64,000 nucleotides of DNA, from the NCBI RefSeq assembly GCF_000744815.1, contig NZ_JQMQ01000005.1, positions 6,343,801-6,407,800 of the forward strand, read 5' to 3'. The position numbers and the translations under genes were made by a program. Positions within the stretch are counted from its first letter, which is position 1. Each line of letters begins with the position of its first letter. Below the pieces are notes generated by a model. The model saw only the letters and a list, made by a program, of their open reading frames with translations. It had not been told where the DNA came from and made no database searches. This DNA comes from Phaeacidiphilus oryzae TH49 (lineage in GTDB: Bacteria; Actinomycetota; Actinomycetes; Streptomycetales; Streptomycetaceae). Positions 1 through 64,000 of the stretch are shown in pieces.

Positions 1-127
1 AGGCGCGTCCGGGTGCGGGTGCGGGTCCGGGTCGGGAAACGAGCAGAACTGTGAGAGCCGTTGACGGGGCTCCGGGCGGGTGGTTCTCTTCCTGGCTGAC
101 AAATCGTCAGCAGAGAGGGGTGGGAGG
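1..127. other. Leading non-coding stretch
   Basis: The first 35 bases are short G-rich iterations of the type GGGTGCGGGTCCGGGTCGGG, probably the end of an upstream gene or its terminator. No supportable gene lies here. The purine-rich run just before position 128 serves as the ribosome binding site of the permease. Confidence 0.4.
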
Positions 128-1540
128 ATGGCAGGGACGGCCGCCTCACCCGTTCCGGTCGGCAGAGCCAGATGGACCAGGCTCATCCCGATCGCGATCG
201 TGGTCTACGTCATCTCGTTCATGGACCGGACCAACATCGGCTTCGCGTTCACCGGGATCGGCAGCGATCTCCACGTCAACGCCGCCGACCAGGGACTGGC
301 CGGCGGCATCTTCTTCATCGGCTACATGGTGCTGCAGATCCCCGGCGGGCACCTCGCCGAGCGGTGGAGCGCCAAGAAGTTCGTCGGGATCATGATCCTG
401 GTCTGGGGCCTCTTCGCGATCCTCTCCGGGGTGGTGCAGAACTTCGCCGAGCTGCTGGTGGTGCGGTTCCTGCTGGGCGTCGCCGAGGGCGGCATCTGGC
501 CCGCGATCCTGGTCCTGATCAGCCACTGGTTCCCGGTGGCGGAGCGGGCCAGGGCCTACGGCTTCTGGATGATGAACATCGCGATCTCCTCCATCATCAC
601 CGCGCCGCTGTCGGGCTGGATCCTCTCGATGGCCGACTGGCGGGTGCTCTTCTTCGTCGAGGGCGCCTTCCCATTCGTCATCGCGGCGCCGCTGTGGTGG
701 GCGTTGGCGGCGGACCGGCCGTCGGAGGCCTCCTGGGTGTCCCGGGAGGAGCGCGAGTACATCGAGACGGCACTGGCCCGGGACGAGGTCGGCGCTCCGC
801 AGCGGGCCGGGATGCGGGACGTCTTCCGCAGTGCCACGGTGTGGCGGCTGGTCGTGGTCTACTTCCTGATCCAGATCGGCTTCTACGGGCTCAACCTGTG
901 GCTGCCCCACCTGGTGAAGACCACCACCGGCGGCTCCAGCACCATGGTCGGGCTGGTCACCGCGATCCCCTACCTCTTCGGCATCGCCGGACTGTGGTTC
1001 AACGCCCGTGCCGCGGACCGGGACCGGCGGTACTCCTTCCATGTGCTGGTGTCGATGGCGATCGGCGCGGTGGCACTAGTGCTGTCGGTGGCACTGGGCC
1101 ACCAGCCCGAGGTGTCCATCCTGCTGGTGAGCATCGCGATGGGCGGTGCGCTGGCGTACGACGGGCCGTTCTGGGCCAGTGCCTCGCGGGCGATGCCGGT
1201 GGCGATCGCCGGCGGGGCGATGGGGCTGATCAACGCACTGGGCAACCTGGGTGGTTTCGCCGGTCCCTACCTCGGGGGCTATCTCCAGGACGTCAGTGGC
1301 GGCAGTTTCATGTCCACCGCGGTGGTGCTGGCGGTGGCCCTGCTGCTGGCCGGTCTGGTGATGTTGACGGTGCGTCACCGGACGGAGAGCGGCGGGGCAG
1401 GCGAGCCAGGCGGCGGCGAGCGGCAGGCGGTGGAGGCGGCGAGACGGGCGGCCGGCGAGGGGCCGGGTGGGGCTCCCGGTTCCGGCTCCGGGCCCGGCTC
1501 TGCGCCCGGCTCAGGTTCCGGCTCCGGCACCGCCGACTGA
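128..1540 (+). CDS. MFS transporter, anion:cation symporter (ACS) type
   Basis: This is an integral membrane permease of the major facilitator superfamily, about 470 aa. It resembles the ACS branch, which imports organic acids such as tartrate, glucarate or phthalate with protons. The first helix carries FMDRTNIGFA, the D-R-x-N-I-G signature of that branch, and LLGVAEGGIWPA in helix 4 is also typical. About twelve hydrophobic segments are visible, with the usual central hydrophilic loop (residues ~190-235). The start is placed at ATG 128 because GAGAGGGG precedes it; an upstream in-frame start at 80 would add 16 unconserved residues. The last ~55 residues are a low-complexity Gly/Ser/Pro/Ala tail, probably cytosolic and disordered. 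The substrate cannot be read from sequence, and no catabolic gene for such an acid lies next to it. Confidence 0.9.
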   Translation: MAGTAASPVPVGRARWTRLIPIAIVVYVISFMDRTNIGFAFTGIGSDLHVNAADQGLAGGIFFIGYMVLQIPGGHLAERWSAKKFVGIMILVWGLFAILSGVVQNFAELLVVRFLLGVAEGGIWPAILVLISHWFPVAERARAYGFWMMNIAISSIITAPLSGWILSMADWRVLFFVEGAFPFVIAAPLWWALAADRPSEASWVSREEREYIETALARDEVGAPQRAGMRDVFRSATVWRLVVVYFLIQIGFYGLNLWLPHLVKTTTGGSSTMVGLVTAIPYLFGIAGLWFNARAADRDRRYSFHVLVSMAIGAVALVLSVALGHQPEVSILLVSIAMGGALAYDGPFWASASRAMPVAIAGGAMGLINALGNLGGFAGPYLGGYLQDVSGGSFMSTAVVLAVALLLAGLVMLTVRHRTESGGAGEPGGGERQAVEAARRAAGEGPGGAPGSGSGPGSAPGSGSGSGTAD

Positions 1541-1741
1541 ACTCCGGGCGCGCCTGCGGTGTCGAGGGCGCGGCCGGCCGTCGCCGGCCTTCCGCGAGCC
1601 CCGCGGGAGAGGCCGGCCGCGCACCGGTCGCGGGGAAAAACCCGCCACGGGTCTGGAGTTGTGCTGCGCCGGGGCGGACCCTGAACGGCCGGCGAGTCGC
1701 GGCGGCGACGGTCCTCGCGGACCCAGAGGAGGGGTGGGCAC

Positions 1742-2668
1742 ATGCGCTTCGTCTTCCACTACCCGGAGCTCTCCGGGCCGGACGGTGACCTGCTGGACGC
1801 CGGGGACTTCGGGGAGGTCGCGGCCGCCGCAGAGCGGTCGGGCTTCTCCGGGATCTCGGTGAGCGAGCATCCGGCGCCCGGAGCGCGCTGGCTGGCCTCG
1901 GGCGGGCACCAGACCCTCGACCCGTTCGTCGCCCTCGCCTTCGCCGCCGCCCGCACCAGCCGGCTGCGTCTCCTCACCTGTCTGGCCGTCGCCCCCTACC
2001 GGAATCCGGCCCTGCTGGCCAAGCAGGCCGCCACTCTGGACCGGCTCTCCGCCGGGCGGCTGATCCTCGGCCTCGGCGCGGGCTACCAGAAGTCCGAGTT
2101 CCACGCCCTGGGCGTGGACTTCGAGGAGCGCAACACCCTCTTCGACGAGGCGCTCGACGTCCTCCCGCTGCACTGGAAGGGGGAGCCGTTCAGCTACCGG
2201 GGCACCCACTTCAGCGCCCGGGACGTCCAGGCTCTGCCGCGCCCGGCCCAGGACCCGATACCGGTCTGGATCGGCGGCAACTCGAAGCTCTCCCGCCGCC
2301 GGGTGGCCGGCCGGGCCCAGGGCTGGATGCCGATGGCCGGACCGCCGCGGCTGGCGAGCACCGCCCGCACCCCGGTGCTCACCGACTCGGTGGCCGGGTT
2401 CGGCGCCGCCATCGCCGAGTTGCGGGCCGCCGCGGACGCCGCCGGCCGGGACGGCCAGGCCCTGGACGTCCTCCACGGCTACCGGGCCGAGGGCCTCCAC
2501 GTTCCGGAGCGGGAGCCGGAGCGCCATCTGGCGGCCTTCGCCGAGCTGGAGAAGATCGGCGTGACCTGGACGGCGGTCTCCGTCCCCAGCCGGTCCCGGT
2601 CCGCGACCGTCGAGTTCATCGAGGCCTTCGGGGAGACGTACCTCGCTGACGGGCCATCAGAGGACTGA
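1742..2668 (+). CDS. LLM-class F420-dependent (or flavin) oxidoreductase
   Basis: This is a luciferase-like TIM-barrel oxidoreductase of 308 aa. Such enzymes use F420 or reduced flavin. The family pattern is clear: an N-terminal barrel strand ending in ISVSEHPAPG, then RLRLLTCLAVAPYRNPALLAKQAATLDRLS, which is quoted here in part only (LLAKQAATLDRLSAGR), then LGLGAGYQKSEFHALGVDF and the late PVWIGGNS motif. The length matches the TIGR03619-type subfamily. The ribosome binding site GAGGAGGGG sits 8-9 bases before ATG 1742. It stands alone between the permease and a convergent secreted protein gene. The substrate is unknown and no F420 biosynthesis gene is nearby. Confidence 0.88.
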   Translation: MRFVFHYPELSGPDGDLLDAGDFGEVAAAAERSGFSGISVSEHPAPGARWLASGGHQTLDPFVALAFAAARTSRLRLLTCLAVAPYRNPALLAKQAATLDRLSAGRLILGLGAGYQKSEFHALGVDFEERNTLFDEALDVLPLHWKGEPFSYRGTHFSARDVQALPRPAQDPIPVWIGGNSKLSRRRVAGRAQGWMPMAGPPRLASTARTPVLTDSVAGFGAAIAELRAAADAAGRDGQALDVLHGYRAEGLHVPEREPERHLAAFAELEKIGVTWTAVSVPSRSRSATVEFIEAFGETYLADGPSED

Positions 2669-2728
2669 CCGCGCAAGGCGGTTCGCCGTTCGCCTTCGCC
2701 GGATGCCGGACGGCGGGCGACGCGCGGA

Positions 2729-2763
2729 CGCCCCGCCCGGGCCGCGTACGGCCGGACGGGGCG
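2729..2763. terminator. Bidirectional terminator hairpin
   Basis: An inverted repeat has arms CGCCCCG and CGGGGCG extended by CCGG/CCGG with one mismatch. It lies between the convergent LLM gene (ends 2668) and the secreted protein gene (ends 2793), where it could stop both transcripts. There is no T-tract, as is common in streptomycetes. Confidence 0.6.
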
Positions 2764-2792
2764 CCCAGGTGCCAGGAGCCGGTGCTACCGCG

Positions 2793-3689
2793 TCAGTTGG
2801 CGGTGACCGAGATCGGCGTCGAGCTCTGCGGGGCCGCGGCGTCGTTGCCCGCCCACGTCATGCGGTACTTGCCGGTCCACGGCTTGACCACGGTGGCTAT
2901 CGACCCGGTGGACGTGGAGGAGATGGTCTTCCAGGTCTGCCAGGTGGACGAACCGGGCTTCTGGTACTGCACCGTGACCGTCTTCGGACCGTAGGCGGTG
3001 TAGGTGTGGGTCGCCCAGTTCGCCACGTTCAGCTGGCCGGTCAGGTTGATGTTGGTGCCGGACTTCACCGTGGTGGCCGAGGCCGTCTCGGTGAGGGTGG
3101 TGAGCCGCTCCATGTAGGGGGCCGAGGTGTCCGTCTCCTTGTACGGAGCGGTCGAGCTGTTCGGGTCGGTCGTGGCGTACATCGCGGTGTGCCAGACGTT
3201 GCCCGAGTCCAGCGCGGACTTGAGGTTGCTCCGCGGGTCGACCACGTAGTTCCCGGAGACCTTGAACTCGGTGCTGCTGACGTACGTGAAGGTCATGTTC
3301 GGGCCGTCGGCGCCGATGAAGTTGACCGGGTTGTTGGTGTCCCCGCGGAACAGCCCGGAGCCCACGTACAGGCCGTTCAGCTGGCTGGCGGTGCCCTTCA
3401 CGTAGAAGTGGAAGGCGATGTTCTCCGCGTAGTACGTACCGATCCGGATCGGCTTGTTCCAGTTGATCGACAGCCCGGTGAAGGTCAGCCCGGAGAGGCT
3501 GGTGGCGGTGGCCGGGCGGATGGTGCCGGAGGTGCTCGCCGCACCGGTGTGCTGGGCGAAGGCCGTGGCCGGCGCGTGGAGGCCGGCGGCCGACGGCGTC
3601 GCCGCCTGGGCCGCGGGCATCGCCAGGGCGGTCCCGCCCAGCGCGCCGGCGAGCGTCGCCATGGCGGCGGCGGTGGCACGAATACGCAT
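2793..3689 (-). CDS. Secreted protein with C-terminal Ig-like domain, function unknown
   Basis: The product is 298 aa. It starts at ATG 3689 with a clear Sec signal peptide (MRIRATAAAMATLAGALGGT, then ...AMPAAQA-A around residue 30). Residues ~50-190 form a beta-rich domain I do not recognise (motifs LSINWNKPIRIGTYYAEN and YVSSTEFKVSGNYVVDP). Residues ~195-298 look like the small Ig-like beta-sandwich common at the ends of secreted streptomycete proteins (SGTNINLTGQL, WQTWKTISS, KYRMTWAGNDAA). No catalytic motif is visible. It faces a metallophosphoesterase across a 284-base gap that carries an 11-base direct repeat resembling a PHO box, read in this gene's direction. Phosphate-starvation control is therefore possible. 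Only gene reality and secretion are well supported. Confidence 0.82.
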   Translation of the reverse strand: MRIRATAAAMATLAGALGGTALAMPAAQAATPSAAGLHAPATAFAQHTGAASTSGTIRPATATSLSGLTFTGLSINWNKPIRIGTYYAENIAFHFYVKGTASQLNGLYVGSGLFRGDTNNPVNFIGADGPNMTFTYVSSTEFKVSGNYVVDPRSNLKSALDSGNVWHTAMYATTDPNSSTAPYKETDTSAPYMERLTTLTETASATTVKSGTNINLTGQLNVANWATHTYTAYGPKTVTVQYQKPGSSTWQTWKTISSTSTGSIATVVKPWTGKYRMTWAGNDAAAPQSSTPISVTAN

Positions 3690-3826
3690 GTGTTGATTCC
3701 CAGAGGAGATGCGTCGCCGCCCGCGGACGCGGGGCGCCCGGTGGGCGGCGACGAGACGCAAGAGAACCGATTGGTTCTGATCCGGAGACCTCCGATGAGG
3801 CTGTTGGGTTGCATATGACAGCTGAG

Positions 3827-3848
3827 GCTTGGTGAAGGCTTGGCGAAC
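3827..3848 (-). promoter_or_regulatory. Candidate PHO box (PhoP direct repeat)
   Basis: On the minus strand two contiguous 11-base units read GTTCGCCAAGC and CTTCACCAAGC. They differ at two positions and each matches 6 of 7 bases of the streptomycete PHO-box core GTTCACC. The 11-base spacing also fits. The site lies ~140 bases upstream of the secreted protein start and also ~125 bases upstream of the divergent metallophosphoesterase GTG. Assignment is by pattern only. Confidence 0.45.
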
Positions 3849-3973
3849 GCATTGCAAAGGCATACGAACAACCCATGACCGATGGGGACACATGGGGTGT
3901 CACCGCCTCCGGAACCGGCGCCACTTGTGGAGGTCGCTTGCGGTGGCCGTCCGCCGTGCTGGAGCCTTCGGGG

Positions 3974-4768
3974 GTGACCTCCTCGATCGCCGCCTCCGTC
4001 GCCCACCTCTCCGACCCGCACTTCACCACCGGCCAACTCGGCGTCCCCCGGGCGCAGTCGCTCCACCAGGCGCTCAGCCGGATCCTGATGCTCGAACCCC
4101 GGCCGGACTGCGTGGTCGTCACCGGCGACCTGGTCGACGGCGGCAGCGCGGAGGAGTACCGGGAGCTGCGCGAGCTGCTCCGCCGCTTCCCGCTGCCGCT
4201 CCACCTGGTGGCCGGCAACCACGACCACCCCGGGCGGCTGGCCGCCGAGTTCGGCGGCACCGCCTTCCTGGGCGGCGGTGCCGAGACCCACTACGCCGTG
4301 GACTACCCGGGCTTCACCCTGGCGGTCCTGGACTCCTGGGTGCCGGGCGAGCCGGGCGGCCGGCTCGAGGCCGCCCAACTCGACTGGCTGGACGGCGAGA
4401 TCGGCCGCCGGCCGGACGTCCCGGCGCTGGTCTGCCTCCACCATCCGCCGGTGCCGATCGGCATCCCGATGCTGGACGGGATGCGGCTGGAGAACGGGGA
4501 GGAGCTGGCCGCGGTGCTGGCCCGGCACGGCAACGTGGCCCGGGTGCTGGCCGGCCACGTCCACCGGCCGGTGACCGCCGCCTTCGGCGGGACGGTGCTG
4601 ACCACCGCGCCGAGCACCTATCTGCAGAGCACCCTGCTGCTCGGCGAGGGCCGGCCCGGCTACCTCCCCGAGCCGACCTCCGTCCTCCTCCACGCCCGGG
4701 CCGGCGACGACTGGGTCACCCACACCGTCCAGGTGAGCCACGCCGCCGCGCCGGTCCTCGCCTTCTGA
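3974..4768 (+). CDS. Metallophosphoesterase (calcineurin-like, CpdA/Icc type)
   Basis: This is a soluble two-metal phosphohydrolase. Its metal-ligand blocks occur in family order: HLSDPHF (D-x-H), VVVTGDLVDGG (GD), LVAGNHDHP (GNHD), CLHHPPV (H) and VLAGHVHRP (GHxH). Size (~264 aa from GTG 3974) and motif spacing match 3',5'-cyclic-nucleotide phosphodiesterase-like CpdA/Icc proteins. The substrate could be cyclic nucleotides, phosphodiesters or phospholipid head groups. The start is uncertain: ATG 3875 would add 33 residues with poor coding character, while GTG 3974 has a GGAG about ten bases upstream. It is divergent from the secreted Ig-like protein and convergent with the amylase gene, with a 24-base gap to the latter. 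The PHO-box-like repeat in the divergent promoter would fit a phosphorus-scavenging role. Confidence 0.88.
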   Translation: MTSSIAASVAHLSDPHFTTGQLGVPRAQSLHQALSRILMLEPRPDCVVVTGDLVDGGSAEEYRELRELLRRFPLPLHLVAGNHDHPGRLAAEFGGTAFLGGGAETHYAVDYPGFTLAVLDSWVPGEPGGRLEAAQLDWLDGEIGRRPDVPALVCLHHPPVPIGIPMLDGMRLENGEELAAVLARHGNVARVLAGHVHRPVTAAFGGTVLTTAPSTYLQSTLLLGEGRPGYLPEPTSVLLHARAGDDWVTHTVQVSHAAAPVLAF

Positions 4769-4792
4769 GCCTGCCGGGGCCGGCGTCCCCGC

Positions 4793-6919
4793 TCAGCCCT
4801 GCCAGCTGTCCGAGGTGGTGTAGCCGGCCGAACTCCCGGTGGTGTACGAGCGGTTGCCGCCGCCCTCCCAGGTGACGTTCCCCGAGGAGTCCTTCAGCAG
4901 GTACTTGTACTGGAAGGAGGTGCTCTTCGGGACGATCGCGAGACGCGACCAGCCGCCGGAGCCGGCGGAGTCGAGCGGGATCGCGTCCGCGGTGTTCCAG
5001 GCGCCCAGCTCCGGGATCGAGCCGGAGACGTAGACCTGCTCCGTGGTGGGCTCGGTGACGTGGAAGGTGACGTCGGTGGCGTCCGCGTCGGCCAGGTCCC
5101 AGCTGTTGTCCACGGTCTGCGGGGCGGTGGCGGTGGTGAGCGAGCGGTTGGCGTTGGACTCCCAGGTCACATTGCCCGAGGAGTCCTCCTCCAGGTACTT
5201 GTACTGGACCGCGCTGCTCTGCGGCAGGTCGACCGTGCCGCTCCAGACCGGGTAGCCGGCGGAGGACAGCTTGATCGCGTCCGCGGTGTTCCAGCCGCCC
5301 AACCGGGAGTCGCTGCCGACCAGGTAGACGCTGGTGCCGGGGGTGGTCGACGCGTACTCGTCGAAGGTGACCGGGGTCGCGGACGAGCCGGCCGCGGTGG
5401 TCTGGGCGGTGTCGATGGCGACCGCGCCGTAGGCCGGGACGGTGATGCTCGCCTTTCCGCCGGAGTCCACCGTCACCTCGGTGCCCTTGCAGCCGGAGCT
5501 GCCGGCCGCGCTGCCGCCGCCGCTGACGAGGTCGCAGTAATCGCCCGCCGCCAGGCCGGTGGTGAAGGTGTAGGCGGTGGCCGACGCGGTGTTGTTCAGC
5601 GCCAGGAAGCCGGTGGAGCCGCGGCTGAAGCCGATGATGTTCTGGCCGTCGGACTGCCAGTCGGAGACGCCGGTCCCGGCCACCGCGTTGTGGAAGGCGA
5701 CCATGCCCAGGGTGGCGGTCTGGCGGTCCAGGCAGTACCAGGCACTGCTGGAGCAGTCGGTGTCGGTCACGAAGCCGCTGCCGTCGGCCGGCGGGCTCTG
5801 GTCGGTGCTGCTCCAGGTGAAGCCGGAGAAGACCTGCGGGGAGCCGTAGTCGAAGCCCAGCAGGAAGTCGGTGGCCAGCGGATAGCCGGTGGTGTCCTTG
5901 TAGTTGAGGGTCTGGCCGTTGCGCTCGGTGTCGTGGTTGGTGACGAAGGTGACCGCGTCCGCGCTGGGGTTGACGCCGGTCCAGGTCGAGCCCAGCGTCT
6001 GCAGGTTGGCCAGGCCGCCGTTGGAGCCGTCGAAGGCCTGCTTGAGGAAGATCGGGTACTGGAAGTCCAGCACCTTGCCGGTGCTGTAGTACTGGCTGGG
6101 CTGGACGGCCTCGCCCGAGCCCCACTGCACCTCCTGGAAGACGTACGGGCTCTCACCGGCCGCCGTCTTGTTCAGCAGGCCCTCGATGGCCGCCAGGTCG
6201 GCGTCCGGGATGTGCTTGGCCGCGTCCACCCGGAAGCCGTCCACGCCGTCCGCCTCAAGGGAGTTGAGGTACCCCGCGATGGCGCCGCGGACGTCGGACC
6301 GACCGGTGGCGAGGTCGGCCAGGCCGAGCAGCTGGCAGTTCTGGACGTTGCTCGCGCTGCCGGTGTAGTCGCCACTGGCGATGTCGTCGTCGCTGTTGGA
6401 GCAGTCGGCGGGGTAGTAGTGGAAGTCCGAGGTGGAGTACAGCGAACCGTAGCTGTACTTGCTGCTGGTGCTGGTCCCGGCATAGCCGGTGGCGCTGGTC
6501 TGCGCGGTCATGTGGTTGATCACGGCGTCCGCGTAGACCTTGACCCCGGCCGAGTGGCAGGCCGAGGTCATCGCCTTGAACTGGGCCTCGGTGCCGAAGC
6601 GGGAGTCGATGCGGTAGCTGATCGGCTGGTAGACGTCCCACCAGGGGTGGCCGTCTGCGGAGTCGTCGTAGGACTCCTCGGGCGGCGAGACCTCGACGGC
6701 GCCGTAGCCGCCGGGGCCAAGGACGCCGGTGCACTCGGCGGCGACCGAGTTCCAGTTCCAGCCGAAGAGATTGGCGCTGACATCGCTGGAGTTGAAGCCG
6801 GCGGCGTGGGCGCTGCCGCCGGCCAGGGTGAGGGGGAGCGTCAGTCCGGCCACGACCGCCAGCGCCGCTCCCACGGCGGCGGATGGTCGGAGTCGTCCTG
6901 GGCGCGAGAGCGTTCTCAT
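4793..6919 (-). CDS. Secreted alpha-amylase, GH13 with two C-terminal CBM20 domains
   Basis: This is an extracellular endo-acting alpha-amylase of 708 aa that cleaves alpha-1,4-glucosidic bonds of starch. ATG 6919 has GGAGG six bases upstream and opens a Sec signal peptide ending near GGSAHAA. All four GH13 regions are present: DAVINHM (~131-137), GFRVDAAKH with nucleophile D232, FQEVQW with acid/base E263, and FVTNHDTER with D330. After the barrel and beta-sandwich, residues ~505-605 and ~610-708 each look like a CBM20 starch-binding domain (VYLVGSDSRLGGWNTADA and VYVSGSIPELGAWNTADA). Most streptomycete amylases carry one CBM20, so tandem copies suggest raw-starch binding. Upstream (6985-7025) there are GAAAG/GCAA-rich bases where a LacI-type MalR operator would be expected, but I could not fix one. 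It is convergent with the metallophosphoesterase. Confidence 0.95.
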   Translation of the reverse strand: MRTLSRPGRLRPSAAVGAALAVVAGLTLPLTLAGGSAHAAGFNSSDVSANLFGWNWNSVAAECTGVLGPGGYGAVEVSPPEESYDDSADGHPWWDVYQPISYRIDSRFGTEAQFKAMTSACHSAGVKVYADAVINHMTAQTSATGYAGTSTSSKYSYGSLYSTSDFHYYPADCSNSDDDIASGDYTGSASNVQNCQLLGLADLATGRSDVRGAIAGYLNSLEADGVDGFRVDAAKHIPDADLAAIEGLLNKTAAGESPYVFQEVQWGSGEAVQPSQYYSTGKVLDFQYPIFLKQAFDGSNGGLANLQTLGSTWTGVNPSADAVTFVTNHDTERNGQTLNYKDTTGYPLATDFLLGFDYGSPQVFSGFTWSSTDQSPPADGSGFVTDTDCSSSAWYCLDRQTATLGMVAFHNAVAGTGVSDWQSDGQNIIGFSRGSTGFLALNNTASATAYTFTTGLAAGDYCDLVSGGGSAAGSSGCKGTEVTVDSGGKASITVPAYGAVAIDTAQTTAAGSSATPVTFDEYASTTPGTSVYLVGSDSRLGGWNTADAIKLSSAGYPVWSGTVDLPQSSAVQYKYLEEDSSGNVTWESNANRSLTTATAPQTVDNSWDLADADATDVTFHVTEPTTEQVYVSGSIPELGAWNTADAIPLDSAGSGGWSRLAIVPKSTSFQYKYLLKDSSGNVTWEGGGNRSYTTGSSAGYTTSDSWQG

Positions 6920-7070
6920 GGTGAACCTCCGTTGCGGGTGGGGTCCCCGTGCGCCCATGACAGTGGACCGTCACCTGACGACCTATCAACCCCTGTGCGG
7001 CAACTTTCAGAAATTCTTTGCAGGCAGCGGGCCGGTCTTGCCGGTCATGGTGAAAGAGATTGCAGCGGCT

Positions 7071-8315
7071 TCACGCCAGGAGCGCTTTCAGATACCAGTC
7101 CCGCTGGTCCGCCACCCCCGGCAGGGCGAAGAAGTAGCCGCCGCCGAACGGCTGGACGTAGTCCACCAGCGGCTCCCCGGCCAGCCGCTCCTGGATGGTC
7201 TCGAACTGCCGCTTGAGGTCCTGCTGGTAGCAGACGAAGATGTGCCCGGCCTGCATGTTGCCGTTCTGGTCCATCCCCAGGTCGTAGTTGTACGAGCGGC
7301 GCAGCAGGCGCTGGTTCGCGGTGGCCGGGGTGCGCGGGTTGGCCAGCCGCATGTGGGAGTCGAGCGGGACCACCTTGCCGTGCGGGTCCGCCTGGTAGTC
7401 CGGGGTGTCGAACTCGTTGTTGCCGTCCAGCGGGGCGCCCGAGTCGCGGCGCCGGCCGAACATGTTCTCCTGCTCGTTGATGGAGACCCGGTCCCAGAAC
7501 TCCACCAGCATCCGGATCAGCCGCACCACCTGGTAGCTGCCGCCCATGGTCCAGGCCGGCTCGGCCGGGTCGGCGCGGTGGTCGACCCAGACCAGGTCGG
7601 CGGCGGTGCCGCCGGTCGGGTTGGCCGTGCCGTCCTTGAAGCCGAGGAGGTTGCGGCCGGTGCCGGAGGGCCGCGGCGGCGAGTTGTAGCCCTCGATCTT
7701 CCAGCGGATCTGCATGGCCCCGCGGGTGTGCCGGGTGATGTCCCGGACCGCGTGGTGGACGGTGTCCTGGTGGTTGGCGCAGAACTGGATCAGCAGGTCG
7801 CCGTGCATCCAGGCGGCCTCGGGCGAGTCGTCGGGGAAGACCCGCATCGGGGTCAGCCGGGCCGGCTTGTGGGCGGCCAGGCCGAAGCGGTCGTCGAAGA
7901 GCGTCGAGCCGACGCCGAGGGTGACGGTCAGCCCGTCCGCCGGGACCACCGGGCCGAGGACGTCGCTGTCCGCCGGGGGCCTGCCGACCCCGGCGGGTGA
8001 GGGGGTGCCGCCGGCGGTGAGGAAGCGCGCCCGCTCCGTCAGGGTCCGCATCAGCCCGGCCAGTTCGGCCCGGCTCTTCGCGGTGACGTCGAAGGCGACG
8101 AAGCTGGACGCCATCTGCTTGGCCACCGGGTCGAGGATGCCCGCCTGGTGGGGGCCGTGGAACGGGTAGGAGTCGGCGGTCTCCACGGCTCCCGAGGAGG
8201 AGTCGGCCGCGTGGGCGTCGGCCCGCGCCCCGCCGATCACCAGTCCGCCGGCCAGCGCGGTACCGGCGGCACCCGCGGCGGTGCCGGAGAGGAAGCGTCG
8301 GCGGCTGACGTTCAT
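7071..8315 (-). CDS. efeB: EfeB: Tat-exported DyP-type haem peroxidase/deferrochelatase
   Basis: This is the third component of the EfeUOB iron-uptake system: an extracytoplasmic haem-binding dye-decolorizing peroxidase. It is thought to oxidise ferrous iron, or to release iron from haem, for the permease. The 414-aa product opens with a twin-arginine signal (SRRRFLSGTAAGAAG). The DyP signature GxxDG is present as LLGFKDGTANP (residues 223-232), followed by the conserved GGSYQVVRLIRM block. The length is normal for EfeB. It lies 72 bases downstream of the EfeU-EfeO fusion in the same direction, so the two probably form an iron-regulated operon. AGGTG precedes ATG 8315. Confidence 0.93.
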   Translation of the reverse strand: MNVSRRRFLSGTAAGAAGTALAGGLVIGGARADAHAADSSSGAVETADSYPFHGPHQAGILDPVAKQMASSFVAFDVTAKSRAELAGLMRTLTERARFLTAGGTPSPAGVGRPPADSDVLGPVVPADGLTVTLGVGSTLFDDRFGLAAHKPARLTPMRVFPDDSPEAAWMHGDLLIQFCANHQDTVHHAVRDITRHTRGAMQIRWKIEGYNSPPRPSGTGRNLLGFKDGTANPTGGTAADLVWVDHRADPAEPAWTMGGSYQVVRLIRMLVEFWDRVSINEQENMFGRRRDSGAPLDGNNEFDTPDYQADPHGKVVPLDSHMRLANPRTPATANQRLLRRSYNYDLGMDQNGNMQAGHIFVCYQQDLKRQFETIQERLAGEPLVDYVQPFGGGYFFALPGVADQRDWYLKALLA

Positions 8316-8387
8316 GTGAACACCTGTCTGTATGCGAGGGGTTGGGGCGTGCGGCTGGTACGGGAGCGGCCGGGGCCGGCGCGGCCG

Positions 8388-10688
8388 TCAGTGGGTGGGC
8401 GGAACCTCAAGGAGGTTGGGCACCTGGGAGAGGTCCTCCAGCGCCTGGCCGAGGGCGGCGTCCACCGCCTCGCGGCGGGCGGTGGGCGTCTGGGCGATCG
8501 AGGGCCAGGTGCCGCCGTTGCCCGCCTTGGCGGCCTGCAGCGCGGACTCCAGGCCGTCCAGGTCCTTGTCCAGGGTCCCCGCCAGGGCGGGGGCGCGGCC
8601 GGCGAGGAGCGGCTGGAGCTCGCCGAGGACGGTCCGGGTGACGGCGACGTCCGCGTCCGTCATGGCGTAGGCGGCGCCCGCGCCCTCGTCGTCCATCCCG
8701 GAGAGGTGGTCGCGCTGGGCGTCCTCCAGGATCTCGTGGGCGCGGGTCGGCAGGTTGACGGGGTCGCCCGCCAGGTCGTCGCTGCCGAGGTTCTTCCGGA
8801 CCCTGCCGATGTCGGCGGCGAGGCGGTCCGCCACCGGCATCAGCTCGGACGCGGACCGGCCGTGCCACAGCCCGTACTCCAGGCGGTGGAGGCCGGTGAA
8901 GGAGGGGTCGTCGACACCCTTCTGGAGGCCGTCCGGCAGTCCGTCGACGGCGGTGCCGAGGTCGCCGAAGCTGTTGTAGGAGGCGCCGACCCGCTCCCAT
9001 TCCTGCTGCGCGGCCAGCCAGTCCCGCTGGGCGGCGGCACGGTCGTCGCGCTTGAGGTCGCCCTGGAGGGTCCGGACGTCGCCGGCCAGGGTCTGGAGGA
9101 CACCGGCGGCGTAGGCCTGGTAGCGGTCGTTGGCGGGGGTGAGGTCCTTGGCGGTGACGGGGGCGACGGCGGCGGTGTCGGCGGCGCCGGTCGCCGCGCC
9201 GGCGCCGGCGACCTGGAGGGTGGGCGAGGAGGTGGTGGCCGAGCCGGACATCAGGCACTTGAAGGTGTAGCTGCCGCTGCCGAGGGTGCCGGTCATGTCG
9301 GCGGTGGTGGCCGGGCCGATGGTCTCGATCTCGGCGACGATCGCGCCGGCCGAGTTGACCAGGTTGATCTCGCCGGCCTTGCCGGACTCGTTGTCCACCT
9401 TGAAGGTCTGGGTACCGGCGTGCGCCTCGGTCCAGTCCTTGGCGCAGGAGGACTTGGTGACGGTCACGGTCTGCGCGGCGGACGCGGCCGGGGCGGGCAG
9501 CAGCGAGATCGTCGTGGCGGCGGCCGCGGCCGGCACCACGATCAGCACCCCGGCGACGCTCCACGGCCTGCGCCCTGCGGCCCGCTCCCACCAACTGGCA
9601 TCCGCCACGGCGTCCCCGGCTCCGCCGGATCCGCCGCCCGGAGCGCCGGCGCCGGCGCCGGACGGCTCCGCTTCGCCGGACCCGTCGACCTTGGTGGCCA
9701 CGGGGGCGGCCACACCCGCTCGTCCCTGCCCCGCTTCCCCCGCGCCCGCGGCGGCGGCGGCCGACTGTTCGTGCCGGCCGGTCTCGGCCCGCGTCCCTTC
9801 GGCGGTCCCGCCGGCCGAGCCGTCGGCGGCCGCGGCAGCGGTGGTCTTCGCGGCGGGGCGCGCCGTGGGCTTGGCGGCGGCGTAGAAGCAGATGAGGACG
9901 ATGGCGAGGTAGACGGCCCAGACGACGACCTGGAGGACCGTCATCCTCGGGGTCAGCTCGGTGACACCGGTGATGATCGTGACCCACCAGGCGTTGGGAT
10001 CGATGTGCGAGCTGAGGTCGAACGCCACCCAGTGGGTGCCGGGGATGATCCCCGCGTCCTGGAGGTCGCCCAGACCGTACGCGAAGACGCCCGCCGCGAT
10101 GACGATCAGCGCCAGCGCGGTCCGGTTGAAGAAGACCCCCAGGTTCAGCCGCACCGCCTGGCGGAACAGCAGCCAGCACAGCACGATCGCGACGACCAGC
10201 CCGATCCCCGCGCCGACCAGCGGCGCCACCGTCGACCCCGAGGCCTTGGCGGCCGTCCAGAGGAAGAGGGTGGTCTCCAGGCCCTCCCGGCCCACCGCCA
10301 GGAACGCGGTCACCGCCAGCGCGCCCGAGCCGATCGCGACCGCCCTGGCCACCTCGCCGCGCAGCTGGCGGGAGAGCCCCGCCGCGGTCTTCCGCATCCA
10401 GAAGACCATCGCCGTGACCAGCCCCACCGCCAGCACGCTCAGCGAGCCGCCGACCGCCTCCTGCGCGGAGCTGGAGAGCACGTCGGTGGAGAAGGTGAGC
10501 ACCGCGGCGAAGCTGCCCGCCACCGCCACCGCGCCCACCACGCCGAGCCAGACCGGCGCGCTGGAGGTCTTCGCTCCGGGCGCGGCGGTCTTGCGGAGGG
10601 CCGCCAGCAGGATGCTGACGACCAGTCCGGCCTCAAGCCCCTCGCGGAGCCCGATCAGGAGGTTCGGTACTGCTTCAGCCCAAGTCAC
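8388..10688 (-). CDS. efeUO: EfeU-EfeO fusion: ferrous/ferric iron permease plus imelysin-type iron-binding domain
   Basis: A single 766-aa protein joins two normally separate parts of the elemental iron importer. Residues 1-275 are the FTR1/EfeU permease with about seven helices and both iron-ligand motifs REGLE (15-19 and 134-138). Residues ~276-370 are an Ala/Gly/Glu-rich linker. A further membrane helix follows (~377-398, SVAGVLIVVPAAAAATTISL), then an EfeO cupredoxin-like domain (~404-495, Cys415 and Cys478), then an M75/imelysin domain (~513-766) with the diagnostic HxxE as HRLE (601-604). The extra helix would place the EfeO half outside the membrane. The reading frame is continuous with no internal stop. 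It starts with GTG 10688; the ribosome binding site is weak (GGA). An iron box lies 7 bases upstream and efeB follows. In E. coli and, as far as I recall, most streptomycetes EfeU and EfeO are separate proteins. Confidence 0.93.
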   Translation of the reverse strand: MTWAEAVPNLLIGLREGLEAGLVVSILLAALRKTAAPGAKTSSAPVWLGVVGAVAVAGSFAAVLTFSTDVLSSSAQEAVGGSLSVLAVGLVTAMVFWMRKTAAGLSRQLRGEVARAVAIGSGALAVTAFLAVGREGLETTLFLWTAAKASGSTVAPLVGAGIGLVVAIVLCWLLFRQAVRLNLGVFFNRTALALIVIAAGVFAYGLGDLQDAGIIPGTHWVAFDLSSHIDPNAWWVTIITGVTELTPRMTVLQVVVWAVYLAIVLICFYAAAKPTARPAAKTTAAAAADGSAGGTAEGTRAETGRHEQSAAAAAGAGEAGQGRAGVAAPVATKVDGSGEAEPSGAGAGAPGGGSGGAGDAVADASWWERAAGRRPWSVAGVLIVVPAAAAATTISLLPAPAASAAQTVTVTKSSCAKDWTEAHAGTQTFKVDNESGKAGEINLVNSAGAIVAEIETIGPATTADMTGTLGSGSYTFKCLMSGSATTSSPTLQVAGAGAATGAADTAAVAPVTAKDLTPANDRYQAYAAGVLQTLAGDVRTLQGDLKRDDRAAAQRDWLAAQQEWERVGASYNSFGDLGTAVDGLPDGLQKGVDDPSFTGLHRLEYGLWHGRSASELMPVADRLAADIGRVRKNLGSDDLAGDPVNLPTRAHEILEDAQRDHLSGMDDEGAGAAYAMTDADVAVTRTVLGELQPLLAGRAPALAGTLDKDLDGLESALQAAKAGNGGTWPSIAQTPTARREAVDAALGQALEDLSQVPNLLEVPPTH

Positions 10689-10694
10689 AGTCCA

Positions 10695-10713
10695 TAAGGT
10701 AAGGCATGCCTAA
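10695..10713. promoter_or_regulatory. Iron box (DmdR/IdeR/DtxR-type operator)
   Basis: On the minus strand this reads TTAGGCATGCCTTACCTTA. It matches 13 of 19 positions of the actinobacterial iron-box consensus TTAGGTTAGGCTAACCTAA, including both outer half-sites. It starts 7 bases upstream of the efeUO GTG and 76 bases from the divergent phosphopantetheinyl transferase start. It should repress efeUO-efeB when iron is plentiful. Confidence 0.72.
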
Positions 10714-10788
10714 TAAGGTCCGTCAACGGGGGGTCGCCCCGGAGTGGGTCACACCCCGATCGGGCCCAGGTGCCGTTAGGATCGCCGG

Positions 10789-11544
10789 GTGGCCGACGCC
10801 GTACGCGAGATCGCCCCCGGTGCGCGGCTGATCGCCGCCGTCGGGGTCCCCGGCCTCGTGCTGGAGGAGGCCGCCGCGGACGCCGAGGACCCGGCCCTCG
10901 ACCTCCTGGGCCCCGAACACGCGGCCGTGGCCCGGGCGGTGATGAAGCGGCGGCGGGAGTTCGCGACCGTGCGGGCCTGCGCCCGGCGCGCCCTCGCCCG
11001 GCTCGGCGAGCCGCCCGCGCCGATCCTGCGGGGCGAGCGCGGGGCGCCGGTCTGGCCGGACGGGATCGTCGGCAGCATGACCCACTGCGAGGGGTATCGG
11101 GCGGCGGCGGTGGCCCGCTCCCGGCACGTTCTCTCGGTCGGCATCGACGCCGAGCCGGCCGGACCGCTGCCGCCCGGCGTCCTGGACCTGATCGCCCGGC
11201 CGGAGGAGCGCGCCCGCCTGGCCGGGCTCGACGCCGGCCGTCCCGGGATCCCCTGGGACCGGCTGCTGTTCACCGCCAAGGAGGCCGTCTACAAGACCTG
11301 GTTCCCGGTCGCCCGCCGCCGGCTCGACTTCCACCAGGCCGAGGTCGTCCTGCGGGCCGGGCCGGACGGCAGCGCCGGGACCTTCACCGCCCGCCTGCTC
11401 ACCGCCGACCCGGCGCTGCCCGAGGCGCTGCCGGGCCACTGGCTGCACGCCGCCGGCCCCGGGCTGCTGCTGGCCGCGATCGCCCTGCCCGCGCCGCCCC
11501 GATCCGTTCCGGACCTCGAACCGGCGGGTTCACCGGCACCCTGA
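10789..11544 (+). CDS. 4'-phosphopantetheinyl transferase (EntD/Sfp superfamily)
   Basis: This enzyme converts apo carrier proteins of non-ribosomal peptide, polyketide or fatty-acid synthases to the holo form using coenzyme A. The 251-aa product has the two diagnostic motifs: SVGIDAE (Mg ligands Asp120, Glu122) and FTAKEAVYKTW (Lys164, Glu165, Lys169). The N-terminal block RREFATVRACARRALARLG with VGSMTHCEGY matches the EntD-like class that often serves siderophore synthetases. It starts at GTG 10789 and faces efeUO across 100 bases that contain the iron box. Shared iron control is possible. No carrier-protein megasynthase is in the window, so it probably acts in trans. Confidence 0.93.
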   Translation: MADAVREIAPGARLIAAVGVPGLVLEEAAADAEDPALDLLGPEHAAVARAVMKRRREFATVRACARRALARLGEPPAPILRGERGAPVWPDGIVGSMTHCEGYRAAAVARSRHVLSVGIDAEPAGPLPPGVLDLIARPEERARLAGLDAGRPGIPWDRLLFTAKEAVYKTWFPVARRRLDFHQAEVVLRAGPDGSAGTFTARLLTADPALPEALPGHWLHAAGPGLLLAAIALPAPPRSVPDLEPAGSPAP

Positions 11545-11595
11545 CGTGGCTCGCCACCGGCCGGGTCGTCGGCAGCGGCGCCCGGGTCGCCCGCC

Positions 11596-12609
11596 TCAGC
11601 GGCCGGGGAGGCTGGACTGACGGACCACCAGTTCGGGCTGGAGGACGGTCTGCCGGTGGCGGTGGAGGTCCGCGTCCGGGCCGGTCTCCTCGATCAGGAG
11701 TTCGGCGGCGAGCCGGCCTAGGGCCACCGCCGGCTGGCGGACCGAGGTCAGCGGGACCGCGGCGGCCGCCGCGAACTCGATGTCGTCGTAGCCGACCAGG
11801 GCGATCTCCTCGGGCACCCGGACCCCCGCGGCGAAGAGCGCCTGGAGGACGCCGAGCGCCAGGAGGTCGTTGGCGCAGAAGACCGCGGACGGTCGGGGGG
11901 AGAGGCCCAGCAGCCGGGCGCCCGCGTCCCGCCCGGCGGCCACGTCCAGCCGGACCGCGTCCACCTCGCGCAGCACCCGCCCGCCGTCCAGCCCCGCCTC
12001 GGCGATCGCCGCCAGGGCGCCCGCCCGCCGGTCCCGCACCTGCGGCAGCTCGGAGGGGCCGCCGACGTAGGCGATCGAGCGGTGCCCGGCGGAGACCAGA
12101 TGGCCGCCCGCCAGCCGGCCGCCGGCCACGTCGTCCACCGACACCGAGCACAGGTCCTCGCCCGGGGCCACCCGGTCCACCAGCACGTACGGGATGCCCT
12201 GGGCGCGCAGCGAGTCCAGGTTGCGGCCGGTGGTGTCGGCGGGGGTGACCAGCACCCCGCGCACCCGCTGCTCGGCGAAGAGCGAGAGGTACTCGGACTC
12301 CTCCGCCGGGCTCTGCGCGCTGTTGCAGACCATCACCCCGAGCCCGGCGGCCCGTGCCGCCCGCTCGGCGCCGGAGGCCACGTCCACGAAGAACGGGTTG
12401 CCCATGTCCAGCACCAGCAGCGCCACGATCCGGCTCTGCCCGGCGCGCAGATGGCGGGCGGACTCGCTGCGGACGTACCCCAGGCTGCGGATGGCGGACT
12501 GCACCCGGAGCCGGCTCTCCTCGCTCACCGAGTCCGGGCGGTTGAGGACGTTGGACACGGTGCCGACGGACACGCCGGCCTGCCGTGCCACGTCCTTGAT
12601 GCTCACCAT
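11596..12609 (-). CDS. LacI-family transcriptional regulator
   Basis: This is a 337-aa repressor with a textbook LacI N-terminus (SIKDVARQAGVSVGTVSNVLN, helix-turn-helix plus hinge helix, residues 3-60). A periplasmic-binding-protein-like sugar sensor follows (IVALLVLDMGNPFF, YVLVDRV, VFCANDLLALG, VGYDDIEFA). Full length and all core motifs are intact. Its neighbours are a PPTase (convergent) and a secreted arylsulfotransferase-like gene upstream on the same strand, and neither is a typical sugar target. The ligand is unknown. It might act on distant sugar genes, but no CebR-like or obvious LacI palindrome is visible next to it. Confidence 0.92.
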   Translation of the reverse strand: MVSIKDVARQAGVSVGTVSNVLNRPDSVSEESRLRVQSAIRSLGYVRSESARHLRAGQSRIVALLVLDMGNPFFVDVASGAERAARAAGLGVMVCNSAQSPAEESEYLSLFAEQRVRGVLVTPADTTGRNLDSLRAQGIPYVLVDRVAPGEDLCSVSVDDVAGGRLAGGHLVSAGHRSIAYVGGPSELPQVRDRRAGALAAIAEAGLDGGRVLREVDAVRLDVAAGRDAGARLLGLSPRPSAVFCANDLLALGVLQALFAAGVRVPEEIALVGYDDIEFAAAAAVPLTSVRQPAVALGRLAAELLIEETGPDADLHRHRQTVLQPELVVRQSSLPGR

Positions 12610-12721
12610 GCCGCGGGCCCTCCACCTGGGTGCCGAACGCTCTGCCGTCAGGTGAACCTATCCAAGCACGCGGGGCGGCGGCGGGAGTCCGGGGTGTCCG
12701 CGCCCGGCAACGGCCCCCGGA

Positions 12722-13954
12722 TCAGCCCCGCCAGTCGAAGCGGTACGCCCGGTAGCTGTTCACCCCGGCCGGGAACTCCGCGTCGAAGACCAGCCGGCCC
12801 GCGCGGTCGAACTCGGACAGATAGGGCAGCGAGCCCCAGCCCACCACCTGGTCCCCGCCGGGGAGGGTCTGCGCGTCGCCCTGCGAGGAGGCGCTGCCAC
12901 CGGCCGGCTGGTCGTTGCTGGCCACCAGCGTCGCGGTACGGGCCGCGTAGTCCAGGCTGACCGTCACCGAGCGGCTGTATGGGAGTTCCTCCACCGCGCC
13001 GGCGCCGGTGTTGCCCGCCCCCGCGGACTCGTTGTCGAAGAAGGTGTAGCGGCCGCCGCCCTGCGGCTCCGGGTCGTGCTGCCAGGCGAAGATCGTGCCG
13101 GCCTGGTTGAGCCGCTGGCCATCGGCCGCGCGCGGCGTGAAGCTGCTGTCCTTGCCGCCGAGCCGCCAGGCGATCCGCCCGCTGCGCCGGTCCACCTGGT
13201 ACGTGGTCCAGGTGTTGCGGGCGCCGATCAGCAGCCGCCGCCCGCCGTCGTCCAGCTTGACCGCGTTGAGGTGGAACCAGTCCCAGGGGGTGCCGGCCGA
13301 TGCGGGCAGCGGCTGCTCGCTCTCGCTGTAGGGCACGTGGTCGGCGGCGTCCCACTGGTGGAGGACGCGGCCGTCGGCTATGTCGATCTCCTGCACCACG
13401 CCGTCGATCACCTTCTGGTCGGCCGGGCCGCCGAGGGAGCGCAGGTCGGCGGTCTCCTCCCGGTAGGCGATGATCAGTGCGGTGTTCTGAGGGGTGATCA
13501 GGAACTCATGGCCGTCCGCCTGGTAGCCGTTGCCCGCGCGCACCTCGGCGATCCGGCGGTAGTGGGAGTCGTAGACGTAGTCCACGCCCTGCGAGACCCC
13601 GCCCAGGCCGGTGCCCTGCCACCAGGTGAGGACCCGCTGCCCGCGGTAGGTCTGGGCGCGGAAGTCGGCGGCGGCCTGGCCGGCCGGGAGGGTCTTGGAC
13701 CAGACCACCCGCCGGCCGTCCGGACTGAGGATCTCCAGCCCGCTGGCGTAGTCCGGGCTCTGCGACTGCGGGGCGAGGAAGAGGTCCCCGCCTGAGCGGG
13801 CGCCGGCGGTGGCCGGGGTCAGCACCCGCACCGGCGGGAGCGGCTTGCCGGCCGCGGCGGCGGGCGGGGCGGCGGTGAGGAACGAGCCGGCCAGAGCGGC
13901 GACGGTGGCGGTGGCGGCGGCCGTGGCCGCGAGGAGACGGTGGTGGATGCGCAT
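12722..13954 (-). CDS. Secreted arylsulfotransferase (ASST)-family protein
   Basis: This is a 410-aa exported beta-propeller protein of the arylsulfotransferase family, some members of which move sulfate between phenolic compounds. The N-terminus is a Sec signal (MRIHHRLLAATAAATATVAA..., cleavage around AAAAG, residue ~36). The family landmarks TPWDWFHLNAVKLDD and LIGARNTWTTYQVDRRSGRIAWRLGGKDSSF are present (the latter in part: RIAWRLGGKDSSF), as are ILSPDGRRVVW and FDNES. The His in DWFHLNAV corresponds to the conserved active-site-region His; true sulfotransferase activity is not certain, since many actinobacterial members are uncharacterised. The gene stands alone, with a 362-base gap upstream. 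Confidence 0.85.
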   Translation of the reverse strand: MRIHHRLLAATAAATATVAALAGSFLTAAPPAAAAGKPLPPVRVLTPATAGARSGGDLFLAPQSQSPDYASGLEILSPDGRRVVWSKTLPAGQAAADFRAQTYRGQRVLTWWQGTGLGGVSQGVDYVYDSHYRRIAEVRAGNGYQADGHEFLITPQNTALIIAYREETADLRSLGGPADQKVIDGVVQEIDIADGRVLHQWDAADHVPYSESEQPLPASAGTPWDWFHLNAVKLDDGGRRLLIGARNTWTTYQVDRRSGRIAWRLGGKDSSFTPRAADGQRLNQAGTIFAWQHDPEPQGGGRYTFFDNESAGAGNTGAGAVEELPYSRSVTVSLDYAARTATLVASNDQPAGGSASSQGDAQTLPGGDQVVGWGSLPYLSEFDRAGRLVFDAEFPAGVNSYRAYRFDWRG

Positions 13955-14316
13955 GGGGGCATGCCTCTCTCGCCGCCGGCGGGCGCGCCCGGGGCGCGGG
14001 CCGGCGGCAGTGGTCCTCGGAAGGGGTTCGCTGTCGGGCTCAGCGGCGACAGAGCGCGCTGCTCACCCGCAGCAGGTCCACATGCCGCCGCCCGCAGAGA
14101 GCGGCGGAGCGGCTGCGGGCAGGCCCGGCGGAGCGGCCGGAGAGGTGTCCGCGGCACGGTGCTGCCCGACGCATGCCGCCTCCTCGATCCGGTGACGATC
14201 ACCGCCGACCAGGACCCTAGCCCGGGGCCGTCCCACCCCACAACGCCCGGGGGCCAACCGTCATCCGGCGCAACACGGCCGCAATGTTCGCGCGGCCGCC
14301 GGTAGCTGACGGTACG
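13955..14316. other. Intergenic region with nested hairpin
   Basis: No gene is seen between the arylsulfotransferase start and the amidohydrolase stop. The region holds a strong nested stem at 14066-14119: outer arms CCCGCAGC and GCTGCGGG, inner arms CCGCCGC and GCGGCGG. It probably terminates the amidohydrolase transcript. The part nearest 13954 should hold the arylsulfotransferase promoter, which I could not assign. Confidence 0.5.
14066..14119. terminator. Nested stem-loop, candidate terminator of the amidohydrolase
   Basis: Two perfectly paired nested stems (8 bp outer, 7 bp inner) enclose a 9-base loop. The structure lies ~200 bases downstream of the amidohydrolase stop on the minus strand. 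Confidence 0.5.
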
Positions 14317-15627
14317 TCAACTCGCCAGCCAGGCCAGCGCCGCCACGCACAGCGCGGAGATCCCCGCGTCCAGCGTCGGCTGGACGACCGGTGCGAAGTA
14401 CGGGCTGTGGTTGCCCGGGATCTCCTGGTCGGTGGTGCCCTTCCGCTCCGCGGCGGCGTACTTCGCGGGGTCGGTGCCGCCGACGCCCCAGTAGGTGGCC
14501 GGGCAGCCGAGGGCGGCCGGGAGGTCGCCGAAGTCCTCGCTGGCCGGGACCGGTTCGTCCAGCGTGGTCGCCCGGTCCGGGCCGAACCACTCCCGGAAGG
14601 CGTCCGCCACCCGCTCGGTGGCCGGGCCGTCGTTGGTCATCAGCGAGAAGTCGGCCAGCGTCTCGAACTCCGGCTCGGCCTCGGCGTGCGAGGCGGCGGC
14701 CTCGTCCCGGCAGATCCGCCGCACCGCGTCGTTCACCCGGCGGCGGGTGCCGTCGTCGAAGGTGCGGATGTTGAGCTGGAGTTCGGCCCGGTCCGGGATG
14801 ATGTTCGGTCCGCTGCCGGCCCGCACCGAGCCGACCGTGACCACGGCGGGCGTGGTCGCGGCCACCTCCCGGGAGACGACGGTCTGCAGCCGCATCACGG
14901 TCGCGGCGGCCATCACCACCGGGTCGACGGTCCGCTCCGGCATCGAGCCGTGGCCGCCGCGGCCGTGGAGGGTGACCCGGAGGCTGTCGGCGGCCGAGGT
15001 CATCACCCCGGCCCGGGTGGCCAGCAGGCCGGCCGGCAGCGGCAGCACATGCTGCCCGAGGGCGACGTCCGGCCGCGGGATCCGGTCCGCGAGGCCGTCG
15101 GCGACCATGGCGCGGGCGCCCTCGCCGCCCTCCTCGTTCGGCTGGAACAGGGCGATCAGGGTGCCGCTCCAGTGCTCCTTGCCCTCGGCCAGCAGCCGGG
15201 CCGCCCCGAGGAGGCAGGTGACGTGGACGTCGTGGCCGCAGGCGTGCATCACCGGGACCTCGTCGCCGCCCTCGCCGTCGCCGGTGGCGGTCGCGGTGGA
15301 GGCGTACGGCAGCCCGGTGCGCTCGCGGACCGGCAGCGCGTCCATGTCCGCGCGCAGCAGCACCACCGGCCCGTCGCCGTTGGCGAGGACGCCGACCACG
15401 CCGGTCTCGCCGAGCCCCTCGATCACCTGATAACCCCAGCCGCCCAGCAGCTGGGCCGCGCGGGCGGCGGTCCGCCGCTCCTGGAAGCCGAGTTCGGGGT
15501 GGGCGTGGAGGTTGCGGTAGAAGGCCTCGGCGTCCGGGCGCAGGGCGTCCAGGCCGCCCAGCACCCGGCGGGCCGCGCCGGCCGCCGTCGCCGTCGCCGT
15601 TCCCTCTGCCGTGCCGTCGTCTGCCAT
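14317..15627 (-). CDS. M20D-family amidohydrolase (aminoacylase/IAA-amino acid hydrolase-like)
   Basis: This is a zinc- or manganese-dependent amidase of the M20 peptidase family, subfamily D, which includes hippurate and N-acyl amino acid hydrolases. The 436-aa product has the family blocks in order: LHAHPELGF, VLLRADMDALPV, MHACGHDVHVT (metal-binding Cys/His/Asp), LFQPNEEGGEGA (catalytic and metal Glu), the dimerisation-domain GRGGHGSMPE and the late PEDF-like ASEDFGDL. It is cytosolic with no signal peptide. The first ~20 residues are Ala/Thr/Glu-rich and poorly conserved. The mycothiol-dependent gene upstream (108-base gap) runs in the same direction. The substrate is unknown. Confidence 0.93.
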   Translation of the reverse strand: MADDGTAEGTATATAAGAARRVLGGLDALRPDAEAFYRNLHAHPELGFQERRTAARAAQLLGGWGYQVIEGLGETGVVGVLANGDGPVVLLRADMDALPVRERTGLPYASTATATGDGEGGDEVPVMHACGHDVHVTCLLGAARLLAEGKEHWSGTLIALFQPNEEGGEGARAMVADGLADRIPRPDVALGQHVLPLPAGLLATRAGVMTSAADSLRVTLHGRGGHGSMPERTVDPVVMAAATVMRLQTVVSREVAATTPAVVTVGSVRAGSGPNIIPDRAELQLNIRTFDDGTRRRVNDAVRRICRDEAAASHAEAEPEFETLADFSLMTNDGPATERVADAFREWFGPDRATTLDEPVPASEDFGDLPAALGCPATYWGVGGTDPAKYAAAERKGTTDQEIPGNHSPYFAPVVQPTLDAGISALCVAALAWLAS

Positions 15628-15735
15628 CGCGGTGCCTCCCCGGGCCGGGACTGTGATCTCCGGCCAGCCTCGCCCGGCGCCGGTCGTCCTGCCACTCGGC
15701 TGGGAGGCGGGGCGAGGGGCGCGGGTCAGCGCGGG

Positions 15736-16416
15736 TCAGAGGGCGGAGACCCCGCCCTCCGGCGCCCGCTCCGTGCGGGCGAGCGCCCGCAGCACCGCGC
15801 TCTGGCCGTGCCGGCGGGCGGCCAGCCTGGCCAGCAGCACCAGCACGAGGTCGTAGGCCTCCTCGTCCACCGGCGGGGCCGGCTCGCGGCCGAGGGAGGC
15901 GGCGAGGTCGTCCAGGTGGACCACCAGCTCCAGCAGACGCGTGGTCAGGAACGTCCCCAGGGTGAGCGACCAGCCGGCGCGGGAGTCGTGGACCACACGC
16001 TCCTCCCACCCGCCGGAGTCCGTCCCGTCGGCGTCCGTCCCGAACTCCGCGCGGAGGCCGTCGAGAACCTTCCGCACCTGCCCCGCCACCGCCTCCGGGC
16101 CGGGGCGCGCCAACTCCTCGGCGCGGGCCAGGATGCCCGTGTTGATCTCCGCCTCGCGCGGGGCGCCGAGCCAGTCCGCCCGCGCGTAGCGCTCGTCCAG
16201 GTCGATCGGCTCGTCGCCCGGCGGCACGGGCGCGTCCACGGTCTCCCGGACGCTGTGGATCTGGTACGCCAGATGCGCGGCCAGGCCGCCGACCGTCATC
16301 CCGGGCAGGGCACTGGGCGCCGTCCACTCGCGCGCGACCTCGGGCTCGGAGAGCCGCCGCACCGTCTGCTCCGCCGTTCGAAGAAACGCCCCGAGGATTC
16401 CCATACCGCGTCCCAC
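15736..16416 (-). CDS. Maleylpyruvate isomerase-like mycothiol-dependent (DinB-fold) protein
   Basis: This is a 226-aa (or 222-aa) four-helix DinB/MDMPI-fold protein. The family includes mycothiol-dependent maleylpyruvate isomerase and many actinobacterial relatives of unknown substrate. The metal-binding histidines are suggested by GGLAAHLAYQIHSVRETVDAP and by LLELVVHLDDLAASLG. The start is GTG 16416 with GGAGG five bases upstream; ATG 16404 four codons in is an alternative. It could act on a thiol-conjugated metabolite. It is paralogous in fold, not closely in sequence, to the protein at 33414-34220. Confidence 0.8.
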   Translation of the reverse strand: MGRGMGILGAFLRTAEQTVRRLSEPEVAREWTAPSALPGMTVGGLAAHLAYQIHSVRETVDAPVPPGDEPIDLDERYARADWLGAPREAEINTGILARAEELARPGPEAVAGQVRKVLDGLRAEFGTDADGTDSGGWEERVVHDSRAGWSLTLGTFLTTRLLELVVHLDDLAASLGREPAPPVDEEAYDLVLVLLARLAARRHGQSAVLRALARTERAPEGGVSAL

Positions 16417-16598
16417 CTCATCCTCCGCCGCCGCCGACCTTCCGGCGGAGAACGCTCCCGGTTTCCGGGGGACCGGTCAAGCGGATTCCGTTGACCTGAC
16501 GGGTCATCCGAGCTGACGGGTCATCGGCCGGACCGCCGGCCGGAGGTAGCGTGGAGGAAGGCAGCGGGGACGAGCGTCCGGACCGAAAGGGGAGACGG

Positions 16599-16979
16599 TT
16601 GTCCGTCGAACTGAACCACACCATCGTGAGCGCCCGGGACCGCGAGGAGTCGGCTGAGTTCCTGGCGGGCGTGCTGGGGCTGAAGGTCGGCGCGCCGACC
16701 GGCCCGTTCCTCCCGCTCACCACCGGCAACGGGGTGACGCTGGACTTCGCCACCGTCCCCGCCGGACAGGAGGTGGCCGGCCAGCACTACGCCTTCCTCC
16801 TCTCCGAGGACGCCTTCGACGCGTCCTTCGCCCGCATCCGCGCCCAGGGCCTGGACTACTGGGCCGACCCGGCGGGCGCCCTCCCCGGCGAGATCAACCA
16901 CCGGGGCGGCGGCCGCGGCTGCTACTTCCGCGACCCGTCCGGCCACTGGATGGAGATCTTCACCCGCGGCTCGGGCTGA
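16599..16979 (+). CDS. VOC-family (glyoxalase/bleomycin-resistance fold) protein
   Basis: This is a small vicinal-oxygen-chelate protein of 126 aa. Residues ~5-62 and ~70-124 form the two beta-alpha-beta-beta-beta halves (NHTIVSARDREESAEFLAG, then CYFRDPSGHWMEIFTRG). The metal-type residues are His in LNHT and Glu in WMEIF. The start is taken as TTG 16599: GGGGAGA lies six bases upstream and the product then begins (M)SVELNHT, the normal start of this subfamily. An ATG at 16551 would add 16 low-quality residues. The substrate is unknown; it could be a dioxygenase-like or an antibiotic-binding member. Confidence 0.88.
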   Translation: MSVELNHTIVSARDREESAEFLAGVLGLKVGAPTGPFLPLTTGNGVTLDFATVPAGQEVAGQHYAFLLSEDAFDASFARIRAQGLDYWADPAGALPGEINHRGGGRGCYFRDPSGHWMEIFTRGSG

Positions 16980-16993
16980 TACGCCGTCCGACC

Positions 16994-17782
16994 TCAGTCC
17001 CGGGCCGGGTTGGCCAGCGCGGTGGTGGCCGAGTAGCCGATCGGGCCCGCGAGGTCGTACAGGTTGGCGCTGCCCACCGCGACGCCGTCGCTGCCGCTGT
17101 GCGCGGTCGCCTCCAGGCCGATCACGTCGCCGACCGGGAGCCGGGAGAGCAGCATGGTGAAGTCCGCGTTGATGTAGCGCAGTCCGCTGTCCGAGGCGTG
17201 CGCCAGCGGGCTGCCGGTGTCCGCGGCCAGCGCCGCCCGGACCAGCGGGCCGAGCTCCTCGCCGGCCACCAGCGGGGCCGTCTCGCGGAGCCAGGAGCGC
17301 CGGCGCTGGTCGCCCTTCCAGTTCCGCACCAGCTGGTGCTGCTCGTCGAAGCGCCAGAACTGCACGCCGTGCGCACCCTCCTGGTACGGCGGGGGCAGCT
17401 GCTCGGGCGGCGGGGCGTCCCACGGGCCGGTGGCCGGTATGTGACCGGGCGGCTCCTCGCCCTCCCGGAGCAGCACCGCGCTCGCCCGGGCGACCGTCCC
17501 GATCTCGCCCCGGACGGCGACGTCGACCACGCGGATCCGGCGGCCGTCGCGGACCCGCTCCGAGTCGAGGCGCAGCGGGCCCATCGGGGCGGTCCGGAAC
17601 AGGTCGACGGTCAGCCGGGCCACCCGCAGGCCGGGCTCGACGTGGCCGCGGTCGACCTCGCGGGCGAGGAGGCCGGCCAGGAGCCTGCCGTGCACCATCC
17701 CCGGGGTCCACCAGCTGACGGCGTGCTCGGTCGGTATCAGGGCGTCGCCACTCGGCCGGAAGTACGCCTCGCTGTCCGCCAC
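16994..17782 (-). CDS. Acyl-CoA thioesterase-like protein (double hotdog)
   Basis: This is a 262-aa protein with two hotdog folds, like TesB-type acyl-CoA thioesterases. Features are HAVSWWTPGMVHGRLLAGLL in the first half (the long hotdog helix region), VARLTVDLFRTAPMGPL, and FTMLLSRLPVGDVIGLEATA and GVAVGSANLYDLAGPIGYS in the second. The start is GTG 17782, with GGGGA six bases upstream. The acyl chain cannot be predicted. It stands between convergent VOC and co-directional DHFR-like genes. Confidence 0.85.
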   Translation of the reverse strand: MADSEAYFRPSGDALIPTEHAVSWWTPGMVHGRLLAGLLAREVDRGHVEPGLRVARLTVDLFRTAPMGPLRLDSERVRDGRRIRVVDVAVRGEIGTVARASAVLLREGEEPPGHIPATGPWDAPPPEQLPPPYQEGAHGVQFWRFDEQHQLVRNWKGDQRRRSWLRETAPLVAGEELGPLVRAALAADTGSPLAHASDSGLRYINADFTMLLSRLPVGDVIGLEATAHSGSDGVAVGSANLYDLAGPIGYSATTALANPARD

Positions 17783-17898
17783 GCCCGTCCCCTGACTTCC
17801 CGCAGCCGCGCGCCTTCGCAGCCGTCGCCTCCGCCTGACCCGTTCAGTTTACGGGTGCGCACCGACACAAGATCGCCCCAGCCCCCCGCGACCGGCGG

Positions 17899-18450
17899 TC
17901 AGCCGCGCAGGACGCGGAAGCGGAGGCTGGTGGCGGTGGGGGACTCGGTCAGCGCGACCCGCTCCAGCGGGACCGGGCCGGCGCCGCCAGGCCGCTCGAA
18001 GAGCCGGACGCCGTCGCCGAGCAGGACCGGCACGATGGACACGAAGATCTCGTCGAGCTGGTCCTTCGCGATGCACTGGGCGGCGATCCGCGCGCCCAGC
18101 ACGCCGACGTCGGACTCGCCGGCGGCCGCCTTGGCCGCCCCGATCGCGGTGTCCAGGTCGGTGACGAAGGTGATGCCGGGCCGGGGCGCGGCCGCCGGCA
18201 CGGTGTGGGTCACCACGAACTGCGGGCCGTCCCAGCCCCCGCCGTACGGCTCGCCCTCGTTCTCCGTGCCGCGGTACGGGTCGTCGCCGGAGAAGGTGCG
18301 GCGGCCGACCAGGAGGGCGCCGGTCTGCCGGGTCAGCTCGGCGGCCGCCGGGTCCGGGGCGAGGTAGCCGGCGAGCCAGGACATGTCGCCGCCGGGGCCG
18401 GCGATGAAGCCGTCCAGGGACATCGCGCACTGGTACTGCAGACTCGCCAT
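17899..18450 (-). CDS. Dihydrofolate reductase-family (RibD C-terminal-like) protein
   Basis: This is a 183-aa NADPH-binding protein of the DHFR/RibD-C fold. Characteristic pieces are YQCAMSLDGFIAGPGGDMSW, LLVGRRTFSGDDPY, FVVTHTVP and DVGVLGARIAAQCIAKDQLDEI. These proteins are usually annotated as dihydrofolate reductase family, but they lack evidence of folate activity and may be deaminase/reductase-like enzymes of unknown substrate. ATG 18450 has GGAGA six bases upstream. It is 125 bases downstream of a hotdog thioesterase on the same strand. Confidence 0.9.
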   Translation of the reverse strand: MASLQYQCAMSLDGFIAGPGGDMSWLAGYLAPDPAAAELTRQTGALLVGRRTFSGDDPYRGTENEGEPYGGGWDGPQFVVTHTVPAAAPRPGITFVTDLDTAIGAAKAAAGESDVGVLGARIAAQCIAKDQLDEIFVSIVPVLLGDGVRLFERPGGAGPVPLERVALTESPTATSLRFRVLRG

Positions 18451-18575
18451 CGCCGGTCTCCGTCCGGATCGCTCGGGTGGTTCGGTCCTCGGCCGATGAT
18501 GCCGCAAGCCGGCCGGCCGTGCGGCGGGCCCGGCCGTACGGCGGGCCCTGCCGTGCGGGTCGCGGCCGGGCCGGG

Positions 18576-19010
18576 TCAGCCCCCGGCGACCGAGACCGTC
18601 CCCTGGGCGACCGCGCACAGCATCCCCGGGCCGCCGTCCGCCGGGTGGACGGTCAGGTCGCAGCGGACGACCACGCGGGTGCGCCCCGCGCGGACCACCT
18701 CGGCGCGGGCGCGGAGCACAGCGCCGCGCGCCGGCCGCAGGTAGTCGATGGTGAAACCCGCCGTCAGCACCTCGGGCCCGGCCGCCGCGCCGGCCGCGAA
18801 GGTGATCGCGTTGTCGGCGGCGTAGGACAGCACTCCGCCGTGGAGGAATCCGTTCTGCTGGAGGAGGTCGTCCCTGAAGTCGAGTTCCAGGGTGGCCGTC
18901 CCGTCCCCGAACCCGGCGAGCCGGGTGCCGAGGAGGACGCTGAACGGCTGGGCGGCCAGGACCGCCTGGGCCTCCGCCCGGTCGATCCGGCGAGTGGCTG
19001 CGCTGGTCAT
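18576..19010 (-). CDS. PaaI-family hotdog thioesterase
   Basis: This is a 144-aa single-hotdog acyl-CoA thioesterase. The PaaI-type active-site block is visible as LLQQNGFLHGGVLSYAADNA (the HGG motif with its catalytic Asn/Asp neighbourhood), followed by FTIDYLRPARG and the substrate-loop strand VRCDLTV. Likely substrates are aryl- or short acyl-CoA esters formed in aromatic catabolism, inferred from family only. It is likely part of a loose operon with the PPOX-like gene upstream and the DHFR-like gene downstream. Confidence 0.9.
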   Translation of the reverse strand: MTSAATRRIDRAEAQAVLAAQPFSVLLGTRLAGFGDGTATLELDFRDDLLQQNGFLHGGVLSYAADNAITFAAGAAAGPEVLTAGFTIDYLRPARGAVLRARAEVVRAGRTRVVVRCDLTVHPADGGPGMLCAVAQGTVSVAGG

Positions 19011-19044
19011 GAGGCCGGAGCATCCCGGTTGCGGACCGGGCCTG

Positions 19045-19611
19045 TCAATGCCGGGCGGCAGGGTCGGCCGCGTCCCAGGGCAGCACCGAGGAGGTCCAGT
19101 GGGTGAGGACCGCCAACTGCTCGTTGGTGTAGAGGTGGCGGGGCGGCGTGGCGAAGGTCCCGTACGGCCGGCAGCGCAGCACCACCCGCTCCTCGGCCTC
19201 GCAGCGCTTGGCGACGAACGGCCTCGCCTCCTCGGCCAGTCGCTGGCCGGACATCCGCCAGCCGACCGCCATCAGCACGTCCACCGCCAGCGCCGGATCG
19301 CGGTCGACCACCGCGTCCGCGTAGACCTGGAGGTAGCTGAAGGGCCAGCGCTCGTCCAGGACGCAGAGCGATACCTTGCCGTCCCGGGCGACCGTCCTGG
19401 CCTTGCCGCGGCCGGCCATCGTGGAGACGAGGAGCTCGTCCTCGTCGGTGGGGACGTAGTAGACCACCGACATCCCCGGCCCGTCGTTGCGGCGGCGGTG
19501 GCCGAAGACGCAGGTGCGGTGGGTGCGGACGAACTCCCGTCGCTCGGACGGCAGCATGTCCCGGTCGGTCGGCGCGGTGAAGGGCTCGGCGGCGAACGGC
19601 AGCAGCTGCAT
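19045..19611 (-). CDS. Pyridoxamine 5'-phosphate oxidase-fold (PPOX) family protein
   Basis: This is a 188-aa split-barrel flavin/F420-binding protein. The recognisable core is FVRTHRTCVFGHRRRNDGP, VVYYVPTDEDELLVSTMAGR and KARTVARDGKVSLCVLDERW, typical of F420- or FMN-dependent members of the PPOX superfamily. The C-terminal ~70 residues (ALAVDVLMAVGWRMSGQ, LYTNEQLAVLTHWTSSVLPW) form an extension. It may be a reductase of unknown substrate. Its stop is 34 bases upstream of the PaaI-type gene. Confidence 0.85.
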   Translation of the reverse strand: MQLLPFAAEPFTAPTDRDMLPSERREFVRTHRTCVFGHRRRNDGPGMSVVYYVPTDEDELLVSTMAGRGKARTVARDGKVSLCVLDERWPFSYLQVYADAVVDRDPALAVDVLMAVGWRMSGQRLAEEARPFVAKRCEAEERVVLRCRPYGTFATPPRHLYTNEQLAVLTHWTSSVLPWDAADPAARH

Positions 19612-19716
19612 ACGCGCCGATTATCCGCGCCGGCCCGGGGAAGCGGAACCCTCGCGGCCCCCGGTGCGTCCTTCTCCAGCAAGGTCCACCGGCGTTTCGG
19701 GAGGTGCTGGGGAGCA

Positions 19717-20058
19717 GTGTCGCAGCGTGTGGTGCCGGCCGCTTCGGGCGAGGCGGGGAACGCGAGCGAACTCCACCTGGGCGCGGCCGTCGCGGAGATC
19801 GAGGGCCTGTGGGCGGCCGCGGTGCACGCCCGCCGGCCGGGGCACCGGAAGCGCCTGCTGGACGAACTCGGGCGGGCCGGCCTCCGGTTGACCGAACTGG
19901 CCGCGGCCGCGGCGGAGGAGGCGGCGGCCCGGGGCGGCTTCGCGGGCGCGGGCGGGGTCGCCACCCCGCGGCTGCTCGCGCCGCATGTGGGGCGGCGCTG
20001 CTCGACCGCCGCCCGCCATGTCGACTGGATCATCGACCGCTTCGGCCACCGGAGTTGA
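19717..20058 (+). CDS. Small alpha-helical hypothetical protein
   Basis: I do not recognise this 113-aa reading frame. It is predicted alpha-helical and rich in Ala, Glu and Arg (AAVAEIEGLWAAAVHARRPG, RKRLLDELGRAGLRLTELAA, RHVDWIIDRFGHRS at the end). Codon bias looks coding and there is no overlapping gene. The start is unclear: GTG 19717 has GGGGAG only two bases away, GTG 19729 has better spacing. It is located between a minus-strand PPOX gene and the LCP gene. Confidence 0.45.
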   Translation: MSQRVVPAASGEAGNASELHLGAAVAEIEGLWAAAVHARRPGHRKRLLDELGRAGLRLTELAAAAAEEAAARGGFAGAGGVATPRLLAPHVGRRCSTAARHVDWIIDRFGHRS

Positions 20059-20199
20059 CGACCGGGCGCGGGCCAGGCCGCCGGCCCTGCCGCGCGCGGT
20101 CGCGGCACGCCCGGTGACCCGGCGTTCGCCGCGGTCCGGTGCGCCCGCGCATATGGTGCGGTGGTCGGATCGGGGAGCCGCACGGCGGGAGGGACGGGA

Positions 20200-21726
20200 T
20201 TGGCCAGGGTGGGTACCGGAGTCCGGCGGCGCTCCCGGCTGGCGGTCGCCGGCCGGCTGGGCGCCGCGGCGCTCTCCGCGACGGTGCTGGTGGTCGCCGG
20301 ATGCTCCTGGTACGGCTACGGTTCGCTGACCGACGGCCTGCGCACCTCCGACGCCCTCTCGGTGACCGGGAAGGGCGCCCCGCCCGCGGCGGGCGACGCG
20401 GTCAACCTCCTCCTGATCGGCCTGGACAGCCGGAAGGACCAGAACGGGAACGACCTCCCCAGACGGTTCGTGCAGACCGAACTCCACGCCGGCTCCAGCG
20501 ACATCGGCGGCTACAACACCAACACCCTGATCCTGCTGCACATCCCGCACGGCGGCGGCAAGGTGCAGGCCTTCTCCGTCCCGCGCGACGACTACGTGGA
20601 GACCTATGACGGGGACGGCCGCCCGCAGGGAATGCACAAGATCAAGGAGGCCTACGGGCTGGCCAAGGCCGCGGCCGTGCCCGGGCTCCGGGCCCAGGGG
20701 CTGACCGGCGCCGCCCTGGAGCAGAAGAGCCGCGAGGTCGGCCGGGAGGCGACCATCACCACCGTGCAGAAGCTCCTCGGCCTGCGGGTGGACCACTTCG
20801 CCGAGGTCAACCTCCTCGGCTTCTACGACATCGCGCAGGTGGTGCAGCCGATCACGGTCTGCCTCAAGCACGTCACCTCCGATCCGGCGATGGCCGGGCA
20901 GGGCTCCGGCGCCGACTTCCACGCCGGCCTCAACACCCTGGACGCCTCGCAGGCCCTGGCCTTCGTCCGGCAGCGGCACAACCTGACCGGCGGCGACCTG
21001 GACCGGACGCACCGTCAGCAGGCCTTCCTGGCCTCGGTGGAGTACAAGCTCAAGCAGCAGGGACTCTTCTCCGACCTGGGCCGGATGCAGTCGCTCTTCT
21101 CGGTGGTGAAGAAGGACGTGGTGCTGGACGACCGGTGGAACGTGCTGGACTTCGCCCAGCAGGCACCGAATCTGACGGGCGGTCATATCGCGTTCAACAC
21201 CCTGCCGATCCAGGGCTTCGGCACCCGCGGCGGGGAGTCGGTCAACCTGGTGGACCCGGCGCAGATCCAGCGGATCGTCCGCCGGGTCACCGAGCCGGCG
21301 CCGTCCGCCGCGCCCGCCCCCTCCTCGGCGTCCGCCTCCACCTCCCCGGCGTCCGTCGCCCACGCGGTGGTCGACGTCTACAACGGCTCGGGGGTGGACG
21401 GCGGCGCCGCGGCCGAGGCGGACGCGCTGGCCGCCGCGGGGTACACCCGCGGCCGGGTGGCCAACGCCGCGCCCGCCGCCCGCACCCTGGTCCGCTACGG
21501 CAGCGGCGCCGCGGCGGCGGCCGGGCAGATCGCCGGCCGGCTGGGCGGCGGGGCGGGCGCGACCGCGTCCGGGTCGGTCGCCCCCGGCCATGTCGAGGTG
21601 GTCCTCGGCGCGGGCTTCACCCCGCCGCCGGCCACCGGGGGCGGCGCGGCCTCGTCCGGCGGCGGCTCGGCCATCCCGTTCCAGGGGCAGGCGGTCCAGG
21701 CCGGCGGCATCCCGTGCGTGGACTGA
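20200..21726 (+). CDS. LCP (LytR-CpsA-Psr) family cell-wall glycopolymer ligase with LytR_C domain
   Basis: This is a membrane-anchored phosphotransferase that attaches teichoic-acid-like or other glycopolymers to peptidoglycan. After a single N-terminal membrane helix (LGAAALSATVLVVAGCSWYG) the LCP domain runs through ~residues 55-330: LLLIGLDSRKD, FSVPRDDYVETYDG (Arg/Asp binding the polyprenyl pyrophosphate), KIKEAYGLAK, and ALAFVRQRHNLTGGDLDRTH. A Pro/Ala/Ser linker leads to a C-terminal LytR_C domain (VDVYNGSGVDGGAAAEADAL). The start TTG 20200 is chosen because GGGAGGGAC lies six bases upstream; GTG 20161 would add 13 residues without a ribosome binding site. It is monocistronic and convergent with the secretory lipase. 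Confidence 0.92.
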   Translation: MARVGTGVRRRSRLAVAGRLGAAALSATVLVVAGCSWYGYGSLTDGLRTSDALSVTGKGAPPAAGDAVNLLLIGLDSRKDQNGNDLPRRFVQTELHAGSSDIGGYNTNTLILLHIPHGGGKVQAFSVPRDDYVETYDGDGRPQGMHKIKEAYGLAKAAAVPGLRAQGLTGAALEQKSREVGREATITTVQKLLGLRVDHFAEVNLLGFYDIAQVVQPITVCLKHVTSDPAMAGQGSGADFHAGLNTLDASQALAFVRQRHNLTGGDLDRTHRQQAFLASVEYKLKQQGLFSDLGRMQSLFSVVKKDVVLDDRWNVLDFAQQAPNLTGGHIAFNTLPIQGFGTRGGESVNLVDPAQIQRIVRRVTEPAPSAAPAPSSASASTSPASVAHAVVDVYNGSGVDGGAAAEADALAAAGYTRGRVANAAPAARTLVRYGSGAAAAAGQIAGRLGGGAGATASGSVAPGHVEVVLGAGFTPPPATGGGAASSGGGSAIPFQGQAVQAGGIPCVD

Positions 21727-21771
21727 CCCGGGACGGGAGGACTGGGCCGGGGGCGGCGGCTTGGGGAACCC

Positions 21772-23214
21772 TCAGGGCTGGGACGGGAGTCCGGCGCAGT
21801 TCGAGGCGGCCGGCTCGCCGTTGAGGCGGTCGGCCATCCAGGAGATGGCGGCGGTCTGGTCGGCGATCATCGGGGCCAGGTGGTTGGTGAGGAGCTTGTC
21901 GCCGAGGTTGGGCAGCCGGACCGGGACGTAGTCGACGTCGGCGCCCTTGGCGCACCACTCGACGGCCAACTGCCGGGCCTGGGCGTGCGGGACGATGTCG
22001 TCCCGGGTCCCGGTGGCGATCCGTACCGGCACCCCGGACGCGGGCTCGCCGTCGCCGATCCGCTGGTCGTCCAGGACCTGCTGGAGCGCCGGGACCTCGG
22101 CGATGATCCGGCTGAGCGATTCGCCGTCCTTGGTCCAGGAGGTGCTCCGCTGGAAGCCGTAGTGGAGGATCGCGTCACCCACGCACATCGTGGACAGGTC
22201 GGCGAGGGCGGCCTTCCCCTGCGCGTTGACGTACCGGTCGACGACCGCCTTCAACCGCGGGTAGCTCTGCGCGAATCCGTTGATGGACCAGCCGAGGGCG
22301 CCGGCCAGGGCGCTGCCGTCGATGCCCTTCACCACGGCGGCGAGATCCGCGGGCGGCGCGCCCGAGTAGACGCCGGCCAGCTGGACGTCGGGGGCGTAGG
22401 AGGGCTGGAGCTCGGCGGCGGCCGCACTGGCGCCGCCGCCCTGGCTGTAGCCGTAGAGGCCCACCTTCGAGTCCGGCGCCAGGTCGGTGCCGGGGAGCTC
22501 GCGGGCGGCCCGCACGGCGTCCAGCAGGGCGTGTCCCTCGTCCACCCGGTTGACGTAGGTGTGCAGCCGGTCGGTACTGCCGAGCCCGACATAGTAGGTG
22601 GCCACCACGGCGATGCCGCGCGCCAGCAGGCGGTAGATGCCCAGGTCCTCGTAGCCGACCGAGAGGGTGCCCGCGGTGACGGTCAGCGGGTTCTGCAGGG
22701 CCAGCGAGGGGGCGCACTGGTCGCCCTGGCCCATGGTGCCGGAGGCCACTGCCACCACCGGGCGGGGGCCGGTGCCGTGCCAGGCGGCGCTGGGCTGGAT
22801 GTAGGCGCCGGTGACCGCGACCGGCCGGCCGCCGGAGTCGGTCGACCGGTACATCAGCCGGGTGGCGGTGCCGGGCAGCGGTCCGTTCAGGCCGGGCAGC
22901 GACAGTGCCAGGCGCAGCGGTTCGGTGCGGACCAGCGCGCCGTCGGTGGAGGGCAGTTGCGCCGGCGGGTCGTAGAACGGGGGGATGGCGACCCCGCGGG
23001 ACACCTCCTGGGGGCCGGCGGCGCCGGTGCTCTGCCCGGTCGCCGCCGGGGCGCCCGGGGCGGCCGAGGCGGCCGGCGCCGCGGTGGCCGCCGTGGAGCC
23101 GAGCGGGCCGACGGCGGCGGCGACCACCAGTGCCCCGGTGGCGAGCAGCCGGCGCGACCGGCGCGACCGGTGCGGACGGTGCGGACGGTGCGGTCGGTGT
23201 TCCGGGTGTCGCAT
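21772..23214 (-). CDS. Secretory lipase-family alpha/beta hydrolase
   Basis: This is a 480-aa exported lipase of the LIP family (first known from yeast secretory lipases, common in actinobacteria). The signal peptide is unusual: a run of His-Arg-Pro repeats (residues 3-20) precedes the hydrophobic core LLATGALVVAAAVG. The nucleophile elbow is GLYGYSQGGGAS; the catalytic Asp is probably in GTRDDIVPH and the His in LLTNHLAPMI. Cys pairs (QGDQCAPSL, STMCVGD, VEWCAKG) suggest disulfides. The likely role is hydrolysis of triacylglycerols or other esters outside the cell. Upstream there is a cluster of GTAAC half-sites. Next to it is a carboxylesterase on the same strand. Confidence 0.9.
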   Translation of the reverse strand: MRHPEHRPHRPHRPHRSRRSRRLLATGALVVAAAVGPLGSTAATAAPAASAAPGAPAATGQSTGAAGPQEVSRGVAIPPFYDPPAQLPSTDGALVRTEPLRLALSLPGLNGPLPGTATRLMYRSTDSGGRPVAVTGAYIQPSAAWHGTGPRPVVAVASGTMGQGDQCAPSLALQNPLTVTAGTLSVGYEDLGIYRLLARGIAVVATYYVGLGSTDRLHTYVNRVDEGHALLDAVRAARELPGTDLAPDSKVGLYGYSQGGGASAAAAELQPSYAPDVQLAGVYSGAPPADLAAVVKGIDGSALAGALGWSINGFAQSYPRLKAVVDRYVNAQGKAALADLSTMCVGDAILHYGFQRSTSWTKDGESLSRIIAEVPALQQVLDDQRIGDGEPASGVPVRIATGTRDDIVPHAQARQLAVEWCAKGADVDYVPVRLPNLGDKLLTNHLAPMIADQTAAISWMADRLNGEPAASNCAGLPSQP

Positions 23215-23277
23215 GGGAACTCCCTTGTTCCAGCCGTCACAGGACGTTCGGAGGCTAACCCCGGATGTTTCCGGCCG

Positions 23278-23328
23278 GTAACCCGCCGGTCGGTTACGGT
23301 GCAGTAACTTTCTGACGGGTAAGTAACC
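23278..23328. promoter_or_regulatory. Cluster of GTAAC/GTTAC half-sites upstream of the lipase
   Basis: Four half-sites occur in 51 bases: GTAACC (23278), GGTTAC (23292), GTAAC (23304) and GTAACC (23323). The first and second, and the second and third, form inverted pairs. The position, 64-114 bases upstream of the lipase ATG, fits a regulator-binding promoter. No regulator is identified. Confidence 0.35.
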
Positions 23329-23373
23329 TTGAGGTCCCGGTGCGCCCGGCGGCGGCTGGTGGGGGCGCGTCCG

Positions 23374-24870
23374 TCAGCGGAGGCCCTCCCACACCGTCCG
23401 CTCCTCGGGGCGCGGGTCGTCCAGCACCTCGGAGGCGAGGTCGAACCGCATGGTGGCGCGGCGGCCCGGGTCGTAGGCGGGCCAGCCGGGGTCGCCGGTG
23501 GCGGCGAAGGACACCCAGGCGGAGTGCATCGCGTCGGCCACCGGCTGCGGCGGCGCCTCGCCGAGCAGCGGGGTGAAGCCCGGGTCGTCCAGGTTGTCGA
23601 AGACGAAGGCGATCTCCGAGGCGTGGCAGGCGCCGAGCCGCCCGCCGAACGTCGGCGGCCGCCAGGCGAACTCGTAGACGAAGGTGGCGCCCTGACGGGT
23701 CCGCGCATGCGCCTCGGCCAGGCGGATCGCGGGGACGCGGTAGAACCAGTCGGTGCCGACGGCCGCCAGCAGGTCGCCGTACGAGGCCTCCGGGCGGCTC
23801 TTGGCGTAGACGGCGAGGGCGGTGTCCGGGTCCAGCCCGTAGCCGGCCGCGCGCGCCCGCAGCAGCGGTTCGGTGACCGCGTCGATCAGGCCGGGGGGCA
23901 CCAGGAAGAAGCGGAACTCCTCCGCGTTGCTGCCGACCAGCAGGTCGATCCCGGCCGCGCTGCCGTCCGCGATCGCCTCCAGCGGCGGCCGGGGCAGGGT
24001 GCGGCCGTCCACCACCGACTCGAAGGGCATGATGTTCCGGGCGGCCTCGCCCCAGCGGGCGGGATCGGGGTCGGCGGAGATCTCCGCCCTCAGCCGCTGC
24101 CCGGCCTCGACCAGCCGCTCGACCGGGACGCCGGCCAGCGCGGTCCGGTCGGCCGGAACGCCGAGCACCTCGGCGAGCCGACGGCCGACCAGCCGGGCGC
24201 TGTCCGTGCTCAGGGTGTGCTGGGCGGCGCCGCTCTGCAGGGCCGCGCGGTGGAAGAGCCCCTCGGCGGCGGGCATGGCGAGCAGCGCCCCGATGCCCAT
24301 CGCCCCGGCCGACTCGCCGAAGACGGTGACGTTGCCGGGGTCTCCGCCGAAGTCCGCGATGTTGTCGCGGACCCACTCCAGGGCGGCGATCTGGTCCAGC
24401 AGCCCGAGGTTGGCGCGGTCCTCGCCGCCGAGGTGGAGGAAGCCGTCCGCGCCCAGCCGGTAGTTGACCCCGACGCACACCACCCCGTCCCGGGCGAACC
24501 GCGAACCGTCGTACCCGGCCACGGAGTTGGAGCCGTTGGCGAAGGCGCCGCCGTGCAGCCAGACCATCACCGGCAGCCGGGGGCCGGCGCCCGGTTCGGG
24601 GGTCCAGACGTTGAGGTTGAGGCAGTCCTCGCCGGCGATGAAGTTCTCCGGGATCAGGCGGTCGAAGGGGGCGGCGTAGGGCGCCTTGGGGGCCGTCGGG
24701 CCGTGCTCGACCGCCTCCCGCACCCCCGTCCAGGGGGCGACCGGGCGGGGCGGCAGGAAGCGGCGCTCGCCGAACGGCGGGGCGGCGTACGGCAGGCCGA
24801 GGAAGGCGGCGCCGTGCGCGCCGCGCAGGCCGCGTACCGCTCCCGCGCGGGTGCGGACGATCGGGTTCAT
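23374..24870 (-). CDS. Type-B carboxylesterase (cytoplasmic)
   Basis: This is a 498-aa carboxylesterase/para-nitrobenzyl-esterase-like alpha/beta hydrolase without a signal peptide, so intracellular. Family features: RGLRGAHGAAFLGLPYAAPP at the N-terminus, EDCLNLNVWTPE, oxyanion loop VMVWLHGGAFANGS, nucleophile elbow VTVFGESAGAMG, acidic residue in VGSNAEEFRFF and catalytic His in GACHASEIAFVFDN. ATG 24870 is preceded by GGAGC. It lies 56 bases downstream of a TetR gene on the same strand, so the two are probably co-transcribed from the 25.6-kb promoter. It may hydrolyse esters, possibly oligomers released by the divergent secreted depolymerase (inference). Confidence 0.93.
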   Translation of the reverse strand: MNPIVRTRAGAVRGLRGAHGAAFLGLPYAAPPFGERRFLPPRPVAPWTGVREAVEHGPTAPKAPYAAPFDRLIPENFIAGEDCLNLNVWTPEPGAGPRLPVMVWLHGGAFANGSNSVAGYDGSRFARDGVVCVGVNYRLGADGFLHLGGEDRANLGLLDQIAALEWVRDNIADFGGDPGNVTVFGESAGAMGIGALLAMPAAEGLFHRAALQSGAAQHTLSTDSARLVGRRLAEVLGVPADRTALAGVPVERLVEAGQRLRAEISADPDPARWGEAARNIMPFESVVDGRTLPRPPLEAIADGSAAGIDLLVGSNAEEFRFFLVPPGLIDAVTEPLLRARAAGYGLDPDTALAVYAKSRPEASYGDLLAAVGTDWFYRVPAIRLAEAHARTRQGATFVYEFAWRPPTFGGRLGACHASEIAFVFDNLDDPGFTPLLGEAPPQPVADAMHSAWVSFAATGDPGWPAYDPGRRATMRFDLASEVLDDPRPEERTVWEGLR

Positions 24871-24926
24871 GGGGCGGCTCCAGGGGATGGCGGGGTGCTC
24901 GGGTCCGCGGTGCGGCCGGGTACCGG

Positions 24927-25571
24927 TCAGCGGTAGACGCCGACCACGCGGAGGGCGTACTGGGCGTAGGAGTTGGCGACCTGTTCGCGGGTGAAGGCCT
25001 GGTCGGGGCCGAACCAGTGGGCCACCCGCAGGCCCATCGAACCGATCGCGGTGGCGGCCAGCAGGACGTCCGGCAGGTCGAACTCGCCGGCGGTCACCCC
25101 CTCCTCCAGGACGTCGAGGAACATCCGCCGGGAGTCCTTGCGCAACTCCAGGGCGGGGGCGGCCAGTTCGGGGGAGAGGCAGTGCAGCTCGCCGTTGGTG
25201 ACCACGGCCAGCAGGGGGTGGTCGGCGTGCACCAGGACATGCGCCCGCACCAGCGCGGCCAGCCGGGCGGCGGCCGTCGGACGGGCGGTGGCCAGGGCCT
25301 CGGCGAGCCGGGCCCTGGTCTCCTCGTGGCCGATCCGGACCAGCGCCGCCAGGATGTGCTCCTTGGACGGGTAATGGGTGTACAGCGTCGCCGAGTTGAT
25401 CCCGGCCGCGGCGGCGATCCGCCGGATCGACCCGGCAGCGAAGCCGATGTCGGCGAACACCCCGAGCGCCGCCTCCAGCACCCTCCCGCGCGTACCGGGC
25501 GGGGTCACCCCGTCCGGCAGCACCGGGGCGACGGCCGTCAGCCGGCGCGGCTCCCAACCGGGATCCTCCAC
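24927..25571 (-). CDS. TetR-family repressor of the esterase/depolymerase island
   Basis: This is a 214-aa TetR regulator. The N-terminal DNA-binding domain (RGRVLEAALGVFADIGFAAG, IRRIAAAAGINSATLYTHYPSKEHILAALV) is intact, and the C-terminal ligand domain (LLAATAIGSMGLRVAHWFGP, YAQYALRVVGVY) resembles the mycobacterial/streptomycete lipid-linked type. The start GTG 25571 has AAGGA eight bases upstream. Its own -10 region is followed by a perfect 16-bp palindrome, and a 14/16 copy sits downstream of the divergent depolymerase promoter. It therefore probably represses itself plus the carboxylesterase on one side and the PHA depolymerase on the other. The inducer is unknown; a hydroxyacid or acyl ester breakdown product is the simplest guess. 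Confidence 0.9.
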   Translation of the reverse strand: MEDPGWEPRRLTAVAPVLPDGVTPPGTRGRVLEAALGVFADIGFAAGSIRRIAAAAGINSATLYTHYPSKEHILAALVRIGHEETRARLAEALATARPTAAARLAALVRAHVLVHADHPLLAVVTNGELHCLSPELAAPALELRKDSRRMFLDVLEEGVTAGEFDLPDVLLAATAIGSMGLRVAHWFGPDQAFTREQVANSYAQYALRVVGVYR

Positions 25572-25592
25572 CTGTGGGTTCCTTCCGGGCAG

Positions 25593-25608
25593 CCAATCGA
25601 TCGATTGG
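25593..25608. promoter_or_regulatory. TetR operator 1 (perfect 16-bp palindrome)
   Basis: CCAATCGATCGATTGG lies three bases downstream of the proposed leftward -10 element. It would cover the transcription start of the tetR-carboxylesterase operon. Confidence 0.75.
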
Positions 25609-25611
25609 GCC

Positions 25612-25640
25612 AGCCTTGGCCGCCGAGCGCCCGCTGTCAA
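25612..25640 (-). promoter_or_regulatory. Leftward promoter of the tetR-carboxylesterase operon
   Basis: Minus-strand TTGACA (25640-25635) is followed, after exactly 17 bases, by AAGGCT (25617-25612). The -35 is a perfect housekeeping-sigma match; the -10 is a fair match for a streptomycete promoter. Confidence 0.55.
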
Positions 25641-25663
25641 GGACCGGGGCGCTGCGAGCACCG

Positions 25664-25692
25664 TTGACATGGCTCCGTCGGGGGCCGATGGT
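25664..25692 (+). promoter_or_regulatory. Rightward promoter of the PHA depolymerase gene
   Basis: Perfect TTGACA (25664-25669), a 17-base spacer and GATGGT (25687-25692). Operator 2 begins 21 bases after the -10, in the early transcribed region. Confidence 0.55.
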
Positions 25693-25713
25693 GGCTCAGC
25701 ACCCATGCGGAAA

Positions 25714-25729
25714 CCGATCGAACGATTGG
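25714..25729. promoter_or_regulatory. TetR operator 2
   Basis: CCGATCGAACGATTGG matches operator 1 at 14 of 16 positions. It lies between the rightward promoter and the depolymerase start, where bound repressor would block transcription. Confidence 0.7.
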
Positions 25730-25766
25730 CCCGGAGGATTCCCCGCCACCCAACGGAGTGTGTCCC

Positions 25767-26816
25767 ATGAGGTTTCGCCCGTCCCGCCTCCTGTCCGGGA
25801 GGGCCAGAGCCCTGGCCGTCACCGGCACCGCCGCCCTCGCGGCCGCCGCGCTGTCGGCGCTCGGCCTGGTCGTCCCGGCCGCCCCGGCGCAGGCCGCGTC
25901 CGCCCCGCCCCTGCCGCGACTCGACATCACCGGCGACTACGTCACCGGCGTCTCCTCCGGCGGCTTCATGGCCACCCAGCTCCAGGTCGCCTACTCGGCC
26001 ACCTTCAAGGGGGCCGGGATCGTCGCCGCCGGACCCTACGACTGCGGGCAGGGCACCGTCGTCGGCTTCGACGCCTGCGATCTGGGCATCGGCCTCGGCA
26101 CCCTGGAACAGCAGGCCGCCACCTGGTCGCAGCAGGGCCGCATCGACCCCGTCGCCGACCTTCAGGGGAAGCCGGTGTACACCTACCACGGCACTGCCGA
26201 CCCCGTGGTGAACTCGGCGGTCTCGGACGCCGGTGTGAGCTTCTACCAGCACTTCGGCGCCCGTACCACGTACCACGACACCGACCCCGCCGGGCACTCC
26301 TGGGTCACCCCGTACGGTCCGGTGGCCTGCTCGCTGACCTCGGCACCGTTCATGAACGACTGCGGGGACGACCCCGAGGGCGAGATGCTGCGCAGCTGGC
26401 TCGGCACCGTCGAGGCGCCCGACACCGGTGCCCCGCGGGGGACGCTGAGCCGGTTCGACCAGAACGGCTACGCTCCCGGCGGCTCGGCGCCCGCGCTCAG
26501 CATGGACACCACCGGGCAGGTCTACATTTCGCCGTCCTGCGCCGCCGGCGCGGCCTGCAAGCTGGTGGTCGCGCTGCACGGCTGCCTGTCCGGCCAGTAC
26601 CTGCTGGGCGACGAGTTCGCCCGGCTCGGCAACCTCGACACCTACGCCGACACCAACGACCTGGTGGTGCTGTATCCGCAGGCCATCGCGAGCACCCTGC
26701 CCTACAACCCGCAGGGCTGCTGGGACTGGTTCGGCTACGACGGCGCGGACTTCGCCCTGAAGAGCGCCCCGCAGATGCGTGCCATCACCGCGATGGTGCA
26801 CGCCCTCGGCGGCTGA
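25767..26816 (+). CDS. Secreted PHA (short-chain polyhydroxyalkanoate) depolymerase, type 2 catalytic domain
   Basis: This is an extracellular esterase of the PHB depolymerase family, 349 aa, with a Sec signal peptide (ARALAVTGTAALAAAALSAL, cleavage near AQAAS, residue ~45). The lipase box is close to the mature N-terminus as TGVSSGGFMA (G-x-S-x-G). This is the mark of the type 2 catalytic domain, where the nucleophile precedes the oxyanion region. The oxyanion HGC occurs late in VVALHGCLSGQYL, and catalytic Asp/His candidates are in YHGTADPVV and PAGHSWVTP. There is no substrate-binding or linker domain, so it may act on amorphous or oligomeric polyester. ATG 25767 is preferred over GTG 25758 (GGAG nine bases upstream). 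It is preceded by a TetR-controlled promoter. Its 3' end overlaps the end of a degraded integrase by 32 bases. Confidence 0.92.
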   Translation: MRFRPSRLLSGRARALAVTGTAALAAAALSALGLVVPAAPAQAASAPPLPRLDITGDYVTGVSSGGFMATQLQVAYSATFKGAGIVAAGPYDCGQGTVVGFDACDLGIGLGTLEQQAATWSQQGRIDPVADLQGKPVYTYHGTADPVVNSAVSDAGVSFYQHFGARTTYHDTDPAGHSWVTPYGPVACSLTSAPFMNDCGDDPEGEMLRSWLGTVEAPDTGAPRGTLSRFDQNGYAPGGSAPALSMDTTGQVYISPSCAAGAACKLVVALHGCLSGQYLLGDEFARLGNLDTYADTNDLVVLYPQAIASTLPYNPQGCWDWFGYDGADFALKSAPQMRAITAMVHALGG

Positions 26817-27708
26817 CCCGCAGGGCGAGGAGGGGCAGGCCGCGGCCGTCCGGGTCCAGCCGGGCGGTCGCGGCGGCGAAGAGCTCCGCGGCCCGGCGGT
26901 AGGACAGCCGGCCGCGGCCGGTCACCGGGCAGCGGTCGGCCGGCGGGGTGCTCGCGGGCGCGCGGCGGTCGGTGACGAAGACCGGGCCGGAGGCGCGGCC
27001 GAGCAGCAGCATCGGCAGCAGCCGGGCGGTTCCGGGGCCCCAGCGGACGGGCGGCGTACCGGCGTTGGGCCTGGTGCCGCGGCCCGGCAGGTCGAGGTGC
27101 TCGATGTCCAGGGCGAGCAGCCGGCCGACCGGCGCGCCGGACTCGTGGACGAGGTGCCAGAGCGTCAACTCGCGCAACGGGGCGGGGAGGGCGAGGGCGG
27201 CGCGGGCGGCGGTGGCGCGGGCGGCGGTGCGGGCATCCGCGGCCGGCTCGCCGGCGGGCCCGTCGGTCGGCCTCCGGGTGCTCAGGTGGTCCGTCGGTTC
27301 CGGCTCGGGCTCCCGCTCCGGCTCGGGTGGGGGCTTCGGCGCCTGTGCCGCGGCCGGGTCGACGGTCAGCCAGCCCTGCGCCCGCCACCAGGTCAACGCC
27401 GAGCGGAGGCAGGCCAGTTCGCGCCCCAGGGTGCGCCGGTCCACCTGCCCCGCGCGGATCCGTACGGCGGACCGGAGGCGTTCCTCGGCGCCGCCACCGT
27501 CCAGCAGCGCCAGCGGGAGAGTCGGCGGCACGGCTCCGCGGCGTTCGCGGCCGACCGGCGTGCCCCGGCCGACCAGCGGCCAGGCCAAGCCGGTCAGCGA
27601 GATCCGGTAGACGCGGGCGGAGGCGGCGCTCAGCACCGCGCTCGCCAGATACCGCTCGACGGCGGCGCCGTATTCCACCGGTACCGCAGTAAACGACTGG
27701 CTTCCCAT
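26785..27708 (-). pseudogene. Truncated tyrosine recombinase (integrase) remnant
   Basis: The 307-codon frame matches the N-terminal and middle parts of an actinobacterial site-specific integrase: core-binding segment AAVERYLASAVLSAASARVY, RELACLRSALTWWRAQGW, and catalytic-domain start LRELTLWHLVHESGAPVGRL followed by LDIEHLDLPGR and GRLSYRRAAELFAAAT. Catalytic parts are lost. The first Arg of the ETAAR-type block is not in place (ESGAPVGR). The point where HxLRH is expected reads LLALRVSRRG, and the frame then runs into the tail of the depolymerase gene, so the second Arg-His pair and the nucleophilic Tyr are absent. It starts at ATG 27708. A Pro/Glu-rich insertion (~residues 130-165) is also atypical. 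This is most likely a dead gene left by recombination or deletion. Confidence 0.75.
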
Positions 27709-27746
27709 CGGTCGGCAGCTCCTTCGGGTCTTCTCCGGCCAAGGGT

Positions 27747-27788
27747 ATCCACCAGTGGATTCGCAGTAAACGGACGGCATTTACCGCG
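27747..27788. repeat. Palindrome and inverted repeat upstream of the integrase remnant
   Basis: ATCCACCAGTGGAT (27747-27760) has 6-base perfect arms. It is followed by CGCAGTAAA (27762) and TTTACCGCG (27780), arms with one mismatch. The 11-mer CGCAGTAAACG also occurs at 27685-27695, just inside the integrase gene. The sites could be operator, recombination or attachment-related sequences. Confidence 0.4.
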
Positions 27789-27885
27789 GCTGCTGCCAGA
27801 ATTCGCCGAATTGATGCCGGAAGACTCAACTTCGCCGTTCCAGGGCCTTGCGCGGGGGTGGTCGGCGGGGGCAGATTCCCGAGGC

Positions 27886-29207
27886 ATGGACTCCCGTGGC
27901 CGCGCCCTGCGCCATCCCGCGTTCCGCCGCTTCCTGATCGGGCAGAGCACCTCGCTCCTCGGCAGCGGAATGAACACCGTCGGCACCGCCTTCGCCGTCC
28001 TCGCGCTGCCCGGCGGTGGGCCGGACGCCGTCGGCCTGGTGATGGCGGTGCGGATCGTCGCCGTGCTGGTGGTGCTGCTCCTCGGCGGGGTGCTCACGGA
28101 CCGGCTGGGCGCGCGGGCCGTGATGCTCGGCTCGGACGCGCTGCGGTTCGCCGCCCAGGGCGCCCTCGCCGCCCTCCTGCTGACCGGGGCGGCACGGCTC
28201 TGGGAGCTGGTGCTGCTCGCCGTCCTCCTCGGGGTGGGCGAGGGCGGCTTCGGGCCGGGCCTGACCGCGCTGGTGCCGGGACTCGTCCCCACCGCCGAGC
28301 TCACCAGGGCCAACTCGCTGCTGCAGATCGCCAAGGCGGTCGCCACGGTCGCCGGGCCGGGGCTGGCCGGACTGCTGGTGGCGGTCGCCGGCGCGGGGAC
28401 GGTGGTCGCCGCCGACGCCGCCAGCTACGGGGTGAGCGTGGTCGCGCTGTGGGGGCTGCGGACCGTGTCGCCGGCCGCCGGCACACTGCCCGGCCGCGCC
28501 GGGCTGGCGGCCGAACTGGTCTCCGGCTGGCGGGAGTTCGCGTCCCGGACCTGGCTGTGGGTGACCACCCTCCACATCGGTCTCTTCAACCTGCTGCTGT
28601 GGGCGCCCTTCCTGGTACTCGGTCCGGTCATCGCCGCCCGGCGGCTCGGCGGCGCGGGGGAGTGGGGGATCGTCCTCGCCGTCTACGGCGCGGGTTCCGT
28701 GGCCGGCGGGGTGGCGCTGCTGGGGCGGCGGCCCCGGCGGGCGCTCTTCTGGTCGATGGCGGCCTCGGCCGGCTGGGCGCTGCCGGCCGGGGCGCTCGCC
28801 CTGGGGCGGGCGGCGGCTGGGTGGTGGCGGCGGCGTTTCCGGCCGGGGTGGGCGCGGCGGTGTGCGGGACGCTGTCCAGCGCGGTCGTCCAGAGCGAGGT
28901 GCCGGCCGAGGTCCGGGGCCGGATCGGGGCGTTCGACGCGCTGGGGTCCTTCGCGCTGGGCCCCCTGGGGCTGGCACTGGCCGGGCCGGTCGCGGCGGCG
29001 GTGGGTGCGGGACGGCTGCTCGGGGCCGGTGTGCTCTGGCAGCTCTGCGCCGTCGCGGCGGTGCTGAGCGTACCCTCCGTACGCCGGCTGTCGGCGGCGC
29101 CGGCCGACCCCGTTGACCTTCCCCCTGGGGGAAGCCGCAGCATCGGCGGGGCCGGGCGGACGGGCCCGGCCCGAGGAGGAGCGGAGGACCCGGAATGGAG
29201 TGGCTGA
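27886..29207 (+). pseudogene. MFS exporter interrupted by a one-base frameshift
   Basis: This is a drug/siderophore-exporter-like permease (EntS/MFS_3 type) of about 440 aa in two frames. The first frame begins at ATG 27886 (DSRGRALRHPAFRRFLIGQS) and runs through ~10 helices to LPAGALALG at ~28806. The next frame continues WVVAAAFPAGVGAAVCGTLSS, VPAEVRGRIGAFDALGSFAL and the last helix to a stop at 29207. Homology switches inside CTGGGGCGGGCGG (28801-28813), and restoring one G in the G4 run (28803-28806) reads LGAGGGWVV in a single frame. It is therefore either a recent loss-of-function mutation or a sequencing error in a homopolymer. The intact gene would overlap the following MerR start by 13 bases, suggesting coupling. 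Confidence 0.8.
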
Positions 29208-29350
29208 CCATCGGGGCCTTCGCCAGGGCGTCCGGGCCGTCGCCCAAGGCGCTGCGGCTCTACGACGAACTGGAGCTGCTGAGCCCCGCCCGCGTCGACC
29301 CGCTGAACGGCTACCGCCGCTATCCGCCGGCCCAGTTGGAGCGCGCCCGG
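29195..29350 (+). pseudogene. MerR-family regulator stub (N-terminal ~52 codons only)
   Basis: ATG 29195, with GGAGG upstream, begins a normal MerR DNA-binding domain: [51 protein letters not shown]. After codon ~52 the similarity stops. The frame stays open to 29728 but there reads only the antisense of the convergent GNAT gene. A complete MerR protein should continue with a dimerisation helix and effector domain of 60-200 aa. A deletion has probably joined it to the GNAT 3' end. Its overlap with the MFS gene suggests it once regulated or was coupled to that exporter. Confidence 0.7.
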
Positions 29351-29979
29351 CTGACGAACCGGCCGAGCCGCGCCTCCAGGGCCGCCCGGCACTCCGGCCA
29401 CTCCTCCGCCGTGATGGAGAAGATCGCCGAGTCCCGCAGGCGGCCCTCCTCGCCCGGCGCCCAGGAGCGGGACCAGTTCCGCAGCACCCCTTCGAACCGC
29501 CCGCCGACCGCCTCGATGGCCGCTCGGGAACGGGCGTTGCGGGCGTCCGTCTTGAGGTCGATGCGGGCCACGCCCCAGCTCTCGAAGGCATGCCGGAACA
29601 GCAGGTACTTGGACTCGCTGTTGATCCCGGTGCCCTGCGCGGAGGCGGCGAGCCAGCTGAAGCCGACCTCGATCGCGGACAGCCGCTCCTCGCCGTCCGG
29701 CGCCGGCCAGAGCCGGGGGTCCCAGTAGGCGGTGGCGCCGACCGCCCGGCCGGAGGCCTGGTCGATCTGGGCGTAGGGGGCGAGCCGTCCCGTTGCCGCG
29801 CGGGCCAGTTGGGCGTCGATGTACCCGCTCACCTCGTCCGCGGCCGGCACCCAGGTGAACCGGTACGAGTCCCGGTCCTCCTCGGCCGCCTTCGCCAGCT
29901 CCGCCGCGTGCTCCGGCCGCAGCGGCTCCAGCCGCACCAGCGCCCCCTCCAGCAGCGGGTGCTCAAGCGCGAAACCCAT
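29320..29979 (-). CDS. GNAT-family N-acetyltransferase
   Basis: This is a RimJ/RimL-like acetyl-CoA-dependent acetyltransferase of 219 aa. Motifs: [19 protein letters not shown] at the N-terminus, [21 protein letters not shown] (partial: [17 protein letters not shown]; the Q-x-x-G-x-N acetyl-CoA loop region), [20 protein letters not shown] and [20 protein letters not shown]. The substrate could be a protein N-terminus, an amino acid or a toxin. ATG 29979 has GAGGGG upstream. The last ~10 residues ([10 protein letters not shown]) are encoded by bases antisense to the truncated MerR gene, so the natural C-terminus has probably been altered by the same deletion. The enzyme core is complete. Confidence 0.88.
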
Positions 29980-30326
29980 GGTCCCCCTCGCCGTCGTCCG
30001 CTTCCGCGCCGTTCGCGCTTCGTTCGCGCTCCGTGTGCGCTCGCGCTCGCGCCAGTCTTCCGCATCCGATGCCGCACCGTCGTACGATTTTCGCCGCTGC
30101 GACGGGCGTCGCCGTCCGCCGGCTCGCGTACGGCACCGAGCTGCCACACCTGCCTGGCGCAGGGCATCGGCCATGCGCCGGACGTCGGCCGGGGGCCGTG
30201 ACTTCGGCGCCTTGGAGCGGTCGCTGATGTGGCGTCAGTTCGTCGCCGGAGACTGCTGGTCGAAGGCGGCGGACCCGGCCGGCCGGGAGCGGGGAGGCCG
30301 AGCCGGGCCGGCCGGGGCCGCGCGCG
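29980..30326. other. Intergenic region without a clear gene
   Basis: There are 347 bases between the GNAT start and the SnoaL-like stop. A 10-mer CGTTCGCGCT is repeated at 30010 and 30021, followed by a GC/TC-rich run (to ~30050). The small AT-richer patch near 30084 (GTACGATTTTCG) may hold the GNAT promoter. Several frames are open, but none has a convincing start or family resemblance. Confidence 0.4.
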
Positions 30327-30776
30327 TCAGGGGCGTCCGGCCGGCGGCAGCAGCCCGAGTTGGCGCAGCTGGGTGAGGGCGTCCACGACCCCGCGGATCT
30401 CGGTGATCCGGCCGTCGGCGACGCGGAGGATGAAGATCTCGCCGTAGTCGACGGTCCGCCCGGTGGCCGGCAGGCCCTGGAACTCGCCGCTGTGGGTGCC
30501 GGTCACCCGGTTCCGGGAGACCACCCGGTCGCCCTCAGCGACCGTCTCCTCGATGGAGACGTGGATGTCGGGGAAGGCCCGCAGCAGGGTCTCCCAGACC
30601 AGCTTCAGCGCCTCCCGCCCCGACAGTCCGCCGATCGGCACCGGTGGGTGGAAGTCCACGTCCGGCGCGACGAACTCGTCCATCGCCTTCGCCAGGACCT
30701 CCGGGTCCCCGCTGTTGGTCGCGGCATGGAACCGCTCGAGCAATTCGATGGTGGCTGCTGTGCCGGTAGCGGACAT
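30327..30776 (-). CDS. SnoaL-like/NTF2-fold polyketide-cyclase-type protein
   Basis: This is a 149-aa cone-shaped NTF2-fold protein (SnoaL-like, ester cyclase group). Typical pieces: ELLERFHAATNSGDPEVLAKA, FVAPDVDFHPPVPIGG, LKLVWETLLRAFPDIHVSIE, GDRVVSRNRVTGTHSG and VDYGEIFILRVADGRITEI. True SnoaL enzymes close aromatic polyketide rings, but most members outside such clusters have unknown roles. No polyketide synthase is nearby, so a biosynthetic role is doubtful. It is divergent from the enoyl-reductase-like gene across 227 bases. Confidence 0.9.
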   Translation of the reverse strand: MSATGTAATIELLERFHAATNSGDPEVLAKAMDEFVAPDVDFHPPVPIGGLSGREALKLVWETLLRAFPDIHVSIEETVAEGDRVVSRNRVTGTHSGEFQGLPATGRTVDYGEIFILRVADGRITEIRGVVDALTQLRQLGLLPPAGRP

Positions 30777-31003
30777 GGTCCCGATCCTTCGCTCCGTGCG
30801 ATGCCGAACGGCCTGACACCCCTACGACGGGACAGCCCCCGGAAATGTGACGGACCGGCCCGCCGGGCGGCACGGTTCCCGCCCCACAAGCACCGCTTCG
30901 CCCGGCTGGCCAGACTGGCAACTCCGGCGGTTGACGGGCATATCGGGCTTGCGTAGCTTCGGCCGCGAAGCTGCGTCCCCCAGGTAAGGGAAGCGGGTGG
31001 GTG

Positions 31004-32119
31004 ATGACCTCGTCGCCGCTCTTCGCCGTGTACGGAGCCACCGGGCACACCGGTCGGCTGGTCGTCTCGCGGCTGCGCGAACTGGGGCGGGAGGTGCTGC
31101 TGTCCGGGCGCGACTCACCCGGCCTGCGGCAGCTCGGCGCCCGGCTGGAGGCACCGGTACTGGCGGCCGGGGTCGAGGACGCACCCGCGCTGCGCCGACT
31201 CGCCGAGCGGGCCGATGTGGTGGTGCACTGCGCCGGTCCGTTCTCGGTGACCGGTGCCCCGGTGGCGGCCGCCGCGGCGGAGGCCGGCTGCGGCTATGTC
31301 GACCACGGGCTCGAACCCCACCATGTGAAGCGGGTCTTCGACACCCTGCAGGCGCCCGCGCAGCGCTCCGGCGCGGTGCTGGTGCCCGGGCTCAGCTTCT
31401 ACGGCGGGTTCGGGGACCTGCTGGCCGGGGCGGTCGCCCACGGGCTCCCCGAGGTGGAGCGGGTGGTGATCGGGTACGCGGTGTCCGGCTGGCGGCTGAC
31501 CGCCGCCGCCAAGGCGACCGCGAGCCAGCTCTTCGCCGAGACCCAGCGGATCACCTTCCAGGACGGCGTGCTCCACACCGGCTATGTGGAGCCTCGCACC
31601 GCCGTCTTCGCCTTCCCGCCGCCGCTCGGGCCCCGTCAGGTGATCACCCCGATGCCGTTCTTCGAGCCGATCACCGTGCCCCGGCACACCCCCGCCCGCG
31701 CGGTGGACGTCCAGCTCACCGAGTCCACCTTCCAGGAGCCCGGCACCTTCGAGAGCGAGGAGATGGGCGACGAGGAGCGGGCCCAGAGCACGTTCACGGT
31801 GGCGGTGCACGTGGACGCGGGACCCGGCGGAGGGGGGCCGGACGGCGGCGGAAGGCCCGTCCGGCCGGACGGCGCGCCCGCCGTGATCTCCGGGCACCTC
31901 GACGGCCGGGACCTGTGGCGGGCCGCCGCCCTCGCCTCCGTCGAGGGCGCCATCCGGCTCGCCGAGGGCCGCGGCCCGGGCAAGAGCGGGGTGTCCAGCC
32001 CGGCCGAGGCCTGGGAGCCCCGCGAGCTGCTGCGGTCGCTGGAGGCGGCGGGCGCGTTCCGGCTGCATCTGGCACCCGCGGCCGGGGTCGCGCCCGGGAC
32101 CGGGGGAGGCGAGCGGTGA
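31004..32119 (+). CDS. Saccharopine dehydrogenase/trans-acting enoyl reductase-like protein
   Basis: This is a 371-aa NAD(P)-binding protein. The Rossmann loop FAVYGATGHTGRLVVSRLRE is followed by VVVHCAGPFSVTGAPVAAAA and CGYVDHGLEPHHVKRVFDTL, features of the saccharopine-dehydrogenase-like family that includes the trans-acting enoyl reductase of mycobacterial phthiocerol synthesis. A middle region contains YGGFGDLLAG and a late GFRLHL-like strand. The substrate is not evident and there is no polyketide context. ATG 31004 is used (GTG 31001 immediately before is an alternative). It overlaps the next gene by four bases (GTGA), so both are translated as a coupled pair. Confidence 0.85.
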   Translation: MTSSPLFAVYGATGHTGRLVVSRLRELGREVLLSGRDSPGLRQLGARLEAPVLAAGVEDAPALRRLAERADVVVHCAGPFSVTGAPVAAAAAEAGCGYVDHGLEPHHVKRVFDTLQAPAQRSGAVLVPGLSFYGGFGDLLAGAVAHGLPEVERVVIGYAVSGWRLTAAAKATASQLFAETQRITFQDGVLHTGYVEPRTAVFAFPPPLGPRQVITPMPFFEPITVPRHTPARAVDVQLTESTFQEPGTFESEEMGDEERAQSTFTVAVHVDAGPGGGGPDGGGRPVRPDGAPAVISGHLDGRDLWRAAALASVEGAIRLAEGRGPGKSGVSSPAEAWEPRELLRSLEAAGAFRLHLAPAAGVAPGTGGGER

Positions 32120-33024
32120 CGACGGCCGGTCGGACGGACCCGGACGGGCCGGTGCTGGTCACCGGGGCGGCCGGTGGGCAGCAGGGGTCGACTGGTCGAC
32201 ATGTCGTCAGGATCCTGCTGGAGCGCGGCCGTTCGGTACGGGCGCTGGTGCATCACGAGGACGAGCGCGCGGCCGCACTGGCCAAGCTCGGCGCGGAGGT
32301 CGTGGTGGGCGACCTCCGGGAGATCCAGGACACCCGGCGGGCGATGCGCGGGGTGCGCAGCGCCTACTTCACCTACCCCGTGACGGACGGGCTGCTGGAG
32401 GCCACCGGCGCGTTCGCGGCCGCGGCCCGCGAGGAGGGCGTCCAACGGGTCGTCGAGACCTCCCAGCTGGCCGCCGACCCGGACGCCGGCACGCCGCGGA
32501 TGCGCCAGCACTGGGTGTCCGAGCAGGTCTTCGACTGGGCCGGGGTGGGCGCCGTCCACCTCCGCGCGGCGGTGTTCTTCGAGAACCTGGACTTCCTGCT
32601 GCGGGCCGGCGGCGAGGGCTCGGAGCTGCGGATGCCGCTCGGTCCCGGCGGCACCGTGCTGCCCCTGGTGGCGGGCGAGGACGTGGCGCGGGTGGCGGCC
32701 GGCCTGCTGGGCCACCCGCGGGCGGAGCCGCCCGGCTCGGTGGTGCTGCTGGTGGGCGAGGTGCTGACGGTCGGTCAGGTGGTGCAGACGTACAGCGGGT
32801 TCGGGCCCCGGCACGTCCGCTATGTGGACGTACCGCCGAAGACCTGGCGCCGGCAGGCGGAGGCGATCTACCGGGACGAGCACACCGTCGACCACCTCGA
32901 CCATCTCTGGGCCCTGTTCCGCGCGATCGACGCCCACCACGAGCTCTACCACGTCACCCCGACGATCGAGACCCTGGGCGGCCGCCTGCCGATCCGCCTC
33001 GCGGACTTCGTCGCGGGGGGCTGA
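32116..33024 (+). CDS. NmrA/atypical SDR-family NAD(P)-binding protein
   Basis: This is a 302-aa atypical short-chain dehydrogenase of the NmrA type. The N-terminus has VLVTGAAGGQQGSTGRHVVR (a modified glycine-rich loop), then RSVRALVHHEDERAAALAKL, VVVGDLREIQDTRRAMRGV, a family-typical VQRVVETSQLAADPDAGTP and FFENLDFLLRAG. Such proteins act as redox sensors or reductases; the active Tyr-x-x-x-Lys is not evident, which is usual in this branch. The start is GTG 32116 with GGGGGAGGCGAGC upstream, overlapping the previous stop. It is co-transcribed with the enoyl-reductase-like gene. Confidence 0.87.
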   Translation: MTTAGRTDPDGPVLVTGAAGGQQGSTGRHVVRILLERGRSVRALVHHEDERAAALAKLGAEVVVGDLREIQDTRRAMRGVRSAYFTYPVTDGLLEATGAFAAAAREEGVQRVVETSQLAADPDAGTPRMRQHWVSEQVFDWAGVGAVHLRAAVFFENLDFLLRAGGEGSELRMPLGPGGTVLPLVAGEDVARVAAGLLGHPRAEPPGSVVLLVGEVLTVGQVVQTYSGFGPRHVRYVDVPPKTWRRQAEAIYRDEHTVDHLDHLWALFRAIDAHHELYHVTPTIETLGGRLPIRLADFVAGG

Positions 33025-33038
33025 GCGCGAGGGGTCCC

Positions 33039-33059
33039 GTAGCCCGTAGCCCGTAGCCC
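33039..33059. repeat. Tandem 7-mer GTAGCCC x3
   Basis: Three exact GTAGCCC units run head to tail between the NmrA-like gene and the next small membrane protein. The run sits next to the ribosome binding site of the latter. Confidence 0.8.
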
Positions 33060-33072
33060 GGTTGGGAGGGCG

Positions 33073-33516
33073 ATGGGGCCGCGGGCAGCGGCGCGCGGAC
33101 GGCTGATCCGCGTCCTCGGGGCGCTCTACCTGCTGATCGGCATCGGGGTGATCGCGGCCGCCGTCGTGGTCGCGCGGAACCCCTCGCCCGACGTCGTGGG
33201 AGCGGCGACGCTGGGGATCGTCGTCCTCGGACTGGTGCTGGGGTTGCTGACCGGCCTGGGCGGGGTGTTCTGGATCCTCGGCCGGTACCAGGCCGGGGTC
33301 CTCGCCCTGTGGCTGCCGGCGAGCCTGGTCGGACTGATCGGCGCCGGGAACGCGGCCTATGGCGTCCGACGGCGACGGGCGACCGGACCGGCGGCGGTAG
33401 TGGCGGCCCAGTGTCAGTTGAAGGCCACCCGCTCCAGCCAGAAGTCGAGGAACTCCGCGTCCCCGAGGACCTTCGTCGGCGGCCGGCCCGGGGTGTCGGC
33501 GGCTCGCCTGCGGTAG
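33073..33516 (+). CDS. Small membrane protein, function unknown
   Basis: I do not recognise this 147-aa protein. It has three likely membrane helices (LGALYLLIGIGVIAAAVVVA, ~20-40; LGIVVLGLVLGLLTGLGGVF, ~47-68; VLALWLPASLVGLIGAGNAA, ~76-96) and a basic end. After residue ~110 the frame runs antisense to the mycothiol-dependent gene, so the last third is probably not conserved. GGGAGGGCG precedes ATG 33073. The 3' overlap of 103 bases with a convergent gene is unusually long, so a lost stop codon or a simple read-through frame is possible. Confidence 0.6.
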   Translation: MGPRAAARGRLIRVLGALYLLIGIGVIAAAVVVARNPSPDVVGAATLGIVVLGLVLGLLTGLGGVFWILGRYQAGVLALWLPASLVGLIGAGNAAYGVRRRRATGPAAVVAAQCQLKATRSSQKSRNSASPRTFVGGRPGVSAARLR

Positions 33517-34220
33517 ACGAGGAGCAGCAGTTCGGTGAGCGGGCCGCGGACCGCGACCCGGGCCTTCTCGTGGGACCGGCGCCAGGTGAGGGCTTCGCCG
33601 GTGAGGTCGGCCACCCACTCGGCCCGCGCCTCGGGGTCGGTGTCGGTGGCGTGGAGGTGGACGCTGTTGCCCGGGCCGAGGAGCTCCCGCACCTGGGGGT
33701 GGACCTCGAAGTGGAAGGGCAGCGAGCCCAGTTCGAACCACTCGTCCAGCGCGTCCAGCGCCACCTCCCGCTCCGGGGCGAACTCGCCGCCCAGCGCGGG
33801 CACCGCGTCCGCGCGGTGGATCAGAGTCTCGTGGGCGAACCGGCGGGCGTAGAAGCCCGCGGAGCCGGGCGGGCCGGGGCTGAACAAGGGGGTCGCCGGA
33901 TCGGTGGCGCGCAGCGTCTCGGCGAGCCGCTCGGCGCCCTCGGCCACCCACGGGCCCAGCGCGCCCGCGTCCTCCCGCTGCTTCTCCTCCTCGGCCAGCC
34001 GGGGAAAGAAGTCCTCGGGCACCGGCTCCGTCCTCCGGGTGCGGACGATCTCCTCCGCCCACCGCTGCACCCGCCCCACGTGCCGCAGCAGCTGGGCCAG
34101 ATCCCATTCCGGGCAGCTCGGCACCCGGGTCGACATGTCGGCATCCGCGACGGCGGCTCCCAGCGACCGCCCCTGCGCCGCGATCTCGTCCGCGCACCGC
34201 GCGTAACTGAGCGAAGTCAT
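33414..34220 (-). CDS. Maleylpyruvate isomerase-family mycothiol-dependent enzyme
   Basis: This is a 268-aa MDMPI-type protein of actinobacteria. The N-terminal DinB four-helix part (CADEIAAQGRSLGAAVADAD, CPEWDLAQLLRHVGRVQRWA) carries metal-ligand histidines, with a second His cluster in FYARRFAHETLIHRADAVPA. The C-terminal SCP2-like part contains HLHATDTDPEARAEW and VRGPLTELLLLVYRR. Likely use of mycothiol is inferred from the family; the substrate is unknown. It is convergent and partly overlapping with the small membrane protein. Confidence 0.88.
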   Translation of the reverse strand: MTSLSYARCADEIAAQGRSLGAAVADADMSTRVPSCPEWDLAQLLRHVGRVQRWAEEIVRTRRTEPVPEDFFPRLAEEEKQREDAGALGPWVAEGAERLAETLRATDPATPLFSPGPPGSAGFYARRFAHETLIHRADAVPALGGEFAPEREVALDALDEWFELGSLPFHFEVHPQVRELLGPGNSVHLHATDTDPEARAEWVADLTGEALTWRRSHEKARVAVRGPLTELLLLVYRRRAADTPGRPPTKVLGDAEFLDFWLERVAFN

Positions 34221-34278
34221 GCTCCGGACCCTAGGCCACCCCACTGACAACCTGTCAGACCCCGGTCGCCGTCCGTCC

Positions 34279-34977
34279 TCAGACGAGGGCGTCGCGCCCC
34301 GCCACCAGGGCGCGCACGGCCGCCGCGGCGCGGCGGGCGGCGCACTCGGCCGTGCCGGCCGTGCCGGCCGCGTCGGCCGTACTGGCTGTGTCGGCGGGTG
34401 CGGCGTCCCCGGCTTCCCCCGCCGGTGCGAAGACGCCGTCGAGGAGCAGTGCCGCGTGGCCGTGGGCGGTCGCGACGACGGCCGAGACCAGCCGCTCGGC
34501 CGTGCGGCGGTCCCCGTCCGCGAGGGCGGCGGCGGGGGCGAGGAACGCGGCCGCGACGGGCTCCGCCGCCCGGGCGATCCCGGGGTGGCGGGCCTTGTCC
34601 AGGGCGGAGCCGGACAGCGCCAGGAAGAGGGCGCGCTCGGAGTGGGCGAAGCGCACATAGGCCGCGGCGGCGGCCGCCAACCGCTCCTCGGGGCCGCCGG
34701 ATCCGGACTCGGCGGCCAGTCGCTCGGCCAGCAGCCCCGCGGCGCGGACGGCGACCGCCGCGAGCAGCGCCTCGCGGTCGGTGAAGTGGCGATACGGCGC
34801 CGAGGACGCGACGCCGAGACGCCGGCTCGCCTCGGCCATCGAGAAGGTGGCGGCCCCGCGCTCGCCGAGGAGGTCGACGGCGGTGTCGATCAGCGCCTCC
34901 CGCAGATCGCCGTGGTGGTACCGGCCCTGCCGCCCGGCCGGCCCGGACGCGCGCCCTCCGGCGCCTTCGCCGCCCAT
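34279..34977 (-). CDS. TetR-family regulator of the SDR operon
   Basis: This is a 232-aa TetR repressor. The recognition domain is RYHHGDLREALIDTAVDLLG, FSMAEASRRLGVASSAPYRH, FTDREALLAAVAVRAAG, the form common in AcrR-like TetRs with a WHG-type C-terminal domain (FLALSGSALDKARHPGI, LVSAVVATAHGHAALLLDGV). An Ala/Thr/Gly repeat region near the C-terminus (~195-215) is low complexity. Its ATG overlaps the SDR stop by one base (TGATG), so it is translationally coupled and probably autoregulated through the dyad at 35898-35930 upstream of the SDR gene. Confidence 0.88.
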   Translation of the reverse strand: MGGEGAGGRASGPAGRQGRYHHGDLREALIDTAVDLLGERGAATFSMAEASRRLGVASSAPYRHFTDREALLAAVAVRAAGLLAERLAAESGSGGPEERLAAAAAAYVRFAHSERALFLALSGSALDKARHPGIARAAEPVAAAFLAPAAALADGDRRTAERLVSAVVATAHGHAALLLDGVFAPAGEAGDAAPADTASTADAAGTAGTAECAARRAAAAVRALVAGRDALV

Positions 34978-35897
34978 CAGCGCGTTCCGGCGATCGGGCG
35001 GGAGGCGGCGGCCTCCACCGGGAACGGCACCAGCCTGCGCATGAACGCGTCCCAGCCGCGGTCGCCGAGCAGCCGTCGCGCCACGGGGGCCAGCCGCGCC
35101 TGCGAGCCGGCCCGGTAGCGGGCCTTCGGCGCGGACGACCGGACCGCTCTGAGGACCACCCCGGCCACCTCCTCCGCCGAGAGCACGCCGCGCGCGCCCT
35201 CGCGATGCGCCCGCGCGACCATCCGCGCGACGCTCTCCTTGTAGGCGGCGTACGGGTCGCCCGCGCCCGCGCTCACGCCTTCGCTCGCGCCCTCGCCCGC
35301 GCCCTTCGGCGTCCAGGACCGGCTGTTCTCCAGGAACCGCGTCCGCACCGCTCCCGGCTCGATCAGCGAGACCCGGACGCCGAAGGGCGCGACCTCGGGC
35401 CGGAGCGCGTCGGAGAGCGACTCCAGCGCGTACTTGGTCATCGCGTACGGGCAGCCGGTGGGCGGCGTCACCAGTCCGGCGGCCGAGCCGATGGTGACGA
35501 TCCGTCCGCTGCGCCGGGCCCGCATCGCCGGCAGCACCAGCTGGCACATCCGGACCACGGCGAAGAGGTTGGTCTCGAAGGTCTCCCGGACGCTCTCCAG
35601 CGGGACCTCCTCGACCGGCCCGCCGCCGCCGTGGCCGGCGTTGTTGATCAGCACGCCGACCGCCCCGTGCTCGGCCTCGACCGCGCGGACGGCGGCCACC
35701 CGGGCCGCCTCGTCCGTCACGTCCAGTTCCAGCACCCGGCAGCCGGCCCGCTCCAGCTCCCGCAGGTCGCCGACCCTCCGGGCCGAGGCCCAGACCGGAT
35801 ACCCCGCCCGCAGCAGCGCCAGCGCACTCGCCCGCCCGATCCCGGACGAGCAGCCCGTCACCAACACGGCCTCGACCGGCCGTGCCCCAGACCTCAT
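34977..35897 (-). CDS. Short-chain dehydrogenase/reductase (SDR)
   Basis: This is a 306-aa classical SDR oxidoreductase. The cofactor loop VLVTGCSSGIGRASALALLR, the NAG motif VLINNAGHGGGG and the catalytic set (Ser in IVTIGSAAG, YxxxK as YAMTKYALE) are complete. The C-terminal extension with MVARAHREGARGVLSAEEVA and PKARYRAGSQARLAPVARRL resembles SDRs acting on lipophilic ketones, retinoids or steroids. ATG 35897 has GAGGAG seven bases upstream, and a large operator-like dyad overlaps that ribosome binding site. It forms a two-gene operon with a downstream TetR, a layout typical of substrate-induced detoxification. Confidence 0.92.
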   Translation of the reverse strand: MRSGARPVEAVLVTGCSSGIGRASALALLRAGYPVWASARRVGDLRELERAGCRVLELDVTDEAARVAAVRAVEAEHGAVGVLINNAGHGGGGPVEEVPLESVRETFETNLFAVVRMCQLVLPAMRARRSGRIVTIGSAAGLVTPPTGCPYAMTKYALESLSDALRPEVAPFGVRVSLIEPGAVRTRFLENSRSWTPKGAGEGASEGVSAGAGDPYAAYKESVARMVARAHREGARGVLSAEEVAGVVLRAVRSSAPKARYRAGSQARLAPVARRLLGDRGWDAFMRRLVPFPVEAAASRPIAGTR

Positions 35898-35930
35898 GTG
35901 ATGACTCCTCACAATGTGAATGGCTATCAC
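35898..35930. promoter_or_regulatory. 33-bp operator dyad for the SDR-tetR operon
   Basis: The dyad is centred on 35914: inner arms TCACA/TGTGA (35909-35919, one-base centre) and outer arms GTGAT (35898-35902) and ATCAC (35926-35930), all perfectly paired. It covers the ribosome binding site of the SDR gene, a good repressor position for the coupled TetR. Confidence 0.65.
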
Positions 35931-36263
35931 TTTTCCTGAGCCCTCGTCAACGCCGCCCGGGCGGGCGCACGTCCGCCGCACCCCCGGCGGGCCGGGCGGC
36001 TCCCGTCGAGCCGCTGGGGCCGGCCGTTCCAAAGCCCCGGAAGGCCGTGGCCCCGAGCCCGCCCGACGTCAGGCCGACCCGGCCGCGGCAGCCCGCGGGG
36101 ACCGGCCGAGGAGGGGTCAAGTTTCGAAATTGGGGCGGGGATTGAGGGCGTCCAGCCGACAGGGCTTGAACGGGCGCCGCCGGGCCGATCGCCCCGACCT
36201 GGCCCTTCGCCCGCGCGGAGGCTGGTGGGTCCCGCCAAGTCGCCTGTGGTGCATGAAGGTTGT

Positions 36264-36278
36264 GCAAGAAAGACTTGC
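36264..36278. promoter_or_regulatory. Inverted repeat upstream of the cellulase promoter
   Basis: GCAAG and CTTGC are perfect 5-base arms with a 5-base spacer, 49 bases upstream of the CebR box. It could be a second regulator site (activator or repressor). Confidence 0.35.
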
Positions 36279-36326
36279 GGAAGGAGTTCCCCTGCTGTGT
36301 GGTTCCCGCTAGTCTCCTGCGCTTAG

Positions 36327-36340
36327 TGGGAGCGCTCCCA
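36327..36340. promoter_or_regulatory. CebR box (cellobiose-responsive operator)
   Basis: TGGGAGCGCTCCCA is an exact copy of the palindrome bound by CebR/CelR, LacI-type repressors that release DNA when cello-oligosaccharides enter the cell. It precedes the GH6 gene by 165 bases. I found no second copy in front of the other four glycoside hydrolase genes. Confidence 0.92.
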
Positions 36341-36505
36341 CGGACGAGGTCCACCACCCCGGGCCCGCCCCGCGCTCGCCCATCGCGTGCACAGTCCCGC
36401 CCGCTACGGCCCGACCCGTCCGGCATTCCGAATGACATGTTCCCGCCATCCGCGATGGAGGATGTCGGCCGGCCGGGACGTCGATCCGACACGGAGGAAC
36501 GCTCG

Positions 36506-38746
36506 ATGCACCTGCGCAAGAAGCACCTGCGCGAGAAGCACCACGGTCCGCCCGCGCCCGCGTTCGCGCCGGCGCCCGCGCTGGCGCGGCGCGGTCTCGC
36601 CGTCGCGGCGACCCTCGCGGTCGGCGCCGCGCTCTCGCTGGCCGCCGCGCCGCAGAACGCCGACGCGGCCGGCGCCCGTGCCGCGGTCACCCCCGCGGCC
36701 CGGGTCGCCAACCCGTTCGTCGGCGCGAGTCCGTACCTCAACCCCGACTACGTGAGCGAGGTGAAGAGCCAGGCCTCCTCGGACGGCAGCAGCGCCGAGG
36801 CCGGCGTGGCCCAGTACCAGACCGCGATCTGGATGGACCACATCGGCGCCATCACCGGCGACAGCACCCATCTCGGCCTCCAGGCCCAGCTGGACGACGC
36901 CGAGGCGCAGGCGCAGAGCAGCACCAACCCGGTGCTCTTCGAGGTGGTGATCTACGACCTGCCCGGCCGCGACTGCGCGGCACTGGCCTCCAACGGCGAG
37001 ATCCCCGCCACCGCCGCGGGCCTCACCGAGTACGAGTCGCAGTACATCGACCCGATCGCCGCACTGCTCGGCCAGAGCAAATACGCCAACCTGCGGATCG
37101 CCGCGATCGTCGAGCCCGACTCGCTCCCCAACGCGGTGACCAACCAGTCGAAGACCGCCTGCGCGACCGCCACCCCGTACTACGAGACCGGCATCGAGTA
37201 CGCGCTGAACAAGCTGCACGCGATCTCGAACGTCTACGACTACATGGACATCGGCCACTCCGGCTGGCTCGGCTGGTCCAGCAACATGGGCCCGGCCGCG
37301 CAGGAGTACGCCAAGGTGGTCAAGGCGACCACGGCCGGCTTCGACAGCGTCCAGGGCTTCATCTCGGACACCGCCAACTACACCCCGACCGACGAGCCCT
37401 ACCTCCCCAACTCCACGCTCCAGGTGGGCGGGCAGCCGCTGGACTCGGCCAACTTCTACCAGTACAACCCGTACTTCGACGAGCACACCTACGACGAGGC
37501 GATGCACTCGGCGATGGTCTCCGCGGGCTTCCCCAGCTCGGTCGGGATGCTCATCGACACCTCGCGCGACGGCTGGGGCGGCAGCTCGCGTCCGACCCGG
37601 CTGAACTCCAGCCCGACCAACGTCAACGACTACGTCGCGGCCAACAAGATCGACCAGCGCCCGTTCCGCGGCGACTGGTGCAACGTCAACGGCGCGGGGA
37701 TCGGCGCCCGCCCGCAGGCGAACCCGTACGGCAGCGGCGACCCGGTGCAGGCCTTCGTCTGGATCAAGCCGCCGGGTGAGTCGGACGGCGACTACCCGAC
37801 CGCCAGCCACACCCACGGCGACCCGCACTGCGACCCCGCCGGCACCCAGACCGACGGCAACGGCGGCACCTACCCGACCGACGCCATCCCCGGCTACGAC
37901 GTCCCGGCCGGCCAGTGGTTCGCGTACCAGTTCCAGATGCTGGTCGCCAACGCCTACCCGTCCCTCGGCTCCTCCACCGGCGGCGGCGACACCACCGCCC
38001 CGACGGTGCCGACCGGGCTGACCGTCACCGGCACCACCAGCAGCGGGGTCTCGCTGTCCTGGACCGCGTCCACCGACCCGGACTCCCCGGTGGCCGGCTA
38101 CGACGTCTACCGCAACGGGACGAAGGTCGGCACCTCCGCCTCGACCACCTTCACCGACTCCGGCCTGACCGCGTCCACCCAGTACAGCTACACGGTGGCG
38201 GCGTACGACGCGGCCGGCAACACCTCCTCGCCCTCCTCGGCAGTGTCGGCGACCACCGCCTCCTCCGGCGGCGGGACCGGCGGCGGAGGGACACTGAAGG
38301 TCCAGTACGCCGACAACGACACCAATGCGACGGACAACCAGATCCGCCCCGGTCTGCAGCTGGTGAACACCGGCAGCACCGCCGTGGACCTCTCGCAGGT
38401 GACCGTCCGGTACTGGTTCACCAGTGACGGCGGCGCGAGCACCTTCACCACCTACTGCGACTACGCGGTGATCGGCTGCTCCAACGTCTCCAGCAAGGTG
38501 GTCGGGATGACCACCGGGGTCACCGGCGCCGACCACTACCTCCAGGTCTCGTTCGGCAGCGGCGCCGGCTCGCTGGCCGCCGGGGCCTCCACCGGGCAGA
38601 TCCAGAACCGGTTCAACAAGACCGACTGGTCGTCCTTCAACCAGGCCAACGACTACAGCTTCGGCAGCAACACCTCCTACCAGGACTCCACCAAGATCAC
38701 TGTGTATCTGGGCGGCAAGCTCGTCTGGGGCACCGAGCCGTCCTGA
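36506..38746 (+). CDS. Secreted GH6 cellobiohydrolase/endoglucanase with FnIII and CBM3
   Basis: This is a 746-aa inverting cellulase acting on beta-1,4-glucan chains, by family from the non-reducing end. ATG 36506 has GGAGG eight bases upstream. An N-terminus of basic repeats (LRKKHLREKH) and a long Pro/Ala stretch precedes the signal core GLAVAATLAVGAALSLAAA. GH6 landmarks: FEVVIYDLPGRDCAALASNG with the conserved Asp loop, IVEPDSLPN, MDIGHSGWLGW, GFISDTANY and the late WIKPPGESDG. Residues ~495-590 are a fibronectin type III domain (TAPTVPTGLTV), and ~595-746 a CBM3 cellulose-binding module (KVQYADNDTNATDNQIRPGL ... LVWGTEPS). It is the first gene behind the CebR box. An exact 41-base match to the GH48 gene lies within the CBM3 segment (38591-38631). 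Confidence 0.96.
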   Translation: MHLRKKHLREKHHGPPAPAFAPAPALARRGLAVAATLAVGAALSLAAAPQNADAAGARAAVTPAARVANPFVGASPYLNPDYVSEVKSQASSDGSSAEAGVAQYQTAIWMDHIGAITGDSTHLGLQAQLDDAEAQAQSSTNPVLFEVVIYDLPGRDCAALASNGEIPATAAGLTEYESQYIDPIAALLGQSKYANLRIAAIVEPDSLPNAVTNQSKTACATATPYYETGIEYALNKLHAISNVYDYMDIGHSGWLGWSSNMGPAAQEYAKVVKATTAGFDSVQGFISDTANYTPTDEPYLPNSTLQVGGQPLDSANFYQYNPYFDEHTYDEAMHSAMVSAGFPSSVGMLIDTSRDGWGGSSRPTRLNSSPTNVNDYVAANKIDQRPFRGDWCNVNGAGIGARPQANPYGSGDPVQAFVWIKPPGESDGDYPTASHTHGDPHCDPAGTQTDGNGGTYPTDAIPGYDVPAGQWFAYQFQMLVANAYPSLGSSTGGGDTTAPTVPTGLTVTGTTSSGVSLSWTASTDPDSPVAGYDVYRNGTKVGTSASTTFTDSGLTASTQYSYTVAAYDAAGNTSSPSSAVSATTASSGGGTGGGGTLKVQYADNDTNATDNQIRPGLQLVNTGSTAVDLSQVTVRYWFTSDGGASTFTTYCDYAVIGCSNVSSKVVGMTTGVTGADHYLQVSFGSGAGSLAAGASTGQIQNRFNKTDWSSFNQANDYSFGSNTSYQDSTKITVYLGGKLVWGTEPS

Positions 38747-38759
38747 CCCCCGAACCGGT

Positions 38760-38796
38760 CACGGGGCCGGCGGCACTGCCCGCCGCCGGCCCCGTG
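38760..38796. terminator. Perfect 15-bp hairpin between GH6 and GH48
   Basis: Arms CACGGGGCCGGCGGC (38760-38774) and GCCGCCGGCCCCGTG (38782-38796) with a 7-base loop. It lies 13 bases after the GH6 stop. As the GH48 gene is 52 bases further on without an obvious own CebR box, this may be a partial terminator or an mRNA-stabilising stem. Confidence 0.75.
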
Positions 38797-38848
38797 GCCT
38801 CCACACCCCCACCCGTGCCAGCCACCCGAGGAAGGACACCGATCCCCC

Positions 38849-41653
38849 ATGGCAGACCCCGTATCGCGCAGACGGTTCGCCACCGCCGTGGGCGCCGCCC
38901 TGGTCGGGGCGGTGACCGGTCCCGCACTGGCGAAGTCCGCCTTCGCGGCCACCGCCGCCCAGGACCTCGCCGCCGGCCCCGCCGCCACCGCCACCGACGC
39001 CTACACCCAGCAGTTCCTCACCCAGTACAACAAGATCAAGGACTCGGCCAACGGCTACTTCAGCCCGCAGGGCGTGCCCTACCACTGCGTCGAGACACTG
39101 ATCGTCGAGGCCCCGGACCACGGCCACCAGACCACCTCGGAGACCTTCAGCTACTGGTTCTGGCTGGAGGCCACCTACGGCCGGGTGACCGGCGACTGGA
39201 CCGCCTTCAACCACGCCTGGGCCACGGCCGAGCAGTACATCATCCCGCAGCACACCGACCAGCCCAGCAACGCCTCCTACAACCCGAGCTCACCGGCCAG
39301 CTACATCCCCGAGTCGCCCAACATCACCGACTACCCGGCGGCCATCAACACCTCGGTGGCGGTGGGCCAGGACCCGCTGGCGAGCGAGCTCTCCAGCACC
39401 TACGGCACCCAGGACGTCTACGGGATGCACTGGCTGCTGGACGTGGACAACACCTACGGCTACGGCAACACCCCAGGCACCGGCGCCGAGAACGGCCCGA
39501 CCGCCACCGGGGTCTCCTACATCAACAGCTACCAGCGCGGCTCCTCCGAGTCCGTCTGGAAGACCGTCCCGCAGCCCTGCACCGACCTCTTCGCCTACGG
39601 CGGCCCCAACGGCTACCTGGACCTCTTCGTCGCCCAGAGCGGCGGCTACGCCAAGCAGTGGAAGTACACCAACGCCCCGGACGCCGACGCCCGCGCCGTG
39701 CAGGCCGCCTACTGGGCCTACCGGTGGGCCTCGGCGCAGGGCGCGGAGGGCCAGATCTCCGCCTCCGTGGCCAAGGCCGCCAAGCTCGGCGACTACCTGC
39801 GCTACGCCCTCTTCGACAAGTACTTCAAGCAGATCGGCAACTGCACCAACGCGCAGACCTGCTCGGCCGGCAGCGGGCGCAGCTCCGCCCACTACCTCCT
39901 CTCCTGGTACTACGCCTGGGGCGGCGCCGAGCCCGGCGGCGGCTGGGCCTGGCGGATCGGCGACGGCGCCTCCGCGCAGGGGTACCAGAACCCGCTGGCG
40001 GCCTGGGCGATGTCCAGCATCCCCGCCCTGACCCCCAAGTCGCCCACCGCGCAGAGCGACTGGACCACCAGCCTGGGCCGCCAGCTGGAGTTCCTGCGCT
40101 GGCTGCAGTCGGCCGAGGGCGGCATCGCCGGCGGCTGCACCAACAGCTGGAACGGCCAGTACGGCACCCCGCCCTCCGGCGACTCCACCTTCTACGGGAT
40201 GGCCTACGACTGGGAGCCGGTCTACCACGACCCGCCCAGCAACAACTGGTTCGGCTTCCAGGCCTGGGGGATGGAGCGGGTCGCCGAGTACTACTACGTG
40301 TCCGGCAACGCCACCGCCAAGGCGATCCTCGACAAGTGGGTCCCCTGGGCGACGTCCAAGACCACCGTCACCGCAACCGGCTTCACCATCCCCTCCGACC
40401 TCACCTGGAGCGGCCAGCCCGACACCTGGAACCCCAGCAGCCCCGGCGGGAACACCGGACTGCACGTCACGGTCGCCTCCACCGGCAGCGATGTGGGCGT
40501 CTGCGCGGCCTACGTCAAGACCCTCTGCTACTACGCGGCGAAGTCCGGCGACAGCGCCTCGGCCGCCCTGGCCAAGAGCCTGCTGGACGCGCTGTCGACG
40601 ATGACCGACAGCAAGGGGATCACCGTCCCGGAGACCCGCACCGACTACAGCAACTTCAGCGGCACGGTGTACGTGCCCTCGGGCTGGTCGGGGACGATGC
40701 CCCGCGGTGACAAGATCGCCCCCGGCGCGACCTTCCTCTCCCTCCGCTCCTGGTACAAGAACGACCCGGACTTCGCCAAGGTGCAGAGCTATCTGAACGG
40801 CGGCTCCGCGCCCGTCTTCACCTACCACCGCTTCTGGGCCCAGGCGGACGTCGCGATGGCCTTCGCGGTGTACGGCGAGCTCTTCGAGGGCGGCGGCGGA
40901 ACGGGCGACACCACCCCGCCGTCCGCGCCCACCGGGCTGACGGCGACGGCGGTGACCGCCTCCTCGGTCTCGCTGTCCTGGCAGGCCGCCACCGACAACG
41001 TGGGGGTGGCCGGCTACCAGGTGCTCCGCGGCGGCACCCAGGTGGGCTCGACCACCTCGCTGTCGTACACCGACACCGGACTGACCGCCTCCACGAAGTA
41101 CACGTACACCGTGACGGCCTCGGACGCGGCCGGGAACGTCTCCCCGCCCTCGGCGGCGGTGACGGCGACCACGGCGGCCGGGTCCACGGGCTCCGGGACG
41201 GTGAAGGTCCAGTACGCCGACAACGACACCAATGTGACGGACAACCAGATCAGGCCGGGCCTCCAGGTGGTCAACACGGGCAGCGCCCCGCTCGACCTGA
41301 CCACCGTGAAGCTGCGGTACTGGTTCACCGCCAACGGTGGCGCGAGCACCTTCAGCACTTATGTCGACTACGCCGCGCTGGGCTCGTCGAACGTGTCGAG
41401 CCGGGTGGTCGCGATGGCCTCGGCCAAGACCGGTGCGGACCACTACCTGGAGGTCTCCTTCGGCAGCGGGGCCGGCTCACTGGCCGCGGGCGCCTCGACC
41501 GGGCAGATCCAGAACCGGTTCAACAAGACCGACTGGTCCGCCTTCAACCAGGCCGACGACTACAGCTTCGCCACGAACACCTCGTACGCGGACAGCACCA
41601 AGGTCACCGCCTACGTCAACGGCACCCTCGTCTGGGGCACGGAGCCGGCCTGA
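38849..41653 (+). CDS. Tat-secreted GH48 cellobiohydrolase with FnIII and CBM3
   Basis: This is a 934-aa processive exocellulase that works from reducing ends and is synergistic with GH6 enzymes. The N-terminus is a twin-arginine signal (SRRRFATAVGAALVGA). The family signature HCVETLIVEAPDHGHQTTSE (79-98) contains the proposed acid residue Glu98. The tunnel aromatics are abundant (FSYWFWLEATYGRV, YYAWGGAEPGGGWAWRIGD, WFGFQAWGMERVAEYYYVSG). FnIII occupies ~687-775 and CBM3 ~783-934. The gene follows GH6 with a 102-base gap and precedes the next gene by 38 bases. Tat export contrasts with the Sec signals of the adjacent GH6 and GH10 enzymes. Confidence 0.96.
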   Translation: MADPVSRRRFATAVGAALVGAVTGPALAKSAFAATAAQDLAAGPAATATDAYTQQFLTQYNKIKDSANGYFSPQGVPYHCVETLIVEAPDHGHQTTSETFSYWFWLEATYGRVTGDWTAFNHAWATAEQYIIPQHTDQPSNASYNPSSPASYIPESPNITDYPAAINTSVAVGQDPLASELSSTYGTQDVYGMHWLLDVDNTYGYGNTPGTGAENGPTATGVSYINSYQRGSSESVWKTVPQPCTDLFAYGGPNGYLDLFVAQSGGYAKQWKYTNAPDADARAVQAAYWAYRWASAQGAEGQISASVAKAAKLGDYLRYALFDKYFKQIGNCTNAQTCSAGSGRSSAHYLLSWYYAWGGAEPGGGWAWRIGDGASAQGYQNPLAAWAMSSIPALTPKSPTAQSDWTTSLGRQLEFLRWLQSAEGGIAGGCTNSWNGQYGTPPSGDSTFYGMAYDWEPVYHDPPSNNWFGFQAWGMERVAEYYYVSGNATAKAILDKWVPWATSKTTVTATGFTIPSDLTWSGQPDTWNPSSPGGNTGLHVTVASTGSDVGVCAAYVKTLCYYAAKSGDSASAALAKSLLDALSTMTDSKGITVPETRTDYSNFSGTVYVPSGWSGTMPRGDKIAPGATFLSLRSWYKNDPDFAKVQSYLNGGSAPVFTYHRFWAQADVAMAFAVYGELFEGGGGTGDTTPPSAPTGLTATAVTASSVSLSWQAATDNVGVAGYQVLRGGTQVGSTTSLSYTDTGLTASTKYTYTVTASDAAGNVSPPSAAVTATTAAGSTGSGTVKVQYADNDTNVTDNQIRPGLQVVNTGSAPLDLTTVKLRYWFTANGGASTFSTYVDYAALGSSNVSSRVVAMASAKTGADHYLEVSFGSGAGSLAAGASTGQIQNRFNKTDWSAFNQADDYSFATNTSYADSTKVTAYVNGTLVWGTEPA

Positions 41654-41691
41654 GGCGCACCGCGCCCTCGACAGAGAGAAGGGAGTCAGGC

Positions 41692-43443
41692 ATGGCCCGA
41701 TCCCCGAGCCCGGGCAGGCGCTGGGCCGCCACCGCCACCGCGCTGGCGCTCACCCTCGCCGCCGCAGGAACCGCCGCGGTGCTGTCGGCCGCCCCGGCCC
41801 CCGCCGACACCGGCGAGGGCTCCGCGAGCGCGACCCTCAGCGGCTCGCTCGACCCGCTCGGCGTCAACACCGCCGCCTGGGACGGCGGTTTCACGGACGC
41901 GGCGATCGCGCCGGCCCTCTCCGCCGCCCACACCGGGCTGGTCCGCTACCCCGGCGGTTCCTGGGCCGACCAGTACCTCTGGCAGAGCAACTCGGTCTCC
42001 GGGCAGACCCAGTCGGTGGACTTCGGCGCCTACGCCAAGCAGGTGGACGCGGTCGGCGGCGGCCAGAAGCTGGTCACCGTCGACTACGGCTCGGACACCC
42101 CGGCGTCGGCCGCCGCCTGGGTCAAGCAGTCGCAGACCAGCGGCGAGGGTGTGGCCCTGTGGGAGGTCGGCAACGAGGAGTACGGGTCCTGGGAGGTGGA
42201 CGACCACGCGAACCCCCACACCGCCTCCTCGTACGCGACCAACGCCCTCAGCTACATGCAGGCCATGAAGGCCGCCGACCCCCATGCGCAGATCTGCTAC
42301 GACTACGCGATGGACGGCGACCTGGCGCCCGGCGCGGGCGTGTCGGGCTGGCAGGACTGGAACGACACCATCCTCCAGGCGGACGCCGCCGACATCGACT
42401 GCGCGGACGTCCACTGGTACCCGATCAACGGGACGCCGACCGAGAGCGTCCAGTCGATCATGCAGCTGGTGGACAGGGTCCCGGCCGCGGCCGCCGAGGT
42501 GCACACCGCGCTCTCCACGTACGACCCGAAGGCCGAGTTCGTGGTGGGCGAGACCAACATGTCCAACGCCGCCAACGCGTGGAACGAGGAGCCGGTGGGC
42601 GCCCTCTTCTCCGCGGCCAACGCGATGGAGTGGCTGGCCAACGGGGCGCAGAGCATCGACTGGTGGGACGTCCACAACTACGGCTCGCCCACCGCCGACT
42701 TCGGCATGTTCTCCTCCGGCGGCAACGGCGAGCCGAGCGGGGACACCCCCTACCCGCCGTACTACGGCTACCTGCTGGCCTCCAAGCTGGCCGTCCACGG
42801 GGCCACGGTGGGCACGCTGCCGCTCGGCACCGCGGACCTGTACAGCTACTACTCCCAGCTGCCGGACGGCTCCTACGCGGTGATGCTGGTCAACGCCGGC
42901 TCGGCGGCCACCTCGGTCGGCACGGCGGACCTGGGGATCACCAGCGCTTCGGAGACCTCGTCCAGCTACTCGGCCGCCGACCCGGGGGGCATCACCTCCG
43001 GGACCGCATCGGGCAGCACGATCAGCGTTCCCGCCCAGTCGGTGGTCGTCCTCAGCGGAGCCACCGGGGCGCCGCCGACGTCCGCGCCTCCGACGACCGC
43101 GCCGCCGACCACCGCGCCGCCGACCACGCCGCCGGGCGGTAGTGGCTGCAAGGCGAGCTATGCGGTGAGCAGTGACTGGGGGAGTGGGTTCACGGCGAAC
43201 GTGACGGTGGCCAACACCGGTTCTGCGGACACCAAGTCCTGGAAGGTGTCCTGGAGTTGGCCGGGGAACCAGGCGGTGCTCAACATGTGGAACGCCGTCT
43301 ACAGCCAGTCCGCTACCTCGGTGACGGCCGCCTCCCAGTCGTACAACGCGGACATCCCGCCCGGCGGCAGTACCAGCTTCGGCCTGCAGGCCACCTACTC
43401 CGGCGGCAACACCGCCCCGACGCTCAGCTGCACCCCCGGCTGA
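41692..43443 (+). CDS. Secreted clan GH-A-like glycosidase of unassigned family, with CBM2
   Basis: This is a 583-aa exported protein (Sec signal ending near APADT, residue ~40). The catalytic region (~50-460) has TIM-barrel hallmarks of clan GH-A: GLVRYPGGSWADQYLWQ near the start, acid/base candidate Glu162 in ALWEVGNEEYGSWEV (strand 4), and nucleophile candidate Glu287 in FVVGETNMSN (strand 7), with DVHWYPINGT and WWDVHNYGSP between and after. It reminds me of GH51/GH39/GH44-type enzymes (arabinofuranosidase, xyloglucanase), but no family match is certain. Streptomycete relatives are usually called only cellulose-binding protein. A Pro-Thr linker (~461-482) leads to a C-terminal CBM2 (~484-583). 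It sits inside the cellulase operon. Confidence 0.9.
   Translation: MARSPSPGRRWAATATALALTLAAAGTAAVLSAAPAPADTGEGSASATLSGSLDPLGVNTAAWDGGFTDAAIAPALSAAHTGLVRYPGGSWADQYLWQSNSVSGQTQSVDFGAYAKQVDAVGGGQKLVTVDYGSDTPASAAAWVKQSQTSGEGVALWEVGNEEYGSWEVDDHANPHTASSYATNALSYMQAMKAADPHAQICYDYAMDGDLAPGAGVSGWQDWNDTILQADAADIDCADVHWYPINGTPTESVQSIMQLVDRVPAAAAEVHTALSTYDPKAEFVVGETNMSNAANAWNEEPVGALFSAANAMEWLANGAQSIDWWDVHNYGSPTADFGMFSSGGNGEPSGDTPYPPYYGYLLASKLAVHGATVGTLPLGTADLYSYYSQLPDGSYAVMLVNAGSAATSVGTADLGITSASETSSSYSAADPGGITSGTASGSTISVPAQSVVVLSGATGAPPTSAPPTTAPPTTAPPTTPPGGSGCKASYAVSSDWGSGFTANVTVANTGSADTKSWKVSWSWPGNQAVLNMWNAVYSQSATSVTAASQSYNADIPPGGSTSFGLQATYSGGNTAPTLSCTPG
43121..43440 (+). repeat. CBM2-encoding module, copy 1
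   Basis: Aligned to copy 2 with an offset of 1570 bases. By hand I count 17 differences in the 300 bases 43141-43440, only 4 of them in the first 167. Codon choice (AGT, GGG, GCG, TTC-ACG-GCG) differs from the AGC/GGC/GCC style of the catalytic domains. Confidence 0.85.
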
Positions 43444-43447
43444 GCCG

Positions 43448-43498
43448 GCGGCCGCCCGGCCGGGCCCCCTTCCCCCCGAAGCCCGGCCGGGCGGCCGC
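43448..43498. terminator. Perfect 18-bp hairpin between the GH-A-like and GH10 genes
   Basis: Arms GCGGCCGCCCGGCCGGGC (43448-43465) and GCCCGGCCGGGCGGCCGC (43481-43498) enclose a 15-base C-rich loop, 5 bases after the stop. It is very stable. It may terminate or attenuate transcription into the xylanase gene, or protect the upstream mRNA. Confidence 0.8.
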
Positions 43499-43543
43499 AC
43501 CCCTCGTCCGCACCCCACGAACCTCGTCGGCACCTCACCAGAA

Positions 43544-45013
43544 ATGAGAACGACCATGCCCAGAACGCTCAGACCGGTATGGCTCGCGGCCCTCGCGGCG
43601 GGGGTCCTCCTCGCGATGCTGGGAGCACTCGGCGTGCTGGCTCCGCGCGCCGCCGCGCAGTCCACCCTCGGCCAGCTCGCCTCCGCGGCCGGCGGCCGCT
43701 ACTTCGGCACGGCCGTCAGTAACTCCGCCCTCACCTCCGACACCACCTACACCTCGATCCTGGGCAGCCAGTTCAGCGCGGTCACCCCCGAGAACGCGAT
43801 GAAGTGGGACACCGTCGAGCCCAACCAGGGGCAGTTCGACTTCTCCGGCGGCGACCAGCTGGTCTCCTACGCGAAGCAGCACAACCAGCTGGTCCGCGGC
43901 CACAACCTGGTGTGGCACAGCCAGCTGCCCGGCTGGGTGAGCGGCCTGCCGCTGAACCAGGTGCAGGCGGCCATGGAGAACCACATCACCCAGGAGGTCA
44001 GCCACTACAAGGGCTCGATCTACGCCTGGGACGTGGTCAACGAGCCCTTCAACGACGACGGTTCCTACCGCAGCGACGTCTTCTACCAGGCCATGGGCAC
44101 CGGGTACATCGCCGACGCGCTGCGTACCGCGCACGCCGCCGACCCCAGCGCCAAGCTGTACCTCAACGACTACAACATCGAGGGCACGGGCGCGAAGGCC
44201 GACGCGATGTACAACCTGGTGAGCTCGCTGAAGGCGCAGGGGGTGCCGATCGACGGGGTCGGCTTCGAGACGCATCTGGCGATCCAGTACGGCTTCCCCA
44301 CCGGAATGCAGCAGAACCTGCAGCGCTTCGCCGCCCTGGGCGTGGACGTGGCGATCACCGAGCTGGACGTCCGGATGACCCTGCCGGAGACCAGCGCCCA
44401 GGACACCACCCAGGCCGACTACTACAGCCAGGTCACCAACGCCTGCCTGGCGGTCTCGCGCTGCGTCGGCATCACGGTGTGGGAGTTCACCGACAAGTAC
44501 TCCTGGGTGCCGGGCACCTTCTCCGGGCAGGGCGCGGCCGACCTCTACGACTCCAACTACCAGACCAAGCCGGCGTACACCGCCGTCGCCAACGACCTGA
44601 CCGCGGCCGCCGGGGGCACCACCGCCCCGCCGACCACCGCCCCTCCGACGACCGCGCCTCCGACGACCGCGCCTCCGACCACTGCCCCGCCGACCACGCC
44701 GCCGGGCGGTAGCGGCTGCAAGGCGAGCTATGCGGTGAGCAGTGACTGGGGGAGTGGCTTCACGGCGAACGTGACGGTGGCCAACACCGGTTCGGCGGAC
44801 ACCAAGTCCTGGAAGGTGTCCTGGAGTTGGCCGGGGAACCAGGCGGTGGTCAACATGTGGAACGCCGTCTACAGCCAGTCGGGTACCGCGGTGACGGCCA
44901 CCTCCCAGTCGTACAACGCGGACATCCCACCCGGCGGCAGCACCAGCTTCGGGCTGCAGGCCACCTACTCCGGCGGCAACACCGCCCCCACCCTCACCTG
45001 CACGGCGGGCTGA
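43544..45013 (+). CDS. Secreted GH10 endo-1,4-beta-xylanase with CBM2
   Basis: This is a 489-aa retaining xylanase. Signal peptide: PVWLAALAAGVLLAMLGALG, cleavage near RAAAQ (residue ~39). The GH10 barrel (~40-350) shows FSAVTPENAMKWDTVEP, GHNLVWHSQLPGW, acid/base Glu167 in YAWDVVNEPFND and nucleophile Glu273 in VAITELDVRM. A (A/T)PPTTAPPTT linker (~360-385) leads to CBM2 (~388-489). The start is either ATG 43544 or ATG 43556; the second has GAGAA upstream and may be better. The CBM2 is almost identical at DNA level to that of the preceding gene, whereas the catalytic domains are unrelated. Confidence 0.96.
   Translation: MRTTMPRTLRPVWLAALAAGVLLAMLGALGVLAPRAAAQSTLGQLASAAGGRYFGTAVSNSALTSDTTYTSILGSQFSAVTPENAMKWDTVEPNQGQFDFSGGDQLVSYAKQHNQLVRGHNLVWHSQLPGWVSGLPLNQVQAAMENHITQEVSHYKGSIYAWDVVNEPFNDDGSYRSDVFYQAMGTGYIADALRTAHAADPSAKLYLNDYNIEGTGAKADAMYNLVSSLKAQGVPIDGVGFETHLAIQYGFPTGMQQNLQRFAALGVDVAITELDVRMTLPETSAQDTTQADYYSQVTNACLAVSRCVGITVWEFTDKYSWVPGTFSGQGAADLYDSNYQTKPAYTAVANDLTAAAGGTTAPPTTAPPTTAPPTTAPPTTAPPTTPPGGSGCKASYAVSSDWGSGFTANVTVANTGSADTKSWKVSWSWPGNQAVVNMWNAVYSQSGTAVTATSQSYNADIPPGGSTSFGLQATYSGGNTAPTLTCTAG
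44691..45010 (+). repeat. CBM2-encoding module, copy 2
   Basis: Partner of copy 1, at the end of the xylanase gene. The 5' two thirds are nearly identical and differences cluster toward the 3' end, the pattern expected after recent conversion or duplication of the module. Confidence 0.85.
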
Positions 45014-45051
45014 GCCGAGCGGCCCCGACGGAAGGGAAGGGAACGACAGCG

Positions 45052-47928
45052 ATGTCCCCCCGAGAACACGGCATCTCCCGGCGGCGCTTCGTCTCCGCCA
45101 CGGCCGGAGCGACCCTGCTCGCCGCGATCGGCGGGCCGCGGACGGCGAAGGCCTGGGCGGAGGCCCCCGCCGCAGGCGCCGCCGCCACCGCCACCACCGG
45201 CAGCTGGACCGGTGTCCGGATCGGCGGCGGAGGCTTCGTCGACGGCATCGTCTTCAACCAGAGCCGGGCGGGCCTCCTCTACGCCCGCACCGACATCGGC
45301 GGTGCCTACCGCTGGGACCCGGCCGCCGGCTCCTGGGTCCCGCTGCTGGACTGGGTGGGCTTCGACGACTGGGGCTACAACGGCGTGGTCAGCCTGGCCA
45401 GTGACCCCGTCGCCCCGGACAACCTCTACGCCGCCGTCGGGATGTACACCAACAGCTGGGACCCGAACAACGGGGCCGTCCTCCGCTCCGCCGACCAGGG
45501 TGCCACCTGGGCCGTCTCCCCCCTCCCGTTCAAGCTGGGCGGCAACATGCCCGGCCGCGGGATGGGGGAGCGGCTGGCCGTCGACCCCAACGACAACCGC
45601 ATCCTCTATCTGGGCGCGCCCAGCGGCCACGGCCTGTGGCGGAGCACCGACTCCGGCGCCACCTGGTCGAAGGTGAGCAGCTTCCCCAACCCCGGCACCT
45701 ACGTGGCCGATCCGAGCGACACCACCGGGTACCAGAGCGACCTCCAGGGCGTGGTCTGGGTGGTCTTCGACCCCTCCACGGGCAGTCCCGGCAAGCCCAC
45801 GCAGGACGTCTACGTCGGCGTGGCGGACCTGGCGAACACCGTCTACCGCAGCACCGACGGCGGCTCCACCTGGGCCGCCGTCCCCGGCGCGCCCACCGGC
45901 TTCATCGCCCACAAGGGCGTCCTCGACCCGGTGAACCACCTCCTCTACCTCGCCACCAGCGACACCGGCGGCCCGTACGACGGCAGCTCCGGTGACGTCT
46001 GGAAGTTCGGTACGCAGAGCGGGAGTTGGACCCGGATCAGCCCCGTCCCCTCCACCGACACCGACAACGACTACTTCGGCTACTCCGGGCTCACGATCGA
46101 CCGACAGCACCCGGGCACCCTGATGGTCGCCACCCAGGTCTCCTGGTGGCCGGACATCATCATCTTCCGCAGCACCGACAGCGGGGCCCACTGGACCCGG
46201 ATCTGGGACTACACCAGCTATCCGGACCGCAGCCTCCGCTACACCCTGGACGCCTCCGCCGAACCCTGGCTGACCTTCGGGGAAGCCCCCGCGCCGCCGG
46301 TGCCCAGCCCGAAGCTGGGCTGGATGACCGAGGCCATGGAGATCGACCCCTTCGACTCCGACCGGATGCTCTACGGCACCGGTGCCACCCTCTACGCCAC
46401 CACCGACCTCACCCGCTGGGACGCCGGGGGCACCATCACCCTCGCGCCCATGGTCGCCGGCCTGGAGGAGACCGCCGTCAACGACCTGATCAGTCCCCCC
46501 GCCGGTGCCCCTCTCCTCTCCGCGCTCGGCGACATCGGCGGCTTCCGCCACGACGACCTGGCCGCCGTCCCCGCCCTGATGTACACCGCGCCCAACCTGA
46601 CCACGACCACCAGCCTGGACTACGCCGAACTCGCGCCCGCGGTGATCGTGCGGGCCGGGAACATCGACCGGAGCGGCAATCCGAACGTCAACCGGGCCGG
46701 CTTCTCCTCGGACGGCGGCGCCGACTGGTGGCAGGCGGGCAGCGAGCCCGGCGGGGTCACCGGCGGCGGAACGATCGCGGTCGCGGCCGACGGCTCGGCC
46801 GCGGTCTGGGCGCCCGCCGGAGCCTCCGTCAGCCGCTCGACGGACAGCGGGAGTTCGTGGACGGCGAGCTCGGGCGGTGTCCCGTCCGGTGCGGTGGTCC
46901 GGTCCGACCGCGTCAACCCGAAGAAGTTCTACGCCTTCTCGGGCGGCACCTTCTACCGCAGCACGGACGGCGGTGCCTCGTTCGCGGCGACGGCGACGGC
47001 GGCGAGCGGCCTGCCGTCCTCCGGCACGGTCGCCTTCCGCGCGCTGCCCGGCCGGGAGGGCGACATCTGGCTGGCCGGCGGGAGCAGCAGCGGCAACGCC
47101 TACGGGCTGTGGCACTCCACCGACTCCGGCGCCACCTTCGGCCGGGTCGCCGGGGTCGACGAGGCCGACAACATCGGGGCCGGGATGCCCGCCCCCGGGG
47201 GCTCGGGCTATCCGGCGCTCTACCTGATCGGCAAGGTGGCCGGGGTCCGCGGGGTCTTCCGCTCCGACGACGCCGGCGCCACCTGGCCGCGGGTCAACGA
47301 CGACCGGCACCAGTACGGCGCCATCGGTGCCGCGATCACCGGCGACCCGCGCGTCTACGGCCGCGTCTACCTCGGCACCAACGGCCGCGGCATCCTGTAC
47401 TGCGACACCGCGGGGAGCGGCGGCGGCACGGGCGGCACCGGCGGGGGCACCCCGCCGCCGGCGACCGGGACGGTCAGGGTCCAGTACCGCGACTACGCCA
47501 CCGATCCGACGACCAACCAGATCCGGCCCGGACTCCAACTGGTGAACACCGGCAGCCGGCCGCTCCCGCTGTCGGCGGTGACCCTGCGGTACTGGTTCAC
47601 CGCCGACGCCGGCGCGAGCACCTTCAGCACCTATGTCGACTACGCGGCCCTGGGCGCCTCGAACATCTCCAGCCGGGTGGTGGCGATGGCCGCCGCCAGG
47701 CCGGGCGCGGACCACTATCTGGAGGTCTCGTTCGGCTCGGCTGCGGGCTCGCTGGCGCCGGGCGCCTCGACAGGCGAGATCCAGAACCGCTTCAACAAGA
47801 CCGACTGGTCCGCCTTCGACCAGGCGGACGACTACAGCTACGCCGCCGGCGGTACGGCCTACGCGGACACCGCCAAGGTCACCGCGTACGTCGGCGGCGC
47901 CCTCGGGTGGGGCACCGAACCCGCCTGA
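45052..47928 (+). CDS. Tat-secreted GH74 xyloglucanase with CBM3
   Basis: This is a 958-aa inverting xyloglucan hydrolase built from two seven-bladed beta-propellers. It has a twin-arginine signal (ISRRRFVSATAGATLLAAIG). The GH74 catalytic aspartates are recognisable as Asp81 in YARTDIGGAYRWD and Asp494 in LSALGDIGGFRHDD. Many Asp-box repeats (SxDxGxTW) occur, for example STDSGATWSKVS and STDGGSTWAAVP, and MTEAMEIDPFDSDRMLYGTG is typical. A Gly-rich linker (~785-805) joins a C-terminal CBM3 (~805-958). ATG 45052 has GGAAGGGAACG upstream and lies 38 bases after the xylanase. As last gene of the operon it adds hemicellulose removal to the cellulases. Confidence 0.96.
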   Translation: MSPREHGISRRRFVSATAGATLLAAIGGPRTAKAWAEAPAAGAAATATTGSWTGVRIGGGGFVDGIVFNQSRAGLLYARTDIGGAYRWDPAAGSWVPLLDWVGFDDWGYNGVVSLASDPVAPDNLYAAVGMYTNSWDPNNGAVLRSADQGATWAVSPLPFKLGGNMPGRGMGERLAVDPNDNRILYLGAPSGHGLWRSTDSGATWSKVSSFPNPGTYVADPSDTTGYQSDLQGVVWVVFDPSTGSPGKPTQDVYVGVADLANTVYRSTDGGSTWAAVPGAPTGFIAHKGVLDPVNHLLYLATSDTGGPYDGSSGDVWKFGTQSGSWTRISPVPSTDTDNDYFGYSGLTIDRQHPGTLMVATQVSWWPDIIIFRSTDSGAHWTRIWDYTSYPDRSLRYTLDASAEPWLTFGEAPAPPVPSPKLGWMTEAMEIDPFDSDRMLYGTGATLYATTDLTRWDAGGTITLAPMVAGLEETAVNDLISPPAGAPLLSALGDIGGFRHDDLAAVPALMYTAPNLTTTTSLDYAELAPAVIVRAGNIDRSGNPNVNRAGFSSDGGADWWQAGSEPGGVTGGGTIAVAADGSAAVWAPAGASVSRSTDSGSSWTASSGGVPSGAVVRSDRVNPKKFYAFSGGTFYRSTDGGASFAATATAASGLPSSGTVAFRALPGREGDIWLAGGSSSGNAYGLWHSTDSGATFGRVAGVDEADNIGAGMPAPGGSGYPALYLIGKVAGVRGVFRSDDAGATWPRVNDDRHQYGAIGAAITGDPRVYGRVYLGTNGRGILYCDTAGSGGGTGGTGGGTPPPATGTVRVQYRDYATDPTTNQIRPGLQLVNTGSRPLPLSAVTLRYWFTADAGASTFSTYVDYAALGASNISSRVVAMAAARPGADHYLEVSFGSAAGSLAPGASTGEIQNRFNKTDWSAFDQADDYSYAAGGTAYADTAKVTAYVGGALGWGTEPA

Positions 47929-47931
47929 TCT

Positions 47932-47975
47932 CCGCCCGGGCCGGTGCCGAACGCCCCCCGGCCCGGCCCGGGCGG
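47932..47975. terminator. Hairpin terminator of the cellulase operon
   Basis: Arms CCGCCCGGGCCGG (47932-47944) and CCGGCCCGGGCGG (47963-47975) with an 18-base loop, 3 bases after the GH74 stop. It is well placed to end the operon before the convergent hydrolase gene. Confidence 0.75.
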
Positions 47976-48037
47976 TGCCCGTCGTATCGCCTGGGCGAGG
48001 CGGGTCGGCGAAGGCGGGCAGGCGAACTGACGTGCAG

Positions 48038-48589
48038 TCAGACAGCCGGCCAGACCACTTCGTCGAGGAAGAGCTCCACCGCCGTGGCGGTCTCGCCGAG
48101 GGCGCAGGCCGAGTCCTTCAGCGGGCCGGGCAGGAACATCCGGTGGTCCGCCCCGTCCACCTCCAGGACGTGCGGGGAGAGCGAGCGGGCCACCCCGCCG
48201 TCCCACCAGTCGTCCGCGGTGCCGCCGATCAGCAGGCAGGGGGCGGTGGCCCGGCGCAGCGCGGCGACCACCTCCGGTTCGGTCAGCAGCGGGGTGAACC
48301 AGACGGCGGGGAGGCCGCGTTCGGCCGCCACCGCGGCCGCGGCGGTGCCCAGGGACTTGCCGACGAGCAGCGGTGCCACCGCAGGGCCGAGCTCGTCGAC
48401 GGCCGCCGCGACCGCCGCCTGGACCCGCGGGTAGAGGTCCTTCTGATCGCCCGGTCCGTACCCGACCGGGTAGGCCCCGGCCCCCCGCTGCTCGGCGGCG
48501 GCCGCCGCGAACATCAGCAGCGGCCCGTCCGGACCGTAGTTCCCGCCGGGTGCCAGCACCGCGGCCCGAGCGCGATCGTCAACCGTCAT
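48038..48589 (-). CDS. Small alpha/beta hydrolase
   Basis: This is a 183-aa alpha/beta-hydrolase-fold protein. The nucleophile elbow is PLLVGKSLGTAAAAVA (G-K-S-L-G), the likely acid is in LIGGTADDWWDG and the His in VDGADHRMFLPG. The core is short, with few lid elements, like the KANL3/Tex30 or dienelactone-hydrolase-like small hydrolases. The substrate is unknown. It is the last gene of a minus-strand pair with the methyltransferase. Confidence 0.85.
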   Translation of the reverse strand: MTVDDRARAAVLAPGGNYGPDGPLLMFAAAAAEQRGAGAYPVGYGPGDQKDLYPRVQAAVAAAVDELGPAVAPLLVGKSLGTAAAAVAAERGLPAVWFTPLLTEPEVVAALRRATAPCLLIGGTADDWWDGGVARSLSPHVLEVDGADHRMFLPGPLKDSACALGETATAVELFLDEVVWPAV

Positions 48590-48624
48590 GGGCGCATGCT
48601 AGGTCGGACGGTTCCACCGCGTCC

Positions 48625-49485
48625 TCACTTCTCCGCGTCCTGTGCCGCGGCGGCCCGGCCGGCCTTCGGGCCGCCGGGCTTGCGGGCCACCCCGCCGTAC
48701 AGCGCCACGTCCGCGAGGGAAGGGGCCGCGCCGTCGGCGGCCGTGCGGCGCCACTGGGAGACCGGCACCAGTCCGGGGTCGAGCGGTTCCAGCCCCTCGA
48801 AGAAGCCGGCGCACTCCGCCGGGGTGCGCATCCGCACCGGTATCCCGGTGTCCGCGTACCGCTCGGTGGCCTCCACCTGCTCGGCGGGCGGCCGGTCCTC
48901 GGCCCACAGCGAGATCATCAGCATGCTGCCCGGCGCCAGCGCGTCCATCAGCCGGCGGACGATCCCCCGCGCCTCGTCGTCGTCCGGGACGAAGTGGAGG
49001 ATGGCCAGCAGCATCAGCGCCACCGGCCGGTCCAGGTCCAGGGCGGCCTTCAGCTCGGCGGAGGCCAGGATCGACTCCGGGGAGCGCAGGTCGGCGTCCA
49101 GGTAGCCGACGGTGCGGTCGCCCAGGTCGGTGAGCCGGGCCCGGGCGTGGGCCAGCACCATCGGGTCGTTGTCCACGTAGAGGACGCGGGACGAGGGGTC
49201 CACGGCCTGGGCGATCTCGTGGGTGCTGCCGGGGGAGGGCAGGCCGGTGCCGATGTCCAGGAACTGGCGGATCCCGTGCTCGCGGGCCATCGCGTCCACC
49301 CCGCGGCGGAGGAAGGCCCGGTTCTCCCGGACCGTGGCCAGCACGCCGGGGCGGGCCTCGGCGACCCGCTGGGCGGCCTCCCGGTCGACCGGGAAGTTGT
49401 CCTTGCCGCCGGCCCACCAGTCGTAGATCCGCGCCGAGTGCGGAGTCCCGGTGTCGAACTCCGGCGGTGACCAGTCAGCGCACAC
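48625..49485 (-). CDS. SAM-dependent methyltransferase, DUF574/Methyltransf_19 family
   Basis: This is a 286-aa class I methyltransferase of a group that is strongly expanded in streptomycetes. Signature pieces: PHSARIYDWWAGGKDNFPVD, FLDIGTGLPSPGSTHEIAQ (SAM loop), RVLYVDNDPMVLAHARA, ALMLLAILHFVPDDDEARG and SMLMISLWAEDRP. The start GTG 49485 has AGGAGC six bases upstream; an upstream ATG at 49560 would add 25 unconserved residues. Acceptors of this family are mostly unknown; some act on small metabolites. It is followed by a small hydrolase, with a 35-base gap. Confidence 0.92.
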   Translation of the reverse strand: MCADWSPPEFDTGTPHSARIYDWWAGGKDNFPVDREAAQRVAEARPGVLATVRENRAFLRRGVDAMAREHGIRQFLDIGTGLPSPGSTHEIAQAVDPSSRVLYVDNDPMVLAHARARLTDLGDRTVGYLDADLRSPESILASAELKAALDLDRPVALMLLAILHFVPDDDEARGIVRRLMDALAPGSMLMISLWAEDRPPAEQVEATERYADTGIPVRMRTPAECAGFFEGLEPLDPGLVPVSQWRRTAADGAAPSLADVALYGGVARKPGGPKAGRAAAAQDAEK

Positions 49486-49641
49486 GGACGGCTCCTGTCC
49501 TCGAGGTCTCCGCTGCCACCGGTTGTGCGTCGCAACGGAGTTCGTATTCTTCCCGATCACGCCCGGAGGAATCCAGCGATCGCGCGACGAGGAGGGCGCC
49601 CCCGCCCACCCTTACGTCTGCGCCTGCGCCCGCGCCTGCGC

Positions 49642-50328
49642 CTACGCCGCTCGCCGCCCGCCCGGCGTCGCGCCGGAGATGCCGCCGAGGCAGAACCGCC
49701 AGACCTCCTCGGCGGTCAGCGGCTCCGCCGCGCTGCCGGCGCCCGGGGTCTGGGCGGCCAGCAGCGCGGTCTGGACGACCAGGGAGGCCGTCCGGTGCGG
49801 GTGTCCCGCCTCGATCGCGCCGGCGTCGGCCGCCTCCCGGATCAGGTCGGTGAAGAACCCCAGCAGCGGCTCGTGCGCCGTGGCCACCTGGTCCGGATGC
49901 CGGACCAGCAGGTGCAGCGCGAAGTCGGTGAAGAGCGGGCCCTGCCCGTCCGCCCGCGGCCGGGACCGCTCGTAGAGCGACTCGACCGCCGTCCTCAGGC
50001 GCTTGATCGGGTCCTGCTGCCGGGCGGCCGCCTCGCGCAGCTGGACCGCGGTCCTGGAGAGCGAGTCCTCGAAGAGCGCCAGCAGAAGCTCGTGCTTGCC
50101 GTCGAAGTGCTGGTAGAAGCTGCGCAGCGACTGCTTCGAGCGCTCGACGATCTCCTGCACGGTGAAGTCGATGGTGCCCTTCTCCGAGATGAGCTCCTGG
50201 GCCGCGTCCAGGAAGCGCTGGATGCGCTGCTCGGCGCGGCGCTTGGCGGCCGCGGTGGAGCGCTCGACGGCGCGCTTGCGCCACGCCGGCTCGGGGATCT
50301 GGGGCTGCTCTGCGGGGAGTGTGCTCAC
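49642..50328 (-). CDS. TetR-family transcriptional regulator
   Basis: This is a 228-aa regulator from GTG 50328 (start uncertain: GGAG lies too close and no better start was found). The DNA-binding region is EQRIQRFLDAAQELISEKGT, FTVQEIVERSKQSLRSFYQH, FDGKHELLLALFEDSLSR. The C-terminal part has FTDFALHLLVRHPDQVATAH and VVQTALLAAQTPG. This form is frequent in actinobacterial regulators of lipid, steroid or P450 genes. It is near a CYP102-like P450; in Bacillus such P450s are repressed by TetR proteins (BM3R1 type) on a ~20-bp palindrome, and a 20-bp dyad lies in front of the P450 here. Confidence 0.85.
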   Translation of the reverse strand: MSTLPAEQPQIPEPAWRKRAVERSTAAAKRRAEQRIQRFLDAAQELISEKGTIDFTVQEIVERSKQSLRSFYQHFDGKHELLLALFEDSLSRTAVQLREAAARQQDPIKRLRTAVESLYERSRPRADGQGPLFTDFALHLLVRHPDQVATAHEPLLGFFTDLIREAADAGAIEAGHPHRTASLVVQTALLAAQTPGAGSAAEPLTAEEVWRFCLGGISGATPGGRRAA

Positions 50329-50378
50329 CTCCGGAACGATACTCCGCTGAGACGGAAAGACGCCCCGGGCCCTTTGCT

Positions 50379-50437
50379 GAACGCTGCATGTCAGAAGGGG
50401 TGAACAGCGTTCTCGCGGGAGGGGCTCGCGGGAGGGG
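50379..50437. repeat. Hairpin and 13-bp tandem repeat between the regulators
   Basis: GAACGCTG (50379) pairs with CAGCGTTC (50405) around an 18-base loop. Immediately after, CTCGCGGGAGGGG is repeated exactly at 50412 and 50425. This lies between the PAS-LuxR stop and the TetR start and may act as terminator or TetR operator. Confidence 0.5.
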
Positions 50438-50449
50438 GGAGCCCGCCCT

Positions 50450-51088
50450 TCAGGCCGGGCGGGGCGGCCAGCATCCGGGGGCGAGGGCGCCGCAGGCGTA
50501 GCCGCGGGCGACCAGCTCGGTGCGGTTGGCCGCGCCCCAGCGGGCGGAGAGCCGGCGGAGGTGGTAGGTGACGCCGTCCCGGGTGAGGCCGAGGGCGCGG
50601 GCCGCCTGGTCGGTGGTGGCGCCGCCGGCCAGCAGCGCCAGGGTCTGCGCCTCGATCGGGCTGACCTCGCCGCCACCGGCGGCGGCCCGCGCCGGCTCCG
50701 TCTTCCCGCCCTCCGCGAACCGGAGTTGGACCAGCAGCGAGGGCACCTCCTGCACGCTGTCGCTGACCGGGTCGACGCTCACCTCGGCCCGCCTGGCCGT
50801 GCCGTCCGCCGCCGTCCAGACCACCGTGACCGGGTAGCGGGAGCGCCGGCGCAGCCGGATCGCCTCCGTGATCCGGCGCAACTGCGCCCGGTCCACCGGT
50901 TCGAAGAGGGTGAGGAGGTCCACCCCGCGCAGGGCTCCCGGCACCGTCCCGCACTCGGCGGCCAGCGCGGCGTTGCAGGCCCGTACGGTGCCGTGGGCGT
51001 CGCAGATCGCGATCGGCTGCGGAAGCCGGTCCAGCAGCATGAGGAACCGGTTCCGCCACGTCACCGCGTCCTGGTGCAAGTCCGCCAC
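50450..51088 (-). CDS. PAS-LuxR transcriptional regulator
   Basis: This is a 212-aa protein with an N-terminal PAS sensor (residues ~10-120: FLMLLDRLPQPIAICDAHGT, VRACNAALAAECGTVPGALRG, VTVVWTAADGTARRAEVSVD) and a C-terminal LuxR-type helix-turn-helix (~145-200: SPIEAQTLALLAGGATTDQA, RDGVTYHLRRLSARWGAANR). This is the small PAS-LuxR class that in streptomycetes activates polyene and other biosynthetic genes (PimM type). Here it is divergent, with 71 bases, from a self-sufficient P450 gene, its probable target. PAS ligands of the class are not established. Confidence 0.88.
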   Translation of the reverse strand: MADLHQDAVTWRNRFLMLLDRLPQPIAICDAHGTVRACNAALAAECGTVPGALRGVDLLTLFEPVDRAQLRRITEAIRLRRRSRYPVTVVWTAADGTARRAEVSVDPVSDSVQEVPSLLVQLRFAEGGKTEPARAAAGGGEVSPIEAQTLALLAGGATTDQAARALGLTRDGVTYHLRRLSARWGAANRTELVARGYACGALAPGCWPPRPA

Positions 51089-51097
51089 GCCGATCGA

Positions 51098-51117
51098 TAC
51101 TACATGTTCGTGTAGTA
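51098..51117. promoter_or_regulatory. 20-bp dyad in the P450/PAS-LuxR divergent promoter
   Basis: TACTACA and TGTAGTA are perfect 7-base arms with a 6-base centre TGTTCG. The site lies 10 bases from the PAS-LuxR start and 43 bases from the P450 start. The size fits a TetR-type operator; it does not match the PimM-type PAS-LuxR box. Confidence 0.6.
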
Positions 51118-51159
51118 CGGGCGTCCGGACCGGGCCGCGGGCCGCCGGAGGATGGTGCC

Positions 51160-54100
51160 ATGCACATCCCGGAGATCGACGTCACCGCAATGGGCCCGAC
51201 CCGTACGCCCATCCAGCGCGCCATGGAGCTGATCCGCGAGCACGGACCGGTGCTGATCCGCCGTCAGGGGAACTGGCGGAACCTGCTGGTGAGCGACCTC
51301 GACCTGGTCGCCGAGCTCTCCGACGAGGACCGCTTCGCCAAGCATGTCGGCCCCGCCCTGGAGAACGTCCGCGAGTTCGCCGCCGACGGGCTCTTCACCG
51401 CCTACAACGACGAGCCCAACTGGGGGCGCGCGCACGACATCCTGATGCCCGCCTTCGCCATGGGCTCGATGCGCGCCTACCACCCGGTGATGCTGGACGT
51501 CGCCCGCCGGGTGATCGACTCCTGGGACCGGGCCGCGCGGGACGGCGCCCCGGTCGACGTCCCCGGGGACATGACCAGGATGACCCTGGACACCATCGGC
51601 CTGGCCGGCTTCGGCTACGACTTCGGCTCCTTCGACAGCCGGGAGCCCCACCCCTTCGTCGCGGCCATGGTGCGCTGCCTGGAGTGGAGCATGACCAGGC
51701 TCGGCCGCCGCCCCGACGCCTCCGCCGCCGAGTCGGCCGCCTACGCCGCCGCCGACCAGGCCTTCCGCGCCGACGCGGACTTCCTGGCCGGCGTCGTCGA
51801 CGAGGTGATCGCCGCCCGCCGGGCCGCTGCCGGCACCGGGGCCGCCCGCCCGGAGCGGGAGGACCTCCTCGGCCTGATGCTCAGCGCCCCCCACCCCTCC
51901 GACGGCCGCCCGCTGGACGACGCCAACATCCGCAACCAGGTGATCACCTTCCTGATCGCCGGCCACGAGACCACCTCCGGCGCCCTCTCCTTCGCCCTCT
52001 ACTACCTGGCCAAGCACCCGACCGCGGCCCGCCTGGTGGAGGAGGAGGCGGACGCCCTGTGGGGCGGCACCGCGGACCCCCTGCCGGGCTTCGAGGAGAT
52101 CGGCCGGCTGCCCTACACCCGGCAGGTGCTCAACGAGGCCCTGCGGCTCTGGCCCACGGCGGCCGCCTTCAGCCGGGAGGCCCGCGAGGACACCGTGCTC
52201 GGCGCCGGCCGCTGGGGGGAGGACGGCCGGGGGATCCCGCTCCGCGCCGGCGAGGGCGTCACCGTCCTCAGCCCGATGCTCCACCGGCAGCCGGTCTGGG
52301 GCGACAACCCGGAGCTCTTCGACCCGGACCGGTTCACCCCGCAGGCCGAGGCGGCCCGCCCGGTGGACGCCTACAAGCCGTTCGGCACCGGCGAACGCGC
52401 CTGCATCGGCCGGCAGTTCGCCCTCCACGAGGCCACCATGCTGCTCGCCCTGCTGGCCCACCGCTACCGCTTCCTGGACCACGCCGACTACCGGCTGGAC
52501 GTCAAGGAGACCCTCACCCTCAAGCCCGAGGGCTTCACCCTCCGGCTCAGGCCGCGCACCGAGCGCCACCGTGCCGGGACCGCCGCGGCGACCGCCGCCC
52601 GCCCCGAGAACGCCGCCACCGGACGCCTCCGTGCCGGCACCGGCGTCCTGCTGCTGCACGGCAGCAACTACGGCACCTGCCGCGAGCTGGCCCAGCAACT
52701 CGCCCTGGACATCGAGGAGCTGGGCGGGGAGACGGAGACCGCCGCACTGGACGCCTACCCGCCGGAGCGGCTGCCCGCCGACCGTCCTGTGGTCATCGTC
52801 GCCGCCTCCTACAACGGCCGCCCGACCGACGACGCCGCCGCGTTCGTCGCCGCGCTGGAGGCCGCGGACGGCGGATGCCGGGCCTCCTACGCCGTCCTCG
52901 GCGTCGGCGACCGCAACTGGGCCGCCACCTACCAGCGGATCCCCACCCTCATCGACGCCCGGCTCGCCGAACTCGGCGGCATCCGGCTGACCGACCGCGC
53001 CGCGGCCGACGCCTCCGGCGATCTGGGCGCCACGGTACGGGAGTTCGGCGGCGCGCTGCGCAACGCCCTGCTCGACCGGTACGGCGACCCGGACGCCGTC
53101 GCCGCCCCCGTCCCGGCGGAGAGCGGCCGCAGCGTCCGCGTCCTCCCCGCCGGCCCCCTGGACGCCCTCGCGGCCCGGCACCGGCTGGCCCCCTTGCGGG
53201 TCCTGGAGGCGCGCGACCTCACCGCCCCCGAGCATCCGCGCACCAAGCGCTTCCTGCGGCTGGCCCTCCCCGAGGGGGAGACCTACCGGACCGGCGACCA
53301 CCTCGCCGTCCTCCCGGCCAACGACCCGGACGCGGTGGAGCGGCTGGCCAAGGGGCTCGACCTGGACCTGGACGCGGTGCTCGACGTCCGCGACCGCCGG
53401 CTGCCGGTGGACCGGCCGCTGACCGCCCGCGCGCTCCTCACCCGCCACCTGGAGCTCAACGCGCGGCTGAATCCCGGGCAGTTGGAGCTGCTCGCCGCCG
53501 CCGACCCCTGCCCGCCGGAGCGGGCCGCGCTGGCCGCGGGCTCCCCCTCCGGCACCCTCGCCCAGCTCGCCGAGCGGTACCCGGCCCTCCGCGGGGCCGT
53601 CGGCTGGGAGCTGCTGCTGGAGCTCCTCCCGCCGCTGCGCCCCCGCCACTACTCGATCTCCTCCGCCCCGGGCGACCGGCCCGGCGAGGTCGACCTGATG
53701 GTCTCGCTGCTGGAGCGCGCGGACGGCTGCGAGGGCACCGGCTCCGGCTACCTGGCCCGCCGGGTCCTGGCCGGCGACACCGTCCTGGCCGGGGTTCGGC
53801 CCGGCCGCGAGGCCTTCCGGATCCCCGCCGAGGAGGCGGCGGAGCGGCCGGTGGTGATGGTGGCGGCCGGCACCGGGCTGGCGCCGTTCCGCGGGGTGGT
53901 CGCCGAGCGGGCCGCCCTGGCCGCCCGGGGCGCCCGGCTGGCCCCTGCCCTCCTCTTCTTCGGCTGCGACCGCGAGGACCGGGACTTCCTCCACGCCGGG
54001 GAGCTGCGCGCGGCCGAGGCGGCCGGGGCGGTCGCGGTCCGCCCGGCCTTCAGCGAGGCCGGCGACCCGGTCCGGTTCGTCCAGCACCGCATCGCCGCCG

Positions 54101-54285
54101 AGGCCGAGGAGCTCTGGCCGCTGCTCGCGGCCGGCGCCCGGGTGCACGTCTGCGGCGACGGCTCCCGGATGGCCCCCGCGGTCCGCGCGGCCTTCCGCGA
54201 CCTGGCCGCCCGGCACGGCCGGCCGGACTGGCTGGAGGCGGCCCTCGCCGCCGGCGACTACCAGGAGGACGTCTACACCGGCTGA
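51160..54285 (+). CDS. Self-sufficient cytochrome P450-reductase fusion (CYP102 family)
   Basis: This is a 1041-aa soluble protein carrying both the P450 and its NADPH-cytochrome P450 reductase, the P450 BM3 arrangement used for fatty-acid or related hydroxylation. P450 domain 1-470: I-helix AGHETTSG (267-274), ExxR as EALR (326-329) and haem loop FGTGERACIGRQFAL with ligand Cys415. Flavodoxin/FMN domain ~495-640: LLLHGSNYGTCRELAQQLAL. FAD/NADPH domain ~665-1041: RHYSISSAPGDRPGEVDLMV, MVAAGTGLAPFRGVVAERAA, and the C-terminus DYQEDVYTG like that of BM3. All motifs are complete. ATG 51160 has GGAGG eight bases upstream. Regulators PAS-LuxR and TetR lie upstream on the opposite strand. Confidence 0.97.
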   Translation: MHIPEIDVTAMGPTRTPIQRAMELIREHGPVLIRRQGNWRNLLVSDLDLVAELSDEDRFAKHVGPALENVREFAADGLFTAYNDEPNWGRAHDILMPAFAMGSMRAYHPVMLDVARRVIDSWDRAARDGAPVDVPGDMTRMTLDTIGLAGFGYDFGSFDSREPHPFVAAMVRCLEWSMTRLGRRPDASAAESAAYAAADQAFRADADFLAGVVDEVIAARRAAAGTGAARPEREDLLGLMLSAPHPSDGRPLDDANIRNQVITFLIAGHETTSGALSFALYYLAKHPTAARLVEEEADALWGGTADPLPGFEEIGRLPYTRQVLNEALRLWPTAAAFSREAREDTVLGAGRWGEDGRGIPLRAGEGVTVLSPMLHRQPVWGDNPELFDPDRFTPQAEAARPVDAYKPFGTGERACIGRQFALHEATMLLALLAHRYRFLDHADYRLDVKETLTLKPEGFTLRLRPRTERHRAGTAAATAARPENAATGRLRAGTGVLLLHGSNYGTCRELAQQLALDIEELGGETETAALDAYPPERLPADRPVVIVAASYNGRPTDDAAAFVAALEAADGGCRASYAVLGVGDRNWAATYQRIPTLIDARLAELGGIRLTDRAAADASGDLGATVREFGGALRNALLDRYGDPDAVAAPVPAESGRSVRVLPAGPLDALAARHRLAPLRVLEARDLTAPEHPRTKRFLRLALPEGETYRTGDHLAVLPANDPDAVERLAKGLDLDLDAVLDVRDRRLPVDRPLTARALLTRHLELNARLNPGQLELLAAADPCPPERAALAAGSPSGTLAQLAERYPALRGAVGWELLLELLPPLRPRHYSISSAPGDRPGEVDLMVSLLERADGCEGTGSGYLARRVLAGDTVLAGVRPGREAFRIPAEEAAERPVVMVAAGTGLAPFRGVVAERAALAARGARLAPALLFFGCDREDRDFLHAGELRAAEAAGAVAVRPAFSEAGDPVRFVQHRIAAEAEELWPLLAAGARVHVCGDGSRMAPAVRAAFRDLAARHGRPDWLEAALAAGDYQEDVYTG

Positions 54286-54310
54286 CCTCCGGCCGGGCGG
54301 CGGCGGTCTG

Positions 54311-54340
54311 GGCCACGACGGCCCGGGCCACGACGGCCCG
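54311..54340. repeat. Tandem 15-bp repeat x2
   Basis: GGCCACGACGGCCCG occurs twice in a row, 26 bases after the P450 stop. Each unit can also fold on GGCC/GGCC. It may be part of a terminator. Confidence 0.7.
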
Positions 54341-54482
54341 GGAGCCGCCAAGTCACCTGCCGATGACGGAAGGTGACGCCACGACGGTTCCCGGGTGGGC
54401 GCCGTGGGGATTCGGGGAAGTCGGGTGAGGGGCTCGGGACCAAGATTGCGGGGAGCTGGCCGCGGGGTGTAGCTGTGTTGTC

Positions 54483-55151
54483 ATGGTCAGTCTGTTTCAC
54501 CGCAGGTCGGCGTCGCGAGTCGTCGCCGACCAGGGCGGATACGTGTCGCCGGGGAGCCCGTCGGCAACCCTGGAACGCCCCGGGGAACACCGGGGGCCGG
54601 CGCCCGCCGACCTCTCCGGCCTCACCGGGGAGTGGATGGTCGACCCCGGCCACAGCCGGATCGGCTTCTCCGTCCGCCACGCCATGGTGACTACTGTGCG
54701 TGGTGCCTTCACCCGCTTCGAGGGGCGGCTGCTGCTGGACGGCAGCCGGCCCGAGCGCTCCCGCGCCGAGGTCTCGGTGGAGATCGACAGCGTGGACACC
54801 GGCGTGGAGCAGCGGGACGCCCACATCACCGGCCCGGACTTCCTGGACGCCGCCGCCTACCCCCGGATGACCTTCGCCAGCACCGGCGTCGAGGTGTCCG
54901 GCCCGGACACCTACCGGATGGCCGGCGAGCTCACCCTCCGGGACGTCACCCGGCCCGTCGTCCTCGACCTGGCCTTCCTCGGCCACGTCATCGACCCCTT
55001 CGGCTACGAGCGGGCCGGCTTCGACGGCACCACCACCATCAACCGGGTGGACTGGGGCCTCACCTACAACAACCGGCTGGCCGACGGCGGAGCGCTGGTC
55101 AGCGAGCGGGTCCGGCTCCAGCTGGACCTGGCGGCGATCCGCAGCGCCTGA
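54483..55151 (+). CDS. YceI-family lipid-binding-like protein
   Basis: This is a 222-aa YceI-like protein. The domain (~50-220) is a lipocalin-like barrel that binds isoprenoid or other lipids: GEWMVDPGHSRIGFSVRHAM, GAFTRFEGRLLLDGSRPERS, VEIDSVDTGVEQRDAHITGP, FDGTTTINRVDWGLTYNNRL. The first ~50 residues have no signal peptide and are not typical, so the protein is probably cytosolic. Its function could be polyprenoid handling or stress. The ribosome binding site is weak. It stands between the P450 and an aldo/keto reductase on the same strand. Confidence 0.9.
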   Translation: MVSLFHRRSASRVVADQGGYVSPGSPSATLERPGEHRGPAPADLSGLTGEWMVDPGHSRIGFSVRHAMVTTVRGAFTRFEGRLLLDGSRPERSRAEVSVEIDSVDTGVEQRDAHITGPDFLDAAAYPRMTFASTGVEVSGPDTYRMAGELTLRDVTRPVVLDLAFLGHVIDPFGYERAGFDGTTTINRVDWGLTYNNRLADGGALVSERVRLQLDLAAIRSA

Positions 55152-55268
55152 CCCGGCGGCCGCGCGGGCGGTGGGGCCCCTTGGTCGGCGTCGCACCGGG
55201 CAAGTAGGTTGGCTGATCGAGCAGCAACCGCAGCGCTCCACCGCACCACCGCTCCCGCAGGAGGTCAC

Positions 55269-56258
<990 letters not shown>

Positions 56259-56259
56259 G

Positions 56260-56371
56260 CACTGCGCCGCGGGGCGCGCCCAGCGACCAACGGCGCCGCA
56301 GCCGGGTACGGAGTCCGGGTGGCAACCCAGGCGCCGTTACCGGGTGCGGCGCAGTGGTCGGCTGGGCGCGC
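56260..56371. repeat. Interleaved inverted repeats in the AKR/GH64 intergenic region
   Basis: CACTGCGCCGC (56260-56270) pairs with GCGGCGCAGTG (56346-56356). A segment from 56274 (GCGCGCCCAGC, GACCA) pairs with TGGTC-GGCTGGGCGCGC (56355-56371) with one bulge. AACGGCGCC (56289) pairs with GGCGCCGTT (56330) inside. The first two pairings cross. The 3' part, GGGCGCG-loop-CGCGCCC with GGTTCCCCGCGCCCC, resembles a sequence I recall as common in streptomycete intergenic regions. Confidence 0.6.
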
Positions 56372-56383
56372 GGTTCCCCGCGC

Positions 56384-56418
56384 CCCTGGGTTCGCGGCTC
56401 CGCCGCGACACCCCAGGG
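56384..56418. terminator. Terminator-like hairpin between AKR and GH64
   Basis: CCCTGGG (56384-56390) pairs with CCCAGGG (56412-56418), and the inner CGCGGC with GCCGCG. It is located between convergent genes and probably serves both. Confidence 0.6.
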
Positions 56419-56444
56419 CCCGGCCTCGTTCGAACGGGTGGGGT

Positions 56445-57647
56445 TCAATCCGTGAACGAGGTCAGGTCGACCGTCATCGCCGTCGGCGCGGTGTCCTGGA
56501 CGTAGGCGGCGAAGCTCTCCGCGTCGTCGAAGGGGAAGCCGTAGGCCTTGCCGTCCACCGTGTGCTGGTGCATCACCTGCGAGTAGACGTTGGTCGGCGC
56601 GGACAGGTAGAACTGCCCGGCGTCGGTGACCGGCTGGGTCGGGTGGGTGAGCAGGGTGGAGCGGTTGAAGGCCGCGCCCAGCTGCGCGGCCAGCGGTCCG
56701 GAGATCCCGGCCCCGGGCGCCAGCGCGCCCGCGCAGTAGAACACGTCCGAGGTCTTCGGCTTGCCGAAGCTGGCCGCGCCGCCGTCGAAGACCAGCGAGC
56801 CGCCGCTGACCCGCCCGGTGTGGGCGGTGCCGGAGACCGTGACGGACAGGTCCTCGCCGGCGTACTGGGACCACACCTGGTCGATGTAGGAGTCGTAGTA
56901 GCCGCTGGGGAAGACCCCGGTGTCGATGCCGTGGCCGGGCGCGATCACCCGCAGCCTGTCGCCGACGATCAGCTTGGACCAGCTCGGGTCGGACTGCCCG
57001 GCCAGCGCCGAGAAGATGCCGTCCCGGCCGCCGGGGACCAGCTGGCCGGTCGTCTGGGTGCCCGAGCCGCCGGTCAGCTTGATGCTCAGCGGGATGCTGA
57101 ACATGTCCACCATGGTGGTGTTGCAGTACATCCCGGTGTCGTTGAAGGTGAACTCGATCCAGTCGTGGAGGACGTTGTAGCTGGGGTCGCCGCTGACCCA
57201 GCCCGCCGGGTACTGGAGGGCGTTGTTGCCGTTGCCGTCGGTGACGACCTTGAACTTCAGCTTCTCGCCCAGGGAGAAGTAGATCCGCCCGGACATGTTG
57301 GGCAGCGACAGCGTGGTGTCGCCGGAGGCGGCGAACGGGATGGAGAGGTCGGCGTAGCCGTCGGAGCCGTTGAGCGACGGGCTGACCGGGACCAGGGTGC
57401 CGTCGGCGCGGACGTAGCACTGCTGGCCGCCCGGCGCGACGCCGACCACATACGCCCAGGCCTGGTTGTCGGGGTAGGAGCCGGTCTGGTTCTGGAAGGT
57501 GACCGGCAACGTTGTCGCGGCGTGCGCGGAACCGCCGCCGCCGAGTCCGAGGTCCAGCAGCGTGCCGCCGGCTGCGGCGGCGGCCGCCGCCCCCAGCACT
57601 CCGGCGCTGCGGGCGAGGAAGCTCCTTCTACTGTGCTGTGCAGGCAT
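56445..57647 (-). CDS. Tat-secreted GH64 beta-1,3-glucanase
   Basis: This is a 400-aa inverting beta-1,3-glucanase (laminaripentaose-producing family) that attacks fungal wall glucan, curdlan or callose. Twin-arginine signal: HSRRSFLARSAGVLGAAAAA. The catalytic fold begins near LPVTFQNQTGSYPDNQAWAY; LHDWIEFTFNDTGMYCNTTM and VDMFSIPLSIKLTG contain the conserved acidic region, and YYDSYIDQVWSQY and GRVSGGSLVFDG follow. No carbohydrate-binding module is attached. ATG 57647 has GAGG upstream. It is not next to the cellulase operon and shows no CebR box. Confidence 0.93.
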   Translation of the reverse strand: MPAQHSRRSFLARSAGVLGAAAAAAAGGTLLDLGLGGGGSAHAATTLPVTFQNQTGSYPDNQAWAYVVGVAPGGQQCYVRADGTLVPVSPSLNGSDGYADLSIPFAASGDTTLSLPNMSGRIYFSLGEKLKFKVVTDGNGNNALQYPAGWVSGDPSYNVLHDWIEFTFNDTGMYCNTTMVDMFSIPLSIKLTGGSGTQTTGQLVPGGRDGIFSALAGQSDPSWSKLIVGDRLRVIAPGHGIDTGVFPSGYYDSYIDQVWSQYAGEDLSVTVSGTAHTGRVSGGSLVFDGGAASFGKPKTSDVFYCAGALAPGAGISGPLAAQLGAAFNRSTLLTHPTQPVTDAGQFYLSAPTNVYSQVMHQHTVDGKAYGFPFDDAESFAAYVQDTAPTAMTVDLTSFTD

Positions 57648-57885
57648 AGTGACGCCTCGTGGGGAGAGACAGTAGGACAGCCGGAGCGCGGCCGTGGGGG
57701 GCGCGTAAGCGGAATTGGCCTGTACCACTCCGGCACGGCCCGCAGTCAAGCACTGATGACAAGGACCCGTCAACGGGCGTGCAGCGTTCAAGAACCGACG
57801 GCTGCGCGGGCAGCGGGAACGCGGGACGGCGCCGCCGGAGCGACCGCCTCCGACGACGCCGGGTCCCGTCCCCGGGCCGCGCCCG

Positions 57886-59025
57886 CTACGGCTTCCGGTT
57901 CGCCAGCACCAGCGTCGCGGCGGCGGTGAACATCCCGCCGACGCCCTGCACCACGCTGGTCTCCACCCCCGGCACCTGCCGGAAGGCCTCCCCGCGCAGC
58001 TGCCGCACCGCCTCCTGGATGGCGAACATCCCGTACATCCCGGTGTGGGTGTAGCGGAGGCCGCCGCCGTTGGTGTTCATCGGCAGCCGGCCGCCCGGCG
58101 CCGTATGGCCCTCGGCGACGAAGGCGCCGGCGTCCGCCCGGTCCACGAAGCCCAGGTCGGCCAGCATGTAGAGGGGGAGGTGGGCGAAGGCGTCGTAGGC
58201 CATCAGATGGTCCACGTCCTCCTGGGTGATCCCGGCCTCGGCGAAGGCCGCCGCGCTGGACTCGCGGAAGGCGCGCGAGGAGGTGAGGTCCGCCATCACC
58301 GACACCAGCGGCGACTCGCCGGCCTCGCCCGAGCCCAGCAGGTACACCGGCGGCCGGGGCCCGTCCTCGGCCCGCTCGGTCGAGGTCACCACCAGTGCCC
58401 CGCCGCCGTCCGTGCGGAGGCAGCACTCCAGCTTGTGGAAGGGGTAGGCGATCAGCTCCGAGTCCAGCACGTCCTGGACGCTCACCCGCTGCGGCCGGCC
58501 GGCCCGCGGGTTTCCCTCCCCCCACCGGCTCTGCACGGCGGCCACCGCGGCCAGCTGCTCGTGGGTGGTGCCGGTCTCCTTCAGGAAGCGCATGGCCGGC
58601 AGGGTGAACCGGTTGAACGGCGCGGTCACCCCGTACGGCTGCTCGAACTGCCCGGCCACCGAGTCGGCCGCCATCCCGCGCGGCGGGCGGCCCACTCCGG
58701 AGCGCCCCGACTCGCCGTGCAGCACCAGCACCGTGGAGCAGTAGCCGGCGGCGATCGCCGCGGCCGCGTGCCGCACATGCACCAGGAACGAGCAGCCGCC
58801 CACACTGGTCCCGTCGTACCAGGTGGGGGAGATGCCCAGATAGTGGGCGACGTCGATGGGGGACTGCGACGCGCTGGTCACCCCGTCGACCTGATCCAGC
58901 GTCAGACCGGCGTCGGCGAGGGCGAGTCGGGCCGCCTCGGCGCGCAGTTCCAGCTCGGTCAGTTCGGGCACCCTGCCGATCCGGCTCTCCGCCGCGCCGC
59001 GGATGGCCACCGTTCCGGGCTTCAT
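57886..59025 (-). CDS. Thiolase-like protein (SCP-x/Ltp2 lipid-transfer aldolase type)
   Basis: This is a 379-aa thiolase-superfamily protein related to sterol-carrier-protein-x thiolases and Ltp2 retro-aldolases. Family pieces: TSVGGCSFLVHVRHAAAAIA, AGYCSTVLVLHGESGRSG, VDHLMAYDAFAHLPLYMLAD and NTNGGGLRYTHTGMYGM. It overlaps the DUF35 gene by 4 bases and follows a MaoC hydratase, the classic order for a hydratase-DUF35-aldolase set. In such sets the DUF35 partner is needed for aldolase activity. Whether this one performs thiolysis or retro-aldol cleavage cannot be decided from sequence; the active-site residues need alignment. Confidence 0.88.
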   Translation of the reverse strand: MKPGTVAIRGAAESRIGRVPELTELELRAEAARLALADAGLTLDQVDGVTSASQSPIDVAHYLGISPTWYDGTSVGGCSFLVHVRHAAAAIAAGYCSTVLVLHGESGRSGVGRPPRGMAADSVAGQFEQPYGVTAPFNRFTLPAMRFLKETGTTHEQLAAVAAVQSRWGEGNPRAGRPQRVSVQDVLDSELIAYPFHKLECCLRTDGGGALVVTSTERAEDGPRPPVYLLGSGEAGESPLVSVMADLTSSRAFRESSAAAFAEAGITQEDVDHLMAYDAFAHLPLYMLADLGFVDRADAGAFVAEGHTAPGGRLPMNTNGGGLRYTHTGMYGMFAIQEAVRQLRGEAFRQVPGVETSVVQGVGGMFTAAATLVLANRKP

Positions 59026-59471
59026 GCGGGCACCCCGTCCTCTGTGGTCGTCGGGCGGAAGACGGGGACCGCTACGGCCTCCTCGCCCTCCCCGCGCTGC
59101 TCGAACTCCACCCGCAGCGGCATGTCCAGCACCAGCCGCTCGGGGTCCGGTGCGACGCCGACCAGGCTCGCCAGCATCCGCGGGCCCTCGGCCAGCCGCA
59201 CGATCGCGATCACGTACGGCGGCTCGAAGCCGGGCGCCGGACGGTGGTTGATCACGTACGAGTCCAGCGTCGCCCGCCCGCTGACCCGCACCCACTCCAG
59301 GGTGTCGGCGGCGCCGAAGGGGGAGTGGGCGCGCGGGTAGAAGACGTACTCCCCGGTCTCCGCCGAGCGCTGGAGCCAGAGCTCCCCGCGGGCGGCGGCC
59401 TCCCAGTACGGGCGGGTGGTGGCGGTCGGCACCGGCACCGGCTTGCCGCGGTGCGGGCCCGCCGGGCTCAT
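59022..59471 (-). CDS. DUF35/OB-fold protein lacking zinc-ribbon cysteines
   Basis: This is a 149-aa OB-fold protein of the DUF35 type, partner of thiolases and aldolases. The usual rubredoxin-like zinc ribbon at the N-terminus (LQRCxxCG...CPxCG) is present in outline but without any cysteine: LWLQRSAETGEYVFYPRAHS. The OB part is normal (LEWVRVSGRATLDSYVINHR, PPYVIAIVRLAEGPRMLASL). The 4-base overlaps with the MaoC gene upstream and the thiolase downstream indicate coupled translation and probably one complex. The loss of zinc ligands is notable. Confidence 0.88.
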   Translation of the reverse strand: MSPAGPHRGKPVPVPTATTRPYWEAAARGELWLQRSAETGEYVFYPRAHSPFGAADTLEWVRVSGRATLDSYVINHRPAPGFEPPYVIAIVRLAEGPRMLASLVGVAPDPERLVLDMPLRVEFEQRGEGEEAVAVPVFRPTTTEDGVPA

Positions 59472-60331
59472 GCGCCGCTCCCGGCGCCGTCGCGCAGCGT
59501 CAGCAGCCCGCGGTCGAGCACCACCGCGCCCTCCGAGTCGGAGGTGCGGAACCAGTGCCGGCCGCCCTCGCTCCACACCTGGACGGTGAGCTTCTCGCCG
59601 GGAAGCACCGGCTTGGTGAAGCGGCCGGTGACGGAGGCGCAGTCGCGCGGGTCGGCGCCGACCGCGCGCAGCAGCACCCGCACGGTGGTCCCGTAGGTGC
59701 ACATCCCGTGGAGGATCGGGCGAGGGAATCCGCCGCGGGCGGCGAAGCCCGGGTCGGAGTGCAGCGGGTTGCGGTCCCCGCTCAACCGGTAGAGCAGCGC
59801 CTGGTCGTGACGGATCGTCACGGCGGTCGCGTGGTCCGGGTCCCGTTCCGGCGGCGCCCAGGGCGGGGAGGGCGTCCGCTCCCCGCCGAAGCCGCCCTCG
59901 CCGCGGATGAAGACCGAGGACTCGGAGGTGAAGAGGGCCTCCCCGGTCTCCGGGTCCTCGGCCGTGGTGGCGGAGGTGACCAGGGCCCCGGAGCCCTTGT
60001 CCTGGATCCCGGTCACCTCGGCCGTGAGCCGGACCCGGCCGGCCACCGGCAGCGGCCGGTGGAGGGTGAGCGCCTGCTCGGCGTGGACCAGCTTGCTGCG
60101 GTCGAAGTCGCCGAGGTCGGTGTGGGGGCCGCGCTGGCCCAGGACGATGGCGTAGGAGGGCAGCACGCGCTGCTCGATCCCGGCGGTGTTCTCGGTGGTC
60201 AGCTCCAGCTCGGCGAGCGGGTCGTCCTGCCCGGCGCCGACGCCCAGGGCGTACAGCAGGGCGTCGGTGGAGGTCCAGGAGACCTCGGTCGGTCCGGCGG
60301 TGCGACCGACGGCGTCCAGATCCAGACTCAT
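59468..60331 (-). CDS. MaoC-type (R)-specific enoyl-CoA hydratase
   Basis: This is a 287-aa double-hotdog hydratase 2 (peroxisomal MFE-2-like). The hydratase signature is YRLSGDRNPLHSDPGFA (Asp/His dyad), followed by GGFPRPILHGMCTYGT. The first hotdog (TDALLYALGVGAGQDDPLAE, VLPSYAIVLGQRGPH) is non-catalytic. The reaction is addition of water to a trans-2-enoyl-CoA. As the first gene of the operon with DUF35 and thiolase it could supply a beta-hydroxyacyl-CoA for retro-aldol or thiolytic cleavage, for example of steroid side chains or branched lipids. Upstream is an AACGATCGTT palindrome. Confidence 0.92.
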   Translation of the reverse strand: MSLDLDAVGRTAGPTEVSWTSTDALLYALGVGAGQDDPLAELELTTENTAGIEQRVLPSYAIVLGQRGPHTDLGDFDRSKLVHAEQALTLHRPLPVAGRVRLTAEVTGIQDKGSGALVTSATTAEDPETGEALFTSESSVFIRGEGGFGGERTPSPPWAPPERDPDHATAVTIRHDQALLYRLSGDRNPLHSDPGFAARGGFPRPILHGMCTYGTTVRVLLRAVGADPRDCASVTGRFTKPVLPGEKLTVQVWSEGGRHWFRTSDSEGAVVLDRGLLTLRDGAGSGA

Positions 60332-60387
60332 GCCGGGGCCCCTTCGTCAATCGTGGTCGTCATGTGGGCGTCATGGTGACGGGCTGA

Positions 60388-60403
60388 CTGAACGATCGTT
60401 AAG
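60388..60403. promoter_or_regulatory. Operator-like palindrome upstream of the MaoC operon
   Basis: AACGATCGTT (60391-60400) is perfect, and one mismatch extends it to 16 bases. It lies 57 bases upstream of the MaoC start. The shape fits TetR-type repressors of acyl-CoA metabolism, but no such regulator is adjacent. Confidence 0.5.
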
Positions 60404-60501
60404 TAACCTGCATGGCAGGCTAAAGCGGCCCCGGCCGGCGCGTCAATCATGCGTACCGGAGCGTTCCGGCCGAGGCCACGCCGGTTGCTACCATCCACTC
60501 C

Positions 60502-61413
60502 ATGTCCGATCGGCCCACCCACCAGGCCCGTCGTCCGCGAGCGCCCGGCCGGTCCGGACCCGCCCGGCCCCGCCTGGTGACCACGCGCAACGCCCAGTTC
60601 CAGACCTGGCAGGCGCTGCTGACCAACCGCCAGAAGCGGCAGCGGCTGGGCCGGTTCCTGATCCAGGGCGTCCGCCCGATCACCGTCGCCGCCGACCAGG
60701 GCTGGCCGCTCGACCAGCTCCTCCACCCGGCCGGCCGGCGGCTCTCCGCCTGGGCCCGCGAGCTCCTCGACCGGCGCCCGGGCGGCGCCGAGCCGATCGC
60801 CGTCGCCCCCGAACTCCTCGCCGAGCTGGGCGAGCGGGACTCCGAAAGCGCCTCCGCCCCCGAGCTGATCGCCGTGGGCGCCGTGCCCCCCGACGATCTG
60901 GGCCGCATCCCCGCCGACCGGCCGGACTTCCTCGGCGTGGTCTTCGACCGGCCGACCCAGCCCGGCAACATCGGCACCCTGATCCGCTCGGCGGACGCCC
61001 TCGGCGCCCACGGCCTGGTCGTCACCGGCCACTCCGCTGACGTCTACGACCCCAAGTCGGTCCGGGCCAGCACGGGTTCGCTCCTCCGGCTGCCCGCGGT
61101 CCGCACCGGCGCGCCGGCGGAGGTCGGCGACTGGGTCCGGGCCCGGCGCGCCGCCGGGGTGCCGCTCCGCATCGTCGGCACCGACGAGGACGGCGACACC
61201 CGCATCGACCGCTGCGACCTCACCGGCCCCGTCCTGCTGGTCGTCGGCAACGAGACGGCCGGGATGAGCCGTGCCTGGCGCGAGCTCTGCGACGAGACCG
61301 TCTCCATCCCCATCGGCGGCGCCGCCAGCTCGCTCAACGCCGCCAACGCCGCCACCCTGGCGCTGTACGAGGCGGCCCGGCAGCGCGGCTTCCCGGGCCA
61401 GGGGGCGGACTGA
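60502..61413 (+). CDS. TrmH/SpoU-family RNA 2'-O-methyltransferase
   Basis: This is a 303-aa SPOUT-fold methyltransferase. The three knot motifs are clear: FDRPTQPGNIGTLIRSADAL (motif 1), LLVVGNETAGMSRAWRELCD (motif 2) and SIPIGGAASSLNAANAATLA (motif 3). The N-terminal domain (NAQFQTWQALLTNRQKRQRL, FLIQGVRPI) resembles the substrate-binding part of rRNA methyltransferases, including resistance-type TsnR relatives. The target could be tRNA or 23S rRNA. ATG 60502 is used. It is divergent from the MaoC operon. Confidence 0.92.
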   Translation: MSDRPTHQARRPRAPGRSGPARPRLVTTRNAQFQTWQALLTNRQKRQRLGRFLIQGVRPITVAADQGWPLDQLLHPAGRRLSAWARELLDRRPGGAEPIAVAPELLAELGERDSESASAPELIAVGAVPPDDLGRIPADRPDFLGVVFDRPTQPGNIGTLIRSADALGAHGLVVTGHSADVYDPKSVRASTGSLLRLPAVRTGAPAEVGDWVRARRAAGVPLRIVGTDEDGDTRIDRCDLTGPVLLVVGNETAGMSRAWRELCDETVSIPIGGAASSLNAANAATLALYEAARQRGFPGQGAD

Positions 61414-61587
61414 CGGCCCGGGACCGGGCGGCGCCGGGCTAAATCGGTTGCCGGGAGGCCGGCGCCGAAGCCACGCTCTGCGCATGACCCTGAAGAGCGT
61501 TGCCCCGCCGCCGTCCCGCCTCGCCCTCGGCGGGCGGAGCCGACAGCAGCGGACCGGCCGGCGGCGGGGGGCGATCCCGGCGCTGCC

Positions 61588-62223
61588 GTGATCGCCGCGC
61601 TGGTCGCGGGGCTGCTGGCCGGGTACGGGATCGCGGTTCCGGTGGGCGCCGTCGGGACGTACCTGGTCGCCCTCACCGTGCGGACCTCGCTGCTGGTCGG
61701 CGCCTGCGCGGCGCTCGGAGTCGCCACCGCGGACGGTGTCTACGCGCTGGTCGCCCAGGCCGGGGGCGCGGCGCTGGCCCGGGGGATCCAGCCCGTGCTG
61801 ACCCCGCTGCGCTGGGCGTCGGCGCTGGTCCTGACCGCCCTCGCGGTGCGGGGCGCGGTCCTGGCGCTGCGCCGGTACCGCCGGCGGGACGCGCCCGTGC
61901 TGGACGGCGGCGGGGCGGCGCTCGGCCCGGCCCGCGCGTACCTCGGGCTGTGGGGTGTCACCATGCTCAACCCGCTGACCGTGGTCTACTTCGTCGCCCT
62001 GGTGCTGGGCGGCCAGGCGGCCCCGGCGGCCGACCGGATGCGGCAGGCCGCCTTCGTGCTGGCCGCGTTCGCCGCCTCGGCGAGCTGGCAACTGCTCCTC
62101 GCGGGCGGCGGCGCGCTGCTCGGACGGACGCTGACCGGGCCGCGCGGGCGGCTGGTGACGGCCCTGTGCTCAAGCCTGGTGATGGCCGTGCTGGCCGGCC
62201 GCCTGCTGCTGGCGAGCCCCTGA
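61588..62223 (+). CDS. LysE/RhtB-family amino acid exporter
   Basis: This is a 211-aa membrane protein with six hydrophobic segments. The N-terminal GYGIAVPVGAVGTYLVAL region corresponds to the LysE/RhtB motif G-x(n)-P-G-P-x (here PVGAVG) and LWGVTMLNPLTVVYFVALVL to the second conserved block (NP). It exports amino acids or similar metabolites; the substrate is unknown. The start appears to be GTG 61588 in a GC-rich context. It lies alone between the RNA methyltransferase and the APH-like kinase. Confidence 0.9.
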   Translation: MIAALVAGLLAGYGIAVPVGAVGTYLVALTVRTSLLVGACAALGVATADGVYALVAQAGGAALARGIQPVLTPLRWASALVLTALAVRGAVLALRRYRRRDAPVLDGGGAALGPARAYLGLWGVTMLNPLTVVYFVALVLGGQAAPAADRMRQAAFVLAAFAASASWQLLLAGGGALLGRTLTGPRGRLVTALCSSLVMAVLAGRLLLASP

Positions 62224-62254
62224 GGCGCGGACCACCCCGGGTCCCCGATGCGGC

Positions 62255-63322
62255 CTACGGGCGCCTGGCCGGGAGCGGTTCGAGGCCCGGCCAGCGGGCG
62301 AGGATCCGCTCGCGCATGGCGGCGGAGAGGACGGCCAGCCGGGCCAGCGGCCCGTCGGCCGGGGCGGTGCGGGCGACCACGCCCAGGCGGTGGGCCAGCC
62401 GCTGGCGGGCGGTGGCCAGGCCCCATTCCCAGTCGCCGCGGGGGAGTCGGGCCAGATGGTCGGCGGTGCCCCTGAGGGCCCTCTCCACCAGGGCGTCGCC
62501 CCGGATCAGCCAGCCCGCGCAGGCGTCCGTGAGGTCGCCGGTCACCTCGGTGCCGGCCGCCGCGCGCCAGGCCGCGCGGTACGCGGACTCGGCCGCGTCG
62601 AGGATCGGCCGGGGCACCGCCATGGAGCCCCAGCAGGTGGGGAAGCCGATCCGGAGATAGGCGAGTTCGACGACGCCGTCGCCGAGCGAGGCCTGCTCGA
62701 AGTCGATGAAGCGGATTCCGGCGGGGGTGTGGAGGTCGTTGCCGGGACAGGGGTCGCCGTGGAGGAGGGCGCCGCCGGGGAGGTCCGCCAGCCGGGACAG
62801 CAGGTCCTCCAGTTCGGTGCGGGCGCCCGGCGGGACGGCGCAGCCGAGGGTGCCGGCCAGGGCGAGGAAGGAGTCGACGTCGGCGCCGGTCGGCCCGGAC
62901 CAGGCGGGAAGCGCGCCGTCCGGGGCGGGGGCGCCGCCGGCGGTGGCCGCGTGCAGCCGGGCCAGCGCCTCCGCGTAGGGGACCACCCAGTCCTCGGCGA
63001 ACTCCCCGCGGTGCTCCAGGTGCTCCAGGACCAGCAGCCGTTCGGAGGGATCGGTGCCGAGCAGCCGCGGTACCACGGGCGGTTCGACCCGGCCCGCGAG
63101 CCGCAGCGCGGCGACCTCGCGGGCGTACCGCTCGGCGGCCTCGGGACCGGTGCCGACCAGCTGCTTCACCACCACCGGCATCCCGGAGAGCTCGGCGTAC
63201 CAGACGCGCGAGCGCGGACTGCTGTCCAGCGGCCGCGGATGGCGCGGGACGCCCAGGCGCTGCCGGAGCTCGTCACCGAACGGGGGGCGGCCGGACGGGA
63301 GGAACGGGAGGGGCGAGGTCAC
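62255..63322 (-). CDS. Aminoglycoside phosphotransferase-fold (APH) family kinase
   Basis: This is a 355-aa kinase of the APH/choline-kinase fold. Nucleotide-binding Lys in MPVVVKQLVGTGPEAAERYA; Brenner motif LLHGDPCPGNDLHTPAGIRF (catalytic Asp, Asn); metal Asp in IRFIDFEQASLGDGVVELAY. Helical C-terminal part: DACAGWLIRGDALVERALRG. Family members phosphorylate antibiotics, choline, homoserine or sugars; the substrate here is unknown and the gene is not in a resistance context. The start GTG 63322 has GAGG eight bases upstream. Confidence 0.88.
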   Translation of the reverse strand: MTSPLPFLPSGRPPFGDELRQRLGVPRHPRPLDSSPRSRVWYAELSGMPVVVKQLVGTGPEAAERYAREVAALRLAGRVEPPVVPRLLGTDPSERLLVLEHLEHRGEFAEDWVVPYAEALARLHAATAGGAPAPDGALPAWSGPTGADVDSFLALAGTLGCAVPPGARTELEDLLSRLADLPGGALLHGDPCPGNDLHTPAGIRFIDFEQASLGDGVVELAYLRIGFPTCWGSMAVPRPILDAAESAYRAAWRAAAGTEVTGDLTDACAGWLIRGDALVERALRGTADHLARLPRGDWEWGLATARQRLAHRLGVVARTAPADGPLARLAVLSAAMRERILARWPGLEPLPARRP

Positions 63323-63404
63323 CGGCGCATCCTCGCAGCCCGGCGCGCGCGGGCACCAGCGAATACCGGGTAGGGGGGCGGCCGGCGGGGGTAGGGTCGC
63401 CGCC

Positions 63405-63902
63405 GTGGTGACTGATACGGGGGCCGGGCGGAAGCCCGGGATGCTCGCGCCGGTGGCGCATCGGGGCTGGTGGATCTTCTGCGGCCTGCTGCTGCAGATC
63501 GCGGGGGTCGGCGGGCCCCTCGTCCATGTGCTGACCAAGGCCAGGCACGAGGACATCGGCGGGGTGGTCTCGGTCGCCACCTTCCGCCTCGCCTGGCACG
63601 AGTCGCTGCACGCCAGGGCCGGCGTCCTGCTGCCGGCGGCCGGGACGGCGGTGTTCGTGGCCGGCTGCGTGCTGCTGGCCAGGCCGTTCGTCGGGCGGAG
63701 GCGGACACTGCTGATCGCGGTGCCGCTGGCCGCGGTGGTCGGGGTGCTGGTGGCGGGGGTGGCCGCGATCGTGGTCGCCCTGGTCGTCGTCGCCTTCGAG
63801 AGCGGCGGCAGCGGGGGCGGCGGCGGAGGAGGCGTCGGCAACCTCGACTTCGACCTCCCGAGCGGCTCCAGGCGCCGCGCCCGCAAGCAGAACGTCGGCT
63901 GA
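63405..63902 (+). CDS. Small membrane protein, function unknown
   Basis: I do not recognise the family of this 165-aa protein. It has three likely helices: GWWIFCGLLLQIAGVGGPLV (~24-45), VLLPAAGTAVFVAGCVLLAR (~78-98) and LLIAVPLAAVVGVLVAGVAA (~107-130). A glycine-rich segment (GGSGGGGGGGVGN) and a basic tail (SGSRRRARKQNVG) follow. The start is GTG 63405 or 63408, with GTAGGG upstream. It is divergent from the APH-like kinase and 32 bases upstream of the isochorismatase-like gene, possibly co-transcribed. Confidence 0.75.
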   Translation: MVTDTGAGRKPGMLAPVAHRGWWIFCGLLLQIAGVGGPLVHVLTKARHEDIGGVVSVATFRLAWHESLHARAGVLLPAAGTAVFVAGCVLLARPFVGRRRTLLIAVPLAAVVGVLVAGVAAIVVALVVVAFESGGSGGGGGGGVGNLDFDLPSGSRRRARKQNVG

Positions 63903-63934
63903 GCCGCCGTACCCGACAGGAAGAGGACCCCGCC

Positions 63935-64000
63935 ATGCCCCACTCGCTGGCCGACCTCGTGGACCCGCCGACGACCGTGCTGCTGACCCAGGAGGTGCAG
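63935..64000 (+). CDS. Cysteine hydrolase (isochorismatase-like), 5' end only
   Basis: ATG 63935 with AGGAAGAGG upstream opens a frame that leaves the window after 22 codons (MPHSLADLVDPPTTVLLTQE...). The TVLLTQE block, where the first catalytic Asp/Glu region of isochorismatase-like hydrolases is normally found, suggests that family. Too little is present to say more. Confidence 0.6.
   Translation, partial: MPHSLADLVDPPTTVLLTQEVQ

Follow-up and report, generated by a model that had tools for sequence, protein, structure and literature searches.

Several TetR-family regulators come close to the one described here. FadR of B. subtilis, AibR, and KstR2 are acyl-CoA-responsive TetR repressors with a catabolic role. 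They are sequence and structural neighbors of our TetR and share its fold and domain layout, but they have other targets, and the TetR scores far under the cut-off of the FadR equivalog (NF053878, 57.1 bits against 200), outside FadR membership. PhaD of Pseudomonas is a TetR-family regulator of PHA genes including the depolymerase, with a β-oxidation metabolite suggested as the effector (PMC7204398). Compared by description only, PhaD differs in activating a synthase-depolymerase cluster (PMC7204398), whereas our locus is divergent in layout, encodes an extracellular-type depolymerase, and has sites positioned as for a repressor; none of the 17 NCBIfam models matched bears the name PhaD. Another TetR/AcrR regulator, P4G95_00865 of Burkholderia vietnamiensis, is required for extracellular mcl-PHA degradation. 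It differs in that activity is abolished when it is lost and in that the enzyme is a lipase whose locus tag is distant; the available portion of that paper describes no operator (PMC13101487). No regulon of a TetR, an esterase, and a PHA depolymerase was found among the literature matches listed, mostly texts shorter than the full papers; the author of the preliminary description knew of none of this exact composition. TetR control is likewise absent from the portions seen of a review on PHA in soil (PMC13372988) and of a paper on the S. ascomycinicus depolymerase, a type 1 enzyme (PMC3741128).

The locus lies in the window, i.e., the whole 64-kb stretch of DNA that was analyzed, and comprises three genes:

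23374–24870, minus strand: type-B carboxylesterase of 498 aa (PF00135, 323.9 bits)
24927–25571, minus strand: tetR, GTG start, TetR-family regulator of 214 aa
25767–26816, plus strand: phaZ, catalytic-domain type-2 short-chain-length PHA depolymerase of 349 aa

The coordinates and profile matches bear out the gene order first proposed, with tetR and the downstream carboxylesterase on one side and a divergent type-2 phaZ on the other side of a common gap of 195 bases (25572–25766). The esterase gene follows tetR on the same strand after 56 bases, and its product, judged by eye, has no signal peptide. In a Pfam profile search the TetR matched PF00440 (50.6 bits) and PF17932 (86.1 bits), both above the cut-offs; it thus combines a TetR_N HTH with a ligand-binding C domain, and its AlphaFold model (mean pLDDT 90.3) also matches the fold of TetR structures. 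PhaZ exceeds the cut-off of NF050059 (e_dPHAscl_type2; 299.8 bits against 280) over residues 53–347, and is probably a secreted depolymerase, its N-terminus resembling a signal peptide by eye. Since the family match covers nearly all of the protein past this signal-like start, there is no space for a separate substrate-binding domain. PhaZ aligns with the solved PHB depolymerase 2d80 over nearly the whole length of the latter (E 1.9e-42), its S63, D145, and H177 falling on the Ser, Asp, and His of 2d80 that we take to be the catalytic triad. 2d80 is also a type-2 single-domain enzyme, but a fungal one, presumably from P. funiculosum, and provides no regulatory information. PhaD regulates synthesis operons of the phaC/phaIF type; among the five window genes scanned with profiles, neither a synthase nor a phasin was found.

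The control region between tetR and phaZ contains the following elements:

25593–25608, no strand assigned: candidate operator 1, CCAATCGATCGATTGG, at the start predicted for tetR transcription
25617–25612, minus strand: putative tetR −10, AAGGCT, N17 from TTGACA
25635–25640, minus strand: putative tetR promoter −35, TTGACA, assigned from the sequence
25664–25669, plus strand: phaZ promoter −35, TTGACA, kept in 18/18 loci with a depolymerase
25687–25692, plus strand: phaZ promoter −10, GATGGT, N17 spacer; in relatives, GATGGT, CATAGT, GATAGT, or single variants
25714–25729, no strand assigned: candidate operator 2, CCGATCGAACGATTGG, at roughly +15 to +30 relative to the predicted phaZ start

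The two outward-facing TTGACA boxes of the preliminary description are present, at 25664–25669 on the plus strand and 25640–25635 on the minus strand; the −10 boxes are weak for phaZ and tetR alike. Of the two 16-bp palindromes, identical at 14 of 16 positions as claimed, operator 1 is a full palindrome (8/8 pairs), while operator 2 has only 6/8 pairs. They are the sole matches in the 64 kb at up to three mismatches; shuffled sequences gave a mean of 0.07 matches, and two matches in none of 100 shuffles.

Orthologues of the TetR, 59–75% identical, were found in 20 further loci, and the genes around them vary. An intact type-2 depolymerase gene is divergent from tetR in 11 of the 21 loci and a truncated one in one more; six Catellatospora loci have, with the same TetR and operators, a type-1 depolymerase instead (family scores obtained for two of the six) and an alpha/beta-hydrolase in place of the esterase. 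Intact PHA depolymerase genes of either type thus occur in 17 loci. Within the 5–6 kb fetched, a depolymerase is absent from three of the 21: G166, with an esterase, Catelliglobosispora, with an alpha/beta-hydrolase, and Amycolatopsis, with neither. A carboxylesterase homologue lies downstream of tetR in 9/20 other loci, once with an internal gap, and three Streptacidiphilus loci have an acyl-CoA dehydrogenase and no esterase, the depolymerase being retained. The trio of TetR, esterase, and PHA depolymerase therefore holds in the window, but not as a fixed set, its partners varying between type 2 and type 1 on one side and among carboxylesterase, alpha/beta-hydrolase, and acyl-CoA dehydrogenase on the other. 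A LIP-family secreted lipase (23214–21772), considered as a fourth member, was rejected, as the 20 orthologous loci searched contain no homologue of it and no site lies nearby. Among 394 family genomes, a type-2 depolymerase is present in 11/13 with the TetR orthologue versus 22/381 without it (Fisher p = 1.8e-11, with no correction for relatedness). In ten of the 11 it adjoins tetR; the exception is G182, where a ligase gene separates the two. Of the 33 genomes of the family that have a type-2 depolymerase, 22 lack this TetR, so it is not a general control of such enzymes. It is also rare, since a query with a Catellatospora TetR against 394 genomes of the class (E ≤ 1e-45) returned three: the window genome, G127, and G625 (45%). 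Within its own genus, the window genome alone matched.

All 21 orthologous loci have sites of the same family next to tetR, and in every locus one or more of them come within one mismatch of the pattern built from these sites; the palindromes, whose conservation the preliminary description had proposed to check, are conserved. In the depolymerase loci a site starts 41–53 nt past the start of the phaZ −35 (18/18), and another abuts or overlaps this −35 in 16/18, positions that fit repression. Where the depolymerase is missing, the promoter or the second site is degraded or unrecognizable: Catelliglobosispora has only the tetR-side site left, and G166 has two degraded sites; Amycolatopsis, with no depolymerase within 5 kb, yet has two sites with 1–2 mismatches. 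In the 300 bases scanned upstream of the tetR start, no TTGAC was found in any of the other 20 loci; in locus L050, GTCAA occurs solely at the tetR start codon. Back-to-back TTGACA boxes with one operator after each were found in the window genome alone; the layout in the window is a derived one, since relatives differ from it in both operator 1 and the tetR −35. The symmetry axis of the operators can be placed in two ways, 2 bp apart, as two overlapping palindromes fit many of the orthologous sites; the window sites fit just one axis, the one originally described.

Beyond the locus the pattern is scarce. In scans of 17 of the 21 genomes, 66 of 70 pattern matches fell at the tetR locus, and the backward-pattern control gave 0; at up to three mismatches, the window genome has 14 forward-pattern versus five backward matches. 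The motif occurs at up to one mismatch in at least 104/394 family genomes, so a lone loose match means little and the mark of the locus is the pair beside TetR. Among the matches listed (≤2 mismatches), no site lay near the depolymerase in the 15 genomes covered, out of 22 with a depolymerase and without the TetR. One extra site of the window genome, CCAACTGATCGATCGG, with one mismatch, is upstream of the crotonyl-CoA carboxylase/reductase gene (ccr) and also near a 3-hydroxybutyryl-CoA dehydrogenase gene. An extension of the regulon to ccr was rejected, as none of 11 other TetR genomes (G166 and the named genomes left out) has a site at ≤2 mismatches in the 700 bases upstream of ccr. The other off-locus matches, in G036, G191, and G053, are in or near genes without an apparent link, judged by eye.

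The likely role of the TetR, in our view, is to repress extracellular PHB/PHA use along with its own gene, as a dedicated regulator that responds to a product of the degradation. The arrangement is of a known type, a local TetR divergon, and control of both directions by a single TetR, as proposed at the outset, is strongly supported at the level of sequence by the conserved sites, their near-confinement to the locus, and their spacing to the phaZ promoter. A TetR dimer would occupy the two operators between tetR and phaZ. With polymer absent, operator 1, at the predicted tetR start, would damp tetR together with the co-directional esterase, and operator 2, just past the predicted phaZ start, would block the secreted depolymerase. 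Low-level depolymerase would release 3-hydroxyalkanoate monomers or oligomers, which would enter the cell, where the esterase may cleave the oligomers before activation. TetR would bind a product, for which a hydroxyacyl-CoA, acetoacetyl-CoA, or a related acyl-CoA is the likeliest candidate, and in the bound state would leave the operators, inducing both arms.

The ligand is probably a PHA degradation product, perhaps a CoA thioester. The fold relatives of TetR include, by their entry titles, FadR with stearoyl-CoA and AibR with isovaleryl-CoA; these CoA-binding relatives are distant (22–31% identity), DarR, with nucleotide ligands, ranks above both, and the entry of the best fold match, 3him, names no ligand. 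The nearest paralogue group in family genomes, 36–45% identical and presumably to be called AcdR, a name with no literature match for this group, forms a separate clade with other neighbors. An acyl-CoA dehydrogenase gene, named by eye, is nearby in 7/9 of its loci inspected, of 17 fetched. Some residues, H131 among them, are invariant in the TetR orthologues and different in all eight paralogues compared.

The least improbable of the alternatives, though still unlikely, is that the switch serves a polyester other than PHB/PHA, such as cutin, a PLA-like polymer, or mixed esters. In its favor, a cutinase and a ligase are found near the orthologue of Amycolatopsis, the hydrolase beside a 44% homologue in G625 matches a BHET-hydrolase model weakly (41.6 bits, cut-off 520), and PhaZ has no separate substrate-binding domain; against it stand the two types of PHA depolymerase, intact in 17 loci, and the G182 gene row of acyl-CoA ligase, phaZ, 3-hydroxybutyrate dehydrogenase, and MHS symporter (the dehydrogenase scoring 206.8 bits with TIGR01963 for a 132-aa C-terminal piece, the cut-off of 307 applying to the whole protein). 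It is quite improbable that TetR governs only itself and the esterase, as an ester/xenobiotic detoxification pair, with the depolymerase a bystander in the common gap. While tetR is retained without a nearby depolymerase in 3/21 loci, the constant spacing between site and phaZ promoter in all 18 depolymerase loci, the retention of the tetR-side site alone in Catelliglobosispora and the degradation of both in G166, and the absence of the esterase, with the depolymerase still present, from those three loci of Streptacidiphilus that have an acyl-CoA dehydrogenase speak for a controlled phaZ. An activator of phaZ acting as PhaD does, on pha genes including phaZ and with a suggested β-oxidation effector (PMC7204398), is scarcely probable either, given a site downstream of the expected phaZ start in 18/18 loci, another at the −35 in 16/18, and a −35 with the consensus TTGACA. 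That the sites belong to a different regulator, TetR being adjacent by chance, is highly improbable: their presence goes with the TetR orthologue rather than with the depolymerase, as the 15 TetR-less genomes among the matches listed indicate.

Returning to the dedicated repressor, a wider interpretation, to be held tentatively as somewhat short of an even chance, is that of an old extracellular-polyester cassette. The TetR and its paired operators would have been kept together in two or more families of actinobacteria. Meanwhile, the depolymerase would have been swapped for one of the other catalytic-domain type and the tetR-side partner would have varied (carboxylesterase, alpha/beta-hydrolase, acyl-CoA dehydrogenase), the polymer being read via the CoA thioester of its monomer.

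The induction of extracellular PHA depolymerases in soil actinobacteria is seemingly little described, and the literature matches listed cover such enzymes without describing their control at the level of operators. With the conserved sites, the regulation can be tested in a simple gel shift, and the sites could also become part of a biosensor for the breakdown of bioplastics; a cassette reading a CoA thioester, if true, would be a ready-made biosensor of PHA degradation. The TetR with its sites is also a marker for PHA-degradation loci with unrecognized enzymes, whatever adjoins the TetR.

Divergent genes for a TetR-type regulator and a PHA depolymerase, with a carboxylesterase gene on the tetR side, are separated in the window by a gap of 195 bases, within which two TTGACA elements point outward and two operator-like sites are predicted:

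25571-24927, minus strand: tetR, regulator gene
24870-23374, minus strand: type-B carboxylesterase; signal peptide absent, judged by eye
25767-26816, plus strand: type-2 short-chain-length PHA depolymerase (phaZ), with a signal-like start
25664-25669, plus strand: TTGACA, with GATGGT 17 bases on
25640-25635, minus strand: TTGACA, with AAGGCT 17 bases on
25593-25608: 16-bp palindrome, perfect
25714-25729: second 16-bp site, imperfect

This architecture agrees with the preliminary description, including the 14/16 identity of the two sites, except that the second is an imperfect palindrome. The two are the sole matches in 64 kb at up to three mismatches; 100 shuffled controls gave a mean of 0.07 matches, and none contained two. 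A LIP-family secretory lipase gene (23214-21772, minus strand; PF03583, 277.6 bits) adjoins the esterase gene, and no homologue of it was found in the 20 other orthologous loci. The 3' end of phaZ is overlapped on the opposite strand by a 331-codon ORF (27780-26785, minus strand) that matches no Pfam or NCBIfam model at E 0.001.

Searching 394 family genomes and the contigs of named genomes with the TetR yielded, after removal of four duplicate genomes, 21 loci including the window. Thirteen of the family genomes were taken as orthologous because scores break from 273.5 to 130.7 bits. Hosts with a name belong to Streptacidiphilus (Streptomycetaceae), Catellatospora (Micromonosporaceae), Catelliglobosispora, and Amycolatopsis. 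A tree was built from 19 of the 21 orthologues (all but Catellatospora loci L049 and L054), eight paralogues and a 44% identical protein of genome G625. It unites the TetRs of Streptomycetaceae and Catellatospora/Catelliglobosispora in a single group (support 0.948) and sets the paralogues apart from the orthologues; the deeper position of the G625 and Amycolatopsis proteins is weak (0.58). In G625 (L095, 4163-4963) the gene for this TetR homologue adjoins a hydrolase gene, the hydrolase secreted as judged by eye and weakly matching a BHET (terephthalate ester) hydrolase model, possibly a related polyester switch.

Conservation of the palindromes across orthologous loci, on which the preliminary description had made its reading depend, was borne out: a site within one mismatch of CCRAYCRAWCGATYGG lies upstream of tetR in 21/21, a descriptive count, since the pattern was built from the same sites. 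Up to three mismatches there are 44 sites, at least two per locus except in Catelliglobosispora, and some of those with three mismatches may be chance matches; five columns are invariant among the 39 read in the plus direction. The genomes behind 17 of the 21 loci (all but four Catellatospora) gave 70 rows for CCAAYCRATCGATYGG at up to one mismatch, counting strands and overlapping registers; 66 of these fall at the locus, and the backward pattern gave none. The pattern occurs in 104 of the 394 family genomes, so single matches also arise elsewhere. Of 22 family genomes with a type-2 depolymerase and no TetR orthologue, 15 are represented among the matches listed at up to two mismatches, and in these 15 no site is near the depolymerase gene. 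Upstream of ccr in the same organism (L100, G000:C5:1698300-1702300) there are a near-operator site and the perfect palindrome CGACGATCGATCGTCG; the similar GTTCGATCGATCATCG, present in three other genomes, is possibly recognised by the TetR encoded next to it. Genome G044 has CCAACCGATCGATTGC in identical form at eight scattered places, perhaps a dispersed repeat.

All 18 depolymerase-bearing loci have TTGACA as the phaZ -35. Seventeen bases on, 8 loci read GATGGT, 5 CATAGT, 1 GATAGT, and 3 a single variant each; the remaining locus has GATGGT at 18 bases. In 16/18 an operator-like site touches or overlaps the -35, and in 18/18 a further site starts 41-53 nt after the -35 start, covering roughly +6 to +34 relative to the predicted transcription start; both positions fit repression. 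CGTA inside the spacer of many loci could belong to a tetR -10, TACGGT, on the opposite strand, and the two promoters would therefore overlap. The window departs from this layout: its phaZ -35 has no abutting site, one site is placed at the tetR start, and tetR has gained a -35 of its own. Two loci look like steps towards it: L017, with three sites, and L045, where one site is closer to tetR, another is downstream, and what remains at the -35 is degraded.

On the divergent side, 11 loci carry an intact type-2 depolymerase gene, genome G049 a truncated one, and six Catellatospora loci a type-1 depolymerase gene (79-91% identity to the L047 enzyme; family scores checked for L047 and L050). The G049 gene (L059, 5382-5774) apparently retains the C-terminal third only, joined near the start, with both sites intact. 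The catalytic parts of the two types stand in different order, so the change between them is replacement, not drift. An excerpt of PMC3741128 gives the order in type 1. Three loci showed no depolymerase in the 5-6 kb retrieved: in genome G166 the sites are degraded and the -35 reads TCGACA, while TTGACA is kept, with no recognisable -10, in Catelliglobosispora (one site) and Amycolatopsis (two sites with 1-2 mismatches). On the tetR side, 10 loci have a carboxylesterase (in one of them interrupted by an internal gap), 7 an alpha/beta-hydrolase and 3 an acyl-CoA dehydrogenase; Amycolatopsis has none of the three. Genome G182 carries divergently, in order, acyl-CoA ligase, phaZ, 3-hydroxybutyrate dehydrogenase, and an MHS symporter, with family scores for pieces, below whole-protein cut-offs, as frames are broken in the assembly; a relative of its ligase, 76% and 59% identical across two pieces, adjoins the Amycolatopsis tetR. 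Uncorrected for relatedness, a type-2 depolymerase occurs in 11/13 family genomes with the TetR orthologue versus 22/381 without; it directly adjoins tetR in 10 of these 11, the ligase intervening in G182.

PhaZ aligns along the PHB depolymerase structure 2d80 and matches its catalytic triad columns with Ser, Asp and His. A separate substrate-binding domain would not fit into the protein, and its substrate may for this reason be soluble or amorphous polymer. The carboxylesterase may be an oligomer hydrolase. The Catellatospora alpha/beta-hydrolase matches, among several models, that of intracellular PHA depolymerase weakly (36.2 against 300 bits). The AlphaFold model of TetR is confident (mean pLDDT 90.3), and its nearest solved structures are the Rhodococcus TetR protein 3him and PfmR, then DarR, FadR, KstR2, and AibR. 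Structure titles name CoA thioesters with FadR and AibR and nucleotides with DarR; KstR2 has also been solved with a CoA thioester. With a ligase and an acyl-CoA dehydrogenase among the neighbouring genes, the first guess for the ligand would be the monomer's CoA thioester, at chances roughly level with free 3HB or oligomers.

As the preliminary description had held, no regulon of such composition, with a TetR and operators over an extracellular PHA depolymerase, was among the matches listed in open-licence literature. The closest known system is PhaD of Pseudomonas, described in the excerpted text of PMC7204398 as an activator of the PHA synthesis-turnover cluster. As judged from the sequences compared, the regulon is real, conserved, and of an ordinary kind, and it is apparently undescribed.
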